From positions 62,001 through 126,000 of the forward strand of contig NZ_JAEULM010000002.1 in the NCBI RefSeq assembly GCF_016793825.1: a DNA stretch of 64,000 bases, written 5' to 3'. This DNA is from Sphingopyxis sp. (lineage in GTDB: Bacteria > Pseudomonadota > Alphaproteobacteria > Sphingomonadales > Sphingomonadaceae). Shown in pieces: positions 1-64,000 of the stretch (position 1 is its first letter; each line of letters starts with the position of its first letter). A model generated the notes under the pieces. That model did no database searches and was not told where the DNA came from. It saw only the letters and a list, made by a program, of their open reading frames with translations. The translations under genes were made by a program, and so were the position numbers.

Positions 1-2
1 GA

Positions 3-656
3 CATTCGGTCTCGCCGACCGAATTCATCCCCGTCGCCGAGGATTCGGGGCTGATCGTTCCGCTCGGCCAGTGGGCGATCACCAAAGCCGCGGAGACGCT
101 GGCCGATTGGGACCGCAAGAATGCGGGACAATCGGTCGATTGCTATATCTCGGTCAACGTCTCCGCGATCCAGCTTGTCCGCGACGATGTCGCCGCGGTC
201 GTCCGCGACGCCCTCGCGGCCAGTGACGTCGGCGGTGAACGCCTGATGATCGAGCTGACCGAAAGCGCGATCATCGGCGACCCCGACCTGGCGCTTTCGG
301 TGCTGAGCGAACTCAAGGCGTTGAACGCGCGGGTCGCGATGGACGATTTCGGAACCGGCTATTCCAATCTTGCCTATCTGCAGCGGCTGCCGCTCGATGT
401 GCTCAAGATCGACCGCAGCTTCGTCGACCATATGGTCGAGGACCGCGACAAGGCGGCGATCGTTCGGACGATCCAGAGCCTGGCCGAGGTACTGGGAATG
501 CGGACGACGGCAGAGGGGGTCGAGACCGCCGACCAGGCTCGGTTGCTGTCGGCGCTCGGCTGCGATTTCGGGCAGGGTTTCCTGTTCGCCCGGCCGATGG
601 ATAGCGCCGCCGCGCTTGCGTACTGGCGTCAGTCGCTGCTCCGCCCGATCATCTGA
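3..656 (+). CDS. EAL-domain cyclic-di-GMP phosphodiesterase, C-terminal part (cut by window edge)
   Basis: The reading frame is already open at the window edge, so only about 217 C-terminal residues are visible. They match the second half of an EAL domain: an LxxELTES-type stretch near base 250, MDDFGTGYS near 340, DVLKIDRSFV near 400, and AEGVET near 510. In this family these segments carry metal and catalytic carboxylates for hydrolysis of cyclic-di-GMP. The EAL tripeptide itself, and any GGDEF, PAS or membrane part, lies upstream of the window. The 3' end overlaps the convergent CCA-transferase gene by 28 bases. The domain call is safe; activity and partner domains cannot be judged. Confidence 0.93.
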   Translation, partial: HSVSPTEFIPVAEDSGLIVPLGQWAITKAAETLADWDRKNAGQSVDCYISVNVSAIQLVRDDVAAVVRDALAASDVGGERLMIELTESAIIGDPDLALSVLSELKALNARVAMDDFGTGYSNLAYLQRLPLDVLKIDRSFVDHMVEDRDKAAIVRTIQSLAEVLGMRTTAEGVETADQARLLSALGCDFGQGFLFARPMDSAAALAYWRQSLLRPII

Positions 657-1837
657 TCGACGAGTTCCAGCGCACGCGGCCTGTCGGGGAAATCCTCCTC
701 GACCCAGGCCTTCTCTACCGATTTCAGAATGCGCGCGACATCGGGTCCGGCGCTGACTCCGTGCATGATCACGTCGCGCCCCTTGACGGGAAGGACGGGA
801 ACCGCCCAGTTTTCCAACGTCCGAATCGCCGTGCTGGCCGACGCCGTGTCGCCGACGAGCAGGCGGACATCGCGCGCGGTTTCCAGCCCGACGGCATAGG
901 CGAATTGCCGCACCGGCATCTCGGTCGTGCCGCGATGGGCGGCCAGCGCCGCCAGATGCTTGCGCTGTCGGGTCGAAAAGCGCAGCCGGCTCGCGACCTG
1001 ATCGGCCATGGCGGCATCGGCCGGCAAAAGCGCCGAAAGCCGACGCAGCGGCGCCGGCGCGACCCCCGAAGCCGCTTCATTGGCAAGCAGCCGGTCGAGG
1101 GCGGCGGCGAAATCGGGCGCCAGTTCGGGCAGGATTACCTCGAAGATTCCATCACTTGCCATCTGCGCAACGATCGGCCGCGGATCGGCGAGCGACAGGA
1201 TCTTGAGCAATTCATCGGCCACGCGCTCCCGCGACAGGCTTTTCAGCGACTGGCGCGCGGCAATGACTGCGGCATGGCTGACGGGTTCCAGATCGCCCCG
1301 GCCAAAGCGCGCCGCGAAGCGATAGAAGCGCAGGATGCGCAGATGATCCTCTGCGATGCGGGTCACGGCATCGCCGATGAAACGTATGCAACCCGCCTCC
1401 AGATCGGCGATGCCGCCGAACCAGTCGTCGACCCGGCCGCTGTCGGGGTCGCAATACAGCGCATTGATCGTGAAGTCGCGGCGGGCCGCATCCTCGCGCC
1501 AGTCCCCGGCAAAAGCGATCGTTGCGCGGCGGCCGTCGGTCTCGACGTCCCGGCGAAGCGTCGTGATTTCGTAGTGCTCGCCGCTCGCGATCGCGGTCAC
1601 CGTTCCGTGCGCGATACCCGTGGGGATGACCTTGATATCGGCGGCCTCGAGCCGCTGCGTCACTTCCTGCGGCAGCAGCGGCGTCGCAAGGTCGATGTCG
1701 GTGACCGGCAGGCCGAGCAGCGTATCGCGCACCGCTCCTCCGACGACCCTGACGTCGCCCCCGTCGGCGCGCAGCGACGCGACGATGCGGCGCAGGCCGG
1801 CCGCCGTTCGCCATCCGGTGCCGGGAAGCGTGATCAC
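629..1837 (-). CDS. CCA tRNA nucleotidyltransferase / poly(A) polymerase family
   Basis: Class II nucleotidyltransferase-fold enzyme that adds or repairs the 3' CCA end of tRNA. The N-terminus has the head-domain signature GGAVRD, then the metal-binding pair in DIDLAT, then RDFTINAL and the RILRFYRFAARFG segment typical of this family. I chose the GTG at 1837 because it overlaps the TGA of the upstream NUDIX gene (GTGA), giving about 402 residues. A longer frame runs upstream to 1918 but would lie inside the NUDIX gene. It is the last gene of a tightly packed minus-strand operon. CCA addition versus poly(A) addition cannot be separated by eye; CCA addition is the usual role in alphaproteobacteria. 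Confidence 0.92.
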   Translation of the reverse strand: MITLPGTGWRTAAGLRRIVASLRADGGDVRVVGGAVRDTLLGLPVTDIDLATPLLPQEVTQRLEAADIKVIPTGIAHGTVTAIASGEHYEITTLRRDVETDGRRATIAFAGDWREDAARRDFTINALYCDPDSGRVDDWFGGIADLEAGCIRFIGDAVTRIAEDHLRILRFYRFAARFGRGDLEPVSHAAVIAARQSLKSLSRERVADELLKILSLADPRPIVAQMASDGIFEVILPELAPDFAAALDRLLANEAASGVAPAPLRRLSALLPADAAMADQVASRLRFSTRQRKHLAALAAHRGTTEMPVRQFAYAVGLETARDVRLLVGDTASASTAIRTLENWAVPVLPVKGRDVIMHGVSAGPDVARILKSVEKAWVEEDFPDRPRALELVDQMIGRSSD

Positions 1838-2421
1838 CGGTGCCAGCCCGCGGGAAGTCGCCGCGCCAGGTTGATGATGATGTCCGCCGTCACGCCCCAT
1901 ATCCGCCGTCCCCGCCACGTCATGTCATAATAGCGGCGGTCCTGCCCCTGCCAATGCGCGTGATGTCGCTCATAATTCAGGGGATCGAACAAGGTGTCGA
2001 GCGGCACTTCGAACCACGCCTCGACTTCGTCCGGATTCGGATCGAGCGGAAGGTCGGGCGGGATCACGGCAAGCACCGGGGTGATGTGATAGCCGCTGCC
2101 CGATCGATAGGGTGTTGTCGTGCCGGCCACGGTGACGTCGCGGCGATGCAGCCCGATCTCTTCCTCGGCCTCGCGAAGCGCCGCATCGATCGCGTCGCGG
2201 TCCCCCGGGTCGATCTTGCCGCCGGGAAAGGCAACCTGTCCGGCGTGGCTGCGCAGCCATTGCGGACGCTGCGTCAGGATTACCCCGGGTTCGGGACGAT
2301 CGGTAAGGGCGATCAGCACGGCGGCGTCGCGGAGCGGCTCACCATGCAGAAGATAGGATTCGTCCGATCCGGCGTCGGGGAGCAAATTGTCGAGCGCCGC
2401 GCGCAACTTCTCCGACAGCAT
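1834..2421 (-). CDS. NUDIX hydrolase, CoA pyrophosphatase type
   Basis: 195-residue NUDIX protein. The Nudix box starts at GGKIDPGD and continues through REAEEEIGL, with the REx2EE core intact; Asp replaces the first conserved Glu. Just before it, ILTQRPQWLRSHAGQVAFPGG matches the extra motif of coenzyme-A pyrophosphatases (NudL/CoAse group), which cleave CoA into phosphopantetheine and 3',5'-ADP. The ATG overlaps the TGA of the DUF1285 gene (TGATG), and its own stop overlaps the GTG of the CCA-transferase gene, so all three are likely translationally coupled. Substrate is inferred from the motif only. Confidence 0.9.
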   Translation of the reverse strand: MLSEKLRAALDNLLPDAGSDESYLLHGEPLRDAAVLIALTDRPEPGVILTQRPQWLRSHAGQVAFPGGKIDPGDRDAIDAALREAEEEIGLHRRDVTVAGTTTPYRSGSGYHITPVLAVIPPDLPLDPNPDEVEAWFEVPLDTLFDPLNYERHHAHWQGQDRRYYDMTWRGRRIWGVTADIIINLARRLPAGWHR

Positions 2422-3026
2422 CAGCCACCCACCAGCGGGAAGCGTATGCCGTTCGACCAGATGGCGGGGGCCTCGCCGTCCGCCGCGCCTGCCGAGGCGG
2501 ACTCCGCCAGCGCCATCTCGGCGATCTCGTAATAGAGCGCGCGGTCGATCCGCGCCTCGAGACCGTTGCCGATCGCGCCGCGAACGTGAAGGCGCGGGTC
2601 GGGGTTGTCGATATCCCTGCCAAAGCGCAACGGATGGTCGGCGCCTGCCATCACCAGATCGTCGGTGTCGAGACGAAAGACGAGCCGACGCGCCTGCCCC
2701 ACGCCCTCGCTCTTCATCTCGACCGCGCGAAAGGGAGTGTCCTCGACGGCGATCGTCAGCTTCTCGGCCGGGGTGACCAGAACATGGCGGCCATCCGCCT
2801 CGCGCCGCAGGATCGTCGAGAATAGCTTTACCATCGCGGGGCGGTTTATGCGGCCGCCTTCATGATACCAGCTTCCGTCGGCGCGAATCTCCATCGCGCT
2901 GTCGCCTTCGCGCTCAGGATGCCAGCTATCGACCGGCGGCAGCTTGCGCGCCGCAAGAAGCTCCGCGGCCTCGGCCAGCGAAAGCCGCGCGAAGTCTTTG
3001 GGAAGCGAAGGCGCCGGCGTGACCAT
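2421..3026 (-). CDS. DUF1285 family protein
   Basis: 201 residues, no signal peptide and no membrane segment. DSWHPEREGDSAMEIRADGSWYHEGGRINRPAMVKLFSTIL is the characteristic N-terminal half of the DUF1285 family, and the GR near LRFGRDIDNPDPRLHVRG fits the rest. The biochemical role of the family is not established. It is the first gene of a three-gene operon with a CoA-pyrophosphatase-type NUDIX enzyme and CCA transferase, an arrangement I recall as frequent in alphaproteobacteria; the context suggests housekeeping rather than accessory function. Confidence 0.88.
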   Translation of the reverse strand: MVTPAPSLPKDFARLSLAEAAELLAARKLPPVDSWHPEREGDSAMEIRADGSWYHEGGRINRPAMVKLFSTILRREADGRHVLVTPAEKLTIAVEDTPFRAVEMKSEGVGQARRLVFRLDTDDLVMAGADHPLRFGRDIDNPDPRLHVRGAIGNGLEARIDRALYYEIAEMALAESASAGAADGEAPAIWSNGIRFPLVGG

Positions 3027-3104
3027 CCCCCCGACATAGGATCGTAAGCGGTGGGCGCAAGCAAAGACGTCGCCTCCGCTCCGGGAGGAAGGGAGCGACC
3101 GATA

Positions 3105-3608
3105 TCAGCGCGGTCCGATCATCCCCGCACCGCGCGGCAGCGCGTGCCCGTTCACCGCCCGCGCAAGCAGGCGGCGCTTCTCATAGGGACCGGGCAGATC
3201 CCATTCGCCCGTCGCGTCGGCGGTGAAATCGAAGAAGCGGCCATAATATTCGGGATCGCCGATCATCATCAGCGAGCTGTCGGCAGCGGTTTCGGCCGCA
3301 TCGAGCATCCGCTGCATCAGGACGCGGCCATGCCCGCCGCGCTGGACGTCCGGCCGCACGGCGACGGGCCCGACCATGACGAGCGGCGTCGCCACGCCGT
3401 CCTCATTCCGATGAGCGACCGGCCAGCATTGGATCGTCCCGGTCAGGATGCCGCCGTCGACCAGCGCAAAACTCAGCGCCGCGACGACTTCCATCCCGTC
3501 GCGGATGCGATAGGCGGTTCGTCCAAAGCGATCCGTCCCGAACGCCGCGTCGAGCAGAGCCTCGACCGCCTGTGGTTCGATATCGGACAATGGAAGTAAC
3601 TCGACCAA
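3105..3608 (-). CDS. GNAT family N-acetyltransferase
   Basis: 167-residue single-domain acetyltransferase. VMVGPVAVRPDVQRGGHGRVLMQRMLDAA contains the acetyl-CoA binding segment (the Q/RxxGxG/A form is QRGGHG), followed by a beta-strand and the MIGDPEYYGRFFDF block seen in YhbS-like N-acetyltransferases. The substrate is unknown. It is separated by 78 bases from the DUF1285 gene and divergent from folB, with only about 79 bases between them. Confidence 0.88.
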   Translation of the reverse strand: MVELLPLSDIEPQAVEALLDAAFGTDRFGRTAYRIRDGMEVVAALSFALVDGGILTGTIQCWPVAHRNEDGVATPLVMVGPVAVRPDVQRGGHGRVLMQRMLDAAETAADSSLMMIGDPEYYGRFFDFTADATGEWDLPGPYEKRRLLARAVNGHALPRGAGMIGPR

Positions 3609-3687
3609 CGCGCACCCTTTCGCTAATGCGGCGGCGCTTTAGGGACCGGGGCCTTGCTTGCAAAGCCCCGACGGACAGGATTTTCGC

Positions 3688-4059
3688 GTGACCGACACAT
3701 TGTGGCTCGAAGTCGATGGCCTGACCGTCGACATATTGACCGGCATCTATTCCGAAGAAACGCACCTGCCGCAGCCGCTGCGCATCTCGGTACGCGCCAA
3801 GCTGACGATGGCTGATCATTATGATCCGACCACCCCGCTCAGCCGCTCGAAAAACTATATGCACCTCAAATTCGCGGCGACCGAAGGCATCCCCAAGGAC
3901 GTTCATTTCGTGCTGATCGAAAGCGTCGCCGACCATATCATCGACACGCTCTTCCTTCAGGACGAGAAGGTCGAGGAGGTCGAGGTGAAGATCGTCAAGC
4001 TTGCGATCGCCGAGGAGGGCGAGGAGATCGGGATCACCATGCGGCGGGTGAGGAAGTGA
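3688..4059 (+). CDS. folB: Dihydroneopterin aldolase (FolB family)
   Basis: 124 residues with the T-fold of dihydroneopterin aldolase, which cleaves 7,8-dihydroneopterin to 6-hydroxymethyl-dihydropterin in folate synthesis. The order VDGLTVDILTGIYSEE, QPLRISVRAKL, a tyrosine-containing NYMHLKFAA stretch, HFVLIESVADHI and VEVKIVKLAI fits the family. I chose GTG at 3688, which has ACAGGA about eight bases upstream; an open frame reaches a TTG at 3658 but with no better signal. The stop overlaps the GTG of the next gene (GTGA), coupling it to a pteridine reductase-like protein. Some proteins of this family act as epimerases instead. Confidence 0.88.
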   Translation: MTDTLWLEVDGLTVDILTGIYSEETHLPQPLRISVRAKLTMADHYDPTTPLSRSKNYMHLKFAATEGIPKDVHFVLIESVADHIIDTLFLQDEKVEEVEVKIVKLAIAEEGEEIGITMRRVRK

Positions 4060-4817
4060 CGCAGAAGCTCGCTCTCGTCACGGGCGGGCTGCACCGCGTC
4101 GGCGCCGCGATTTCGGCGCGGCTCGCGCGCGAGGGCTATGCGCTGGCGCTGCACAAGCGAAGCGCCGCGGAAGCCGATCCGGTGCTGGCAGAAGCGATTG
4201 CGGAGACGGGCGTTCGGGCGCACCGCTTCGCCGCCGACCTTGCCGACCCGGCCGCCGTCGAAGCGCTGATTCCCGCGGTCGCGGAAAAATTCGGCCGCGT
4301 CCCGGATCTTCTGGTGAACAACGCGGCGCTGTTCGCCGAGGGCGAATGGCCGGACCTGTCGGCCGCCGCGCTCGCGACGATGATGCAGGTCAATCACCAC
4401 GCGCCGGTGATGCTCGCCAAAGCACTTGTTGCGGCAAGCGAGGGCCGACGACCCGCGATCGTCAACATCGTCGATCAGCGCGTCGTTCATCCGGTTCCCG
4501 ACCAGATCGCCTATAGCCTGTCGAAGTCGGCGCTGTGGCAAGCGACGGCGACGCTGGCCGTCGCTTTCGGCGGTCGCGCGCGCGTCAATGCCGTGGCGCC
4601 GGGCCTGACGATGGCGACCGACGATTATTCGGCGGCGCAGGTCGACCGGCTGGCGAAACGCATGCCGCTCGGCGCGCTGCCGACGCCGGCACAGATAGCC
4701 GACGCGGTCGCCTGGCTCGCTCGCGCCGAGGCCGTGACGGGGCAAACGATCTTCGTCGATGGCGGCGCCCATCTGGCGCCGCTGGGTCGCGATTTCGTCG
4801 CGCTCGACCGGGACTAG
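4056..4817 (+). CDS. Short-chain dehydrogenase, pteridine reductase / FolM-like
   Basis: 253-residue short-chain dehydrogenase. The cofactor motif is TGGLHRVG, the TGxxxRxG form used by pteridine reductases and FolM and not the usual TGxxxGxG; NNAALF follows, and the active site is YSLSKSAL with the serine-equivalent region NIVDQRVVHP upstream. FolM-type enzymes reduce dihydromonapterin and to a lesser extent dihydrofolate with NADPH. GTG start overlapping the folB stop and the pterin-enzyme neighbour support a pterin substrate, but this is inference. No other fol gene is adjacent; folE lies at 51.5-52.2 kb. Confidence 0.85.
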   Translation: MTQKLALVTGGLHRVGAAISARLAREGYALALHKRSAAEADPVLAEAIAETGVRAHRFAADLADPAAVEALIPAVAEKFGRVPDLLVNNAALFAEGEWPDLSAAALATMMQVNHHAPVMLAKALVAASEGRRPAIVNIVDQRVVHPVPDQIAYSLSKSALWQATATLAVAFGGRARVNAVAPGLTMATDDYSAAQVDRLAKRMPLGALPTPAQIADAVAWLARAEAVTGQTIFVDGGAHLAPLGRDFVALDRD

Positions 4818-4837
4818 CTGGTCGAAAGCCCGATACC

Positions 4838-4860
4838 GACCCTTCCCGGCGGAGAGGGTC
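4838..4860. terminator. Hairpin between convergent genes
   Basis: GACCCT at 4838-4843 and AGGGTC at 4855-4860 can pair around an 11-base loop. It sits between the convergent stops of the pteridine reductase gene and the aldehyde dehydrogenase gene. There is no T-run on either side, so intrinsic termination is uncertain. Confidence 0.35.
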
Positions 4861-4871
4861 AATCATCGACA

Positions 4872-6305
4872 TCAGTGAATGTGCACAGCCTTGGTCACAA
4901 GGTATCCGTCGAGCCCTTCGGGCCCGCTCTCGCTGCCGAAACCCGATTCCTTGATCCCGCCGAACGGCGCATCGAGGGCGGAAACGACGAAGCTGTTGAC
5001 CCCGACCATCCCGCTTTCGATCGTGTCCACGATCCGGTTGATGCGGCGACCGTTCTCGGTGAAAGCGAAGGCCGCGAGGCCATAAGGTAGCCGGTTCGCC
5101 TGCTGGAGCGCCTCGTCCTCGCTGCCGAACGGGCGGATCAGCGCCATCGGGCCGAAAGGTTCATTGTTCATCGCATCGGCCTCGATCGGAACGTCAGCGA
5201 TCGCGGTCGGCTGGAAGAAATAGCCGTTGCCCGTCGCCTCGCCGCCCGCGATCACGCGCGCACCCTTTGCCTTGGCGTCGGCGACCAGCGCCTCCAGCGC
5301 CGGAACGCGGCGTGCGTTGGCAAGCGGGCCCATCTGCGTGTCGGCGTCGAGGCCGCTGCCGATCTTCACCTTCGCCGTGCGCTCCGCAAAGCCCTTCACA
5401 AAGGCATCATAGATACCCTGCTGCACATAGAAGCGCGTAGGCGAGATGCACACCTGCCCGGCATTGCGGAACTTCTGCCACACCACCTTGTCGAGCGTCG
5501 CTTCGAGGTCGCAATCGTCGAAGATCAGCACCGGAGCATGGCCGCCCAGCTCCATCGTGATCCGCTTTACGCCATCGGCGGCGAGCTTCATCAGATGCTT
5601 GCCGACTGCCGTCGATCCCGTGAAGCTGACCTTTCGGATGACCGGGCTTGCCAGCAGGTGCCGGCTGATCTTGTCGGGGTCGCCATAGACGAGCTGAACG
5701 ACGTCGCCGGGAATGCCGGCGTCGGCGATGCAACGCATGACCGCACTGGTGCAGCCCGGCGTTTCCTCGGGGGCTTTTGCGATCACGACGCAGCCCGCGG
5801 CAAGCGCCGGGGCGATCTTCTTGACCATCAGATTGACCGGGAAATTCCACGGGCTGAAGCCCGCAACCGGGCCCACCGGATGTTTGGTGACCATCGCGCG
5901 CTGGCCGACCGGGCGCTGAAGGACCCGGCCCTCGATCCGCTTTCCCTGCTCGGCGAAATAGGCGAACAATCCCGCCGCCGACAACACTTCGCCGCGCGCC
6001 TCGGCAATCGGCTTGCCCTGTTCGAGCGTCATCAGTGTCGCGATGTGGTCGGCGCGCTCGCGGATCAGCCCCGCGGCCTTGTGCATCAGCGCCGCGCGCT
6101 CGTCGGGCGTCTTCGCCCGCCACACCGGCCATCCGCGCTCCGCCGCCGCGAGCGCTTCGTCAAGGTCGGCCGTGGTGGCGACGGGCAGTCCCGCGATCGT
6201 GCCCGCCGTCGCCGGATTGAACACCGGCCGTTCGTCGCGCCCCTCCCCGCTCCGCCAGGCACCGTCGATGAAGAGCTGGAGGTCGGCGTCGTAGGTCGCG
6301 GTCAT
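4872..6305 (-). CDS. gabD: NAD(P)-dependent succinate-semialdehyde dehydrogenase family
   Basis: 477-residue aldehyde dehydrogenase, full length. It carries GFSPWNFPVNL (cofactor cleft), SFTGSTAVGKHLM, the general-base glutamate in MELGGHAP, the catalytic cysteine in NAGQVCISPTR, NNEPFGPM, and the C-terminal FGGIKESGFGSE block typical of the GabD branch. GabD-type enzymes oxidise succinate semialdehyde to succinate in 4-aminobutyrate use. A related enzyme is encoded at 60.5-62.0 kb. It stands alone on the minus strand behind a REP-like hairpin, so no operon partner narrows the substrate. Confidence 0.85.
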   Translation of the reverse strand: MTATYDADLQLFIDGAWRSGEGRDERPVFNPATAGTIAGLPVATTADLDEALAAAERGWPVWRAKTPDERAALMHKAAGLIRERADHIATLMTLEQGKPIAEARGEVLSAAGLFAYFAEQGKRIEGRVLQRPVGQRAMVTKHPVGPVAGFSPWNFPVNLMVKKIAPALAAGCVVIAKAPEETPGCTSAVMRCIADAGIPGDVVQLVYGDPDKISRHLLASPVIRKVSFTGSTAVGKHLMKLAADGVKRITMELGGHAPVLIFDDCDLEATLDKVVWQKFRNAGQVCISPTRFYVQQGIYDAFVKGFAERTAKVKIGSGLDADTQMGPLANARRVPALEALVADAKAKGARVIAGGEATGNGYFFQPTAIADVPIEADAMNNEPFGPMALIRPFGSEDEALQQANRLPYGLAAFAFTENGRRINRIVDTIESGMVGVNSFVVSALDAPFGGIKESGFGSESGPEGLDGYLVTKAVHIH

Positions 6306-6330
6306 GTGGGGCTCCGTTCTGAGTAATCAT

Positions 6331-6420
6331 CGTTGCGAGGAGCGAAGCGACGAAGCGATCGCCAGCTATCGGGATCGCATGAGGCCGGTGGCTGGTGATT
6401 GCTTCGCTTCGCTCGCAATG
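6331..6420. repeat. REP-like inverted repeat rich in GCGAAGCG
   Basis: Left arm 6331-6360 (starting CGTTGCGAGGAGCGAAGCG) and right arm 6397-6420 (its reverse complement starts CATTGCGAGCGAAGCGAAGC) form an imperfect long inverted repeat around a 36-base centre. It fills the gap between the starts/ends of the dehydrogenase and the oxygenase gene. Such GCGAAGCG-rich units are dispersed intergenic repeats in sphingomonad genomes to my knowledge; only one is seen here. Confidence 0.7.
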
Positions 6421-6442
6421 GCGAGCGCGATATAGGAACGCT

Positions 6443-7042
6443 TCAGCGATAGTTAAAGCTGATACTAATCCGTTCGCCCTTCCCCGCGTTGGGCATGACT
6501 TCATGCCGCAGCCAGCTCTCCCACAGGAAGACGCGACCGGCGGCAGGCTCGGCATAAATGAAGGGCAGCAGGTGCTCGGGCGCGTCCTCGCTGCGTCCCG
6601 GTGCCGCCATCAGCATCGGCAGCCGCGGATCCTCCAGCTTCAGCGCACCCGATCCCGGCGGGACGACGACATAGAAGGTCCCCGATACGATGCTGTGCGG
6701 GTGAATATGTCCGCTGTGCGTCCCGCCGGGTTTCAGGATGTTGACCCACAGGCTGTCGAGCTTCAGCGGTTTCGCAAGGTCGAAATGACAGGCCCTGGCA
6801 AAGGCCTTCACTTCCTTGTCGAGCAGGCGTTTCAGGTCATGGAACGCGGGATCGCGCTCGGGCAGGTCGCCGAGGCTGGCATAACTGGTATAGCCTTTGT
6901 AGCCATGATCGCGGCTCCACGCCCTTCCCGCGCGATCTTCTTCGGCGAACAGGCGGCAACTGGCCTCCAGCTCTTCAAGCAGATCGGGAGTGCCAACGTC
7001 GGCTTCGTAAAAATGGGTGGCGAAGAGCGTACGAACGGGCAT
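6443..7042 (-). CDS. 2-oxoglutarate/Fe(II) oxygenase-like protein (TIGR02466/PF13759 type)
   Basis: 199 residues starting at ATG 7042, within a longer open frame whose upstream part is antisense to the next gene. LWVNILKPGGTHSGHIHPHSIVSGTFYVVVP contains candidate metal-binding histidines, with the distal histidine in WLRHEVMPN and the 2-oxoglutarate arginine in ERISISFNYR at the very C-terminus. This order is that of the putative 2OG-Fe(II) oxygenases of the TIGR02466 group, whose substrates are unknown. It is divergent from the SMP-30-type gene, with 45 bases between the start codons. Confidence 0.8.
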   Translation of the reverse strand: MPVRTLFATHFYEADVGTPDLLEELEASCRLFAEEDRAGRAWSRDHGYKGYTSYASLGDLPERDPAFHDLKRLLDKEVKAFARACHFDLAKPLKLDSLWVNILKPGGTHSGHIHPHSIVSGTFYVVVPPGSGALKLEDPRLPMLMAAPGRSEDAPEHLLPFIYAEPAAGRVFLWESWLRHEVMPNAGKGERISISFNYR

Positions 7043-7087
7043 GATGGGCGCAAAGCATAGGACAGGCGGAAGAGCAAGGGAGAGGAT

Positions 7088-8008
7088 ATGGCCGAGTTTG
7101 AACTGATCGCCGACGGGTTGCGGTTTCCCGAGGCGCCGGTCGTGATGGAGGACGGCAGCGTCATCGTCGTCGAGATCGAGCAGGGCCGGATAACCCGCTG
7201 CTGGCCCGGCGGCCGCAAAGAGGTTGTCGCGACACCCGGCGGTGGCCCCAACGGCCTGGCGATCGGCCCCGACGGCAAGCTTTACTGCTGCAACAACGGC
7301 GGGTTCCACTATGTCGAATCGAACGGCTATCTCGCCCCGCATGGCATCGCGGCGGATTATTCGGGCGGACGGATCGAACGCATCGATCTGGCCACCGGCG
7401 AGATCGAAACGCTGTACAAATCGGGCGACCATGGGGTGATCCTGCGCGGCCCGAACGACATCATGTTCGACGCGCACGGCGGCTTCTGGTTCACCGATCA
7501 CGGCAAGGTCGATTATGCGAAGCGCGCGCACGACATCGTCGGCATCTTCTATGCCAAGGCCGATGGCAGCTTCATCGAGGAGGTGATCTTCCCGTCGAAC
7601 AATCCGAACGGGGTTGGCCTGTCGCCCGACGGCAACACGCTTTATGCCGCCGAAACTTACACCTGCCGTCTGATGAAGTTCAACATCGTGGCCCCCGGCA
7701 AGGTCGCGCCCGATGCGGGCCCCGGTGGTCCCGGCATCCCGCTCTATCGCCCGGCGGGCTATAAATTCTTCGACAGCCTCGCGATGGAAGCCAACGGCAA
7801 CATCTGCGTCGCGACGATCGGCGAATGCGGGATCAGCGTCATCTCGCCCACGGGCGACCTTGTCGAATTCGTCGCGACCGACGATATCTTCACGACCAAC
7901 ATCGCGTTCGGCGGCCCGGACATGCAGGACGCCTATCTGACGCTGTCGGGCACCGGCCGGCTGGTCAAGACGCGCTGGAACCGACCGGGGTTGAAACTGC
8001 AATATTAG
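7088..8008 (+). CDS. SMP-30/gluconolactonase/LRE family lactonase
   Basis: 306-residue six-bladed propeller protein. Landmarks are GLRFPEAPVVMEDGSVIVVEI at the start (the metal-binding Glu lies in FPEAP), GPNGLAIGPDGKLY, RGPNDIMFDAHGGFWFTDHG (conserved Asn and Asp), NNPNGVGLSPDGNTLYAAET and the final DAYLTLSGTGRLVK. The family hydrolyses sugar lactones or other lactones with a divalent metal. RBS AGGGAGAGG lies just ahead of the ATG. Specific substrate is not evident; the adjacent genes are unrelated. Confidence 0.88.
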   Translation: MAEFELIADGLRFPEAPVVMEDGSVIVVEIEQGRITRCWPGGRKEVVATPGGGPNGLAIGPDGKLYCCNNGGFHYVESNGYLAPHGIAADYSGGRIERIDLATGEIETLYKSGDHGVILRGPNDIMFDAHGGFWFTDHGKVDYAKRAHDIVGIFYAKADGSFIEEVIFPSNNPNGVGLSPDGNTLYAAETYTCRLMKFNIVAPGKVAPDAGPGGPGIPLYRPAGYKFFDSLAMEANGNICVATIGECGISVISPTGDLVEFVATDDIFTTNIAFGGPDMQDAYLTLSGTGRLVKTRWNRPGLKLQY

Positions 8009-8023
8009 GGTCAGGATCCCAGG
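8004..8023. repeat. Diverged copy of a 20-bp palindrome overlapping a TAG stop
   Basis: ATTAGGGTCAGGATCCCAGG matches 16 of 20 bases of the perfect copy at 39660-39679 read on the minus strand. The TAG stop of the SMP-30-type gene (8006-8008) lies inside it. Confidence 0.55.
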
Positions 8024-8029
8024 GGAACT

Positions 8030-8716
8030 ATGCACGAAGAAACGCACGCCGTTACGCGGATCGGCTGGCTGCGCGCCGCGATCCTGGGCGCCAACGATGG
8101 AATCGTCTCGACCGCCAGCCTGATCGCGGGCGTCGCGGCCGCCGGGGCGACGCAATCGTCGATCCTCGTCACCGGCACCGCGGGCCTCGTCGCCGGGGCG
8201 ATGTCGATGGCGGCGGGCGAATATGTCTCGGTGAGTTCGCAGGGCGACGCCGAAAAGGCCGACGTCGAGCTGGAAAAACGGCACCTCGCCGCCGACCCGG
8301 AGTTCGAGCTGGAGGAGCTCACCCAAATCTACCAGCAGCGCGGCCTCGACCGCAGCCTTGCCGAGCGGGTCGCGGTAGAATTGACGGCACATAATGCACT
8401 CGACACCCATTTGCGAGACGAACTGGGCATGACGGACGAAATGGCGGCGCGACCGGTACAGGCGGCGGTGGCCTCTGCCGCCAGCTTCTCGGTCGGTGCC
8501 GCCCTTCCCCTCGCAACGGTCTTCATCGATCAGGGTGCATCGCTACCCTGGACGGTATCCGGCGCATCGCTGATTTTCCTCGCGCTGCTTGGGGCCCTCG
8601 GCGCGCGCGCGGGGAAGGCGCCGATGCTGCGGCCGGTGGCTCGTGTAACCTTCTGGGGTGCGATGGCCATGGCCGCGACGATCGCCATCGGTTCGCTGTT
8701 CGGCGCTGCCGCCTAG
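8030..8716 (+). CDS. VIT1/CCC1 family metal transporter
   Basis: 228-residue membrane protein of the vacuolar iron transporter family. It has the N-terminal GWLRAAILGANDGIVSTASLIAGVAAA helix, then GLVAGAMSMAAGEYVSVSSQGDAEKAD, which is the conserved second transmembrane segment running into the cytoplasmic metal-binding acidic domain (ELEKRHLAADPEFELEELTQIY), and three further hydrophobic segments at the C-terminus. Family members move Fe(II) or Mn(II) out of the cytoplasm. Its TAG overlaps the stop of the convergent DUF488 gene. Confidence 0.88.
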   Translation: MHEETHAVTRIGWLRAAILGANDGIVSTASLIAGVAAAGATQSSILVTGTAGLVAGAMSMAAGEYVSVSSQGDAEKADVELEKRHLAADPEFELEELTQIYQQRGLDRSLAERVAVELTAHNALDTHLRDELGMTDEMAARPVQAAVASAASFSVGAALPLATVFIDQGASLPWTVSGASLIFLALLGALGARAGKAPMLRPVARVTFWGAMAMAATIAIGSLFGAAA

Positions 8717-9096
8717 CGCCGTTCCAGCCATTCACGGAGCGCGACCGCATTGTTCCGTGCCATATTCTTCGCGGCATAGAGCAACGTCACCGGCCCGGCC
8801 TGTATCGCCGCTTCGAGCACGAAAAGCGCCGCCGCCCTATCCTCGCTCTCTGCGTCGAGTTCCGCGAAATAGTCCAGCCGGAACGCATCCCAGGCTTCGT
8901 CCGAATCCGCTGTTTCGCCGTGGAAGCGCTTGCGCAGCGCATCACTGGGCGCGAGCGGCTTCAGCCATGCGGCCAGTTCCGCCTTGTCCTTCGCAATGCC
9001 GCGCGGCCACAACCGATCGACCAGGAAGCGCGCACCGTCACCTGCCTCCGGCGCGTCATAGATCCGCTTTACCGCGATTGTCAGTGCCCTCGTCAT
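8713..9096 (-). CDS. DUF488 family protein
   Basis: 127 residues. AVKRIYDAPEAGDGARFLVDRLWPRGI is the highly conserved start of DUF488 proteins (YeaO-like), followed by WLKPLAPSDALRKRFHG and PVTLLYAAKNMARNNAVALREWL. Function is not established. ATG at 9096 fits the family start; open frame continues far upstream but antisense to the DUF2855 gene. It is divergent from that gene. Confidence 0.88.
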   Translation of the reverse strand: MTRALTIAVKRIYDAPEAGDGARFLVDRLWPRGIAKDKAELAAWLKPLAPSDALRKRFHGETADSDEAWDAFRLDYFAELDAESEDRAAALFVLEAAIQAGPVTLLYAAKNMARNNAVALREWLERR

Positions 9097-9098
9097 CT

Positions 9099-9141
9099 GC
9101 AAGACTATCGGCCATCCCGTATCGACGGGCAAGACTATCGG
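9099..9141. promoter_or_regulatory. Two direct repeats of GCAAGACTATCGG between divergent genes
   Basis: The 13-base word GCAAGACTATCGG occurs at 9099-9111 and again at 9129-9141, a 30-base period, filling most of the 57-base gap between the divergent DUF488 and DUF2855 starts. Could be a binding site or a small duplication. Confidence 0.4.
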
Positions 9142-9153
9142 AGGGGTCCGGAT

Positions 9154-10248
9154 ATGAATTGGGCGATTAACATCGACCGCGACGACGTCACGCAAGCCGA
9201 GCTGGTCGCCGATCCGCCCGCGTCGCTGGCGTCCGGGCAGGTCCGCGTGACCCTCGACAGCTATGCGATGACCGCGAACAACATCACCTATGCGGTGTTC
9301 GGCAAGCCCGCCGGCCTGTTCGGCAACGATCAGGGCTATTGGGACTTCTTTGCCGAGCCGTGCACGCCCGGCCGCCTGCCCGTCTGGGGCTTTGCCACCG
9401 TCGCCGAAAGCGCCGCCGACGGCATCGCGCCCGGCGATCGCTTCTATGGTTATTTCCCGATGGCGAGCGAGGCGATCCTGACTGCGGGACACGTCGGCGC
9501 CGGGGGCTTCACCGACGTCACGCCGCGCCGCACTACGTTGCCGCCGATCTATAACCAGTATCAGCGGATCGAAGCGCTGCCCGATTACCGTGCCGCCGAC
9601 CATGATTACTGGCCGGTCTTCCGCCCGCTCTTCCTCACCGGCTGGCTGATCGCGGACCAGTTCGAGGACGAGGGAGATTATGGCGTCCAGCAGATCCTGA
9701 TCGCCAGTGCATCGAGCAAGACCGCGATAGGGCTCGGCTTTTCGCTCGCACAACGCGCCAGCCGCCCCGAAACCATCGGGCTGACCAGCGCCGCCAATGT
9801 CGACGCACTGGCCGCGCAGGGGATTTACGATCGCGTGATCGCCTATGACCAGATCATGACGCTCAACGCCGCGACGCCTGCCGCGCTGGTCGACATGGCG
9901 GGCAACGGAGCGGTCACGCGCGTCGTCCACAGCCATTTCGGCAACCAGCTCAAGGCGTCGATCATCGTCGGGAAGTCTCACTGGGACGCTCAGGGAGATG
10001 CCGGGGCGCTGCCCGGCCCCGAACGGCAGGGTTTCTTTGCCCCCGGCCGCAGCCAGAAACGCATCGCCGACTGGGGCGGTGCAGCTTTCGGCAAAAAGAT
10101 CGCCGAAGCATGGCTCGCCTTCATGGACGTCGTCCCCCGCCTCGCCCATATCGACAAACGCAGCGGCGGAGAGGCCGCCATCGATGCCTATAAGGAAATG
10201 CTGTCGGGTCGCGCCGATCCCAGAGCGGGGATCATCGTCGAACCCTGA
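9154..10248 (+). CDS. DUF2855 family protein
   Basis: 364 residues starting at ATG 9154, preceded by GGAGGGG. SYAMTANNITYAVFGKPAGLFGNDQGYWDFF near residue 35 and LPVWGFATVAESAADGIAPGDRFYGYFPMAS near residue 75 are the family hallmarks; the layout resembles a medium-chain dehydrogenase N-terminal fold with a Rossmann-like second half (QQILIASASSKTAIGLGFSLA near 185). No zinc ligands are apparent. Biochemical role unknown; a reductase-like fold is inferred. Confidence 0.85.
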   Translation: MNWAINIDRDDVTQAELVADPPASLASGQVRVTLDSYAMTANNITYAVFGKPAGLFGNDQGYWDFFAEPCTPGRLPVWGFATVAESAADGIAPGDRFYGYFPMASEAILTAGHVGAGGFTDVTPRRTTLPPIYNQYQRIEALPDYRAADHDYWPVFRPLFLTGWLIADQFEDEGDYGVQQILIASASSKTAIGLGFSLAQRASRPETIGLTSAANVDALAAQGIYDRVIAYDQIMTLNAATPAALVDMAGNGAVTRVVHSHFGNQLKASIIVGKSHWDAQGDAGALPGPERQGFFAPGRSQKRIADWGGAAFGKKIAEAWLAFMDVVPRLAHIDKRSGGEAAIDAYKEMLSGRADPRAGIIVEP

Positions 10249-10269
10249 CCAACCCCGAAAGAATATCCG

Positions 10270-10656
10270 ATGCTTCGTTCGCTTTCCCTTGCCGTCGCGG
10301 CCGCGCTGCTTCTGCCCGTCGCGAGCCATGCCGAACCCACGCCTGCAAAGGCGCCGCGCAAGCTTGATCTCGCCGATCGGGTAGCGGGCACCTATAAGGG
10401 CGCGGTTGCGTCCGACGCGCGCGGATCGTCGAGGGATAACGTCACGATCACCGTCACCCGCGTCGGGGCGAACAAGGTCGAGATCCGGTCCGACTATGCC
10501 CGCATCCCGACGGTCACCATCGCGCTTGAAAAGGCAATGGATGCGATCCTCGCGGCGAACGGCCCCTACACCTTCCTGCTCGATACGGTGCGCTCGCCGG
10601 ACCGGCTCGACCTCAGCATCGACGACGCCAGCTGGTATGGCACGCGCGTGAAATAA
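10270..10656 (+). CDS. Small exported protein of unknown function
   Basis: 128 residues. MLRSLSLAVAAALLLPVASHAEP is a clear Sec signal peptide with cleavage likely after SHA. The mature part (about 105 residues) has a beta-rich pattern with DRVAGTYKGAVASDARGSSRDNVTITVTRVGANKVEIRSDY, no cysteines and no recognised motif. It follows the DUF2855 gene by 21 bases on the same strand and may be cotranscribed with it. I do not recognise the family. Confidence 0.75.
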   Translation: MLRSLSLAVAAALLLPVASHAEPTPAKAPRKLDLADRVAGTYKGAVASDARGSSRDNVTITVTRVGANKVEIRSDYARIPTVTIALEKAMDAILAANGPYTFLLDTVRSPDRLDLSIDDASWYGTRVK

Positions 10657-10676
10657 CGCGGCCCGCGCCTTCGCGT

Positions 10677-10692
10677 TTGACGTTAACGTCAA
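10677..10692. promoter_or_regulatory. Perfect 16-bp palindrome TTGACGTTAACGTCAA, probable operator
   Basis: Perfect 16-bp palindrome ending 19 bases before the ATG of the HAD phosphatase gene. Its left end doubles as a TTGACG -35-like hexamer, with CTCTAG further on, as in promoters opened by MerR-type activators. Sites of this shape have been reported for LiuR, a MerR-family regulator of branched-chain amino acid breakdown; this assignment is inference. Confidence 0.6.
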
Positions 10693-10711
10693 TCTGCGCT
10701 CTAGCCGCGCC

Positions 10712-11374
10712 ATGTCTCGCTACACCCACGTCATATTCGACTTTGGCGGCGTCATCACCGCCTCCCCCTTTGAAGCCTTCAACCGGCTGGAGGACGAACG
10801 TGGCCTGCCGCGCGATTTCGTACGGCGCGTGAACGCGGCCAACCCCGACGACAACGCCTGGGCCAAGTTCGAGCGAGCCGAAATCGACGCCGCGACCTTC
10901 GATACTCTGTTCGCGGCCGAAGCGCGCGCGCTGGGGCATGATCTGGCAGGCGAGGCTGTCCTCGCCGTCATCGCGGGCGCCGTCCGGCCGGCCATGGTCG
11001 CGGCGCTCGACACGCTGAAGGCCAAAGGGTTCGGCATCGCCTGCATCACCAACAACGTGCCGGGAGGCAAGATGGGCATCCAGGGCGCGGGCATGACCCG
11101 CAGCGCCGAGGCCGCAGTCGAGGTTGCAAGTATCATGGCACGGTTCGACCATGTCATTGAATCGAGCAAGGCTGGCGTGCGCAAGCCCGACCCGCGCATC
11201 TATCTGATGATGTGCGAAGCGCTGGGCGTCGAACCCGCCGCCTGCATCTATCTCGACGACCTCGGCATCAACTGCAAACCCGCAAGCCAGCTTGGGATGC
11301 ACGCGATCAAGGTGACAAGCGGCGAGCAGGCGCTCGCCGACCTGTCCGACGCACTGGGTATTTCGTTGCCCTAA
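10712..11374 (+). CDS. HAD-IA family hydrolase (soluble epoxide hydrolase N-domain-like phosphatase)
   Basis: 220-residue HAD superfamily protein. Motif I is VIFDFGGVIT, with the nucleophile Asp but Gly at the position of the usual acid/base Asp; CITNNV is motif II, ESSKAGVRKPDPRIY contains the motif III lysine, and YLDDLGINCKPA is motif IV. The DFGGV form and KPDPRIY are typical of the epoxide-hydrolase N-terminal phosphatase subgroup, which in proteobacteria often sits near acyl-CoA dehydrogenases. A perfect palindrome lies directly upstream. Stop codon overlaps that of the convergent stress-protein gene. Confidence 0.85.
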   Translation: MSRYTHVIFDFGGVITASPFEAFNRLEDERGLPRDFVRRVNAANPDDNAWAKFERAEIDAATFDTLFAAEARALGHDLAGEAVLAVIAGAVRPAMVAALDTLKAKGFGIACITNNVPGGKMGIQGAGMTRSAEAAVEVASIMARFDHVIESSKAGVRKPDPRIYLMMCEALGVEPAACIYLDDLGINCKPASQLGMHAIKVTSGEQALADLSDALGISLP

Positions 11375-12183
11375 TGCGCCAGCAACAGCGGTATCCGGCC
11401 GCTGGTCAAAAGATATTGGGTCACCCCGCCAAAGATCGTCTCGCGGAGGCGGCTGCGGCCAAAGGCGCCCATCACGATCAGCCCGGCGCCCATCGCGAGC
11501 GCTTCCTTTTCCAGGCGTTCCTCGACCGTATCGCCGCCGCGATCGACCGTCTTCAGCTCGGCGTGGATTTCATGGCGCGACAGATAGCGCAGCGCATCGG
11601 TGGCCGGAAAATCGCCGTCATCGCCGCCGACGGACACCAGCACGACTTGCCGGCCGCCCAGCAGCGGAAGGGCTGCGCGCAAAGCGTGCGCCGCCTGGGA
11701 ACTACCGTTCCAGGCGACCATCGCCGGCGTCTCGCAATCGAGCGACCCGGTGCCGCGCGGCAGCGCCAGAACGGGCGCGGCGGCCGTGACCGCAAGGTCG
11801 CCGGCCAGCATCGGTAACGCATTGCCCCGCGGCCCGTCCTTCGCGGCGGGCAGGCTGACCACTGCCAGATCGGCGAAGGTCGCCGCTCCCGCGAGCGCGC
11901 CGACGATGTCGCCGTCGGCCATCGCGATGTCCCACGGCGCATCCTCGTTCGCGAGTCGTTTGGCCAGCCGGCTTTCGAGCGCGATATCGTCGGCCTGCGC
12001 CGCAGCCAGCGCTTCGGCGGCAAAATAGGTGCCGCCGAACGGATCGAAGCTGACGAACTGTTGCAACGGCGTCGCGATCAGCAGCGTCATATGCCCCTGA
12101 AAGCGGCGCGCCAGGTCGAGCGCGACCTGCAATCTGTCCTCACAGGCGGAATCATTGTCGGCATGAACCAGTATCGTGCGCAT
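11371..12183 (-). CDS. Universal stress protein family, two-domain
   Basis: 270 residues, about twice the length of a single Usp domain. The N-terminal half (MRTILVHADNDSACEDRLQVALDLAR) has Usp topology with a degenerate nucleotide site; the C-terminal half begins near MVAWNGSSQAAHALRAALPLL and ends in MGAFGRSRLRETIFGGVTQYLL, the GxxGx9G nucleotide-binding motif. ATG at 12183 has a strong AAAGGAGG ahead of it; a longer in-frame start at 12207 lacks one. Likely stress-related ATP-binding protein of the cytoplasm; no specific trigger is visible. Confidence 0.88.
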   Translation of the reverse strand: MRTILVHADNDSACEDRLQVALDLARRFQGHMTLLIATPLQQFVSFDPFGGTYFAAEALAAAQADDIALESRLAKRLANEDAPWDIAMADGDIVGALAGAATFADLAVVSLPAAKDGPRGNALPMLAGDLAVTAAAPVLALPRGTGSLDCETPAMVAWNGSSQAAHALRAALPLLGGRQVVLVSVGGDDGDFPATDALRYLSRHEIHAELKTVDRGGDTVEERLEKEALAMGAGLIVMGAFGRSRLRETIFGGVTQYLLTSGRIPLLLAH

Positions 12184-12240
12184 GGAGAGCCTCCTTTTGT
12201 TGTCCAATAAGGAAGACCATGCGCCGCGCCGCGCGGCGAT

Positions 12241-13149
12241 TCATTGACCGGCGTCAATAGCCGGCGCGATGCGCAGGCGCGCCGCCTGCTCGAAAATCCG
12301 GACCAGCACCGGCTCGGTATCGGCGACCCGCATCGCGACGTGGAATTCAACGGGTGCCGGCGGCGGCATCCCGGCAAGCGCGACCAGCGCCCCGCGCGCG
12401 ACCTCGCCGCGCACCATCGGTTCCGGGAAAATCCCGACCCCGCCGTCCGCGAGCGCGATGTCGATCATCATCCGGGCATTGTTGCAAAGGTTCAGCGATC
12501 GCGGCGCGATTCGCGAAGCGTCGATCGCGTCGCGCATCCGGCCGTGGATCGGCGAATGGCTGGCAAGCGACCAGACCGGCACCGGCGGTGCCTCGCCGTC
12601 CGCGCCGAACGCCGCGGCGACCGCCGGGCTGGCGAGCCAGACGAGTGCGACCTTGCCGATCGGGCGCGACGTCAGCGCCGGGTGCGCGACCGGCCCCGCG
12701 GCGAACGCCATGTCGGTGCGGCCGGTGAGCAACTGCTGGATCAGGTTCGCGGTCAGGTCGATCTCGATCTCCAGCCCGACCCCCGGCATTTCCTCCTTCA
12801 GCGCGGCGACGAACGGCGGCAGGCAGCTCGCCGCCGCAATCTCGCCGGCGCCGATGCGCACCACGCCGCTCGCCTCGGCAAAGCCGCCGCTCCCCAGCAG
12901 CGCCCGCTCCATGTCGCGAAGCAGCGGCGCGCAGTCGCGCACCAGCTTGCGACCCGCCGGGGTCAGCGACATCGCCCGTCCGTCGCGGCGGAAAAGCGCC
13001 GACCCCAGCCGCTGCTCCAGCTCGCGCATCCGGGCCGAAACCGCCGGCTGGGTAGTATTGAGCCGCTCCGCCGCCGCCGAGAAAGTACCGAGCCGATCAA
13101 TCCAGAGCAGCGTTTCGAGATGATAAAAGGCGATGCGATTGATCGACAT
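12241..13149 (-). CDS. LysR family transcriptional regulator
   Basis: 302 residues. The N-terminal winged helix-turn-helix reads [48 protein letters not shown], a standard LysR DNA-binding region, followed by a substrate-binding domain with [21 protein letters not shown]. It is divergent from the CoA-transferase operon with only 91 bases between start codons, so it probably controls that operon and itself. Effector unknown; ketone bodies or a beta-keto acid are reasonable guesses from the context. Confidence 0.9.
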
Positions 13150-13190
13150 TGTTTATCAATACCCTAAAAACACTATGATTAGAATTGATA
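13148..13190. promoter_or_regulatory. Inverted repeats in the LysR / CoA-transferase divergent region
   Basis: ATTGTTTATCAAT at 13148-13160 has ATTG/CAAT arms around five bases and overlaps the LysR start codon. TATCAAT (13154-13160) also pairs with ATTGATA (13184-13190) across 23 A/T-rich bases. The dyads are candidate LysR binding sites and lie where a shared promoter region must be. RBS AAGGAGG for the CoA-transferase gene lies at 13227-13233. Confidence 0.5.
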
Positions 13191-13240
13191 TGTCAGATGC
13201 GCCAATGTCGCGCTCGATCACCCAACAAGGAGGCTGTTTC

Positions 13241-13951
13241 ATGGGGAACAAGCGCTATTCCGACGCCGCTGCCGCACTCGAAGGACTGCTGTTCGACGGC
13301 ATGCAGATCTGCGCCGGAGGTTTTGGCCTGTGTGGCATTCCGGAGCGGCTGATCGACGCGATCCGCGATGCAGGGACATGCAATCTGACGATCGCCAGCA
13401 ACAATGCAGGCATCGACGGCGAAGGGCTCGGCAAGCTGCTCCGCACGCAGCAGGTCAAGAAGATGATCTCCTCCTATGTTGGCGAGAACAAGGAATTCGA
13501 ACGTCAGTATCTGGCGGGCGAACTCGAGGTCGAATTCTGCCCGCAGGGCACGCTCGCCGAACGCTGCCGTGCCGGCGGCGCGGGCATTCCCGGCTTCTAC
13601 ACCAAGACCGGCGTCGGCACGCTGGTCGCCGAAGGCAAGGAAGTGAAGAATTTCGACGGACAGAATTATATCCTGGAACGCGGCATCTTTGCCGACCTTG
13701 CGATCATCAAGGGCTGGAAGGCCGACGAAAGCGGCAATTTGATCTTCCGCAAGACCGCGCGCAACTTCAACCAGCCGATGGCGACCGCGGCGAAGATCTG
13801 CGTCGCCGAGGTCGAGGAAATCGTACCGACCGGCAGCCTCGACCCCGACAGCATCCACCTGCCCGGCATCTATGTGAAGCGGATGATCGTCGGCGCGCCG
13901 TATGAAAAGAAGATCGAGTTCCGTACTGTGCGCCCGCGGGAGGCCGCGTGA
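13241..13951 (+). CDS. scoA: 3-oxoacid CoA-transferase subunit A
   Basis: 236 residues. [19 protein letters not shown] is the subunit A signature, then [58 protein letters not shown] and the final [10 protein letters not shown]. With subunit B it transfers CoA from succinyl-CoA to acetoacetate or a related 3-oxoacid. ATG at 13241 has AAGGAGG seven bases upstream; an earlier in-frame ATG would put unusual residues ahead of the family start. The usual partner gene does not follow directly: a phosphatase gene intervenes, joined by TGATG. Confidence 0.93.
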
Positions 13952-14841
13952 TGCGTAGCCTTGCCCTGACCAGCGCGCTGCTCCTCGCGGGCTGCGCCAG
14001 CGCACCCGCTCAAGTCGCGACTGCGCCCACGCCTCCGCCGCCCGCCACCGGGCCGGCAACGCCGGCGGAATCCGCCAAGCCGCCGACGCCGTTGCAATAT
14101 CTCTATGGATCGCCCGAAGCCGCGGTCGCGGTGCGCGCGACCAATGCGCGGATCGCCGACTATGGCGTGTGGCGGATCAAGCAGCGTCCGAAGGACAGCG
14201 TCGTCCTCGCGGCCGGTGCAACGATGGACGCACCGCAGTTCGAACCCTGCGGCAACAAGCCCTTCGCCGCGGTGTTCGATGCCGACGAAACGCTCATCTG
14301 GAATCTCGGTCCGATGCGCTACTTCGCGCAGCAGGGTACGGCGTTCGACGTCGCGGTCTGGGATCAGTGGGAAAAAACCGGCGCGGGCAAGGCGATCGCG
14401 ATGCCCGGCACGGTCGAGATGGTGAACGCCCTGCGGGCCGCCGGTATCACCGTCATCGCCAACACCAACCGCAGCGCCGCCAATGCCACCGGCAGCGAAG
14501 ATACGCTGCGCGCCGCCGGGCTGGGCGAATTCAAGCATGGCGAGACGCTCTTCCTGATGGGCGACGATGCCGGCGGGTCTAGCAAGGATCCGCGCCGTTC
14601 GGCGATTGCGTCGAAATATTGCGTGATCATCCTCGGCGGCGACCAGCTCGGCGATTTCAGCCAGCAGTTCAACGAAAAGGGGCTACCCCCCGCGACCCGC
14701 ATGGCGCTGGCGACCGGCCCCGGCGCGGCCGCACTCTGGGACAAGGGCTGGTTCCTTTTCCCCAATCCCGTCTACGGCCCGTGGGACAAGCTGGGCTGGA
14801 ACGACGCCTTCCCCTCCGACAAGCAATGGGAGCCGAAATAA
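13951..14841 (+). CDS. Lipoprotein acid phosphatase, e(P4)/class C HAD family
   Basis: 296 residues. The N-terminus [19 protein letters not shown] is a lipoprotein signal with lipobox LAGC, then a Pro/Ala-rich spacer. The HAD motif is [11 protein letters not shown] (DxDxT), with NTNRSA, a second-strand [16 protein letters not shown] and LGGDQLGDF near the end, as in class C acid phosphatases / 5'-nucleotidases such as e(P4). These act outside the inner membrane on nucleotide monophosphates. Its ATG overlaps the scoA stop and its stop overlaps the scoB start, so it is embedded in the CoA-transferase operon. It is longer than some members because of the proline-rich spacer. Confidence 0.88.
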
Positions 14842-15497
14842 TGGCCGAGGATAGCAAGGGCTGGACCCGCGACGACATGGCGGCGCGCGCCGCGAAGGAA
14901 TTGCAGGACGGCTATTACGTCAATCTGGGAATCGGTATTCCGACGCTGGTCGCGAACCATATTCCCGCCGGGATGACGGTCACGCTCCAGTCGGAAAACG
15001 GCATGCTCGGCATCGGCCCCTTCCCCTATGAGGGCGACGAGGACGCCGACCTGATCAACGCGGGCAAGCAGACGATCAGCGAGCTGCCGCAGTCGGCCTA
15101 TTTCAGTTCATCGGACAGTTTTGCGATGATCCGCGGCGGCCATATCGACCTCACCGTCCTTGGCGCGATGGAGATCGCCGAGAATGGCGACATCGCCAAC
15201 TGGATGATCCCGGGCAAGATGATCAAGGGCATGGGCGGCGCGATGGACCTTGTCGCCGGGGTCAAGAAGATCATCGTGGTGATGGAACATAACGCCAAGG
15301 ACGGCAGCCCCAAGTTCATCCCGGCGTGCACGCTTCCCCTCACCGGCAAGAATGTCGTCGACATGATCGTCACCGACCTCGCCGTGTTCAAGCGCGAGAA
15401 CCATGACAGCCCATTCCGGCTGATCGAACTCGCTCCGGGCGTGACGGCGGACGAAGTCGCCGCTAAGACAACCGCCAAATATGAGGTCGCCATCTAG
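14841..15497 (+). CDS. scoB: 3-oxoacid CoA-transferase subunit B
   Basis: 218 residues. [32 protein letters not shown] contains the catalytic glutamate in the SENG motif, which forms the glutamyl-CoA thioester; [40 protein letters not shown] is the other family block. Works with ScoA in the cytoplasm. ATG overlaps the TAA of the phosphatase gene (TAATG). Split-subunit enzymes of this type are usually encoded by adjacent genes. Confidence 0.93.
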
Positions 15498-15507
15498 TCA
15501 CGGGTTC

Positions 15508-16791
15508 ATGAAGCGGTTTTTTGTTGTTCTTCTCGCGGTCGCTGCGCTCGTTGCGGCTGGTTGGTTCGGTGTTCGCGCGCTTGGCGGCGACCATCCGCTC
15601 GCGAGCGTCGCGATTCCGTTCAAGGCGGCCGAAAACCTGCCCGACACGCCCGGCGAATGGCACGGGCGGATCGACTATCGCGCGCTCGACGGGCAACTCG
15701 CCGCGTTGACGCAGCGGCCCGAGATGGCGGGTCTGGCGGTTGCGGTCGTCGAAGACGGCAAGCTGACCTTCGTGCGCACCTATGGCGTCGCCGATGCCGC
15801 GACCGGCGCACCGGTCACGCTGCAGACACTGTTCCGCTGGGCTTCGGTTTCGAAGACCGCGACCGGCGCGCTCGCGGGGGCGCTGGCGAACGACGGCGCG
15901 ATCGATCTCGACCGCCCGGTCGCCGACTGGCGTACCTCGCTGCGTCTCCCCGGCGGTGCCGAGACGCGGATCAGCGTGGCCGACCTGCTGTCGCAGCGCA
16001 CCGGCCTCACCAAAAACGCCTATGACGAGAAGCTGGAGGAGGGGCAGAGTCCCGCACTGCTGCGTTCGATGCTCTTCGCTGCGCCGCTGCAATGCGAACC
16101 CGGCACCTGCCACACCTATCAGAATGTGGCCTTCGACGCCGCGAGCGAAATATTGGGCGAAGCCGCCAACGAAGGCTTCGCCAATGCGGTCGAGAGTCGC
16201 TTCTTCCGTCCACTCGGCATGGTCAGCGCCGGCTATGGCATGGAAAGGCTGACAGGCGCGAAGGACTGGGCGCGGCCGCACCGCAGCGGCACGCAGGTCC
16301 GCCCGGTCAAAGAAGCTTATTGGCGCGTTCCCGCCGCTGCCGGGGTTGAAAGCGATATCGTCGATTTCGCCAAATGGATGCAGGCAATGATGGGGAAACG
16401 ATCCGACGTGCTGCCCGACAAGGTGCTGCAGATCGCCCATCGTCCGCGTGTCGGCACCGGCCGCATCTATGGCGGCACGCTGCGGCAGGCGAACAGCGAT
16501 GCGGCTTACGGCCTCGGCTGGCGCAGCTTCATCTATGACGGCCGCCGGCTCGAAGGCCATTCGGGAGCGGTCTCGGGCTACCGCGCGACGATGATCTTCG
16601 AGCCCGCGACGCGGACGGGCGTCGTCGCGATGTGGAACAGCGACTGGGGCTTCCCTTTCCGCATCCCGTTCGCGGCGATCGATAGCTATCACAAGCGCGC
16701 CGATGCGAACTGGCTGGACCTCAGCGAACTGCCGCCCGCGACCGGCGGGGCGGCGAGAGCGGCTCCCTCGACAGTGAGTTTGAAAGAGTAA
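15508..16791 (+). CDS. Serine hydrolase, beta-lactamase class C / PBP4* family
   Basis: 427 residues from ATG 15508. An N-terminal hydrophobic segment (residues 3-22) is a signal peptide or anchor. The catalytic motif SVSK is at residues 113-116, the YxN motif appears as YQN in CHTYQNVAF, and the HxG-type third motif is HSG in LEGHSGAVSGYRATM. This is the class C beta-lactamase-like serine hydrolase family, which covers esterases and D-aminopeptidases as well as lactamases. It follows scoB by ten bases; whether it is part of the operon functionally is unclear. Confidence 0.87.
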   Translation: MKRFFVVLLAVAALVAAGWFGVRALGGDHPLASVAIPFKAAENLPDTPGEWHGRIDYRALDGQLAALTQRPEMAGLAVAVVEDGKLTFVRTYGVADAATGAPVTLQTLFRWASVSKTATGALAGALANDGAIDLDRPVADWRTSLRLPGGAETRISVADLLSQRTGLTKNAYDEKLEEGQSPALLRSMLFAAPLQCEPGTCHTYQNVAFDAASEILGEAANEGFANAVESRFFRPLGMVSAGYGMERLTGAKDWARPHRSGTQVRPVKEAYWRVPAAAGVESDIVDFAKWMQAMMGKRSDVLPDKVLQIAHRPRVGTGRIYGGTLRQANSDAAYGLGWRSFIYDGRRLEGHSGAVSGYRATMIFEPATRTGVVAMWNSDWGFPFRIPFAAIDSYHKRADANWLDLSELPPATGGAARAAPSTVSLKE

Positions 16792-16856
16792 CGCCCCTTG
16801 CCGCACAATCCGCGGCCTGTGTATCAGGCCTGCGCCGGGTCAGAGGAGAATCGGAC

Positions 16857-17834
16857 ATGCGTGTGCTGCTGACCGGATCGTCGGGCTGGCTTGGACGCTA
16901 TCTCGCGCCGCTGCTTGCTGAAAACGGCCATCACGTAACCGGTCTCGACGTCGTGCCGGGCGTGCATACGCGGGTGATCGGTACCGTCGCCGACCGCGCG
17001 CTGGTCGATCGGACGATGGGCGAGCACGGAATCGAGGCGGTCATTCATGGCGGTGCGCTGCACAAGCCCGACATCGTCCGCTATCAACGGCAGGCCTTTG
17101 TCGATGTCAATGTGTCCGGCACCCTGAACCTGATCGAGGCGGCGGTCGCGGCAGGGAACGACCGCTTTCTTTTTACCTCGACCACCTCGCTGATGGTGCG
17201 CGCCGATGTTCGTGCGGGCGCGGGCGAGGCCGGCGCGTGGTGGATGGACGAGGATTTCGGTCCGATCGAACCGCGCAACATCTATGGCATTACCAAGCTC
17301 GCGGCCGAGCAAGCCTGCAAGCTGGTCCACCGCGAGCATGGGATCAATATCGCGATCCTGCGTACCGGGCGTTTCTTTCCCGAAGATGACGACACACATG
17401 CCGTGCCGAGTGGGCCGAATCTCAAGGCCAACGAACTGCTCAACCGGCGCCTGACGGTCGAGGATGCCGCAGCCGCGCATCTTGCCGCGCTCGAAGCCGC
17501 GCCGGAGATCGGCTGCGACACCTTCATCCTCTCCGCCCCGCCGCCGTTCGCGCGCGAGGAGTCCGAAGAGCTGGCCCGCGATGCGCGCGCGGTGATCGCG
17601 CGCCATCATCCCGATGCGGCCGAGCTTTATGCCGCCGAGGGTTGGGTGCTGCCGGAGATCATCGACCGCGTCTATGATCCCTCGCGCGCCGAGCGGCGGC
17701 TTGGCTGGCGCGCACAGACCGACTTCGGCAGCGTGCTCGCCGCACTCCGCGAGGGCCGCACGCTGCCCTTTGCGCATGACCCCGATTACACCTCCCCCAT
17801 CGCCCGTCAGGAGCGCGAAGCATGTATGTGCTGA
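16857..17834 (+). CDS. NAD-dependent epimerase/dehydratase family protein
   Basis: 325 residues of the extended short-chain dehydrogenase fold. GSSGWLGRYLA is the cofactor motif (GxxGxxG form), STTSLM and YGITKLAAEQ give the catalytic Ser/Thr and Tyr-xxx-Lys. GRFFPEDDDTHAVPS is an unusual segment in the substrate region. ATG follows GAGGAG. The stop overlaps the ATG of the following GST gene by 13 bases. Substrate, probably a nucleotide sugar or small polyol, cannot be assigned. Confidence 0.85.
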   Translation: MRVLLTGSSGWLGRYLAPLLAENGHHVTGLDVVPGVHTRVIGTVADRALVDRTMGEHGIEAVIHGGALHKPDIVRYQRQAFVDVNVSGTLNLIEAAVAAGNDRFLFTSTTSLMVRADVRAGAGEAGAWWMDEDFGPIEPRNIYGITKLAAEQACKLVHREHGINIAILRTGRFFPEDDDTHAVPSGPNLKANELLNRRLTVEDAAAAHLAALEAAPEIGCDTFILSAPPPFAREESEELARDARAVIARHHPDAAELYAAEGWVLPEIIDRVYDPSRAERRLGWRAQTDFGSVLAALREGRTLPFAHDPDYTSPIARQEREACMC

Positions 17835-18502
17835 TCACCGCCAACCGCAATTATTCGAGCTGGTCGCTGCGCCCATGGGTGCTGATGCAGGGCTTGGGCA
17901 TCGCGTTCGAAGACCGGCTGGAGCCCTTCACCGGACCCGTGAACTATGGCGCTTTCCGAAGCTTCTCCCCGACCGGGCAAGTGCCGGCGCTGCTCCACGA
18001 CGGGCGCACGATCCATGACTCGCTCGGCATCGCACTCTATCTCGCCGATCGGCACGACGGCGTATGGCCCGCCGATCCCGACGCGCGGGCATGGGCGCAA
18101 TACGCCGTTGCCGAGATGCACAGCGGCTTTTCGGCGCTGCGTAACGATTGCACGATGAACGTCGGGGTGCGCGTGACGCCGAAGCCGATGTCCGACGCGC
18201 TGCGCTCGAACGTCGCGCGCATCCGCGAGCTGTTCGAGGAAGGTCTGGCGAAGTTCGGCGGGCCATGGCTCGCGGGCGCCGACTTCTCTGCTGCCGACGC
18301 CTTCTTCGCGCCGGTCGCCTTCCGCATCCGCACCTATGGCCTCGACGTGGGCGCCGGCCAGGCATGGGTCGATCATATGCTGGCGCATCCCGCGATGCTC
18401 GAATGGGAACGGCAGGCGCTGCTCGAGGAATGGCGCGAGGAAAGCCATGAGGCCGAACTGGCAGCCACCGGCGTGATCACCGCCGACTATCGGACGGCCT
18501 AA
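17822..18502 (+). CDS. Glutathione S-transferase family protein
   Basis: 226 residues. NRNYSSWSLRPWVLMQGLGIAFEDRL is a GST N-terminal thioredoxin-like domain with the serine-type active site (YSSWSLR), GQVPALLHDGRTIHDSLGIALYLAD carries the cis-proline and glutathione-binding SxxI block, and the C-terminal helical domain follows. Starts inside the upstream epimerase gene (13-base overlap), so coupled. Detoxification or isomerisation role unknown. Confidence 0.87.
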   Translation: MYVLITANRNYSSWSLRPWVLMQGLGIAFEDRLEPFTGPVNYGAFRSFSPTGQVPALLHDGRTIHDSLGIALYLADRHDGVWPADPDARAWAQYAVAEMHSGFSALRNDCTMNVGVRVTPKPMSDALRSNVARIRELFEEGLAKFGGPWLAGADFSAADAFFAPVAFRIRTYGLDVGAGQAWVDHMLAHPAMLEWERQALLEEWREESHEAELAATGVITADYRTA

Positions 18503-19017
18503 TCGGCGAGCGCCTCGCGCACCACGGCGATCCCCGCCTCGCGCTGCGCCTTCAGTTCGGCTTTCAACGTCGCGGGATCGCGCGCGAACACGAAGCCGAA
18601 GCTCACCCCGCCCTCCTTGCCGATCGTCGCGTGGTGGAGCTTATGCGCCTGTACCAGCCGCTTCGCATAGCCGCGCCGCGGCACCCAGCGGAAATAGCGC
18701 TGGTGAACCAGCCCGTCATGGACCAGCGTATAGATAATCCCGTAAATGAGGATACCGAACCCGATCCAGGTTCCCGGTTCCCACACCGCGCTCCCCAGGA
18801 TCATCGGGCTGCCCAGCGCAAACATCGAAATGCTCATCGCGGCGCCGACGATGGCGAAGAGATCATTCTTCTCCAGCAGCTTGTCGTGCGGTTCATGGTG
18901 GTCGCGATGCCAGGCCCAGCCAAAGCCGTGCATGATATATCTGTGGCTCGCCCAGGCGACGCCCTCCATCGCCACGATGGTGCCAAGCACGAGAACGATG
19001 ATGGCGGGCATCGACAT
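18499..19017 (-). CDS. crtZ: Beta-carotene hydroxylase, CrtZ type
   Basis: 172-residue fatty-acid-hydroxylase-fold membrane protein. The di-iron histidine clusters are all present: HRYIMH (H25, H30), HRDHH (H37, H40, H41), then HDGLVH and HKLHH in the second half. CrtZ enzymes hydroxylate the beta-ionone ring at carbon 3, giving zeaxanthin; yellow xanthophylls are typical of sphingomonads. ATG at 19017 matches the usual short cytoplasmic start. Other crt genes are absent from the window. Stop overlaps the stop of the GST gene. Confidence 0.92.
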   Translation of the reverse strand: MSMPAIIVLVLGTIVAMEGVAWASHRYIMHGFGWAWHRDHHEPHDKLLEKNDLFAIVGAAMSISMFALGSPMILGSAVWEPGTWIGFGILIYGIIYTLVHDGLVHQRYFRWVPRRGYAKRLVQAHKLHHATIGKEGGVSFGFVFARDPATLKAELKAQREAGIAVVREALAD

Positions 19018-19159
19018 CGGGCAATCATAGGCTTGTCGACGACATGATGCTACATCGCCGACATCCCGGCGAAAAATCGCCGGAAAGGCGCGCGACCAAA
19101 AATTGCGTTTTTGATCGCCACTCGCTTGCAAAGTTATGCGGGCGGCGTAAGTGAACCGC

Positions 19160-20590
19160 ATGACTCGCCCCCGCACCCTCTATGAGAAAATCTGGGACGC
19201 GCATGTCGTCGAACAGCGCCCCGATGGTACCTGCCTGATCTTCATCGACCGTCATCTTGTCCATGAAGTCACCAGCCCGCAGGCGTTCGCCGGACTACGG
19301 GCCAACGGCCGCACGGTACGCCGCCCCGACCTGACGCTCGCGGTGCCCGACCACAACCTGCCGACCACGGCGCGCAAGGATGCACGTGGGAACATCCTGC
19401 CGATCGCCGATGCCGAAAGCGCCGCCCAGCTCGCAACGCTGGAAACGAACGCCAGCGAGTTCGGCGTCCGCTATATCGACGCCGTCGCGCCCGAACAGGG
19501 GATCGTCCATGTCGTGGGTCCCGAGCAGGGCTTTTCGCTGCCCGGCACGACGATCGTCTGCGGCGACAGCCACACCGCCTGCCATGGCGGCATCGGCGCG
19601 CTGGCCTTCGGCATCGGGACGAGCGAGGTCGAACATGTGCTGGCGACGCAGACGCTGCTGCTGCAACCCGCCAAGACGATGGAAGTGCGCGTCGAGGGCG
19701 CCGTGGGTCCGGGCGTCACCGCAAAGGACATCATCCTCCACATCACCGGCACGATCGGTGCCGCTGGCGGCACCGGCCATGTCATCGAATATACGGGCAG
19801 CGCCATTCGTGCGCTGTCGGTCGAAGGCCGCCTGACCGTCAGCAACATGGCGATCGAGGGCGGCGCGCGCGCCGGGCTGATCGCGCCCGATGAGGTGACG
19901 TTCGCTTACCTCAAGGACCGCCCCTACGCGCCCAAGGGTGCCTACTGGGATGCGGCGGTCGAATATTGGAAGAGCCTCGCGACGGATCCGGGCGCGACCT
20001 ATGACAAGGTCGTGATTATCGACGCCGCCGACATCGCGCCGAGCGTGACCTGGGGCACCAGCCCCGAGGACGTCGTGCCGATCACCGGCGTGGTCCCCGA
20101 CCCGGCGAGCTTCGCCGATCCGTCGAAGCAGGCCGCCGCCGCCAAGAGCCTTGCCTATATGGGTCTGGAGCCGGGCACGCGGATGCAGGACGTGCCGGTC
20201 GAGAATATCTTCATCGGTAGCTGCACCAACAGCCGGATCGAAGACATGCGCGCCGCCGCCGCGATCGTCAAAGGACGCAAGAAGGCCGCCAACGTCAAAT
20301 GGGCGATCGTCGTCCCCGGATCGGGCCTCGTGAAAGCACAGGCCGAAGCCGAAGGGCTCGACCGCATTTTCACCGATGCAGGGCTGGAGTGGCGCGAGCC
20401 GGGCTGTTCGGCGTGCCTCGCGATGAATCCCGACAAGGTGCCGGCGGGCGAGCGATGTGCTTCGACCAGCAATCGCAATTTCGTCGGTCGTCAGGGACCG
20501 GGCAGCCGCACGCACCTCGTCAGCCCCGCTATGGCGGCGGCGGCCGCTGTGACGGGCAAGCTCACCGACGTGCGGGAGCTGATGGCATGA
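19160..20590 (+). CDS. leuC: 3-isopropylmalate dehydratase large subunit
   Basis: 476 residues. [14 protein letters not shown] is the conserved N-terminus; [35 protein letters not shown] is the aconitase-family core; iron-sulfur ligands are Cys in GSCTNSR and the pair in [10 protein letters not shown]. With LeuD it interconverts 2- and 3-isopropylmalate in leucine synthesis. I chose ATG at 19160; a GTG nine bases earlier is in frame. Coupled to leuD by ATGA. leuA and leuB are not in the window. Confidence 0.96.
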
Positions 20591-21186
20591 CACCGATCGA
20601 AAAGGTCGAAGGCCGCGCCATTCCGTTCGGGCTCAAGAATGTCGATACCGACGTCATCATCCCCGCCCACTGGTTGAAGACCACGACACGCGACGGAATG
20701 GGCAAGGGGGCGTTCGAAACGCTGCGCGCCGATCCCGACAATCTGTTCGACAGCCCGCAGTTCAAGGGAGCGCCCATCCTGATCGCCGGTGACAATTTCG
20801 GCTGCGGGTCAAGCCGCGAGCATGCGGCCTGGGCGCTGGGCGACCTCGGCATTCGGGTCGTTATCGCGCCCAGCTATTCCGATATTTTTTCGGGCAATGC
20901 GGTCAAGAACGGCATCCTGCCCGTCGTCCTGCCGCAAGCGGCGATCGACCGGCTGATGGAAGTCGCTCAAACCGATCCGGTGCATGTCGATCTCGACACC
21001 CAGACGGTCACGACGCCTTTTCAGGATCGCTTTGCCTTCGAGATCGATCCGTTCCGCAAGATGTGCCTGCTTGGCGGACTCGACGAAATCTCGCTCACCG
21101 AAAAGAGTGCCGCCGCGATCGGCGCCTATGAGCAGACGCTCGATGCCGATCGCCCCTGGCTGCGTCCGACTGCGACCCGGACCTGA
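20587..21186 (+). CDS. leuD: 3-isopropylmalate dehydratase small subunit
   Basis: 199 residues, the swivel-domain subunit. [20 protein letters not shown] at the start, the glycine-rich [16 protein letters not shown], and [20 protein letters not shown] are the family landmarks that complete the LeuC active site. Its ATG overlaps the leuC stop. Followed after 25 bases by a quinone oxidoreductase gene on the same strand. Confidence 0.96.
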
Positions 21187-21211
21187 TCGAACACCCCATA
21201 AGGAGAAGATG

Positions 21212-22207
21212 ATGAAGGCTCTCTTGTCGACCGCAACCGGCGGCCCCGAAACGCTGACCCTTGGCGAACTGCCGCGCCCGAGCGCCGGCAAGGGGCAGAT
21301 CGTGATCGATGTGAAGGCCTGCGCGGTCAACTTCCCCGACGTGCTGATCATCGAGGACAAATACCAGTTCCGCCCCGAACGCCCCTTCGCGCCCGGCGGC
21401 GAGGTTGCAGGCCTGGTCGCCGAGGTCGGCGAGGGCGTCACCGAATTCAAGGTCGGCGACCGTGTCATCGCCGGCTGCGGCAATGGCGGCATGTCGGAGG
21501 CGGTCGCGGTGAGCGTCCACAACGTCTATCATCTGCCCGAAGGATATGATTTCGCAGCGGGCGCGTCGCTGCTGATGACTTATGGCACGAGCATCCACGC
21601 GCTGCTCGATCGCGGCCACATCAAGGAAGGCGACACGCTGCTCGTCCTCGGCGCCTCGGGCGGCGTCGGCATTGCGGCGGTTGAGCTCGGCAAGGCCTTC
21701 GGCGCGCGTGTCGTCGCCGGGGTATCGGGCGAAGCCAAGGCCGATATCGCCCGCCAGGCCGGGGCCGACGAGGTCGTCGTCTATGGCTATCAGCCGTTCG
21801 ACAAGGATGCGTCGAAGGCCCTTGCCGAAAAGTTCAAGGCGGCCGTCGGCCCCAACGGGGCCAACGTCATCTATGACGCCGTCGGCGGAGACTATGCCGA
21901 ACCCGCGCTGCGTTCGATCGCGTGGGAAGGCCGCTACCTCGTCGTCGGTTTCCCCGCCGGCATTCCGCGGCTGCCGCTCAACCTGACGCTGCTCAAGAGC
22001 TGCGACGTCGCGGGCGTGTTCTGGGGGGCTTTCGTCATGCGCGAACCGGCGCGCAACCGCGCCAATATCGCGCGCCTGTTCCAGCTTTGGGAACAGGGCA
22101 AGATCAAGCCGCGCGTCACCGAGAGTTTCGCACTCGCCGACGGCGGCAAGGCGATCGCCAAGCTCGCCGATCGAAGCGCGGTCGGCAAACTGGTGGTCAC
22201 GATCTGA
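21212..22207 (+). CDS. NADPH:quinone oxidoreductase family (medium-chain reductase)
   Basis: 331 residues. VKACAVNFPDVLIIEDKYQFRPERPFAPGGEVAGLVAEVGEGV is the GroES-like half without zinc cysteines, and LLVLGASGGVGIAAVELGKAFGARV is the NADP-binding Rossmann motif (A-x-G-G-V-G). Quinone oxidoreductase-like proteins of this type reduce quinones or enones with NADPH. AGGAG lies ahead of two adjacent ATG codons; the second (21212) has the better spacing. Its stop overlaps the likely start of the DUF167 gene. Confidence 0.88.
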   Translation: MKALLSTATGGPETLTLGELPRPSAGKGQIVIDVKACAVNFPDVLIIEDKYQFRPERPFAPGGEVAGLVAEVGEGVTEFKVGDRVIAGCGNGGMSEAVAVSVHNVYHLPEGYDFAAGASLLMTYGTSIHALLDRGHIKEGDTLLVLGASGGVGIAAVELGKAFGARVVAGVSGEAKADIARQAGADEVVVYGYQPFDKDASKALAEKFKAAVGPNGANVIYDAVGGDYAEPALRSIAWEGRYLVVGFPAGIPRLPLNLTLLKSCDVAGVFWGAFVMREPARNRANIARLFQLWEQGKIKPRVTESFALADGGKAIAKLADRSAVGKLVVTI

Positions 22208-22482
22208 AATATCGCCCCGATCCCGCGCTGACTGCGGCGCTGCGCGGACGGGCAGCGTCCGGACGGCTGGAGGTCCGCGTCGTACCCGGCGCGAGCCGTG
22301 ACGAAATCCGCATCGTCGATGACATTGTCCAGCTTCGCGTCACTGCGCCGCCCGCCGACGGTGCCGCGAATGCGGCGGTGATCGCGCTGCTCGCCGCGGC
22401 TCTGGACCGGCCCCGGCGCGAGTTGACGCTGCTCCGCGGCGCAACGGCCCGAGTCAAGCTGATCGCGATCGCGCCCGGCTGA
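22204..22482 (+). CDS. DUF167 (YggU) family protein, apparent non-canonical CTG start
   Basis: About 92 residues. GRLEVRVVPGASRDEIRIVDDIVQLRVTAPPADGAANAAVIALLAAAL is the unmistakable DUF167 core, ending VKLIAI. No ATG, GTG or TTG lies at the family's usual start; the codon at 22204 is CTG overlapping the TGA of the quinone oxidoreductase gene (CTGA), which would give a normal length by translational coupling. The only canonical starts in the same frame are far upstream inside the previous gene. Function of YggU proteins is not established; they are small soluble proteins. Confidence 0.82.
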   Translation: MKYRPDPALTAALRGRAASGRLEVRVVPGASRDEIRIVDDIVQLRVTAPPADGAANAAVIALLAAALDRPRRELTLLRGATARVKLIAIAPG

Positions 22483-22523
22483 AACCGATGTCCGATTATT
22501 CGGTTAACCCTTTATCAGTTCAT

Positions 22524-22536
22524 CACCATTATGGTG
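22524..22536. promoter_or_regulatory. 13-bp palindrome CACCATTATGGTG
   Basis: Perfect 13-bp palindrome in the 88-base gap ahead of the small membrane protein gene, in an A/T-rich stretch that could hold its promoter. Regulator unknown. Confidence 0.35.
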
Positions 22537-22570
22537 GGAACAGGACTATTGGGACCATAAGGTATCAGCG

Positions 22571-22870
22571 ATGGCAAATCGCCGCTCGACCGACGATGCG
22601 CAACAAGCCGCGAGTCTCGCGAACATTTCGCGTACCCGCCGTGCGCAGCTCGTCGCCGAGTTCGAAGGCGAGCTGGGCATCGACCACAAGGCCCGCGCCC
22701 TTGCCGCCTATGAAGCCAAACGCTGGGAAGTGATCAAGACGATCATCGTGTGGACGATCGCGTTCATGTTCTTCGCCATCGCCTGCCACCGCCTGTGGAT
22801 CATGGGCCAGGACGTCGATGAACCCTTCACCGATCTCAATCCGATCCAGAGCATCTTCGGCAGCGAATAG
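22571..22870 (+). CDS. Small single-pass membrane protein of unknown function
   Basis: 99 residues with one clear transmembrane segment (VIKTIIVWTIAFMFFAIACHRLWIM, about residues 54-78) after a charged, helical N-terminal part, and a short acidic tail DVDEPFTDLNPIQSIFGSE. I do not recognise the family. It lies convergent to sdhA, at the position where sdhB might be expected, but has no iron-sulfur cysteines. A GCCGGC repeat pair (22873-22878 and 22884-22889) between the two stops can form a short hairpin. Confidence 0.7.
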   Translation: MANRRSTDDAQQAASLANISRTRRAQLVAEFEGELGIDHKARALAAYEAKRWEVIKTIIVWTIAFMFFAIACHRLWIMGQDVDEPFTDLNPIQSIFGSE

Positions 22871-22911
22871 AAGCCGGCGCGCAGCCGGCCCGCCGGCGAT
22901 CCGAAGAAGCC

Positions 22912-24714
22912 CTAGTAAACGCGAGCCTTCGGCTTGATATACTCCGCATCGTCCGACAGCGTGTATTCGTGGACCGGGCGGTAGTCGAGACGAACCCCGC
23001 CGCCTTTGCCACCCCAGCCGTCGAACCAGCTGATGGTGTGCTTCATCCACTTCTTGTCGTCGCGGTTCGGGAAATCCTCGTGCGCGTGTGCGCCGCGGCT
23101 TTCCTTGCGGTTGAACGCCGAATGCATCGTCACCGTCGCCTGACTGATCAGATTGTCGAGCTCGAGCGTTTCGATGAGGTCGGTGTTCCAGATCAGGCTG
23201 CGGTCGGTGACGTGGACGTCGTTCATCCGCTGATAGGTCTTGGCCAGCTTTTCCTTGCCTTCCGCCATCAGTTCGTCGGTGCGGAACACCGCGGCATGGG
23301 CGGACATCGCGCGCTGCATCTCGGTGCGGATTTCCGCCGTCGGCGACCCGCCGTTCGCATTGCGGAAATGGTCGAGCCGTTCGAGCGCCAGGTCGGCGCT
23401 GTCTTTCGGTAGCGGCTGCTGCGCCGCGCCGGGGGTCAGGATTTCCTTCAGGCGATGCCCCGTCGCACGGCCGAACACCACGAGATCGATCAGGCTGTTC
23501 GAACCGAGCCGGTTCGCACCATGGACCGAAACGCACGCCGCTTCGCCAACCGCAAACAGGCCGGGGACGACTGTATCGGGGTTGCCGTCCTTCAGCGTGA
23601 CAACTTCGCCATGATAGTTACAGGGAATGCCGCCCATGTTGTAGTGGACCGTCGGCACAACCGGCAACGGCTGGCGCGTCAGGTCGACGCCCGCGAAAAT
23701 CTTGCCGCTTTCGGTGATGCCGGGCAGGCGCTCCGCCAGCACCGCCGGATCGATATGATCGAGGTGCAGGTAGATATGGTCATTGTGCGGCCCGACGCCG
23801 CGGCCTTCACGGATTTCGAGCGCCATCGAACGCGACACGACGTCGCGCGACGCCAGATCCTTCGCCGACGGGGCATAGCGTTCCATGAAACGCTCGCCTT
23901 CGCTGTTGGTGAGATAGCCACCCTCGCCGCGCGCACCCTCGGTGATGAGCACGCCCGCGCCATAGATGCCCGTGGGGTGGAACTGGACGAATTCCATGTC
24001 CTGCAGCGGCAGGCCGGCGCGCAGCACCATGCCGCCACCGTCGCCGGTGCAGGTGTGTGCCGACGTCGCGGTGAAATAGCAGCGACCATAGCCGCCCGTC
24101 GCCAGCACGACGGCCTGGCTGCGGAAGCGATGGATGCTGCCATCCTCCATGCACAGCGCGATCACGCCGCGACACGCGCCGTTTTCCATGATCAGGTCGA
24201 GCGCGAAATATTCGATGAAGAAGTCCGCGTCATATTTCAGCGATTGCTGATAGAGCGCGTGCAGCATTGCGTGACCGGTACGGTCCGCGGCGGCGCAGGT
24301 GCGCTGCACCGGGGGGCCTTCGCCCATATTCTGCATATGGCCGCCGAATGGGCGCTGATAGATGGTGCCGTCCTGATTGCGGCTGAACGGCACGCCCGCA
24401 TGTTCAAGCTCGTAAACCGCGTTCGGTGCTTCGCGCACCATATATTCGATCGCATCCTGGTCGCCGAGCCAGTCCGACCCCTTGACGGTGTCGTACATGT
24501 GCCAGGTCCAGTGATCGGGCGAATTGTTGCCGAGCGAGGCGGCGATGCCACCCTGTGCCGCGACGGTGTGGCTGCGCGTCGGAAACACCTTGGTGATGCA
24601 GGCGGTCTTGAGACCGGCCTCGGCGCTGCCCATGGTGGCGCGCAGGCCCGACCCGCCCGCACCGACAACGACGGTGTCATAGATATGGTCGATGATCTTG
24701 TAGGCTTCAGTCAT
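22912..24714 (-). CDS. sdhA: Succinate dehydrogenase flavoprotein subunit
   Basis: 600 residues, full length, from ATG 24714 (a longer frame upstream overlaps sdhD). [20 protein letters not shown] binds [21 protein letters not shown] contains the histidine that carries covalent [26 protein letters not shown] and [20 protein letters not shown] complete the substrate and FAD sites. SdhA oxidises succinate to fumarate in complex II on the inner face of the membrane. It is the last gene of sdhC-sdhD-sdhA; no sdhB follows. Confidence 0.97.
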
Positions 24715-24715
24715 C

Positions 24716-25120
24716 TTACATGCCCCCCGGAGCAAGCCCAGCGGGCGCCAGCGCGATGCGGACGATGGCAAAGATGCCAAAGGCGGCGCCGCCGATCGCG
24801 TAGAAATTCAGGATCACGAGCGCGAGAAGCCGCGTCGCTTCGCCATGGACATAATCCTCGATCATCACCTGAAGGCCGAGGCGGAAATGCCAGAAGACGC
24901 TGATCACGAGCAGGATCAGCGCCAGCGCGACCGTGGGGTTCGAGGCCCAGCGCTGAACCGCGCCATGGTCGCCAAGCGGCAGGCGGATCAGCGACACGAA
25001 GAACCAGGTGACGAGCAGGATGTTGCCGAGCGCGGTCAGGCGCTGCTGCAACCAATGCTGCGATCCGTGATGCGAGGAACCGAGCCCGCGAACCCGGCCA
25101 AGGCGCGTACCATTACCCAT
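24716..25120 (-). CDS. sdhD: Succinate dehydrogenase membrane anchor subunit
   Basis: 134 residues with three hydrophobic helices (around residues 33-52, 64-85 and 101-124). [21 protein letters not shown] and [26 protein letters not shown] are typical of SdhD; the histidine in [15 protein letters not shown] region is the likely haem ligand. ATG at 25120 gives an eight-base overlap with sdhC. It anchors the catalytic part of complex II and helps form the quinone site. Confidence 0.93.
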
Positions 25121-25562
25121 GAAGCGCCTCCTTCGCGATGTAGAGCCAGACCGCCGCGGTCGCGAAGATCGCGCCGGCAAAAACGAGGATCGACCACAAT
25201 TTGTTGATCTTCAGCTCATAACCCGCACCGGCATCGAGCACGAAGTGGCGGAGGCCCGAAAAGAGGTGCTGGAAAAAGGCCCAGGTCAGACCGACCAGAA
25301 CGACCTTGCCCAGAATATTGGTGACCTGATGGACGACGCTCACCTCCGGGCTGGGATCGTGCCAGACACAGGCGAGGAACGCCGCATAGGCATCCGGACC
25401 CGCCGCGATCGCGCCCAGCCACCAAAGGAACATCAGCGCGCCGACGATGGCAAGGCCGTCGCCGGTGATGCGATGGAAGATCGAGACCGCCATCGAAGGC
25501 GCCCATTTATACACCTGAAGGTGCGGCGAGAGCGGCCGTGCGCTCGGTTGCTTGCCAGCCAT
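25113..25562 (-). CDS. sdhC: Succinate dehydrogenase cytochrome b556 subunit
   Basis: 149 residues, three transmembrane helices. RPLSPHLQVYKWAPSMAVSIFHRITG is the SdhC signature (SPHLxxY and the SIxHRxTG quinone-site Ser/Arg), and HLFSGLRHFVLDAG contains the haem-ligand histidine. First gene of the operon; the 116 bases upstream, ahead of the MocR gene end, must hold the promoter, but no clear element stands out. Confidence 0.95.
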   Translation of the reverse strand: MAGKQPSARPLSPHLQVYKWAPSMAVSIFHRITGDGLAIVGALMFLWWLGAIAAGPDAYAAFLACVWHDPSPEVSVVHQVTNILGKVVLVGLTWAFFQHLFSGLRHFVLDAGAGYELKINKLWSILVFAGAIFATAAVWLYIAKEALHG

Positions 25563-25678
25563 ATCAGCCCCGTTTCCTGACTCTGTCGGTCGATGCGCGC
25601 GGGTTAAGCGTTCCCGCCGCGATATGCAATTGCTTAGGGTGCGGGTGCGAAGAATTTAATGCCCGATCCGCTTCGCGC

Positions 25679-27028
25679 TCATTCGCCCGCGCGCTCCAGC
25701 CGCCTTTCCAGTGCCGGCAGCCCGCGCCGCAAACCGGCACGGCCGATGGCCCCGCCCAGCGAAACCCGGAGCGCCGACGTACGCCGGCCCGCATCGACCG
25801 CGAAGATGCTGGCGGGAATCGCGGTCACACCCTCGCCGCGAAGATCGGCCGCGACGCGCGCCTCGTCCATTCCATCGGGAAGCGGCACCCAGAGATGATA
25901 ACCGCAGGGGTGCGCCGAGAAGCTGTGCGCGGGCAGGCTCTCCGCCGCAATCGCTTGCCGCTCCACCGCCTCGGCGCGCGTCTCGCAGATCAGCCGGTCA
26001 TAGCTGCCGTCCTCCAGCCAGCGCGTTACCAGCGCGACGTTCAGCGGCGGCGCCATGACATTCACCTCGTGCACCTCTGCGGCAAGCGCCAGCGCGTCGC
26101 GCGTCGTCGGCGCGCGGACATGCGCGACGCGCAGCGCGGGCGAGATCGTCTTCGACGCGCTCGCAATATACCAACCGAGTTCGGGCACGAAGCTCGACAA
26201 GGAAGGAAGCGGCTGCGCGGCGAGTTGCCCATAGGCGTCGTCCTCGATCACGCGCACGCCGTGGCGCCGCGCAACGTCCGCCAGCGCGGCGCGCTCGGCA
26301 ATCCCGATCGTGCCGGTCGTGGGATTGTCGTTCGTCGGCACGACATAGAGCGCCGCGATGGCGCGGGTCCGGCACAGCGCCTCCAGCGCCGCCGCCTCGA
26401 CCCGCTCCAGCGGCGCCAGCTTCAACCCCATCCTGCGCGCCAGTGCGAGGAAACCCGGATAGATATGCGCCCCGCACGCGACGACATCGCCGTGCGTCAG
26501 CACTGCACCCGCGACCGCGTGCAATGCATTTTGCGCGCCCGCCGTGACGACGATCTGTTCGGGCGCACTCGCCAGCCCCATCCGCGCGCAAATCTCCGCC
26601 CCAGCCGCGCGGTCGACCTCCCGCCCGCCCGCCGGCGTATAATGCAACCGCCCGCCCGCGCCGGGCGCGCGGAGCAGCGCGCTGGCCGTCCGCTCCCAGC
26701 TTGCGAGCAATGTCCCGCCCTCGACCTCGGGCGGCATGTTCATGCCGGTGTCGCGCGGCGGCGGACCGGCGGCGATCGCATCCTGCGGCAGCACAAAGCT
26801 TCCGGCGCGGCCGCGCGCCCCGACAAGGCCGCGCGCCCGCGCCTGGTCATAGGCCTTGGTAACGGTCGTGAGGTCGATCCCCAGCCGCATCGCCAGGTCA
26901 CGCTGTGGCGGCAACCGATCGCCGCTGCGCAGTTCGCCCGTTTCGACCGCCGCCGCGATCGCGTCGGCGATCGCGACATATTTGGCGCCGCGCACGCGGG
27001 TCAGGTCGGGAACCCAGACGTCAGGCAT
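25679..27028 (-). CDS. MocR-type GntR regulator with aminotransferase domain
   Basis: 449 residues. Residues 1-80 form a GntR winged helix (SGDRLPPQRDLAMRLGIDLTTVTKAYDQARARGLV). The rest is a class I aminotransferase-fold domain with the aspartate in VIEDDAYGQL and PLP lysine in SASKTISPALR. MocR regulators bind PLP and control PLP, GABA or amino acid genes; some are true aminotransferases. Overlaps the DUF983 gene upstream by eight bases. Target unknown. Confidence 0.88.
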   Translation of the reverse strand: MPDVWVPDLTRVRGAKYVAIADAIAAAVETGELRSGDRLPPQRDLAMRLGIDLTTVTKAYDQARARGLVGARGRAGSFVLPQDAIAAGPPPRDTGMNMPPEVEGGTLLASWERTASALLRAPGAGGRLHYTPAGGREVDRAAGAEICARMGLASAPEQIVVTAGAQNALHAVAGAVLTHGDVVACGAHIYPGFLALARRMGLKLAPLERVEAAALEALCRTRAIAALYVVPTNDNPTTGTIGIAERAALADVARRHGVRVIEDDAYGQLAAQPLPSLSSFVPELGWYIASASKTISPALRVAHVRAPTTRDALALAAEVHEVNVMAPPLNVALVTRWLEDGSYDRLICETRAEAVERQAIAAESLPAHSFSAHPCGYHLWVPLPDGMDEARVAADLRGEGVTAIPASIFAVDAGRRTSALRVSLGGAIGRAGLRRGLPALERRLERAGE

Positions 27029-27458
27029 CGCTGTCCAGAATCTCTCCCTTCGCCCGTGCGTTGAGCTGTTTCCACAGCGCGTCGGTGCCCGCTTCCTGCG
27101 CCTTGTTCACATATTGCGACGCGACGAGCCACCCCTTGATCGGTTGCAGGGCAAAAAGGCACGGCAGCAACATCAGCGGGGCCGACACGATCAGGTGCAT
27201 CCACCAAGGCGGATTCAGCGCGACCTCGAACCAGACGACCAGGAACAGCAGCGGAAAGGCGATGAAACAGAGCGAGAAAAAGGCGGGGCCATCGTCGGGC
27301 GAGGCGAAATCATAGTCGAGCCCGCACCGCGAACAGCGGTCGGTGACTTTCAACCAGCGCCGGAACATCTTGCCCTCGCCGCACTGCGGGCAAAGGCCAT
27401 GAAGCCCGGTCCGGTAAATCCAGCGCCATTTTTCACGCCCTTCGCGTTCGCCCGTCAT
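27021..27458 (-). CDS. DUF983 family membrane protein
   Basis: 145 residues. Two zinc-ribbon-like cysteine pairs, CPQC (near residue 23) and CSRC (near residue 42), precede PDDGPAFFSLCFIAFPLLFLVVWFEVAL and a second hydrophobic helix. This order defines DUF983, a family of unknown function commonly near cytochrome oxidase genes in alphaproteobacteria; no oxidase gene is present here. Divergent from the phosphoribosyltransferase gene. Confidence 0.87.
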   Translation of the reverse strand: MTGEREGREKWRWIYRTGLHGLCPQCGEGKMFRRWLKVTDRCSRCGLDYDFASPDDGPAFFSLCFIAFPLLFLVVWFEVALNPPWWMHLIVSAPLMLLPCLFALQPIKGWLVASQYVNKAQEAGTDALWKQLNARAKGEILDSDA

Positions 27459-27469
27459 TGCCGCATGCC

Positions 27470-27517
27470 TTTGTCATTACCATACACAATACCATACATA
27501 ATAGCAGGCATGACAAA
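27470..27517. promoter_or_regulatory. A/T-rich divergent region with inverted and direct repeats
   Basis: TTTGTCAT (27470-27477) and ATGACAAA (27510-27517) are perfect inverted arms 32 bases apart. Between them TACCATACA occurs twice (27478-27486 and 27490-27498), a 12-base period. It lies in the 86-base gap between the divergent DUF983 and purine-salvage starts and stands out in base composition. Likely holds promoter and operator elements. Confidence 0.5.
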
Positions 27518-27544
27518 TGTCGAGGGCGGGATTACCTCCGCTCC

Positions 27545-28120
27545 ATGAGCGACGACAAAATCTATATCAGCGCGAACGAATTGCTTGCCGATTCCCTGCG
27601 GCTTGGCATGCAGGTGATCGACAGCGGGTTCAAACCGACGCATCTCGTCGGCATATGGCGCGGCGGCGCGCCGGTCGGCATCGCGGTGCAGGAACTGCTC
27701 GACTATCACGGCCACCACTGCGACCACATCGCGATCCGCACATCGTCGTACAAGGGCATCGACAATCAGGACCCGCAAGTGCGCGTCTTCGCGCTGGGAT
27801 ATCTGATCGACACGCTCGACCCCGAAGACCGGCTGCTCATCATCGACGACGTTTTCGACAGCGGCCGCAGCATCCGCGCCTTCATCGCCGAACTGAAGGC
27901 GCGCTGTCGCCACAATATGCCGCGCGACATCCGCATCGCGACGGTATGGTTCAAACCGCGCCGCAATGTCACCGACCTGCATCCCGACTATTTCGTCCGC
28001 GAAACCGACCAGTGGCTGATCTTCCCGCACGAGATCGACGGGCTGACCATCGACGAGATCCGCCGACACAAGCCCGAAGCGGGCATCATCCTGCGCGAAG
28101 AGGACAGGCCTCATGACTGA
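27545..28120 (+). CDS. Purine phosphoribosyltransferase (hypoxanthine/xanthine type)
   Basis: 191 residues from ATG 27545. LVGIWRGGAPVGIAVQELLDYHG and the PRPP-binding signature LLIIDDVFDSGRSI (residues around 99-112) place it in the type I phosphoribosyltransferases. It overlaps the deaminase gene by eight bases. With an adenine-deaminase-type partner, the pair would convert adenine to hypoxanthine and then to IMP; the base preference is inferred from this context, as the C-terminal base-binding loop is not decisive by eye. Confidence 0.85.
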   Translation: MSDDKIYISANELLADSLRLGMQVIDSGFKPTHLVGIWRGGAPVGIAVQELLDYHGHHCDHIAIRTSSYKGIDNQDPQVRVFALGYLIDTLDPEDRLLIIDDVFDSGRSIRAFIAELKARCRHNMPRDIRIATVWFKPRRNVTDLHPDYFVRETDQWLIFPHEIDGLTIDEIRRHKPEAGIILREEDRPHD

Positions 28121-29138
28121 CGGTTTCGCTTCAGCGCGGGAACGCGCAGCCTTCATCGCGGGGCTGCCCAAGGCCGAACTTCACCTGCATATCGAAGGGT
28201 CGTTGGAACCCGAACTGATGTTCGAGCTGGCCCGGCGCAACGGCATCGCGATCCCGTTTGCCAGCGTCGCCGAAGTCCGCGCCGCCTACGCCTTCTCGAA
28301 TCTCCAGGATTTCCTCGACATCTATTATCAGGGAATGGGTGTTCTCCAGACCGAACAGGATTTCCACGACCTCACCGCCGCCTATCTCGCGCGCGCGAAC
28401 GCCGACGCCGTACGCCACGTCGAAATCTTCTTCGATCCACAGGGCCACACCGAACGCGGAGTCGCCTTCGCGACCGCGATCGGCGGCATCACCCGCGCGC
28501 TCGACGACGCGCGGACGCGCGACGGCATCTCGTCGAGGCTCATCATGTGCTTCCTCCGTCACCTCAGCGAAGCCGCCGCCGACGCGACGCTCGACGAGGC
28601 GTTGCCCTTTCTGGACCGCATCGACGGCGTCGGTCTCGATTCCTCGGAAGTCGGGCATCCGCCTTCAAAATTCGAGCGCGTCTTCGCCCGCGCCCGCGCG
28701 CTGGGGCTAAAGGTCGTCGCGCACGCCGGCGAGGAAGGCCCGCCCGCCTACGTCCACGAAGCGCTCGACCTGCTCAAGGTCGACCGTATCGATCACGGGA
28801 ACCGCAGCCTCGAAGACGCGGCACTCGTCGCGCGACTGGTGAGCGAAGGCATGACCCTGACCGTCTGCCCGCTATCGAACCTGAAACTCTGCGTCGTCGA
28901 TGACGCCGCCGCACATCCGCTGAAGGCGATGCTCGATGCCGGGCTGCGCGCCACGGTGAACAGCGACGATCCCAGCTATTTCGGCGGATATGTGAATGCC
29001 AATTACCTGGCCGTCGCCGACGCGCTCGACCTGTCGAAAGCCGATCTGGTCACGCTCGCGCGCAACAGCTTCACCGGTTCGTTCCTGAGCGACGGCGACA
29101 AGGCGAAACACCTCGCCGCGATCGACGCCTATCTCTGA
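28113..29138 (+). CDS. Adenine deaminase (Aah1-type) / adenosine deaminase family
   Basis: 341 residues. HLHIEGSL supplies two zinc histidines, VVAHAGEEGPPAYVHEALDLL the third and the catalytic Glu, IDHGNRSLEDAALV and VNSDDPSYFGGYVNANY the remaining Asp. GLDSSEVGHPPSKFERVF, in place of the G-x-E-x-G form of adenosine deaminases, and FGGYVNANY resemble the Aah1-like adenine deaminases. These take ammonia from adenine to give hypoxanthine. The coupled upstream phosphoribosyltransferase supports a free-base salvage route. Adenosine as substrate cannot be excluded. Confidence 0.88.
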   Translation: MTDGFASARERAAFIAGLPKAELHLHIEGSLEPELMFELARRNGIAIPFASVAEVRAAYAFSNLQDFLDIYYQGMGVLQTEQDFHDLTAAYLARANADAVRHVEIFFDPQGHTERGVAFATAIGGITRALDDARTRDGISSRLIMCFLRHLSEAAADATLDEALPFLDRIDGVGLDSSEVGHPPSKFERVFARARALGLKVVAHAGEEGPPAYVHEALDLLKVDRIDHGNRSLEDAALVARLVSEGMTLTVCPLSNLKLCVVDDAAAHPLKAMLDAGLRATVNSDDPSYFGGYVNANYLAVADALDLSKADLVTLARNSFTGSFLSDGDKAKHLAAIDAYL

Positions 29139-29146
29139 AAACGCCG

Positions 29147-29166
29147 CCTGGGGTCGGGACCCTAGC
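29147..29166. repeat. 20-bp palindrome copy at a convergent gene junction
   Basis: CCTGGGGTCGGGACCCTAGC matches 17 of 20 bases of the perfect copy at 39660-39679 (minus-strand reading). It lies between the deaminase stop and the RNase H-like gene, whose TAG stop (29164-29162 on the minus strand) is inside it. Arms GGGTC/GACCC can form a short hairpin. Confidence 0.6.
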
Positions 29167-29545
29167 GGGGATGCAGTCTGGCGAGCGCGATCCCGGCCAG
29201 ATTCTGCGACCGGCCGACATGCCGGATCCGCGGCGCGCACCCCCCGTCCGCGATATCGCGAAACATCGCGAGATACTGCGCCGCGGTGCCGCTGACGCGA
29301 ACCGCCCCGGTCGCCTGCGCCACCACGGCCGCCGCATCGCCCAGCAGGATGAACTCCTCGATCCCCCCCGCGCGCGCCAGCCGGAGCGCGGCGATCAGCG
29401 CGAGCCATTCGGCATCGAGGCTGCTGCCGTGCCCCAGATCGCGCTCGATCGTCGCAATCCCGCCGATCACGACGGCGATCTCCATCGGTCCGGGGTTCGG
29501 CCGACACCCGCCGTCGAAATAGATTTTGGTGCGGCGCGCGATCAC
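29162..29545 (-). CDS. RNase H-like protein, last active-site Asp apparently lost
   Basis: 127 residues of RNase HI fold. KIYFDGGCRPNPG holds the first catalytic Asp, SLDAEWLALIAALRLA the Glu, FILLGDAAAVVAQ the second Asp. The C-terminal block, where related proteins have NxxAD, reads RSQNLAGIALARLHPR, with Gly at the fourth acidic position. The protein may be a reduced-activity or non-catalytic member, or belong to a subgroup using a different residue. RNA-DNA hybrid cleavage is therefore not assured. Convergent with the deaminase gene. Confidence 0.75.
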   Translation of the reverse strand: MIARRTKIYFDGGCRPNPGPMEIAVVIGGIATIERDLGHGSSLDAEWLALIAALRLARAGGIEEFILLGDAAAVVAQATGAVRVSGTAAQYLAMFRDIADGGCAPRIRHVGRSQNLAGIALARLHPR

Positions 29546-29620
29546 ACCGTCGGCTTAGCTCAAATCGCCGCGAGCCGGAACCGGGCGCAACCGGCCGGCG
29601 AAGCGGAAGCGGTTCGGCGA

Positions 29621-31720
29621 TCAAAACTTCCCGCGGACCGAGAAGGCGAAGATCGGGCCGATCAGCCGGTCGCGCTTTTCAACGAATGCGATCGGGCTTG
29701 CACCGCGTATATCGGTGTAGACCGTGCGGTCGCGCTTCGACCGCGCGTTCGCGATGTTCGAGATCTGGGCGCGGACCGTCATCCCGAACACATCCTTATG
29801 CTCGACGAAGACGTCGGCGAAGACCGGCCCCTCCCAGACCTTGTCCGACTGGCTGCGACGGTAGTTGGGCTGGTAGTGGCCGTAATTGCCCGAAATACCC
29901 CACGCCCAGTTGCTCGCGGGAATATCATGGCGCACGCCGAGTTCTATGACCGTGTCGGTAAAGCCGCTCCACTGCCGCTTTTCGCCGGTGAAGGGATCGC
30001 GCAGCGAGCTTTTCTGCAACAGCACGCGCGTTTCGACCTTCATCCCCTTGATTCCCGCCGGGTCGAGGTTGATCGTCGATGTCCAGTCGATCGCGCCAGC
30101 TTTTGCTTTCGCGATATTGCCGACCGCCTCGCCGTCGGCGCCCACAGGGATCACGTCGACGCGGTCTTCCACGTCGCGATAGATCAGCATGATCTTCGTC
30201 GAACCCCACGCACCGAATTTCTTGTTGATCTCGGCCTCATAGGTCCAGTCCTGCTGCGGCCGCAGGTCGTTGTTGCTTTCGTTCTGGTTGCCGTCGTTGA
30301 GGAAAGCGCGGGCAAGGAAATCATAGAAGCTGAGCTGAAGCACGCGGCGGCGCAGTTTCACCGACACATCGAAATCGGCCGACGGCGTCCAGGCGAACGA
30401 GATCGATCCCTTGGGGCGGAAGAAGCTGCGCGTCAGCCCGTTCGGGCCGGTCTGGGTGATCGTCGAATGCTCGGCACCGGCAATGATCTGGAAATTGAGC
30501 GTGTCGGTCAGCCTGCGCCCGAAACTCAGCAGCCCTTCGTAACGATCCTCGCTCACGCCGCCGGTGCCGCCGTCAAAAGGCAGGTCGACGAACACGCCCG
30601 ACGGATCAAGCGCCGCGATCGACGCGACATTGTCCAGCGTGTTGAACGCCGCTTCGCCCGAAAGCTGCCAGTCGCCGCCGAACATCTTCCACTGATATTC
30701 GCCGCGCGCGATCGTCTCGCCGAGATCGCCGACCTGTTGGAAGCGGTCGCCGGTCGCTACGCCGGTTGCCGGGGTCGTGATGATTTCCTGCGAATAGGGT
30801 TCATGGCTGAAACGGCGAAGGCCGATCAGCTTGAGCTTTCCGGGGCCGAATCCAAACTGGTAATCGCCCGAGATTTCATAATTCCAGCTATCGCTATTTT
30901 CGCGCACGGTGCGCAGGCGGTCGGGCAGGCCGGGGCCGGTGCGGACGCCATCTTCGTAATAGCGGTCGTACTTGCGCTGATACTGACCGCCCAGATTGGC
31001 GATGGTGTCGCCCGGCGGGTCCCAGGTGATTCTGCCCGACAGCTTGGGCGTGTCATAATGCGTATTCCAGATGTCCTTGCGCCGCTCGATGATCTGGCCC
31101 GCACCGTCGTAAATCAGCGTCGGGCCGCCGGCGCCGCTGCGCGAAGATTCGTCGTTGCTGAGCGCGGCTTCATATTCGACCTGTCCGGCGCGGCCGCGAA
31201 CCGACACGTCGCCGCGCGTAAAGAGCGGATCGGTGTAATGCGCCCGAAACTGGGGTTTCCACGAAAACTGGCCCGAAAAGCTGTCGGCGCGATAGACGAT
31301 ATTGGCGACCTGCCCCGAAAGCCCCGGGATATCGAGCGTCGCGCCATCGACGATTTCGATCCGTTCGACGTTGGCCGCCGGGATGCGCGACAGCTGGGTG
31401 TACATGTCGTCGCCCTTGTTCGACGGCCTTTCGCCGTTGAACAGGACATTGCCCGTCGCCTGCCCCAACCCGCGCAGATTCTCGTTGTCGCGGATCGCGA
31501 AGCCTGGAACCTGTGCCAGCATGTCATAGGCGTTCTTCGGCGCATAGCGCGCGAAATCGGCCTGCGTGAACACCTGCCTCGCCGTGCTTGTAGCGGTCGC
31601 GGGCGTAGCGGCGGCCGCGGGCGGAGGTGTATCACCGGTCGGCGGCGCCACCTCCTGCGCATGCGCAGGGATGGACGACAGCACCGCCGCGACGGCCGCA
31701 AGGCTGATGACGGCTTTCAC
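29621..31720 (-). CDS. TonB-dependent outer membrane receptor
   Basis: 699 residues from a GTG at 31720 that overlaps the upstream stop (GTGA). Residues 1-22 are a signal peptide (AVISLAAVAAVLSSIPAHAQ), then an Ala/Pro/Thr-rich linker, then a plug domain (YDMLAQVPGFAIRDNENLRGLGQATGNVLFNGERP, VERIEIVDGATLDIPGLSGQVANIVYR), then a long beta-barrel ending in FSVRGKF with terminal Phe. The plug resembles receptors lacking carboxypeptidase-like domains. Ligand unknown. It closes the minus-strand cluster BlaI - M56 protease - repeat protein - receptor and is coupled to the repeat protein gene. Confidence 0.9.
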   Translation of the reverse strand: MKAVISLAAVAAVLSSIPAHAQEVAPPTGDTPPPAAAATPATATSTARQVFTQADFARYAPKNAYDMLAQVPGFAIRDNENLRGLGQATGNVLFNGERPSNKGDDMYTQLSRIPAANVERIEIVDGATLDIPGLSGQVANIVYRADSFSGQFSWKPQFRAHYTDPLFTRGDVSVRGRAGQVEYEAALSNDESSRSGAGGPTLIYDGAGQIIERRKDIWNTHYDTPKLSGRITWDPPGDTIANLGGQYQRKYDRYYEDGVRTGPGLPDRLRTVRENSDSWNYEISGDYQFGFGPGKLKLIGLRRFSHEPYSQEIITTPATGVATGDRFQQVGDLGETIARGEYQWKMFGGDWQLSGEAAFNTLDNVASIAALDPSGVFVDLPFDGGTGGVSEDRYEGLLSFGRRLTDTLNFQIIAGAEHSTITQTGPNGLTRSFFRPKGSISFAWTPSADFDVSVKLRRRVLQLSFYDFLARAFLNDGNQNESNNDLRPQQDWTYEAEINKKFGAWGSTKIMLIYRDVEDRVDVIPVGADGEAVGNIAKAKAGAIDWTSTINLDPAGIKGMKVETRVLLQKSSLRDPFTGEKRQWSGFTDTVIELGVRHDIPASNWAWGISGNYGHYQPNYRRSQSDKVWEGPVFADVFVEHKDVFGMTVRAQISNIANARSKRDRTVYTDIRGASPIAFVEKRDRLIGPIFAFSVRGKF

Positions 31721-32454
31721 TGGCCGCTCCCCCGCGCGCGATTGATCGCCTGCGCATATTCGCCCGAAACCCCCATCGCTTTCATGCCGACGACATCGTC
31801 GGCGCTCAGCCCGCGATACCCCGCATCGGCGAGCGAGCGCACATAGGCGCCGTCGACGCCCAGCGCCTTGCACGCGATCGCGTCCTCGACGTCCGACAGC
31901 GCCAGCGCTTCGGACTTCAGGTCGCGCACATAGGACGGCGTCACCTCCAGCGCCGCGGCGGCGATCAGGTCGCCGTTGTCCTTCGGCTTGACGCCTTCAG
32001 CCGACAGCCCGTCGGCAAGCTCGATCGTCGCATCGACCAGCAGCATCGCCAGCAGCTCGTCGCGGTCGTCGGGAGCCAGCCCGCGCGACGCAAGCGCGCG
32101 CTCGAACCCCGGATCGGCGTTGAAGCGGCAGCGGCCGGCACCGTCGAACGCGCTCTTGAGCGTTCCCGAACAGGCGAGTGTCCCCGATGCATGGACGATC
32201 GTGAAGGAAACCGGCCCAGCCGCGCCTTGCAGCACGGCCTCGGTACCCGCGAGTTCGCGACGCGAACCATCGATCGCGACGTCGCTGCTCGATGTCTTGC
32301 GGCTGACGCGCAGGTGCGACTTGCCCTTGCCGTCCGCCGGGACGACTTTCCACGCGATGTCGTCGAGGACAAGCTGGTCGGCGGCGGTGCTGGGCGCGGC
32401 GCAGGCGATCACCGACAGCAAGGCGGTGCCGGCGACGAGATACAGGTTTTTCAT
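31717..32454 (-). CDS. Exported repeat protein, partner of the M56 protease
   Basis: 245 residues. MKNLYLVAGTALLSVIACAAPSTAAD is a signal peptide. The middle part (about 26-140) has a beta-rich pattern with two Cys (LACSG, GRCRF). The last hundred residues hold three units of about 28 residues with the pattern LSxDDVxxMKAMGVxxxYxxxI (for example DVEDAIACKALGVDGAYVRSL and ADDVVGMKAMGVSGEYAQAI). The same units make up the C-terminal domain of the M56 protease encoded upstream. RBS GGAGGGAGGAG is strong. No known enzyme motif. Shared repeats suggest direct or competitive interaction with the protease; this is inference. Confidence 0.82.
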   Translation of the reverse strand: MKNLYLVAGTALLSVIACAAPSTAADQLVLDDIAWKVVPADGKGKSHLRVSRKTSSSDVAIDGSRRELAGTEAVLQGAAGPVSFTIVHASGTLACSGTLKSAFDGAGRCRFNADPGFERALASRGLAPDDRDELLAMLLVDATIELADGLSAEGVKPKDNGDLIAAAALEVTPSYVRDLKSEALALSDVEDAIACKALGVDGAYVRSLADAGYRGLSADDVVGMKAMGVSGEYAQAINRARGSGQ

Positions 32455-32566
32455 GGGCGTGCTCCTCCCTCCGTGCGCCGCGCAAGCGTCATCGCTCGCC
32501 GCCGCAGCGGGAATTCAAAACTGGGGTTCGATCAACGGGTGGCGAGGTTGGACGAACGTCCGAACG

Positions 32567-34285
32567 TCAGCTCCGTGGCGGGACCGGCGGGGTTACCGGT
32601 TCCAGAGGTTGGGGCGGCTCGGGCGCCTCGATCCGCGCAAGCCGGCCATCGGCGCTGCGCGCCTCGATCACCGGGCCGGGACCGATGCGGACCGTCGCCC
32701 CGCTTTTCGACACGGCGACCTTTGCCGCCTTCTTTCCGGGTGGATAGGCGCCGGTCGCGCGGAGTTCGATCGCGTCATCGACATCGCGGAGCTTGACACC
32801 GGCGCGGCGCATTTCGGTAACGAAGTCGCAGTCCACGCCCATCGCCTTCAGCGCGATCAGGTCATCGATCCCGATACCGGGGAAATGCTCCTTCATGTCG
32901 CGGGCGAAAGCAACGTCGATCCCGATCTTCCTGGCGCCGATCAGCTCATCCAGATCGGCATCGGGGATGATCGAACGCATCCGCCCGATATAGGCCGGAT
33001 CGACGCCGGTCGCCTTGGCCGCGATGATATCGTCGGGATCCATCGAACCGCCATGTTCGCGCATCTGCGCAACATATTCGGGGGTCACACCGACCGCGCG
33101 CATGCCGACCAGCTCGTCGGCGCTGAGCGGCCGCGAGGCGGCAGCCTCTTTCGCATTCTTCTCCGCAACGTCGCGCGCCGCCACCGCGGCCTGCGCCGAA
33201 GCAATTGCGGTTTCGCGCGATGTGAGCGCAACGGCGCGGGCGTCCATGGCCGCCTCCTTGTCCGCGGTGGCGGAGAAGGCCGCCAACGGAGCCGTGATGC
33301 CCGCCAGCAGGATCAGGCTCATCAACATCCAGCTCGCGCTCGCCGGCCCGCGCTTCAGGCTGCCATCCAGAACGCGGGTGATCCGCCGCTTGAGGCTGTC
33401 CTTGCCCGGTGCGACGCCATGCGCGGCCAGCAGCGCGGCCTGATTATCGTGCCGAGCCGCGCCAACCAGCAGCGTCGCATAGTCGGGGCCATCGATGTCG
33501 GCGAGCAGCACCGCATCATCGGCGGCCTCTTCGCGCAGTTGATGACTTTCGCGCGCGAGCATCCACACCAGCGGATTGAACCAGAATACCGCGCAGGCAA
33601 CGCGCGCGCCGAGCAGCTTGGCCCAGTCGAGACGCGCGACGTGCGCCAGTTCGTGCGCGATGATCGCCTCGGCCTCACCGACGGCGCCGACCGCCTTCGG
33701 GCTCAGCACGATCGTCGGGCGCAGCACGCCCCAGCTGATCGGCGAGCGCAGTTCCTCGCTGACCAGCAGCGCAGTGCCATGCTTGAAGCCCATGCGGCGC
33801 TGCGCTTCGGCGAGCGCCGACAACCACGAACGCTCGACAAGAATCTCGGCGCGCGAGCGCATCGCGAACAGCCGCACCACGGCGAGCAGCATCATTCCGC
33901 ACAGCAAGGCCAGCGGAACGAGATAGAGAAAGGGGGCAAGATCGGTCGCCGATGGCAACATCGACGGAGTCGACCCGGCCAGGTCCGCCACGGCAGGGAC
34001 TGACGCCGTGGCGGAGGCCGGATCGACCGCCGATCCCCCTGTTGTCGCAATCTTTTGGGCGGTCGCAGGCGCTGCATCGGCGAACCAGTGGCCGGGCAGC
34101 GGTGCCCATTTCGGGAGCAGCAGGATCGCTGCGGGCAGCGCGAGCAGCGCCGTCAAACCCGCATGGGCGATCATCGACCGCTCACCCGCCGACCGCTGTC
34201 GCGCAAGGCGCAGCAGCCCCAGCGTCAGGCCGGCGATGACCAGCGATTTCCAGGCAAGGCCCAGCAGCATGGCGGTCGTCATCAT
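32567..34285 (-). CDS. M56 family (BlaR1-like) membrane metallopeptidase with C-terminal repeats
   Basis: 572 residues. Three N-terminal hydrophobic segments (about 5-25, 40-57, 118-140), a peptidase domain with zinc motif HELAH (211-215) and a candidate third ligand in REEAADDAVL (251-260), then a fourth membrane segment (319-340). Residues 388-510 are about four and a half repeats of roughly 28 residues: ELVGMRAVGVTPEYVAQMRE, DIIAAKATGVDPAYIGRMRS, ELIGARKIGIDVAFARDMKE, DLIALKAMGVDCDFVTEMRR. In BlaR1 this position holds the penicillin sensor, outside the membrane. Known BlaR1 proteases inactivate BlaI when the sensor is occupied. ATG overlaps the BlaI stop (ATGA). A proline-rich tail ends the protein. 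Confidence 0.88.
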   Translation of the reverse strand: MMTTAMLLGLAWKSLVIAGLTLGLLRLARQRSAGERSMIAHAGLTALLALPAAILLLPKWAPLPGHWFADAAPATAQKIATTGGSAVDPASATASVPAVADLAGSTPSMLPSATDLAPFLYLVPLALLCGMMLLAVVRLFAMRSRAEILVERSWLSALAEAQRRMGFKHGTALLVSEELRSPISWGVLRPTIVLSPKAVGAVGEAEAIIAHELAHVARLDWAKLLGARVACAVFWFNPLVWMLARESHQLREEAADDAVLLADIDGPDYATLLVGAARHDNQAALLAAHGVAPGKDSLKRRITRVLDGSLKRGPASASWMLMSLILLAGITAPLAAFSATADKEAAMDARAVALTSRETAIASAQAAVAARDVAEKNAKEAAASRPLSADELVGMRAVGVTPEYVAQMREHGGSMDPDDIIAAKATGVDPAYIGRMRSIIPDADLDELIGARKIGIDVAFARDMKEHFPGIGIDDLIALKAMGVDCDFVTEMRRAGVKLRDVDDAIELRATGAYPPGKKAAKVAVSKSGATVRIGPGPVIEARSADGRLARIEAPEPPQPLEPVTPPVPPRS

Positions 34286-34659
34286 TGCATCCTCCCGTCG
34301 CGGGCTTTCGCGATCATTTTTTCGAGTTCGTCGAGCTCGGCGCCCGTCATCTCGTCCTGCATGCCGAGCAGCGCCGCCGCGGCGCTCGTGGCCGATCCGT
34401 TGAAGAAAACGCGCACCACCTGGCTCAGTGCCGATTTGCGCGCCGTCTTGTCCGACACGCTCGGCGCATAGACGAAGCCACGATCCGACGCCTCGCGTGC
34501 GACAAAGCCTTTCGCCTCCAGCCGCTTCAGCATCGCGCGGATCGCCGAACCCGACAATTCGTCGGACAACGCCTCGCCGATCTCGGTCACCGTAGAGGCG
34601 CCGCGTTCATAAAGGACGTCGACAATCTCGCGTTCTCGTGGGGGCAGGCTCGACAACAT
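34282..34659 (-). CDS. BlaI/MecI/CopY family repressor
   Basis: 125 residues. SSLPPREREIVDVLYERGASTVTEIGEALSDELSGSAIRAMLKRLEAKGFVAREASDRGFVYAPSVS is a BlaI-type winged helix; the C-terminal part (KTARKSALSQVVRVFFNGSATSAAAALL) is the dimerisation helix that BlaR1-type proteases act on. ATG at 34659 has GAGGTG seven bases upstream; a GTG at 34668 is an alternative. Two perfect operators lie just upstream, so it likely represses its own operon. Coupled to the M56 gene by ATGA. Confidence 0.9.
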   Translation of the reverse strand: MLSSLPPREREIVDVLYERGASTVTEIGEALSDELSGSAIRAMLKRLEAKGFVAREASDRGFVYAPSVSDKTARKSALSQVVRVFFNGSATSAAAALLGMQDEMTGAELDELEKMIAKARDGRMQ

Positions 34660-34675
34660 TCGAATCACCTCATGC

Positions 34676-34705
34676 GCTACATTTGTAGCGTGCTACATTT
34701 GTAGC
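34676..34705. promoter_or_regulatory. Tandem BlaI-type operators
   Basis: GCTACATTTGTAGC occurs twice, at 34676-34689 and 34692-34705, both perfect dyads with TACA/TGTA cores, 16 bases apart. The inner TACA-xx-TGTA matches the known BlaI/MecI operator core. They sit within 20-50 bases of the BlaI start, so binding would block the promoter of the minus-strand operon. The divergent corA start is about 145 bases away. Confidence 0.85.
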
Positions 34706-34850
34706 GCTGCTTTGGCAAGGGGTTTTATTCGGATAATACACATCGGCCCAAAGCGCGGGTTCCCGGCACGGGATTCGCAAATCGCGCGGGTTGCCTTTCC
34801 CTTGGCGCCACACCGGCTTATGCAGGCGCGAAATCAACAGAAAGCGCCGC

Positions 34851-35822
34851 ATGCCGATCATTGCCGCCCGCCATTATCACCAAGGCAAACTCGTCCGCGA
34901 CCTCGGCCCGAACGATGTCATTCCCGAAGATTGCCAGGACGACGATTTCTTCTGGCTCGGCCTCTTCGCACCGACCAAGGAAGAACTTGCGGGCATCGCG
35001 AAGCGTTTTGGCCTGCACCCGCTTGCGGTCGAGGACGCCCTGAAGGCGAAGCAGCTTCCCAAGGTCGAGGTTTATGGCGACCAGTTGTTCGTCATCGCCG
35101 CCACCGGAAATCTCGACGGCGACACGATCCAGTCCGGCGAGACCGCGATCTTCCTCGGCCGCCACTTTGTCGTCACCGTTCGCCACGGATCGGCCCGCGC
35201 GCATACCGACGTGCGGGCGCGGCTGGAATCCCTGCCCGCAAAGCTGGCGCACGGTCCCGACTATGTCCTCTATGCGATCCTCGATTTCATCGTCGATGGC
35301 TATTTCCCGGTGATCGACGCGATCGAGGACCGGCTGCTGCTGGTCGAGGAAAGCGTGATGGACACGCCGCTCGATGCCGAGGAAATCCGCCATCTCTATG
35401 GCCAGCGGCACGAGATCATCCGCTTTCAGCGCATCGTCGGGCTGATGAAGGATGTCGCGAACCGGCTGGTCGGGACCGACGACCTGCCGTGGATCGACGA
35501 TGCGGTGCGCCCTTACTTCCGCGACATTTGGGATCATGTCCAACGGGCCGAATTCCGCCTGCAGGGCCTGCGCGAAATCGCCGCTTCGGTCGTCGACACC
35601 AACTCGCTGCTGGAACAGCAGCGACAGGGCGTGATCACCCGCCAGCTCGCCGCATGGGCCGCGATCCTGGCGGTTCCGACGGCGATCGCCGGCATCTATG
35701 GCATGAACTTCGAACATATGCCCGAACTGGGATGGACCTTCGGCTATCCTTTTGCGATTGCCCTGATGGCCAGCATCTGCGGCCTGCTCTATCGGCGCTT
35801 CAGGCGGATCGGCTGGTTATGA
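34851..35822 (+). CDS. corA: CorA family magnesium/cobalt transporter
   Basis: 323 residues from ATG 34851. The large N-terminal cytoplasmic domain (VEDALKAKQLPKVEVYGDQLFVIAAT) is followed by two C-terminal transmembrane helices; the signature loop YGMNFEHMPEL (GMN motif) lies between them near residue 283. CorA forms a pentameric Mg2+ channel gated by cytoplasmic Mg2+. Divergent from the BlaI operon. An in-frame upstream extension exists but has no better start. Confidence 0.92.
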   Translation: MPIIAARHYHQGKLVRDLGPNDVIPEDCQDDDFFWLGLFAPTKEELAGIAKRFGLHPLAVEDALKAKQLPKVEVYGDQLFVIAATGNLDGDTIQSGETAIFLGRHFVVTVRHGSARAHTDVRARLESLPAKLAHGPDYVLYAILDFIVDGYFPVIDAIEDRLLLVEESVMDTPLDAEEIRHLYGQRHEIIRFQRIVGLMKDVANRLVGTDDLPWIDDAVRPYFRDIWDHVQRAEFRLQGLREIAASVVDTNSLLEQQRQGVITRQLAAWAAILAVPTAIAGIYGMNFEHMPELGWTFGYPFAIALMASICGLLYRRFRRIGWL

Positions 35823-35926
35823 CGGCGGGGGATCACCACCGGAAAGGACGCGCCGCGACGCATCCCCGGATGGATGGTTCAACGCCCGCTAACCGAGTTT
35901 TAACCGAATATGGTCGACATAGGGCT

Positions 35927-36586
35927 ATGATGTCCAACCCAGCACTTTACGATCAACCCGCGCCGGGCAGCCGACGCAGCCCGCGCCGCAACCTCCCGCT
36001 TCGCGTCGGCGGTCGCCAAAGCAACGGCAGCCCAGTCGATTTCCAGATTTTCAACATCTCCGAAACCGGGGTCCTGGCGGAATGCGAGGTGGATATTGTC
36101 GCCAATGACGCGATTCAGATCGACCTGCCGCACGCCGGGACCGTCCGCGCCCGTGTCGTCTGGACCAACGGCGCGTTGATCGGTTGCCAGTTCGATACGC
36201 GCATTTCGCCCGCGACGCTAAGCGCCGCGCAACTGCAGAGCGCGGTGGGTTCGCACCTCAATCTTGGGGCCACGGAAGAAGCGCCGACCGATCATTTCGG
36301 CGCCCGATTGCAGCGGCTGCGGATTCGCAAGGGCCTGAGCCAAAGCGACATCGCCGCCCATCTGGGCGTCAGCGCGCCTTCGATTTCTGGATGGGAAAAA
36401 GGCCGCACGCGCCCCAAGCATGCGCGGCTCGATGCGCTCGCCGACCTGCTCGGCGTTACGTTGGCCGATCTGCTGGAAGAACCCGAACCCGAGGGCGTCG
36501 AGGATCTGATCGACCGCAGCCGCAACCAGATTGCCCGCGCGATGGGCACGACCGCCGACAAGGTGCGCATTCTCGTCGAGCTCTAA
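35927..36586 (+). CDS. PilZ domain - XRE helix-turn-helix fusion protein
   Basis: 219 residues. The N-terminal PilZ domain has the cyclic-di-GMP-binding arginine motif SRRSPRR (residues 15-21) and NISETG (43-48, the D/NxSxxG motif). The C-terminal part (about 125-185) is a Cro/C1-type helix-turn-helix: RLQRLRIRKGLSQSDIAAHLGV, SAPSISGWEKG, LADLLGVTLADLL. The combination predicts a transcription factor answering to cyclic-di-GMP. ATG-ATG at 35927 fits the domain start. A promoter-like region lies in the 104 bases after corA. No obvious target gene is adjacent. Confidence 0.85.
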   Translation: MMSNPALYDQPAPGSRRSPRRNLPLRVGGRQSNGSPVDFQIFNISETGVLAECEVDIVANDAIQIDLPHAGTVRARVVWTNGALIGCQFDTRISPATLSAAQLQSAVGSHLNLGATEEAPTDHFGARLQRLRIRKGLSQSDIAAHLGVSAPSISGWEKGRTRPKHARLDALADLLGVTLADLLEEPEPEGVEDLIDRSRNQIARAMGTTADKVRILVEL

Positions 36587-36652
36587 CGCGCCTTTCGCAA
36601 TCCGCGATAGTCCGCTATAGAAGGCGCTCACCGCTCAAGGAGTCACAGGATC

Positions 36653-36705
36653 ATGGACCGCAACTGATCGCATCGCCCCAAGCCTTGCTTTCAGGAAAGC
36701 CTTTT
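36653..36705 (+). promoter_or_regulatory. Leader with five-codon reading frame and hairpin before ABC-F gene
   Basis: ATG GAC CGC AAC TGA (36653-36667) follows AAGGAG and encodes MDRN. After it, GCTTT (36687-36691) pairs with AAAGC (36696-36700) around CAGG, followed by CTTTTC right before the ABC-F start at 36707. Arrangement resembles translation-controlled attenuators of antibiotic-resistance ABC-F genes. The stem is only five pairs. Confidence 0.5.
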
Positions 36706-36706
36706 C

Positions 36707-38287
36707 ATGTCCTCGATCTCTCTCTCCCGCGTCGGCTGGTCCACACCCGACGGCCGCCCGATCCTTTCAGGCCTTGATTTCCAGTTCCGCCGCGAGCGGA
36801 CCGGCCTTGTCGGACGCAACGGCATCGGCAAGTCGACCCTGCTGCGTCTCGTCGCAGGCGCGCTGACACCGGCCACCGGTTCAATCTCGATCGACGGCAG
36901 CATCGCCGTGCTGGGCCAGACCGTCCAGCCGGGCCCGGACGAGCGGATCGCGGACCTGTTCGGCGCGCGCGCCGGCCTCGCCCTGCTCGACAAGGCCGAC
37001 GCCGGCGAAGCGACCATCGACGAAATCGGCAACGCCGACTGGACACTTCGCGAACGGATCGACGAAGCGCTGGCGGACGTCGGGCTGCGCCTCGCCGCCG
37101 AGACGCCGCTGGCCGCGCTGTCGGGCGGCCAGCGTACGCGCGCCGCACTGGCCGGTGCGATCTTCGCCGCCCCCGACATCCTGTTGCTCGACGAACCCAC
37201 AAACAACCTCGATCGCGAAGGGCGCGACGCGGTGCGCGGCCTGCTGCGAAACTGGCGCGGCGGCGCCGTCGTCGTCAGCCACGATCGCGAGTTGTTGGAG
37301 GAAATGGATGCGATCGTCGAACTGACCGCGCGGGGCGCGGCGCGATATGGTGGAGGGTGGAGCGCCTATCGCGCGCGCAAGGATATCGAGCAGGCGGCGG
37401 CCGAAGCCGATCTTGCGGGCGCGGAGAGGCGAATGGACGACGCGCGGCGCCAGGCGCAGGCGGCGACCGAGAAGCAGGACCGACGCGACGCCGGCGGGCG
37501 TCGCAAGGCGGGTCGCGGCGACATGCCCAAAATCGTCATCGGGGGACTGAAGCGCCGCGCGGAGGAAACGCGCGCGGCGGCGGCCCGGCTCGCCGATCGT
37601 CAACGCAGCGAGGCCGAAACGGCAGCCCGGCTGGCGCGGGATCGGATCGAGGTGATCGATCCCCTGTCGGCCGGGCTGCCTTCGACCGGACTGCCCGCAT
37701 CGCGCACCGTCCTCGAGCTCGACCGCGTCACGGCGGGTTATGCCGAAGGCGCTCCCGTCATCCGCGATTTTTCGCTGACGATTACAGGACCCGAACGCAT
37801 CGCCATCGTCGGCCCCAATGGCTCGGGCAAGTCGACGCTGATCGCGCTGATCGCCGGCACGCTGGACCCCTGGTCGGGGACGGTGCGCGCGCCGGTTCCG
37901 CCGGCAATCTTCGACCAGAGCGTCTCGCTGCTCGACCCCGCGCGCTCGATCGCCGACAATTTCCTCATCCGCAATGGCGGGACAACGAACAACCAGTGCC
38001 GGGCCGCGCTCGCACGTTTTCGGTTCAGGGCCGAAGCTGCCGACCGCATTGTCGGAACACTCAGCGGTGGCCAGATGCTGCGCGCCGGCCTTGCCTGCGT
38101 CCTCGGCGCTCCGCAGCCGCCGTCGTTGCTGATCCTCGACGAACCCGGCAACCACCTTGATCTCGACTCGCTGACGGCCATCGAAACGGGCCTTGCCACC
38201 TATGACGGCGCCCTGCTTGTCGTCAGCCATGACCCGACGTTTCTGGAAGCGATCGGGATCGAGCGCACGATCACACTGGGACCATGA
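36707..38287 (+). CDS. ABC-F family ribosome-associated ATPase
   Basis: 526 residues, two ATPase domains and no membrane segment. Domain 1: Walker A GRNGIGKST (36-44), signature LSGGQRTR, Walker B ILLLDEPTNN. Domain 2: GPNGSGKST, LSGGQMLR, LLILDEPGNH. Between them lies a charged, Arg/Ala-rich helical linker (about 215-325) that in ABC-F proteins reaches the peptidyl-transferase centre. Family roles are translation factors or protection against ribosome-targeting antibiotics. The second Walker B has Gly in place of the usual Thr (DEPGNH). A short leader reading frame precedes it. Confidence 0.9.
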   Translation: MSSISLSRVGWSTPDGRPILSGLDFQFRRERTGLVGRNGIGKSTLLRLVAGALTPATGSISIDGSIAVLGQTVQPGPDERIADLFGARAGLALLDKADAGEATIDEIGNADWTLRERIDEALADVGLRLAAETPLAALSGGQRTRAALAGAIFAAPDILLLDEPTNNLDREGRDAVRGLLRNWRGGAVVVSHDRELLEEMDAIVELTARGAARYGGGWSAYRARKDIEQAAAEADLAGAERRMDDARRQAQAATEKQDRRDAGGRRKAGRGDMPKIVIGGLKRRAEETRAAAARLADRQRSEAETAARLARDRIEVIDPLSAGLPSTGLPASRTVLELDRVTAGYAEGAPVIRDFSLTITGPERIAIVGPNGSGKSTLIALIAGTLDPWSGTVRAPVPPAIFDQSVSLLDPARSIADNFLIRNGGTTNNQCRAALARFRFRAEAADRIVGTLSGGQMLRAGLACVLGAPQPPSLLILDEPGNHLDLDSLTAIETGLATYDGALLVVSHDPTFLEAIGIERTITLGP

Positions 38288-38297
38288 CAATAAAAAA

Positions 38298-38326
38298 CAA
38301 GCCCACCGGTCAGAACCGGCGGGCTT
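38298..38326 (-). terminator. Hairpin with T-run on the minus strand
   Basis: CAAGCCC at 38298-38304 pairs with GGGCTTG at 38320-38326, and ACCGGT/ACCGGC extend the stem. The T-run (GTTTTTTATT) follows on the minus strand only, since AATAAAAAAC lies to the left. It lies between two plus-strand genes, so it would stop antisense transcripts or act weakly on the ABC-F message. Confidence 0.6.
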
Positions 38327-38403
38327 GAAGGAAACAGACTGGCCCAGTGAACCATCCTGCTTGGGTCGCACCCGATACATGCCCGATTCGCCGCGCGGTT
38401 TCG

Positions 38404-38419
38404 CTACCCACCTGGGTAG
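38404..38419. promoter_or_regulatory. 16-bp palindrome CTACCCACCTGGGTAG
   Basis: Arms CTACCCA and TGGGTAG flank a CC centre, about 80 bases before the LuxR-type gene. Likely an operator, perhaps for autoregulation. The whole 213-base gap 38288-38500 holds this, the hairpin at 38298, and a T-rich stretch, but no gene. Confidence 0.5.
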
Positions 38420-38500
38420 GGCCCCCGACTTTTTCGCTTTTCCGCCGAGGGTTTTGCTGCTCTATTCCAACTTGCTGCCGACCTTCCGACCGGGGGATGG

Positions 38501-39664
38501 ATGCCGATCGACAATGCGCCAAGCTTTCCGCTGGATCACAATGCGCCCGCCGAGTGGGAGACTCTGAACGCATTGATCAGCCGTATCTATGACTCGGTCC
38601 TCCATCCCGAAAGCTGGAACGAGACGTTGGCGCGGATCACGGGCGCCCTCTGCCCACTCAGCTGGGAAGCCGCGTTCATCCTGTGGGAGGGGAATAATCC
38701 GCCTCGCGCACGCTTCGTCGCCGCAACCGGTCTCGCCGCAGGCATTCAGGAAATCTACACGGCGGTCTATGCCGGCAGCCACCCCTGGTCGCAGCGATTC
38801 ATGCGCTATGGCAACGGCAGCGTCGTCGACAGCTATGACATATTGACGCGCGAGGAATTCTATCAGTCCGACTTTTTCCGCAATTTCCTTCAGCCCTATG
38901 GCATCGACCGGCTCGTCGGGGTGCTTCTCGATCGCCGCGAAAACGAACGGCTGGGGTTGATGCTTCCCGGACCCGGCGATCGCGACGTCAGCGCATTGAA
39001 ACGCGGGCTGCGCGTCCTTGCCCCGCACATCCAGCGCGCCATGCGGATCAGCGATCGCATCGCGACGCTGGAACTGGCCGCGGGCGCCGCACGCGCCGCC
39101 GCCGACGCCGCACCCTTCGCCATCTTCAGCCTCGACGATCAGTTCAACATTCTCGCCGCGAACAGCCGCGCAGCGCAATATGAGCGGGCGGGGTTCATCC
39201 GGCTGGTCGACGGCCGCTTCGCCTTCACCCATCCGGCCAGCCAGCGGCGGTTGCTCGACCTCGTCAAAAGCCCCGACCCCACCGGCCTCGCGATGCAGGC
39301 GGTCGGCAAATCGGGCGCCGAATGCCCTGTCCTCGTCGCCCGGATCACGCGCCAGTCGGCGCAGCAGATCGGCGGCTTCAGCCTCGGTGCGTCGCTGATC
39401 ATCACGATGGGAAGCGCACCCGGCGAAACCCCGGTGGTCGAGATCGACCGCGTCGCGCAATGGTTCGGCCTGACCCCCGCCGAGGCCCGGCTCGCGGTCG
39501 CGCTCGCGGCGGGTCAGACACTGCAGGATTATGCCGCCGAGCGCGCCGTCAGCCTGAACGCCATCCGTTTCCTGCTGAAAGGGATCTTCCGCAAGACCGG
39601 CGCCGCGAGCCAGGCACAGCTCGTCGCGACGCTCGCGCGCCTGCCCGCGGCGGCCGAAACCTAG
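38501..39664 (+). CDS. LuxR-type helix-turn-helix regulator, ligand unknown
   Basis: 387 residues. The C-terminal part LTPAEARLAVALAAGQTLQDYAAERAVSLNAIRFLLKGIFRKTGAASQAQLV is a LuxR-type DNA-binding domain. The N-terminal 200 residues have a PAS/GAF-like pattern, with AAPFAIFSLDDQFNILAANSRA at about residue 205 resembling a PAS core; there is no autoinducer-binding motif or receiver domain. Such long LuxR-type proteins are common in sphingomonads. The TAG stop lies inside a 20-bp palindrome shared with the convergent GST gene. Confidence 0.85.
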   Translation: MPIDNAPSFPLDHNAPAEWETLNALISRIYDSVLHPESWNETLARITGALCPLSWEAAFILWEGNNPPRARFVAATGLAAGIQEIYTAVYAGSHPWSQRFMRYGNGSVVDSYDILTREEFYQSDFFRNFLQPYGIDRLVGVLLDRRENERLGLMLPGPGDRDVSALKRGLRVLAPHIQRAMRISDRIATLELAAGAARAAADAAPFAIFSLDDQFNILAANSRAAQYERAGFIRLVDGRFAFTHPASQRRLLDLVKSPDPTGLAMQAVGKSGAECPVLVARITRQSAQQIGGFSLGASLIITMGSAPGETPVVEIDRVAQWFGLTPAEARLAVALAAGQTLQDYAAERAVSLNAIRFLLKGIFRKTGAASQAQLVATLARLPAAAET

Positions 39665-39679
39665 GGTCCTGACCCTAGG
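39660..39679. repeat. Perfect 20-bp palindromic repeat spanning two convergent stops
   Basis: CCTAGGGTCCTGACCCTAGG, perfect arms of nine around a CT centre. It contains the TAG stop of the LuxR-type gene (39662-39664) and the TAG stop of the GST gene (39677-39675 on the minus strand). Related copies lie at 8004-8023 and 29147-29166. May act as a bidirectional transcription end. Confidence 0.7.
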
Positions 39680-40325
39680 CCGCGAGGACCTTGGCCATCA
39701 TCCGTTCCTCCTTGTCGACCCACGGCGCCAGGCTGGGTCGGGAGAGGATCGCCTCGCTCCATGCGGCAACCTTCGGATGCTTCGCGGCATCGACGCGCAA
39801 GCCGCAATGGCGGAGGTTCATGAACGGCGACGCGACCGCCAGATCGGCGAGCGTAAAGCGATCTTCGACAAGATAGCCCGACGCGGGGATCGCGCCTTCC
39901 AGATAGTCGAGCAATTTGGGGAGTTCTTCGGCCTCCGCCTGTGCGGCGGCCGCGAGGTCGCCCTCACGCCCGAGAAATTTCGGCGAGACGATGCGGTTGA
40001 AGAACATCTTGCCGCCGCACGCCGCGAACACCGTATCGCCGAACTCGTCCCACCAGATGACGCGCCCGCGCGCCTGCGGGTCGGCGGGAATCAGCACCGG
40101 CTCCGGATATTTGGCTTCGAGATAATGGATGATCGCGCTGGAATCGGCGAGGAGGAAGCCGTCGTCGTCGATCGCGGGCATCTTGGCCAGCGGCGAGGCG
40201 GCGCGAAACCCCGGATCGGGATCGCCGATACCGACACCCTTCAGTTCGAAATCCAGCCCCTTCTCACCCAGAAAACCAAGTAATTTCCGAACGAAAGGCG
40301 ACACCAGCGAACCATAGACGATCAT
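39675..40325 (-). CDS. Glutathione S-transferase family protein
   Basis: 216 residues. MIVYGSLVSPFVRKLLGFLGEKGLDFELKGV is the N-terminal thioredoxin-like domain (SPFVRK active-site region), SPLAKMPAIDDDGFLLADSSAIIHYLEAKY has the cis-Pro and Ser/Asp glutathione-binding residues, and YLVEDRFTLADLAVASPFMNLRHCG is the C-terminal helix motif. Closest in feel to the tyrosine/serine-type bacterial GSTs; substrate unknown. Convergent with the LuxR-type gene. Confidence 0.87.
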   Translation of the reverse strand: MIVYGSLVSPFVRKLLGFLGEKGLDFELKGVGIGDPDPGFRAASPLAKMPAIDDDGFLLADSSAIIHYLEAKYPEPVLIPADPQARGRVIWWDEFGDTVFAACGGKMFFNRIVSPKFLGREGDLAAAAQAEAEELPKLLDYLEGAIPASGYLVEDRFTLADLAVASPFMNLRHCGLRVDAAKHPKVAAWSEAILSRPSLAPWVDKEERMMAKVLAA

Positions 40326-40448
40326 TCTTCCTTCTCCTCTTTCCGGGATCGCAGCATAGGCGAAAGGTTGCGCGCTGCAACCCGTCCGGCGGCGGCGGAC
40401 CCCCGACGAAATAATCTTGCTATCGGTCGCCCGGCGTGAAACATCTGG

Positions 40449-42096
40449 ATGCGGAGGGGCGCGCTGCCATGGCAGCCATCAGCGGGATTTCTGACAATGC
40501 GCCCTTCGACATGGGCAGATCGGCTGATGGGCCTGCTCGTCCGGTTTGTCGGGCTGGTCATCCTGCTCGCGACACTCGTCGCGGCGGCGGCGAGCTTTTT
40601 CTATAACGAGGCCGAAGAGGCCGATCAGGCGGCGCGGGTCGCGATGCAGGTCAACATGCGCCTGCGCGATCATGTCGCGGTGCTCGAGGGCGTCCGCGCG
40701 CTCTATCAGTCCGATCCGAGTTCCAGCGGACCCGGCATCCGCGCCTATCTCTCGTCGTTGCAGCCGCAGGTACGCACGCCGGGAATGGAAGGCATCGGCA
40801 TCGCCGCCGCGATTCCCGCCGGCGTGCCGCAGCGAGCCGAGGAGCAGCTGCGCGAGAATTATGGCGAAGAGATCAAGGTCTGGCCCGCAACCGACCAGAA
40901 GATCGGCTTTCCCGTCGTGCTGGTCGAGCCCTATACGCCGCGCCGCCATGTTGCGCTGGGGTTCGACATGTACAGCAACCCGACGCGCCGCGCCGCGATG
41001 CGCCGGGCCTGGCAAACCGGCCAGCCCGCCGTCAGCGGCGTGGTCGAACTCACGCAGGAACGCCTCGCGCGGCAAAAGCAGCCCGGGTTCCTGATCTATG
41101 TCCCCGTCTATGCCCGCCAGCCCGCGTCACCGCTCAGCAACATTGCGACGCGGCCGGGTGCGCGGCCGATCGAAGCCTTTGTCTATGCGCCGTTCCGCAG
41201 CCGCGACCTGATGAAGGCCGTGCTGGGCGAGCAGGCGGACGGAATGCGCGGCATCGAAATCCATGCCGGCGCCGGTCCGGCGGCGCCATTGCTCTATCGG
41301 CGGGGAACGATCGGGTGGGACGCGCACGAACAGAAAATCCGCGTTGCCGACCGCGAGTGGACAATGCGGATATCCTATGGCCGTTTCCTCGAACGGCTCG
41401 GACGCCCGCTGGCCATCCTGCTGTTCGGCCTCGCTCTCGCCGCTCTCGCGACACAGCTCCACCGCGTGCAGCAGCGCCGCGTCGGAGCCGCCCAGGCGCT
41501 CGCCGAAGAACAGGCGCGCCATGCCGAGGATCGCGACCTGATGATCGGCGAGATGGCGCACCGCATGAAAAACGCCTTCGCGCGGATCGGCGCGCTCGCG
41601 CGGATCACGCTGCGAGAATCGGACAGCCTGCAGGACTTCGAAACCAAGTTCGACGGCCGGATGCGCGCGCTGTCCGACGCCAAGCAGATGCTCGTCACCG
41701 GCGCGGTCGACAGCGTCGACCTTGGCCGGATCATTCGCCGCGAGCTGGAGATCGCGGGCTGGTCCGCCGAACGGTTCGGGACGGTCGGCGGGCCGGCCGT
41801 GCTGCTCAACGACGAAAGCGCGCAGGCCATCTCGCTCGCTGTCCACGAGTTCGTGACCAACAGCATCAAATATGGCGCGCTGTCGGGCACCGGCGACCTG
41901 TCCGTTCAATGGCGGCACGACGCCGGCGATGTGGAGCTTCGCTGGACCGAGACCGGTCTGGCCGAAACACCGCATATCGAGATCGAAAGCTTTGGCACCC
42001 AGTTCATCCGCTCGCTGATCGAAAGGCAGCTCAAGGGCAGCTGGCAGCGCACGGGCGTTGACAACGGCCTCACCATCGTCATTCGCTGGCCGGACG

Positions 42097-42113
<17 letters not shown>
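40449..42113 (+). CDS. Membrane sensor kinase with CHASE domain and HWE-type kinase core
   Basis: 554 residues if started at ATG 40449; ATG 40497 is an equally plausible start, since neither has a good RBS. A membrane helix (LVILLATLVAAAASFF), a CHASE extracytoplasmic sensor (VRALYQSDPSSSGPGIRAYL, MEGIGIAAAIPAGVPQ, VALGFDMYSNPTRRAAM), a second helix (PLAILLFGLALAALAT), then a kinase whose phospho-acceptor box is EMAHRMKNAFARIGALARI, the HWE/HisKA_2 form common in alphaproteobacteria. It lacks a receiver; partner regulator not adjacent. Ends overlapping the 5-oxoprolinase start. Confidence 0.85.
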
Positions 42114-45684
<3,571 letters not shown>

Positions 45685-45723
45685 CGCGATGCGGGATCAG
45701 AAAGAAAATCGGTTCGCCTTGTC

Positions 45724-46437
45724 GTGCGATCCCTTGTCGCCACTCCCCGCTCTGGCGCGCTGCTGATGCTCGTCCTGATCGGCATCGCCATCATCATTGC
45801 GGGCTTCCTGCTCCGTTTCAATCCATTGCTCGTGATCATGGCCTCGGCCCTCGCGACCGGACTTGCCGCCGGGCTCGACGTGCAGGCGATCGTCGCCGCC
45901 TTCGGCAAGGCGTTCAATGACACCCGTTATGTGTCGATCATCTGGATCGTCCTCCCCGTCATCGGCCTGCTCGAAGCTTATGGGCTGCAACAGCACGCGC
46001 GCAGGCTGATCGACCGCATGAAGGGCGCGACGCTCGGCCGGCTGCTCACCTCGTATCTCCTGCTTCGCCAGGTGATGTCGGCGGTCGGCCTCACGTCGGT
46101 CGCTGGCCATGCCCAGACCGTCCGGCCGCTCGTCGCCCCGATGGCCGAAGCCGCCGCCGAGGCGAAAAACGATGCGCTCACCGACGACCAGCGCGAAGAG
46201 GTCAAGGCCTTCGCCGCTGCCACCGACAATGTGGGCCTTTTCTTTGGCGAGGATATTTTCCTCGCGATCGGGTCGATCCTGCTGATGAAGGGTCTTCTCG
46301 AAGGCTATGGCTATGTGATCGAACCCCTTCACTTCTCGATGTGGGCGATCCCGACAGCCATCGCTGCCTTCCTGATCCACGGCTTTCGCCTGCGCCGGCT
46401 TGAGAGGCGGATGACCGGGAAGGAGGCCAGCGCATGA
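45724..46437 (+). CDS. DUF969 family membrane protein
   Basis: 237 residues if GTG 45724 is used; ATG 45766 would begin right at the first helix (MLVLIGIAIIIAGFLLRFNPLLVIMASALATGLAAG) and is equally possible. There are about five hydrophobic segments, with conserved YVSIIWIVLPVIGLLEAYGLQQHARRLI and DNVGLFFGEDIFLAIGSILLMKGLLEGYG, as in DUF969. DUF969 and DUF979 proteins occur as a pair, generally beside pyroglutamate genes. They probably make a two-part transporter; this is inference. Joined to the DUF979 gene by ATGA. Confidence 0.83.
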   Translation: MRSLVATPRSGALLMLVLIGIAIIIAGFLLRFNPLLVIMASALATGLAAGLDVQAIVAAFGKAFNDTRYVSIIWIVLPVIGLLEAYGLQQHARRLIDRMKGATLGRLLTSYLLLRQVMSAVGLTSVAGHAQTVRPLVAPMAEAAAEAKNDALTDDQREEVKAFAAATDNVGLFFGEDIFLAIGSILLMKGLLEGYGYVIEPLHFSMWAIPTAIAAFLIHGFRLRRLERRMTGKEASA

Positions 46438-47372
46438 TCACGCTGACCTTTGTCTATATCCTGGCGGGGCTGACCTTCGCATTGTTCGCGGGGCTGGGCT
46501 TCATGGACCGGAGCAATCCCAAACGCTTCGGCAACGCCGCCTTCTGGGGCCTGCTCGCGCTGTCGATGCTCGCGGGCGATTATCTGGGCGACTTCGGCAA
46601 CGGCCTGCTCGTCCTCGCGCTGGTCGCCATCGCCGGCGCCGGCCAGATCGGCCGGGCGCCGGGGGGTGAAGTCCCGGCCGAGGTGCAGGCCGAACGCGCC
46701 GTACGGTATGGCAATTTCCTGCTGCTCGTCGCGCTGATCATCCCGGCAGTCGCGCTTGCGGGCACCTTTCTGTTCAAATGGGTTCCCGGTCTCGCCGATC
46801 CGAACCAGGCGACGCTCATCTCGCTCGCACTCGGCGTTCTGGCCGCGCTTGCGGTGGGGATGGCCCGGCTTCGATCGCCGCTCATGCTTCCGGCGCAACA
46901 GGGGCGCCGGCTGCTTGACGCCGTCGGGTGGGCCGCAGTCTTGCCGCAGATGCTCGCAAGTCTCGGTGCGGTCTTCGCACTTGCGGGGGTTGGAGAGGTG
47001 GTCGGCGGGCTCATCGGCACGGCGATTCCGCAGGGCAGCCTGTTCGGCGCGGTGCTGGCATTCGGGCTTGGCATGGCGCTTTTTACCATGGTGATGGGCA
47101 ATGCGTTCGCGGCCTTTCCGGTAATGATGGCGGCGGTCGGACTGCCGTTGCTCATCAAGCACTATCACGGCGATCCGGCGGTGGTCGCCGCGATCGGGAT
47201 GCTCGCAGGCTTTTGCGGGACGCTGATGACCCCGATGGCGGCGAACTTCAATCTTGTCCCCGCCGCGCTGCTCGAACTCAAGAGTCCTTACGGCGTGATC
47301 AGGGCGCAGATCGGCACGGCGGTGCCGTTGCTGGCCGTGAACATCGTCTTCATCTGGCTGTTCGCTTTCTAA
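46434..47372 (+). CDS. DUF979 family membrane protein
   Basis: 312 residues, about nine hydrophobic segments. VYILAGLTFALFAGLGFMDRSNPKRFGNAAFWGLLALSMLAGDYLGDFGNGLLVLALVAIAGAGQIG is the family's N-terminal block; MALFTMVMGNAFAAFPVMMAAVGLPLLIKHYHGDPAVVAAIGMLAGFCGTLMTPMAANFNLVPAALLELK is the C-terminal block. Pairs with DUF969. Candidate permease for 5-oxoproline or a pyroglutamyl compound, by context only. Confidence 0.83.
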   Translation: MITLTFVYILAGLTFALFAGLGFMDRSNPKRFGNAAFWGLLALSMLAGDYLGDFGNGLLVLALVAIAGAGQIGRAPGGEVPAEVQAERAVRYGNFLLLVALIIPAVALAGTFLFKWVPGLADPNQATLISLALGVLAALAVGMARLRSPLMLPAQQGRRLLDAVGWAAVLPQMLASLGAVFALAGVGEVVGGLIGTAIPQGSLFGAVLAFGLGMALFTMVMGNAFAAFPVMMAAVGLPLLIKHYHGDPAVVAAIGMLAGFCGTLMTPMAANFNLVPAALLELKSPYGVIRAQIGTAVPLLAVNIVFIWLFAF

Positions 47373-47428
47373 ATTCTTCCCGTCGCCAGGCGATGGGAAG
47401 GGCTCAACTGCAACAAGAGACGCTCGTC

Positions 47429-48421
47429 ATGCTCCACCTCACGCCAGACCACGCAACGCGCTTCGCGGCCGCGACCCTGTCGCATCTCGGGCGCGAATAT
47501 CCCTACAAGATGGATCTCGTCCTGAACGGCCCGGAAGACGCCAAACCGCCGCGCGCGCATCACCCGATCTTTCATGGCAGCTTCGACTGGCATAGCTGCG
47601 TCCATGGCTGGTGGCAGATCCTGCGCATCGCTCGCCGTTTCCCCGACCTTCCCGTCGTCGCCGACATTCACGCGCGCGCCGACGAAATGCTGGTGCCCGA
47701 AAAGGTCGCGGGCGAACTCGCCTATCTCGAACGCCCTTATGCGGCGGGCTTCGAGCGCCCCTATGGCTGGGCGTGGCTCCTCGCGCTCCACGCCGAGGCG
47801 GCGCGCCACGATGCCCGCTGGGCGACCGCGCTCGAACCGCTTGCGGCCGCCTTTGCCGCGCGCTTTCATGCCTTCCTGCCAAAGCTGACCTACCCGCTGC
47901 GTGTCGGCACCCATTTCAACATCAGCTTCGCGCTGATCCTCGCGCGCCGCTGGGCCGAAGCGCGCGATCCCGATCTCGCCGCGCTGATCGATGCCCGCGC
48001 CCGCGACTGGTTCGGGCAGGACCGCGACTGCCAGGCATGGGAACCCGGCGGCGACGAATTCCTGTCCTCGGCGCTCACCGAAGCCCATCTGATGGCAATC
48101 GTGCTGGGCGGCGATTTCGCGGGCTGGTTCGATGCCTTCCTGCCGCTCGCCGCGCGGCAGGCGCCCGCGACGCTGTTTACGCCCGCCACCGTCTCCGATC
48201 GCAGCGACGGCAAGATCGCACATCTCGACGGCCTCAATCTCAGCCGCGCCTGGTGCTGGCGCGCGATCGCATCGGCGCTCGGCTCCGAACATCCGGTCAG
48301 CCCGGTCGCCACGGCCACCGCGCAGGACCATCTGGACGCCGCGCTCCCGCATGTCACCGGGGACTATATGGGCGAGCACTGGCTCGCGAGCTTCGCCCTG
48401 CTGGCGCTCGACGGCCTTTAG
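47429..48421 (+). CDS. DUF2891 family protein
   Basis: 330 residues from ATG 47429 (AAGAGA upstream; ATG 47393 is an alternative). YPYKMDLVLNGPEDAKPPRAHHPIFHGSFDWHSCVHGWW is the conserved N-terminal block; YGWAWLLALHAEA, THFNISFALILARRW and EPGGDEFLSSALTEAHLMA continue an all-alpha, His/Trp-rich pattern that suggests a toroid fold. There is no signal peptide. The biochemical role is unknown. Its place between DUF979 and a LacI regulator points to a part in the same 5-oxoproline-related pathway. Confidence 0.82.
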   Translation: MLHLTPDHATRFAAATLSHLGREYPYKMDLVLNGPEDAKPPRAHHPIFHGSFDWHSCVHGWWQILRIARRFPDLPVVADIHARADEMLVPEKVAGELAYLERPYAAGFERPYGWAWLLALHAEAARHDARWATALEPLAAAFAARFHAFLPKLTYPLRVGTHFNISFALILARRWAEARDPDLAALIDARARDWFGQDRDCQAWEPGGDEFLSSALTEAHLMAIVLGGDFAGWFDAFLPLAARQAPATLFTPATVSDRSDGKIAHLDGLNLSRAWCWRAIASALGSEHPVSPVATATAQDHLDAALPHVTGDYMGEHWLASFALLALDGL

Positions 48422-48507
48422 GCCGTCGTTTCGAACCGCGACCGGCCTCGCCGATTGACAAGCTCCGCCTGCGCGGCGACAGACGGCGCAAGGGGAGAGA
48501 GGCCGGA

Positions 48508-49518
48508 ATGAAGACGTTGCGCCCGACATCGTTCGACGTCGCCGAGCGCGCCGGCGTATCGCAATCGACCGTGTCGCGGGCCTTGCGCGGCAGTCCCGGC
48601 GTCAACGCCGAAACGCGGGCCCGCGTTTCGGCCGCCGCGCGCGAAATGGGTTATGTCGTCGACCGCCATGCCTCGTCGCTCCGCCTCAAGAGCAGCGAGA
48701 CGATCGCGCTCGTTACCGTCTGCCGTCCCGGCGAGGATCGCAGCGCGATCAACCCTTTCTATTTCGCGTTGCTTGGCAGCATCGCGGCTGCGACCTCGGC
48801 GCGCGGCTTCAACCTGCTGGTGTCCTTTCAGGAGAGCTCCGACAATTTCCGCGCCGATTTCGTGGCGTCGGGCCTCGCCGACGCGATGATCGTTATCGGG
48901 ACGACCAGCAACCGCGCCGCGTGGGAATATTTCGCGCAGGCACAGCGTTCGGGCCTCGACTTCGTCTGCTGGGGCAGCCCCGGCGACCCTTTTCACTGGA
49001 TGCGCAGCGACAATGGCACTGGCGGCGCTCTCGCCGCGGATCATTTCGTCGCGTCGGGACGCCGCCGCATCGCCTTCATCGGCCCGCAGCGTTCGCCCCA
49101 GCGCCAGTTTGACGAACGGCGTGAAGGCTTCACCGACGCGCTCGCAAAGCACGGCATGGCGCCGATCATCGTCGAACCGCCCGCCGCGACCGACCGCCAT
49201 GCCCAGGGGGTCGCCGCGGTGGCCGAACTGCTGGCTGCGCATCCCGATACCGACGCGATCTTCGCGGCGAGCGACATGCTCGCGCTGGGTGTGCTGCAGG
49301 GGCTGAAGGATGCGGGGCGCCGCGTGCCGGAGGATGTCGCGCTGATCGGCTTCGACGGCATCCGCGCGGGAACGCTCGCCGACCCGGCGCTCACCTCGGT
49401 CGAACCCGATCTCGACGCGGCGGGCGAAGCGCTGGTCGCGATGGCGCTCGAAGACGATGCCTTCACGCGCAGCGGAACCCGCATCCCGGTCTATCTCGCG
49501 ACACGCGGCACCGCCTGA
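48508..49518 (+). CDS. LacI family transcriptional regulator
   Basis: 336 residues. TSFDVAERAGVSQSTVSRALRGSPGVNAETRARVSAAAREMGYVVDRHASSLR is the LacI helix-turn-helix and hinge; the rest is a periplasmic-binding-protein-like ligand domain (ASDMLALGVLQGLKDAGRRVPEDVALIGFDGIRAG). ATG at 48508 follows AGGGGAGAGAG. Follows the 5-oxoprolinase/DUF969/DUF979/DUF2891 genes on the same strand, so it is the natural candidate regulator, possibly sensing a pathway intermediate. Confidence 0.88.
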   Translation: MKTLRPTSFDVAERAGVSQSTVSRALRGSPGVNAETRARVSAAAREMGYVVDRHASSLRLKSSETIALVTVCRPGEDRSAINPFYFALLGSIAAATSARGFNLLVSFQESSDNFRADFVASGLADAMIVIGTTSNRAAWEYFAQAQRSGLDFVCWGSPGDPFHWMRSDNGTGGALAADHFVASGRRRIAFIGPQRSPQRQFDERREGFTDALAKHGMAPIIVEPPAATDRHAQGVAAVAELLAAHPDTDAIFAASDMLALGVLQGLKDAGRRVPEDVALIGFDGIRAGTLADPALTSVEPDLDAAGEALVAMALEDDAFTRSGTRIPVYLATRGTA

Positions 49519-49670
49519 ACTCCACCCTGCCCGCCGCTTGCTGCAGGATAATCGCGTCCGGCCGACTTCGCCTTGTCGCATTCGTCACCGTGACTTAACT
49601 TACCCCCAAGTAACAACTCGTTATCCATGGCAGGCTACCCAAGGGGTTGGGGGAGAGAGGTAGGGAGTCT

Positions 49671-50852
49671 TTGTCGGGACAGCTTTTCATCTCGCTGCTC
49701 AATCCGGGCATCGGCCTGCTTTTTGCCACCGCCTTCTTTCTGATGTGGCTCCAGCGCCGCGAGCGCTACATCGCCTTCGCCGCCGGCGCTTATCTCGCCA
49801 CGGCTGCGGCGTTCCTGATCCTCGACGTCGCGCCCGTTCTGCCGATGGAACTGCAACGCCTGCCCGCGAACATGGGGTTCCTTGCGACCGGCATGCTGTT
49901 CGCCGCCGCGATCATCGATCGTTACGGCTTGCCTGTCCCCTGGCGCGCGATGAGCGTGGTCGCCGCAATATCGCTCGCCATATTCGCCTGGTTCCTGCTG
50001 GTCGATCCCAGCATCCCGGCGCGCATCTATGCGATCAGCATCGGCGCGGGAGCCATCGCGCTGATGATCGTCCAGGCGCTCGGGCCTGTTGCCAAGCCCT
50101 ATCTGATCGACAAGGTCCTGTTCGGCGTCGCCGCGCTGTCGGCCGCGAACCTGATAATCCGTCCCATCGTTATCCTGACCTTCAGCGGCGGGTTCGACGA
50201 CTATGTCGGTTTCCAGCAGTCGATCTACTGGACCACGGTGCAGTTCAGCCAGGCGATGGTGTCGATCATCGCGGCGATCAGCCTGATGGTCGCGGTGGCG
50301 ATCGACATGATCGGCGAACTGCGGCGCGAGGCCGATGACGACCAGCTTTCGGGTCTTCTCAACCGTCGCGGGTTCGAAGCGACGGCGGGCTCGGCGCTAC
50401 GCCGGTGCCTCGATGGCGGCCGTCCTGCCGCGCTGCTGATCGCCGATCTCGACCATTTCAAACGGATCAACGACACGCACGGCCACGCGGTGGGGGACAT
50501 GATCATCGCCAGCTTTGGCGCGCATGTCCGCAGCATCGCACCGGCGGAAGTCGTCGCGGGTCGTATCGGCGGCGAAGAATTCGCCATCCTGTTCCCCGGC
50601 GCGGGTATCGAGGCCGGGCGACAGCTTGCCGAGGCGGTGCGCATGGGATTCCAAGCCGCCTGTGCCGGCCGGATACCGGCTGGACTCCACCCGACGGTCA
50701 GCATCGGCCTGGCCGCCGGAATCCCCGGCGAGGGCCTTTCGCGCCTGATGCACGATGCCGACCAGGCCCTGTATGAAGCGAAACGCGCGGGCCGCGACCG
50801 CGTGCGAACCTTCACCCCGAAAGTCGTGTCCCCGGCAGCAGCAGCAAGCTAG
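49671..50852 (+). CDS. GGDEF-domain diguanylate cyclase with membrane N-terminus
   Basis: About 393 residues from a TTG at 49671, chosen for AGGGAG five bases ahead; TTG at 49647 is also in frame. The N-terminal 210 residues hold about seven hydrophobic helices, with no recognisable named sensor. The GGDEF domain follows: DDQLSGLLNRRGF, LIADLDHFKRINDTHGHAVGD (metal Asp), GRIGGEEFAILFP (active A-site GGEEF), VSIGLA. The inhibitory RxxD site is absent five residues upstream. Makes cyclic-di-GMP; may supply signal to PilZ proteins such as the one at 35.9 kb. Confidence 0.85.
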   Translation: MSGQLFISLLNPGIGLLFATAFFLMWLQRRERYIAFAAGAYLATAAAFLILDVAPVLPMELQRLPANMGFLATGMLFAAAIIDRYGLPVPWRAMSVVAAISLAIFAWFLLVDPSIPARIYAISIGAGAIALMIVQALGPVAKPYLIDKVLFGVAALSAANLIIRPIVILTFSGGFDDYVGFQQSIYWTTVQFSQAMVSIIAAISLMVAVAIDMIGELRREADDDQLSGLLNRRGFEATAGSALRRCLDGGRPAALLIADLDHFKRINDTHGHAVGDMIIASFGAHVRSIAPAEVVAGRIGGEEFAILFPGAGIEAGRQLAEAVRMGFQAACAGRIPAGLHPTVSIGLAAGIPGEGLSRLMHDADQALYEAKRAGRDRVRTFTPKVVSPAAAAS

Positions 50853-50862
50853 AGCCGGCGCT

Positions 50863-51555
50863 TCAGGCCGTCCGGCACCAGTCCGCGAGGACGCGCTCGG
50901 TCAGCGCGTTGCAATCGGCACCGGCAAACGGAAAGCTGCCGGTCAGCGCCGATTTCAGTTCGGGCGCCAGCAGTTCCTGCAACCGCCGCCGCGCACGCAG
51001 GCAGCGCGTCTTCACCGTCGCCGGCGAGATATCCAGCAAAGCGGCCGTTTCCTCGACCGACATCCCTTCGATCTCGCGCAGGACGAAGGTCGTGCGGAAC
51101 TCCGTCGGGAGCTGCTCGATCGCGGCCTCCATCGTCTCGCGTATCTGGGTTCTGGCCATTTCGGCGTCGGGCTTCCCGCCCTGCATCGATCCGCGCATCA
51201 AACGATCCCGATATTCGTTAAGGTCGATAACCGACGTCGCGTCGAGCCGCTTTCGCCGCCGCTCCGCCGACCGCGCGCGCCCCAGCGCCTCGTTGATCGC
51301 GATGCGGGTCAGCCAGGTCGACAGCGACGACCGCCCCGCGAAGCTGTCGATCGCCTCGAAGCCGCGCATATAGGTCGTCTGCACGACATCCTCGGCCTCT
51401 TCGCGTTCCTTGAGCACGCTCCACGCGACGCGGAACAATCGCTGGTTGTTGCGTTCGGTCACGATCCGCACCGCGTCGCGATCGCGCACCGCGATCAGTT
51501 CCGCGAGTTCGACGTCGGAAAGTCCCGACAGGTCGCGCCAAGTTTGTGCCGTCAT
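50863..51555 (-). CDS. ECF-type RNA polymerase sigma factor
   Basis: 230 residues from ATG 51555. Region 2: [60 protein letters not shown]; region 4: [49 protein letters not shown] short C-terminal extension with one Cys ([16 protein letters not shown]) recalls a subgroup of ECF proteins. No anti-sigma gene is adjacent. It is coupled to folE by ATGA and probably drives both that operon and the divergent DUF4142/cupredoxin pair, given the matching promoters at 52.24-52.30 kb. Confidence 0.9.
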
Positions 51556-52214
51556 CCTTCTCCCCCCCCATCGCTGCCGCGACGCGGCAAGGAACTCAGC
51601 AATTCGCGGCGCAGAGCTTCGTTCTCGCCGAATTCGCCGAGCCAGCATTTGGTGACGAGCGACACGCCATGCTGCCGGACGCCGCGCGTCGACATGCACC
51701 CGTGCGCCGCCTCGATGACGACGGCGACGCCGCGCGGCTGCAACGCATCGTCGAGCGCCTGGGCGATCTGGCGCGTCAGCCGTTCCTGCAACTGCAGGCG
51801 GCGCGCATAGACATCGACCAGCCGCGACAGTTTCGAAATGCCGACCACCCGGTCGCGGGGGCGATAGGCAACATGCGCCACGCCGGTGATCGGCGCAAGA
51901 TGATGCTCGCACGTCGACACCAGCGGGATCGATCGCAGCAGGATGGTTTCGTCATACCCTTCGGCCTCGCCGAAGGTTCGGCTGAGCAGATGCCCGGGGT
52001 CGATCGCATAGCCGGCGAACCATTCGCGATACGCCCGCGCGACCCGTGCCGGCGTGTCGAGAAGCCCCTCGCGCGCCGGATCGTCGCCGGCCGCCGCGAT
52101 CAGCGTGCGGACCGCCGCCTCGACCTCAGCCTGGCCGGGACGCGACAAGGCGCGCGCGGGAACATCGTCCACCTCGATCGCGGCCGGTTCGGAGTCCAGG
52201 TCATACATATCCAT
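51552..52214 (-). CDS. folE: GTP cyclohydrolase I
   Basis: 220 residues. [18 protein letters not shown] (zinc Cys and His), [24 protein letters not shown] and [18 protein letters not shown] (second zinc Cys) are the type I signature. It converts GTP to dihydroneopterin triphosphate for folate or tetrahydrobiopterin. I chose ATG 52214, with GGAG six bases upstream. An in-frame ATG at 52241 would sit in the promoter's -10 region, making it unlikely. The gene is coupled to the sigma factor gene, so folE is probably under that sigma's control, which is unusual for a folate gene. Confidence 0.9.
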
Positions 52215-52237
52215 TCGCATCTCCAGCGTTGTGATGC

Positions 52238-52301
52238 CCATTGGATGCCAGAGCGCGCCGCAGGTTCCCGGGAACCTTTTTCACGCCGTGTCATCCAATG
52301 G
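52238..52301. promoter_or_regulatory. Back-to-back ECF-type promoters with identical elements
   Basis: Plus strand: GGGAACC (52270-52276), 15 bases, CATCCAATGG (52292-52301). Minus strand: GGGAACC (52269-52263), 15 bases, CATCCAATGG (52247-52238). The two -35-like elements abut as GGTTCCCGGGAACC. The form matches ECF promoters with a GGAAC-type -35. Plus side leads to the DUF4142 gene at 52329, minus side to folE and the sigma factor gene. Confidence 0.78.
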
Positions 52302-52328
52302 CCGCATTCGCAAAAAAGGAGACACAAG

Positions 52329-52856
52329 ATGCTGAAGACCTTCCTCTGGATCGGCGCTGCGGCGTCGCTGACCATCAGCGGCGCGGCGATGTCGCAGGAC
52401 GCGGCGAAGCCGAACGACGCCCAGATCGCACACATCGCCTACACCGCCGGCCAGATCGACGTCGATGCCGGCAAGCAGGCGCTCGCCAAGTCGCACAACC
52501 CGGCCGTTCGCGCGTTCGCCGAAGAAATGGTGCGCGACCACGCCGCCGTGAACGACAAGGCGCTGGCCCTCGTCACCAAGCTTGGCGTCACGCCGGAAGC
52601 GAATGCCACCAGCACCGCCCTGTCGGCGCAGGCCGCCCAGAAGCATGCCGAACTCGACAAGCTCGACGGCGCCGCCTTCGACCGCGCCTATGTCGCGAAC
52701 GAAGTCGCCTATCACAACACCGTCAACGGTGCGCTGCGCGGTCTGCTGATCCCGTCGGCAAACAATGGCGAACTGAAGTCGCTGCTGGAAACCGGACTCG
52801 TCCTGTTCAGCGAGCATCAGAAGCACGCTGAGCATCTGGCCGCGAGCGTCAAGTGA
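52329..52856 (+). CDS. DUF4142 family exported protein
   Basis: 175 residues. MLKTFLWIGAAASLTISGAAMSQDAA is a signal peptide. The mature part is all-alpha with AHIAYTAGQIDVDAGKQALAKSHNPAVRAFAEEMVRDHAAVNDKALALVTKLGVTP and AYHNTVNGALRGLLIPSANNGELKSLLETGLVLFSEHQKHAEHLAAS, a ferritin-like four-helix pattern with Glu and His positions. This is DUF4142; function not established, often linked to stress. AAGGAG precedes the ATG. Coupled to the cupredoxin gene by GTGA and preceded by an ECF-type promoter. Confidence 0.87.
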   Translation: MLKTFLWIGAAASLTISGAAMSQDAAKPNDAQIAHIAYTAGQIDVDAGKQALAKSHNPAVRAFAEEMVRDHAAVNDKALALVTKLGVTPEANATSTALSAQAAQKHAELDKLDGAAFDRAYVANEVAYHNTVNGALRGLLIPSANNGELKSLLETGLVLFSEHQKHAEHLAASVK

Positions 52857-53173
52857 CGCGCGCGCTTCTTTGCGCGCTCGTGATGGTTGCCGCGCCGCTG
52901 ATCGGCGGCGCGGCTCCCGCTCCAAAAGCCTATACGGTCGTCGTCGACAAGATGAAGTTCGGCGCGGTGCCGGCCGGCGCGCGCGTTGGTGACACGATCG
53001 TGTGGGTCAACAAGGACATGTTCCGTCACACGGCGACCGCCCGCGACGGCAGCTTCAATGTCGATTTGCCAGTCGGGAAAAGCGCGAAAACCGTACTGAA
53101 GAAACCCGGCAGCATCGCCTTTTACTGCATCTTTCATCCGGGAATGACAGGAACGCTGGTCGTCCGGCGCTGA
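52853..53173 (+). CDS. Exported cupredoxin (plastocyanin-like)
   Basis: 106 residues. Residues 1-22 are a signal peptide (ALLCALVMVAAPLIGGAAPAP). The mature domain has a full type I copper site: H59 in MFRHTATARDG, C92 in YCIFHPGM, H95 and M98. The spacing CxxHxxM is short, as in some small cupredoxins such as pseudoazurin-like proteins. A periplasmic electron carrier is expected, though its partner is not visible. GTG start overlaps the DUF4142 stop, so the two proteins are made together. Confidence 0.88.
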   Translation: MTRALLCALVMVAAPLIGGAAPAPKAYTVVVDKMKFGAVPAGARVGDTIVWVNKDMFRHTATARDGSFNVDLPVGKSAKTVLKKPGSIAFYCIFHPGMTGTLVVRR

Positions 53174-53579
53174 ATTCCGGGATTCACAGTTTGTCCGGTG
53201 GGCACGGGACGTCCACCCCCCTCGGCCGAGTGACCCTTGGTCCTCCGTGCCCACCGGGCAATCCTGCGCCCCCGCCTCCACGGCTCACTCGCTCCGCCCC
53301 CTGCCGCGGCGGGCGGGCGAAATTTCCTGCACCACGACGGCGCGAGCCCGGCCGCACGACGGCGCTGGGCGCGAAGCCATGCGCGCGCCCGCGCGTCATT
53401 CGCGCGAGCAAGCCAAGGACTGTCCGCGCCTGCTCAGTCCTCGCCAACGGCATGAAAATGGCTCAATTCAGGACAGTTCGGCCTCGATCGGGAGTCATTC
53501 CGGGTAACATTCTCCCTAATTTTTGTTAAGAGGGCGCGACCGCATTCGATTCGCGGACAGCATTTTGAGGGGGTACGAT
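53174..53579. other. 406-bp GC-rich gene-poor region with inverted repeats
   Basis: I see no supported gene. Perfect 13-base inverted arms CCGGTGGGCACGG (53195-53207) and CCGTGCCCACCGG (53245-53257) can form a long hairpin with a 37-base loop. A second dyad, AGGACTG (53416-53422) and CAGTCCT (53435-53441), lies further on. Open frames here, including a minus-strand one of 89 codons, are low-complexity Arg/Gly-rich and have no RBS or homologous look. The last 60 bases turn A/T-rich and probably hold the promoter of the PEP-CTERM gene. Confidence 0.6.
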
Positions 53580-54299
53580 ATGCGTCTGATTTCCGCTTTG
53601 GCGGCTTGCGCCGCGATCGCAGTCGCCGCTCCGGCGTCTGCCGCAGAAGTTTTCTTCGACGGTTTCGAAGCCGACACGCCGGGCATCGGTTTGTCGAGCC
53701 TGACCAATTGGTTGATCACCTCGGGCGGCAATCCGACAGGCGGCACGGTCGACATCGTCGCCGCGTCCAATCCGTATGGCATCAATGTCACCAACCCGGC
53801 ATCGGGCAACGTCCTGGACCTCGACGGTACCCCCGGACCGGCGGCGATCTATTCGAAGCAGCTGTTCAATTTCAACGCCGGCGATCTGGTAACTTTTTCT
53901 TACGACGTGAGCGGAAGCCAGCGGTCGCAGGACTCAGATCCCTTCTACGCCGGACTGTTCGTCGATCCGGCGCTGGTCGGTCTCTTCTCCGGCACCGGCC
54001 TGACCGCGTCGCCGTTGCTCTATTCCAACCAGCTTACCAGCGTTACGTCGCTCAGCGGCCTTGGTACGCCGTTCACCTCGTCTTCGATCAGCTTCCGGGC
54101 GCTTGGATCGGGCAGCCTGCAGCTCGCATTCTACACGACCAGCGGCGACAATGTCGGCCCGCTTCTCGACAACGTCCGGCTTGATGTCGCGCCCGTGCCC
54201 GAACCCGGCACCTGGGCCCTGATGCTGCTGGGCTTTGCGGTCGTGGGCGGTGCGATGCGGTCGCGGCGCAAGCCGCACCTTAGCGTTCGCTACACCTGA
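53580..54299 (+). CDS. PEPxxWA-CTERM anchored exported protein
   Basis: 239 residues. MRLISALAACAAIAVAAPASAAEV is a signal peptide; the mature part is Ser/Thr/Gly/Asn-rich with beta character (DGFEADTPGIGLSSLTNWLITSGGNPTGGTVDIV), without cysteine. The C-terminus is PVPEPGTWALMLLGFAVVGGAMRSRRK: PEP motif with WALM, hydrophobic helix, then basic tail, the PEPxxWA-CTERM sorting signal cleaved by exosortase. No exosortase gene is in the window. Likely a surface or matrix protein; ligand unknown. RBS GAGGGGG precedes ATG 53580. Confidence 0.88.
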   Translation: MRLISALAACAAIAVAAPASAAEVFFDGFEADTPGIGLSSLTNWLITSGGNPTGGTVDIVAASNPYGINVTNPASGNVLDLDGTPGPAAIYSKQLFNFNAGDLVTFSYDVSGSQRSQDSDPFYAGLFVDPALVGLFSGTGLTASPLLYSNQLTSVTSLSGLGTPFTSSSISFRALGSGSLQLAFYTTSGDNVGPLLDNVRLDVAPVPEPGTWALMLLGFAVVGGAMRSRRKPHLSVRYT

Positions 54300-54316
54300 T
54301 CTGGCGACCAGAATTC

Positions 54317-54353
54317 AAAAAAGCCGCCGGCCGCAAGGCTGGCGGCTTTTTTT
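54317..54353. terminator. Intrinsic terminator, bidirectional
   Basis: AAAAAAGCCGCCGGCC pairs with GGCTGGCGGCTTTTTTT around a GCAA loop; it has a T-run on both strands. It ends the PEP-CTERM transcript and separates it from the aconitase region. Confidence 0.85.
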
Positions 54354-54398
54354 GTTGGGGAAACCGCGTGACGCAGCGGGCCGGACCCGCGTCTCCTC

Positions 54399-54593
54399 AC
54401 CGCCATCGGTGAATGGAAAGGGGCGAAGCTTCACACCTTTGCGAAGGTTGCGCCCCCTCCCCCTTGCATTTCCTCGCCCTCGGCGTAAGGCGGCGCCAAC
54501 ATAAACCTGCGCGTGCGACTCCGCTTGTCCCGCTCTCCCGAACGGGCATCGGGCCGTCTTTCCCCGCCGCGCCAACATGGGGACTGCAATCCT

Positions 54594-54597
<4 letters not shown>
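54399..54597 (+). promoter_or_regulatory. Aconitase gene leader with hairpins and a small reading frame
   Basis: TCACCGCCATCGGTGA (54398-54413) and the GGGGCG (54420-54425)/CGCCCC (54451-54456) pair can form stems. At 54577-54597 ATG GGG ACT GCA ATC CTA TGA encodes MGTAIL and its TGA overlaps the acnA ATG. A possible riboregulated or coupled leader; no known riboswitch class is recognised. Confidence 0.35.
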
Positions 54598-57266
<2,669 letters not shown>

Positions 57267-57291
57267 CGCCGCGCACTGCTGACGTTACGAG

Positions 57292-57321
57292 CGCCCGCCC
57301 CCTCGCCGGGGCGGGCGTTTT
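57292..57321 (+). terminator. Intrinsic terminator after acnA
   Basis: CGCCCGCCCC (57292-57301) and GGGGCGGGCG (57308-57317) form a ten-base GC stem followed by TTTT (57318-57321). Confidence 0.85.
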
Positions 57322-57339
57322 CATTCGGAAGGAAAAGCC

Positions 57340-57609
57340 ATGAGCGCCGAAGTCATCGCGATCGAAACCATCGGCTGGGCCGCGGCGGTGCTGATCCTCG
57401 TCGCTTATGTCCTGCTCTCGCTCGGCAAGCTCGAAGCGCGCGGCTACGTCTACCAGTGGATGAACGTGATCGGCGCCGCCGGCTTCGTCATCAACTCGGG
57501 ATATAATGGCGCCATCCCCTCGGCCGTCCTCAACGTCGTCTGGGCCGGGATCGGTCTCTTCACGCTCACGGTTGTGTGGCGCGCGCGCAAGGCGCCGCTC
57601 GCTCACTGA
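57340..57609 (+). CDS. Small membrane protein, CBU_0592-like
   Basis: 89 residues, three hydrophobic segments (AIETIGWAAAVLILVAYVLL, VYQWMNVIGAAGFVINSGYNGAI, SAVLNVVWAGIGLFTLTVVW). The YxxLSLGKLEARG, YQWMNVIGAAGFVIN and WAGIGL pattern matches a family of small integral membrane proteins of unknown function (CBU_0592 type). It lies between the acnA terminator and the convergent amidohydrolase gene, whose stop it overlaps by seven bases. GGAAGGA is the RBS. Confidence 0.75.
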   Translation: MSAEVIAIETIGWAAAVLILVAYVLLSLGKLEARGYVYQWMNVIGAAGFVINSGYNGAIPSAVLNVVWAGIGLFTLTVVWRARKAPLAH

Positions 57610-59063
57610 GCGCGGGCGGCCTCGGCATTCCACGCGGCCACCTTCGCGCGCGTGTCGGCCAGCATCCTGTCCAGCGCCGCGCGATCCTGAACCTCGCCGC
57701 GCAACACCACCGCATCGATCGCGCGGGTCGCGGCAATATCCGTCAACGGATTACGCGTCAGGAGGACCAGATCGGCGGCCATGCCCGGCCTGATCGCGCC
57801 ATAGCGGTCGAGCCAGCCGAACCAGGCCGGCCCCGCGCGCGTCGCGGAGGCGAGCGCCTGCGCCGGAGTCAGGCCCTTTTGTACAAAGAGTTCGATCTCG
57901 TCGTGGAGCCCGAATCCCGGATAGTTGAAGCTGTTGAGAAAGCCCGCATCGGTTCCCGCCATGATCGGCACGCCCGCCTCGACCAGCATCGGCAGGATCG
58001 TCGCGATATCCTCGATCTGCTTGTGCCGCGCGGCGATTCCGGCCGCATCGGCCTTCGCCGCACGCTCGATGCGCCAATCATAGGTCTTGCGCAGCTTCGG
58101 CCCGATATAGGCCAGCCCCTCGTCCTTCGAATGATCGCCCTGATCGAGGTAGGCGAGGATGCGGCTGCCGTTCAGCGTCGGGGTCACCGACACACCCTTC
58201 GCGACAAAGCGGCGATAGGCCGCCATCGCCGTGTCGCGGTCGAACCCCGCATCGAGCCGGCGGTTCGCCTCGGCACGGTCGATACGCCCCGCCGCGAAAT
58301 CGGCGGCGATCGCGGCCTCGTCCTTCGCGCCCGCATTATAGGCATAATCGAGATGCTCGATCGAACTGATCCCCGCATCGACCGCCTGATCGACCGTCAG
58401 CGCCATCGGGATATGCCCCGACGTCCGGATGCCGAGCGCCCTTGCTCGCCGCAGGGCATACAGGAACAGCTCGGGCTTCAGCGTATTGTCGGTGATCTTC
58501 ACGAAATCGACCTTGTCGCGCTGTTGCAATCGCGCGAGCGCGGCATCGACATCGGCCTCGCTGCCGACCTCGATCGTCCCCTTCCACACCGGCGCGATCC
58601 CTTCGATCTTCGCGCCGGACGTCAGCAGGCGCGGCCCGAACAGGCTGCCCTTTGCGATCGCGCTGCGCCACGCCAGCACCTGATCGGCAAGGTCGCCCGA
58701 ACAGTCGCGGATCGTCGTGATGCCATTCGCGACATAGAGTGGAAGCAGCGCCTTATTCTCGTCGATCAACTCGGGCCCGCCGCCGAAATGGACATGCATA
58801 TCCCACAGACCGGGGATCAGATATCGCCCCCTCGCCTCGACCGTTCGCCGCGCGCGCCAGTCTTTCGCGATGGCTGCGTCGGCGCCGACGGCGACGATAT
58901 CGGCGCCGCGCAGAACGACCGCCTGCCCGGCAACGGTCCTGGCCGCTTCGACATCGACGATCGTGACATGGCGAATGATGACATCGCCCTGCGCCGGCGC
59001 CGCATATGCAGGCACCGCGAAAAGCGAGAAAGCGACAGCAAGTGCTGCAAACAGGTGTTTCAT
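57603..59063 (-). CDS. Exported amidohydrolase family protein
   Basis: 486 residues from ATG 59063. Residues 1-22 (KHLFAALAVAFSLFAVPAYAAPA) are a signal peptide. DMHVHF is the metal HxH, DFVKITDN has the likely carboxylated Lys, TSGHIPM and EHLDYAY the further histidines and MAGTDAGF the active-site Asp. This is the amidohydrolase subgroup that includes imidazolonepropionase and prolidase-like exported enzymes; many act on dipeptides or cyclic imides. Substrate not assignable. It stands apart from the downstream catabolic cluster. Confidence 0.87.
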   Translation of the reverse strand: MKHLFAALAVAFSLFAVPAYAAPAQGDVIIRHVTIVDVEAARTVAGQAVVLRGADIVAVGADAAIAKDWRARRTVEARGRYLIPGLWDMHVHFGGGPELIDENKALLPLYVANGITTIRDCSGDLADQVLAWRSAIAKGSLFGPRLLTSGAKIEGIAPVWKGTIEVGSEADVDAALARLQQRDKVDFVKITDNTLKPELFLYALRRARALGIRTSGHIPMALTVDQAVDAGISSIEHLDYAYNAGAKDEAAIAADFAAGRIDRAEANRRLDAGFDRDTAMAAYRRFVAKGVSVTPTLNGSRILAYLDQGDHSKDEGLAYIGPKLRKTYDWRIERAAKADAAGIAARHKQIEDIATILPMLVEAGVPIMAGTDAGFLNSFNYPGFGLHDEIELFVQKGLTPAQALASATRAGPAWFGWLDRYGAIRPGMAADLVLLTRNPLTDIAATRAIDAVVLRGEVQDRAALDRMLADTRAKVAAWNAEAARAQ

Positions 59064-59181
59064 GGGCGACCCTTTTTCCAAACCGGCGAATTCTTAGCCC
59101 CGGTCTGGCAGGTACAACAAGAGCGGTGACGGGGCGGCGGACCGGCGGCCCGCGCCCCGACCCATAGTCGCCCTGCCACGC

Positions 59182-60507
59182 CTACCGCGGCATGGATGCG
59201 ATCCGGTCCCGGAACTGACGGCGGCCGTAGGCGATCAGCGCCGCGGTGATCGGCGCGACGACGAGCGCGGTGATGGCGATCGAGACATTGAGCTTGCTCT
59301 CATCCTGGATCAGATAGTCGCTCATGAACGCCGGCACGATCGGTCCGAGCGCGGTCCCCAGGATCCCCGTGGTTAACAGGAACACCGCGCCAAGCTGCGC
59401 GCGCAGATTGTGCGGCGCGACCATCTGGATCGCGGCGGGAATCAGCACCGGGTTGAACCCGCCCATGAATTTGATCGGCCAGATCAGGACCGCCATCATC
59501 GTCGCATTAGGCATGATCGGCATCAACGCGCCGAAGATTCCCAATCCGATCGCCCCAAACATCGCCAGCGAAAGACAGGCATCGGACCGCCCGCGCTTGA
59601 TCAGGCGGCTGGTGTACCAGCCCGCGAAGACCATCCCCGCCGGCCCGGCCGTCAACGAAGCCAGACCGTTGACCCGCCCCGCCTCATCGGCGTGCCAGCC
59701 GTACATGCGGATGAACAGTTCGGGATACCAGGCATCGAGGTAACTCAGGATCGACAGCATCCCCGCGCCCAGAAACAGGGCGACCGACATGCGTGGCCAT
59801 GCCGAAAGAAAGCGGGCGATTTCGGCGAACGACAGCGATTTCTTCTCTTCGGCGTTCAGCGGCTTCTTGCGTTCCGGCTCGCGGAGCGTCGCGACCCACA
59901 GCGCTACGACGATGCCCGGAGGCCCCACGACGAGGAACACGGCGTGCCACGACCGAAAGGTGCCAAGCAGCGGAATATCGACATAGGGCGTCACCTCGAG
60001 CGCGCTGACGACCATGCCGCCGATGATAAGCGCCAACCCGGCACCGATGAAGATGCCGAGCGAATAGATGCTCATCGCGCGCGGCAGGCGCGAATCGTCG
60101 AAACGGTCGCGCAGCATCGAATAGGCCGACGGCGACAGCGTCGCCTCGCCCACGCCGACCATGATCCGCGCGGCCATCAGGCCCGGAAAGGTCCGGGCAA
60201 AAGCACAGGCGCCGGTCGCCATCGTCCACACCGCGATTCCCGAAGCGATCACCCATTTGCGGGGATAGCGGTCCGCCAGCCATCCCATGGGGAGCGCCAT
60301 GACGGTATAGAACAGCGCAAACGCGCCGCCGGTCAGCATCGCAAACTGGGTATCGGTGATCTGAAGGTCGGCCTTGATCGGCCCGACCATCAGCGTCAGG
60401 ATCTGGCGATCCAGAAAAGACAGCGTGTAGGCGACCATCAGGACGATGGCGGTATACCAGCCGTAACGGTAATCGCCCGCAGCCGGCGTTTGTTCCTCGG
60501 TTTTCAT
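59182..60507 (-). CDS. MFS transporter, spinster-like
   Basis: 441 residues with twelve predicted hydrophobic segments, starting at ATG 60507 (GGAG upstream). YTLSFLDRQILTLMVGPIKADLQITDTQFAMLTG and the loop motif GWLADRYPRKW are MFS signature regions; RIMVGVGEATLSPSAYSMLRDRF is typical of the spinster-like/aromatic-acid group. Last gene of the operon with two aldehyde dehydrogenases that look like parts of an aromatic catabolic route, so it could import the aromatic substrate. A T-rich/G-rich gap of 118 bases separates it from the amidohydrolase gene. Confidence 0.85.
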   Translation of the reverse strand: MKTEEQTPAAGDYRYGWYTAIVLMVAYTLSFLDRQILTLMVGPIKADLQITDTQFAMLTGGAFALFYTVMALPMGWLADRYPRKWVIASGIAVWTMATGACAFARTFPGLMAARIMVGVGEATLSPSAYSMLRDRFDDSRLPRAMSIYSLGIFIGAGLALIIGGMVVSALEVTPYVDIPLLGTFRSWHAVFLVVGPPGIVVALWVATLREPERKKPLNAEEKKSLSFAEIARFLSAWPRMSVALFLGAGMLSILSYLDAWYPELFIRMYGWHADEAGRVNGLASLTAGPAGMVFAGWYTSRLIKRGRSDACLSLAMFGAIGLGIFGALMPIMPNATMMAVLIWPIKFMGGFNPVLIPAAIQMVAPHNLRAQLGAVFLLTTGILGTALGPIVPAFMSDYLIQDESKLNVSIAITALVVAPITAALIAYGRRQFRDRIASMPR

Positions 60508-60535
60508 CGTTCCACTCCCGATCCAAGCCTTGCGG

Positions 60536-61978
60536 CTATGGCGACTCCAGGTCGAGACACACATATTTAATTTCGAGATAATCCTCGGTCCCGTGCCGCG
60601 ACCCTTCGCGGCCAAGGCCCGACGCCTTCACTCCGCCAAACGGGGCGAGTTCGGTGGAAACGAGGCCGGTGTTTACCCCGACGATTCCCGATTCGATGCG
60701 CTCCGCGATCCGCCACACGCGGCTGACATTCCGCGTGAAGACATAGGCAGCAAGACCGAATTCGGAGCGATTGACCGCCTCGATCACCTCCTCCTCGGTC
60801 GCAAACCGGACAACCGGGGCCAGCGGGCCGAACGCCTCTTCTTCAAGGGCCAGCATGCCCTCGCGCATCCCCGTCAGGACCGTCGGTTCGAAAAAGCAGC
60901 CGCCGCGCGCATCGCGCTGTCCGCCGGTCGCGACATGCGCGCCCTTGCCGACCGCATCGGCGATCAACCGTTCGACCTTTTCGACCGCCTTCTCCTCGAT
61001 CAGGGGTCCGATCTCGACGCCTTCTTCGCTCCCCGACCCGACGCGCAGACGCGATGCCGCCGCGACGAATCGCGCGACGAAGTCGTCGTGGACGGCATCC
61101 TGCACATAGATGCGATTGGCGCATACGCAGGTCTGTCCGGCGTTGCGGAACTTGCTGTCGATCGCGCCTTTCACGGCGGCGTCGATGTCCGCGTCGTCCA
61201 TGACGATGAACGGGGCGTTCCCACCGAGTTCGAGGCTGAGCTTCTTGATGCTCGGCGCCGACTGGGCATAGAGCATCGCACCAATCCGGGTCGAACCAGT
61301 AAAGCTGAGCTTGCGGACGACGGGATTGGCGCAAAGTTCGCCGCCGATGGCGGCGGCATCACTGCCGGTGACGACGTTCAGAACACCGGCCGGAACGCCC
61401 GCCTGTTCGGCGAGCGCCGCGAGCGCCAGTGCGGTAAGCGGCGTCTGCTGCGCGGGTTTGACGACGACGGTACAGCCGACCGCCAGCGCCGGGCCGATCT
61501 TGCGGGTGATCATCGCGGCGGGAAAATTCCACGGCGTGATTGCCGCGACCACGCCGATCGGCTGCCGCATCACCAGGATCCGGTTGTCGGACTTGGGTCC
61601 CGGAACAAGGTCGCCATAGACGCGCTTCGCCTCTTCGCCGAACCATTCGATGAACGAGGCGGCATAGGCGATTTCGCCGCGCGCTTCGGCCAGCGGCTTG
61701 CCCTGTTCGGCGGTCAGCAGCTCGGCAAGCGCGTCCTGCTGATCCATGATCGCTTCATAATAGCGGCGCAGGATCGCCGCGCGTTCCTTGCCAGTCAGCG
61801 CCGACCAGGACGGCAGCGCGGCGTTCGCGGCATCGATCGCGCGTCGGGTCTCTGCGACCCCGAAATCGGGAACCCGGCCGATCACCGCACCGCTCGCGGG
61901 ATCGGTGATCGGAAGCCATTGCTCTCCCGCCAGCCACTCCCCGCCAATCAGGCAAGCCTCGCGTTGCAGCGTGGCCAT
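60536..61978 (-). CDS. NAD(P)-dependent succinate-semialdehyde dehydrogenase
   Basis: 480-residue aldehyde dehydrogenase. TPWNFPAAMITRKIGPALAVG, SFTGSTRIGAMLYA, LELGGNAPFIV (base Glu), NAGQTCVCANRIYV (nucleophile Cys followed by a second Cys), and FGGVKASGLGREGS are all present, matching the GabD/SSADH branch. Its ATG overlaps the HpaE-type stop (TAATG). Succinate semialdehyde is the last product of the homoprotocatechuate meta-cleavage route, so this enzyme would deliver succinate to the TCA cycle. It is the second SSADH-type gene in the window. Confidence 0.88.
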   Translation of the reverse strand: MATLQREACLIGGEWLAGEQWLPITDPASGAVIGRVPDFGVAETRRAIDAANAALPSWSALTGKERAAILRRYYEAIMDQQDALAELLTAEQGKPLAEARGEIAYAASFIEWFGEEAKRVYGDLVPGPKSDNRILVMRQPIGVVAAITPWNFPAAMITRKIGPALAVGCTVVVKPAQQTPLTALALAALAEQAGVPAGVLNVVTGSDAAAIGGELCANPVVRKLSFTGSTRIGAMLYAQSAPSIKKLSLELGGNAPFIVMDDADIDAAVKGAIDSKFRNAGQTCVCANRIYVQDAVHDDFVARFVAAASRLRVGSGSEEGVEIGPLIEEKAVEKVERLIADAVGKGAHVATGGQRDARGGCFFEPTVLTGMREGMLALEEEAFGPLAPVVRFATEEEVIEAVNRSEFGLAAYVFTRNVSRVWRIAERIESGIVGVNTGLVSTELAPFGGVKASGLGREGSRHGTEDYLEIKYVCLDLESP

Positions 61979-63486
61979 TATTCGGCGGCGCCAAGCCGCA
62001 TGATCTTGTGGTCGCCCGTCGCCAGCGCGATATTCTTGGTCTCCATATAGAAGTCGAAGCTCCAGTCCCCCCCGTCGCGACCGATGCCGCTGGCCTTCAC
62101 GCCGCCAAAGGGGGTCGGAAGATGGCGGACATTCTCGCTGTTGACCCAGATCATCCCGGCTTCGAGCCGGTTCGACACGCGCAGCGCGCGGCCGAGATCG
62201 CGCGTCCAGACATAGCCGGCGAGGCCGTAGTCGACGGCGTTGGCCTTTGCGATGGCGTCCTCTTCATCGTCGAAGGCGATCGCGGTCAGCACCGGACCGA
62301 AAATTTCCTCCTGCGCGATCCGCATCGACATGTCCGCGCCGGTATAAAGCGTCGGCTCGAAGAAAAATCCCGGTCCATCGACTGGCGCGCCGCCGGCCGC
62401 GATCGTCGCACCGCCCGCCGTCGCAATGGCCGCATAGCTGGACACCTTGTCCAGATGCCGCTGGTGAATCAGCGGGCCGACTTCGGTGGCCGGATCGAAC
62501 GGATCCCCGACCTTCAGCTTGCGAACCCGCTCGACCAGTTTTTCGATGAAGCGGTCGTGGATCGACCGCTGGACCAAGACACGCGACGACGAGGTACAGC
62601 GCTGGCCGTTGAGCGAATAGATCATGAACACGACGGCATCGAGCGCGCGATCGAGATCGGCATCCTCGAACACGATCACCGGGTTCTTGCCCCCCAGTTC
62701 GAAATGCACGCGCTTCAGCGTTTCGGACCCCTGCCGCATGATCGCACTGCCGGTCTTGCTTTCGCCGACAAAGGCCACCGCCTTGATGCCCGGATGTTCG
62801 GTCAGGCGGCGCCCGGTGGTTTCGCCCAGACCGTTGATCGAGTTGAAGACGCCGGCGGGAAGCCCCGCCTCGGTCGCGATCTCGACCAGCAGGCGCGCAG
62901 AATAGGGCGACCATTCGGCCGGCTTGTGGACCACACTGCACCCAGCGGCCAGCGCGGGCGCGATCTTCCAGGTCGACAGCATGAAGGGCGTGTTCCACGG
63001 CGTGATCACCGCGACGGGGCCAATGGGATAGCGCGTCGTCAGGTTCATATGCCCTGCGGTGGGCAGCGACTGTCCGTCGTTCGCACCGGGCGCGCGGTCG
63101 GCGAAAAACCGAAAATTCTCTGCGCCGCGCAGCGCCGCCTTCGACATGAAACGCCAGGCCTGCCCGGCGTCGAGACACTCGACCGCGGCGATTTCATCGG
63201 CGCGCGCCACAATGAGGTCGGCGATCTTGTGGAGCACCGCCTTGCGCTCATCACCGGGCGTCCGCGACCAGCGCGCGAAGCCTTCCTCGGCCGCTGCGAC
63301 CGCCGCATTCAGTTCGGCCTCGGTCGCGTCGCGAACCTCGCCCAGCGTCTCGCCGGTCGCGGGGTCGGATACCGGAAACAGGCTTCCCGAACCATCGACC
63401 GGGCACCCGGCAATGTGATGACCAAGCGGGCGATCCCGAAAGCCGGAGGTTGATTTCAGGGCCAATTCACGGCGATTCGAGGGCAT
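61978..63486 (-). CDS. hpaE: 5-carboxymethyl-2-hydroxymuconate semialdehyde dehydrogenase (HpaE type)
   Basis: 502 residues. TPWNTPFMLSTWKIAPALAAG, AFVGESKTGSAIM, FELGGKNPVIVF (base Glu), NGQRCTSSSRVLV (nucleophile Cys) and the closing METKNIALATGDHKIMRLG are all as in HpaE, which oxidises the ring-cleavage semialdehyde of homoprotocatechuate. ATG at 63486 follows GGGAG. Divergent from an HpaG-like gene, with two copies of a shared 16-base repeat between them. The RCT form around the cysteine is usual here. Confidence 0.85.
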   Translation of the reverse strand: MPSNRRELALKSTSGFRDRPLGHHIAGCPVDGSGSLFPVSDPATGETLGEVRDATEAELNAAVAAAEEGFARWSRTPGDERKAVLHKIADLIVARADEIAAVECLDAGQAWRFMSKAALRGAENFRFFADRAPGANDGQSLPTAGHMNLTTRYPIGPVAVITPWNTPFMLSTWKIAPALAAGCSVVHKPAEWSPYSARLLVEIATEAGLPAGVFNSINGLGETTGRRLTEHPGIKAVAFVGESKTGSAIMRQGSETLKRVHFELGGKNPVIVFEDADLDRALDAVVFMIYSLNGQRCTSSSRVLVQRSIHDRFIEKLVERVRKLKVGDPFDPATEVGPLIHQRHLDKVSSYAAIATAGGATIAAGGAPVDGPGFFFEPTLYTGADMSMRIAQEEIFGPVLTAIAFDDEEDAIAKANAVDYGLAGYVWTRDLGRALRVSNRLEAGMIWVNSENVRHLPTPFGGVKASGIGRDGGDWSFDFYMETKNIALATGDHKIMRLGAAE

Positions 63487-63506
63487 GCGGGACTCCCGTT
63501 AATTTG

Positions 63507-63606
63507 TTATCGTGTTAAGTATATAGCTGGATCGGGCCGCGCGTCAAACGTCTTTCTGACCCCTTGCCCATCGGCAGCTCGGGTTGACATTTATCGTGTT
63601 AAGTAT
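63507..63606. promoter_or_regulatory. Divergent hpa promoter region with two 16-bp operator-like repeats
   Basis: TTATCGTGTTAAGTAT occurs at 63507-63522 and 63591-63606, exactly 84 bases apart. On the minus strand TTGACG (63547-63542), 18 bases, TATACT (63523-63518) form a sigma-70-type promoter for the HpaE-type gene; its -10 overlaps the first repeat. TTGACA (63584-63589) lies just before the second repeat on the plus side. Confidence 0.68.
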
Positions 63607-63642
63607 CATGCCGCGACGACAGTTCCACCGCGAGAGGGCATC

Positions 63643-64000
63643 ATGTTTGCAGGCACCGCCTATTGCACCGCGCTGAACGATCGCCGGCAACTGGAGGCGC
63701 TCGACCCGGCGCTCCACCAGCCGCCCTATGCGAATCCGCCGCAGGCGCCCGTGCTCTATATCAAGTCCGGCCATTGTGTCGTCGCCAGCGGTTCGACCGT
63801 GTCGCTCCCTGATCCGACAGATATTCTGGCGGTGGGCGCAACCATCGCACTGCAATGGACGGCGAGCGGCCCGACGACGGCCCGGCTGGCGCTCGATCTC
63901 GCGGTCCCGCACGAGAGTTTCTATCGCCCGGCCATCGGCGAACTCACTCGCGACGGTCTTCTTCCCGTCGGCGCAGCCGCCCCGCGGCCTGACGCGCTCG
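63643..64000 (+). CDS. HpaG-like 2-hydroxyhepta-2,4-diene-1,7-dioate isomerase / OPET decarboxylase, N-terminal part
   Basis: 119 codons to the window edge, frame still open. AYCTALNDRRQLEALDPALHQPPYANPPQAPVLYIKSGHCVV and HESFYRPAIGELTRDGLLPVGAA match the start and conserved block of the fumarylacetoacetate hydrolase-fold enzyme HpaG, which decarboxylates and isomerises intermediates of homoprotocatechuate breakdown. RBS GAGAGGG precedes ATG 63643. Divergent from the HpaE-type gene. The catalytic metal-binding half is beyond the window. Confidence 0.82.
   Translation, partial: MFAGTAYCTALNDRRQLEALDPALHQPPYANPPQAPVLYIKSGHCVVASGSTVSLPDPTDILAVGATIALQWTASGPTTARLALDLAVPHESFYRPAIGELTRDGLLPVGAAAPRPDAL

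What the first reader, a model, noticed from the sequence alone, without database searches (positions are those of the whole stretch)
29621..34705. BlaI / M56 protease / repeat-protein / TonB-receptor cluster with a shared ~28-residue repeat
Seen: a BlaI-type gene with two perfect tandem operators, coupled by ATGA to an M56 protease whose C-terminal region (residues 388-510) is about 4.5 repeats with consensus DLIxhKAxGVxxxYhxxMR. Downstream an exported 245-residue protein carries three units of the same repeat, then a TonB-dependent receptor coupled by GTGA. Known: in BlaR1 this position outside the membrane holds the penicillin sensor. Inference: the repeats are a different sensor, and the exported protein may be a periplasmic ligand, antagonist or receptor partner, with the TonB protein as the regulated output or signal source.
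Basis: partly seen in the sequence, partly recalled or inferred. Interest (0 to 1): 0.8.

Follow-up and report, generated by a model that had tools for sequence, protein, structure and literature searches.

The report
BlaI-protease operon with solenoid sensor
Bacteria related to Sphingopyxis carry a four-gene unit in which a membrane protease of the penicillin-sensor type has an unrelated coil of small helical repeats as its outside part, next to a secreted copy of the same repeat module and an outer-membrane receptor, and a fused version of the design in a distant bacterial phylum suggests that the two repeat proteins work together.

Summary
On the minus strand blaI, an M56 (BlaR1-type) protease gene, an exported repeat protein (EXP) and a TonB-dependent receptor (TBDT) follow each other, coupled except for a 112-nt gap before EXP. 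The M56 tail models as 4.5 helical hairpins behind the fourth membrane helix; no penicillin-sensor domain was found. EXP is a small beta domain plus three clear repeats and a degenerate one. The repeat match between the two proteins is far above shuffles. The four genes keep their order in 26 of 29 same-genus loci, 3 being cut, and all four are present in 47 of 54 Sphingomonadales loci of a wider scan. BlaI-type dyads precede blaI in 50 of 50 such loci with blaI. In 22 of 25 Bacteroidota loci the beta domain plus repeats is fused to the M56 protease. I read it as an autoregulated BlaI/BlaR1-type circuit in which EXP is a detached copy of the receptor's sensing part and the TBDT a frequent output. 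Signal, EXP-M56 contact and the direction of EXP's effect are unknown. A new variant of a known kind.

The parts
34676..34705 (-). two tandem BlaI-type operators, each GCTACAAATGTAGC on the minus strand
   Evidence: the only two exact copies in the genome; TACAnnTGTA upstream of blaI in 50 of 50 Sphingomonadales census loci with blaI
34282..34668 (-). blaI, BlaI/MecI/CopY-type repressor, 128 aa, GTG start
   Evidence: PF03965 79.6 bits, cut-off 22.6
32567..34285 (-). M56 membrane protease, 572 aa
33641..33655 (-). HELAH zinc motif of the M56 protease (residues 211-215)
   Evidence: invariant in alignment A5, 46 sequences; HExxH followed by E...D in 76 of 77 census M56 ORFs, the miss being a 251-aa ORF in another frame over a real M56 gene
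32753..33124 (-). solenoid of 4.5 helical-hairpin repeats, M56 residues 388-511, periplasmic by inference
   Evidence: model helices 389-511; profile and shuffle tests
32627..32722 (-). small C-terminal beta element, M56 residues 522-553
   Evidence: four strands in the model, block pLDDT 69-81
32481..32500 (-). conserved 8-bp hairpin in the M56-EXP gap, meaning unknown
   Evidence: 195 of 200 cells paired in 25 sequences, but no two-sided change and shuffles equal; fold energy z 0.06
31717..32454 (-). EXP, exported 245-aa protein: hydrophobic N-terminus like a signal peptide, beta domain, repeats
   Evidence: model pLDDT 87.8, pTM 0.81; hydrophobic stretch 4-22; no Pfam or NCBIfam match for this protein
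32116..32370 (-). EXP beta domain, residues 29-113
   Evidence: model strands; Cys95 and Cys109 both present in 44 of 52 family members and both absent in 8
31732..32064 (-). EXP repeats, residues 131-241 (first one degenerate)
   Evidence: model helices; profile score against shuffles
29621..31720 (-). TonB-dependent receptor, 699 aa from a GTG that overlaps the EXP stop
   Evidence: PF07715 Plug 43.5 bits, cut-off 23.9; EXP-TBDT spacing -4 in 18, -1 in 4 and +5 nt in 2 of 24 units measured (23 same-genus loci by script, the window by hand; the other 6 of the 29 loci not measured)

Best explanation
This is an autoregulated BlaI/BlaR1-type circuit with a different sensor. BlaI binds the two tandem dyads 8 to 37 nt before its own gene and keeps the whole unit (blaI, M56, EXP, TBDT) low. 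The M56 protein sits in the inner membrane with its zinc protease facing the cytoplasm and its repeat solenoid in the periplasm. When the solenoid meets its signal the protease is switched on and cuts BlaI, as BlaR1 does, and the unit is expressed: more sensor, more EXP and the outer-membrane receptor. EXP is a detached, soluble copy of the sensing module that Bacteroidota carry fused to the protease; it most likely docks on the M56 solenoid or shares its ligand and so tunes the receptor. Shown: gene order, domains, dyads, fusions. Inferred: periplasmic location (from topology and signal-like N-terminus), binding and repression, promoter position, proteolysis of BlaI, cotranscription, EXP-M56 contact. 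Not known: the signal, and whether EXP helps or dampens signalling.
For: Protease part: M56 family over cut-off, four membrane helices and a BlaR1-like fold, BlaR1 as best solved relative by profile, E 4e-6. Sensor replaced: no Pfam match in the tail at E up to 1, helical repeats in the model. Unit conserved: four genes in order in 26 of 29 same-genus loci, 3 cut by contig ends, while neighbours vary (CorA hit in 7, RNase H-like in 24 of the 29 stretches); all four in 47 of 54 Sphingomonadales census loci. EXP with receptor: beta domain plus repeats behind the M56 protease in one protein in 22 of 25 Bacteroidota loci; of the other 3, two are cut and one falls below the protease threshold (Pfam checked on two of them, L163 and L184, both over cut-off). 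EXP beside M56 on one Myxococcaceae MAG contig (L194). Autoregulation: 97 TACAnnTGTA sites in 16,780 bases before blaI against 2 in 732,527 bases elsewhere in the 74 loci with blaI; in 23 of 23 Bacteroidota loci with blaI a different dyad, CTAATnnATTAG, at the same place and nowhere else in those loci (motif read off the same promoters, so post hoc). Oxidising compartment: all-or-none cysteine pair in EXP.
Against: Three genomes (L109, L110, L111) keep BlaI, repeat-M56 and TBDT and show no EXP, so EXP is not always needed. Three census loci (L172, L180, L192), and L101 and L103, keep BlaI, M56 and EXP with no TBDT recognised nearby; in 6 of the 50 census loci with a TBDT it is a distant one (profile E 1e-69 to 1e-21; in L171 one gene away, in L169 split over two ORFs); in Bacteroidota a Sphingopyxis-based TBDT profile finds none. 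So the TBDT is not a universal output. One census locus (L188, Sphingomonas horti) has EXP alone. EXP was not found in 7 of 35 other same-genus genomes. The promoter scan finds no sigma-70-like site at blaI. The 112-nt gap could hide a second promoter. No expression, binding or cleavage data; only single proteins were modelled.
Confidence: 0.55

Rival explanations
1. EXP is a negative-feedback decoy: a soluble copy of the receptor ectodomain, made when the unit is on, that soaks up the ligand or blocks the M56 solenoid and shuts the circuit down.
For: EXP lies in the unit behind the receptor gene, with dyads only before blaI; Bacteroidota that already have the module in M56 add one or two free EXP copies behind it in 6 of 25 loci.
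Against: Nothing here shows the direction of the effect; in Sphingomonadales the beta domain was recognised only in EXP and not in M56, which suits a needed sensor part as well.
Confidence: 0.25
2. EXP works with the TBDT: a periplasmic binding protein that takes over the imported compound, while the M56 solenoid reads the same compound.
Against: EXP occurs with no TBDT recognised in 3 of 54 Sphingomonadales census loci and in Bacteroidota (the Myxococcaceae contig ends inside EXP); TBDT occurs with M56 but without EXP in 3 genomes; the fold match is in the range the tool calls non-specific.
Confidence: 0.12
3. The TBDT is the signal source, as in FecA-type transducers, passing a signal to the M56 solenoid through the periplasm.
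For: M56 and TBDT stay together even where EXP is missing (L109-L111).
Against: No signalling (STN-type) domain matched in the TBDT; M56 units with no TBDT recognised exist.
Confidence: 0.08

Closest known systems
BlaR1/BlaI of Staphylococcus aureus (and MecR1/MecI)
   Same: Repressor plus M56 membrane protease; same protease fold and membrane layout with the C-terminal domain outside. BlaR1 facts from passages of PMC9834060; comparison.
   Different: Sensor is a helical-repeat solenoid, not a penicillin-binding domain; a separate exported copy of the module exists; the neighbouring gene is an outer-membrane receptor, not a resistance gene.
CopY/TcrY copper repressors
   Same: Same repressor family: TIGR02698 scores 37.7 bits, far under its cut-off of 121.95. 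TACAnnTGTA box (recalled, from no call).
   Different: No copper transporter in the unit; a protease gene is coupled to the repressor instead.
FecA-type TonB-dependent transducers
   Same: An outer-membrane TonB receptor tied to a regulatory system of the inner membrane (recalled).
   Different: No STN-type domain matched; no sigma or anti-sigma factor among the four genes.
TALE-type helical repeats
   Different: A smaller profile (A3) and the single sequence do not find them; unit length 28-29 here, 34 in TALEs (recalled); exported here. Probably a shared arrangement only.

Membership tests
Peptidase family M56 (BlaR1 peptidase) | family profile over curated cut-off | tested here: met
   PF05569 97.3 bits, cut-off 31
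Peptidase family M56 (BlaR1 peptidase) | HExxH zinc motif with downstream E...D | tested here: met
Peptidase family M56 (BlaR1 peptidase) | four membrane helices with the protease between the third and fourth | tested here: met
   hydrophobic stretches, model helices 4-27, 33-56, 113-145, 317-336, BlaR1 entries as top structural matches
BlaR1/MecR1 beta-lactam sensor | C-terminal penicillin-binding (SxxK) sensor domain | tested here: not met
   no Pfam match in the tail at E up to 1; helical repeats in the model
BlaR1/MecR1 beta-lactam sensor | NCBIfam blaR1_generic over cut-off | tested here: not met
   66 bits, cut-off 400, matched stretch 119-310 only
BlaR1/MecR1 beta-lactam sensor | cleavage of the cognate repressor on signal | not testable with these tools
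   needs an experiment
BlaI/MecI/CopY repressors | Penicillinase_R profile over cut-off | tested here: met
   79.6 bits, cut-off 22.6
BlaI/MecI/CopY repressors | dyad operator of the type TACAnnTGTA at the own promoter | tested here: met
   the consensus itself is recalled, and binding is not shown
TonB-dependent receptors | plug domain | tested here: met
   PF07715 43.5 bits, cut-off 23.9
TonB-dependent receptors | 22-strand beta barrel and TonB box | not tested
   no barrel profile matched; the protein was not modelled
TonB-dependent transducers (FecA type) | N-terminal STN signalling domain | tested here: not met
   no match at E up to 1 in Pfam or NCBIfam
TALE repeats | 34-residue DNA-binding helical repeats | tested here: inconclusive

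The most novel reading that the evidence does not exclude
A family of BlaR1-type receptors in Pseudomonadota and Bacteroidota (and on one Myxococcota MAG contig) senses the periplasm with an unnamed helical-repeat solenoid and a small beta domain. The sensing module is fused to the protease in Bacteroidota and detached as an exported protein in Sphingomonadales, so M56 signalling there works through repeat-to-repeat docking of a soluble co-receptor, and in Sphingomonadales it controls an outer-membrane receptor.
Probability: 0.45. Interest if true: 0.75.

Novelty: new variant of a known kind. Interest (0 to 1): 0.6.

Why it matters
BlaR1 and MecR1 are known as antibiotic sensors. If M56 receptors also carry quite different sensing modules, with soluble copies in trans, this regulated-proteolysis design becomes a more general way for Gram-negative bacteria to sense the envelope and to set which outer-membrane receptors are made. 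The natural fusion in Bacteroidota gives a direct, testable pairing of EXP and M56, and neither the repeats nor the beta domain got a convincing family name from Pfam or NCBIfam.

Tried and rejected
An alignment call failed on a wrong frame in L105; I repeated it without L105 and L101. Sampling Bacteroidota and Myxococcota at random failed because only G handles may be a centre; not pursued, so frequencies in those phyla are unknown.

Family matches told in full: among 52 EXP members, 11 Pfam families match some member at E up to 0.01, at most 6 members each, best E 3e-7 (LEA_4, 4 members), RecX_HTH2 4e-6 (6 members), DUF2683 7e-6 (5 members); 8 NCBIfam families, best E 1e-3. I take these as helical-repeat noise; the window EXP itself matches none.

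Literature: searches gave listings with starts of abstracts (25 of 185 papers shown, 10 of 18). No title or abstract start shown describes this repeat domain or an M56 gene beside a TBDT. I saw passages only of PMC12864828 and PMC12204202 (the shown BlaI matches were author names), PMC9834060, PMC7142613, PMC10470040 (Porphyromonas tables that list a BlaI gene and an M56 gene with neighbouring locus numbers), PMC5294843 and PMC2529317. Preprints and most subscription journals are not held.

Bias: the 80 census loci are the best 80 of 98 confirmed, found with one repeat pattern and tblastn with the window EXP, so a link of EXP with M56 repeats is partly built in; BlaI, TBDT, protease and operators were not part of the selection. 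They overlap with the genomes. Genome searches scored only the best 9 or 6 candidates per genome, so misses are possible. Alignments A1 and A2 used 24 of 28 and 24 of 29 sequences, leaving out near-identical or cut ones; A3 (20), A4 (52) and A5 (46) were hand-picked for spread. Two census orders with M56 before BlaI come from ORFs extended upstream. No call sampled Acidobacteriota; that this phylum has such proteins is only my recollection.
Full report
What is there. On the minus strand of 29621-34705 lie four genes: blaI, an M56 protease gene, a gene for an exported protein (EXP) and a TonB-dependent receptor gene (TBDT). blaI and M56 overlap by ATGA, EXP and TBDT by GTGA; a 112-nt gap separates M56 and EXP. 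Pfam places blaI in Penicillinase_R, the protease in Peptidase_M56 and the receptor by its Plug domain, all over cut-off; EXP has no match. The genome is very probably Sphingopyxis: contigs of its same-genus relatives have the lengths of named Sphingopyxis contigs, for example 34672, 71956 and 754638.

The repeats are real and shared. A profile of 24 M56 tails gives the window EXP 54.0 bits, with 9.8 as the best of 5000 shuffles; a profile of 24 EXP tails gives the window M56 tail 82.7 bits, with 14.9 as the best of 5000 shuffles. A plain protein search with EXP also returns the M56 tail next door (E 3e-8 in the own genome). In the AlphaFold2 models the M56 tail is 4.5 helical hairpins, residues 389-511, and EXP is a six-stranded beta domain with one helix, followed by four hairpins of which the first is degenerate. 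Models: EXP pLDDT 87.8, pTM 0.81; M56 pLDDT 80.7, pTM 0.59, with 73-106 and the linker 345-372 not confident.

The unit is conserved. EXP is found in 28 of 35 other same-genus genomes. Of 29 loci fetched from these 28 genomes, 26 have all four genes in order and 3 are cut by contig ends, while flanking genes differ. EXP and TBDT overlap in 22 of 24 units measured and are 5 nt apart in 2. A profile search over 296 genomes of the order, own included, has a match in 22, all of the same family; in 3 of them (G073, G214, G288) only the M56 repeats match, so EXP is seen in 19. Over 349 genomes of the phylum 3 match, all same family. A scan of named genomes confirmed 98 places and kept 80. Of the 54 Sphingomonadales loci among these, 47 have BlaI, M56, EXP and TBDT, 3 lack BlaI because the contig is cut, 3 have no TBDT and 1 has EXP alone. 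In 44 of the 50 with a TBDT it is close to the window's; in 6 it is a distant one. L109-L111 have BlaI, M56 and TBDT without EXP; L101 and L103 have no TBDT hit.

The fusion. In 22 of 25 Bacteroidota loci (Mucilaginibacter, Pedobacter, Flavihumibacter and others) the beta domain and the repeats follow on the M56 protease in one protein, behind blaI; of the other three, two are cut and one falls under the protease threshold. The beta domain alone is recognised there with E 3e-5 to 1e-8; all 22 keep HExxH, and the two checked with Pfam are over the M56 cut-off. In six loci one or two free EXP copies follow. One Myxococcaceae MAG contig has BlaI, M56 and the start of EXP as separate genes. This cis-and-trans pattern is the best evidence that EXP and the M56 tail belong to one sensing device.

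Control. TACAnnTGTA dyads stand before blaI in 50 of 50 Sphingomonadales loci with blaI (two in 47, one in 3) and in none of 23 Bacteroidota and 1 Myxococcaceae loci; in all 74 loci together 97 sites fall in the 16,780 bases around the blaI start and 2 in the other 732,527. In the own genome the exact operator occurs only here, twice, so the likely regulon is this unit itself. Bacteroidota have another dyad at the same place, CTAATnnATTAG, in 23 of 23 loci (two or more in 16) and nowhere else in those loci; the motif was read off the same promoters, so this is descriptive. A second BlaI-M56 pair in the own genome has no recognised repeats and has a variant operator. The consensus scan does not see a sigma-70 promoter at blaI.

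Mechanism. By analogy with BlaR1, a periplasmic signal on the solenoid would activate the protease, which would cut BlaI and release the unit; this is inferred. EXP as a detached sensing part is inferred from the fusions; contact is untested. The TBDT as output is inferred from order and operators, and it is not universal. The direction of EXP's effect is open, and EXP is missing in three genomes that keep the rest.

Novelty. The window EXP matches no Pfam or NCBIfam family; among 52 relatives only scattered weak matches occur (best E 3e-7, at most 6 members for one family). In seven searches of the paper library no title or abstract start shown describes it; seven papers were looked at in passages (see Tried and rejected). 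The circuit type is known, the sensing module and its cis-trans arrangement appear new, so I call it a new variant of a known kind.

Noticed in passing
G000 contig C6, locus L062:5603-7671: A second BlaI-M56 pair without recognised repeats, with a variant operator ACTACAAATGTAGT just upstream; the same 14-mer sits at C40:32402, near the start of a 444-aa ORF without Pfam match. Matches at this looseness are no more than chance in number.
   Followed up: partly
32481-32500: An 8-bp hairpin in the M56-EXP gap is kept in 195 of 200 cells over 25 sequences, with G-U changes on one side only; meaning unknown.
   Followed up: partly
M56 residues 385-516 (32738-33133) and EXP repeats: Weak likeness to TALE repeats in one sequence profile and in structure alignment, not confirmed by two other queries.
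   Followed up: partly
L106 and L108 (L188 is the same contig region as L108): One Sphingomonas genome has two EXP genes with no M56 gene recognised near either.
   Followed up: no
L104:3061-5709 and L109:8755-11397: In two distant relatives a TPR/BTAD-type protein of 881-883 aa lies beside the unit.
   Followed up: no
29162-29545: An RNase H-like gene follows the TBDT and is found in 24 of 29 same-genus stretches.
   Followed up: partly
EXP residues 95 and 109: The cysteine pair is present together in 44 of 52 members and missing together in 8, which suggests a disulfide.
   Followed up: no
29627-29645: A terminator-like hairpin with a T run at the very end of the TBDT gene on the minus strand; the scan's total is near chance.
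   Followed up: no
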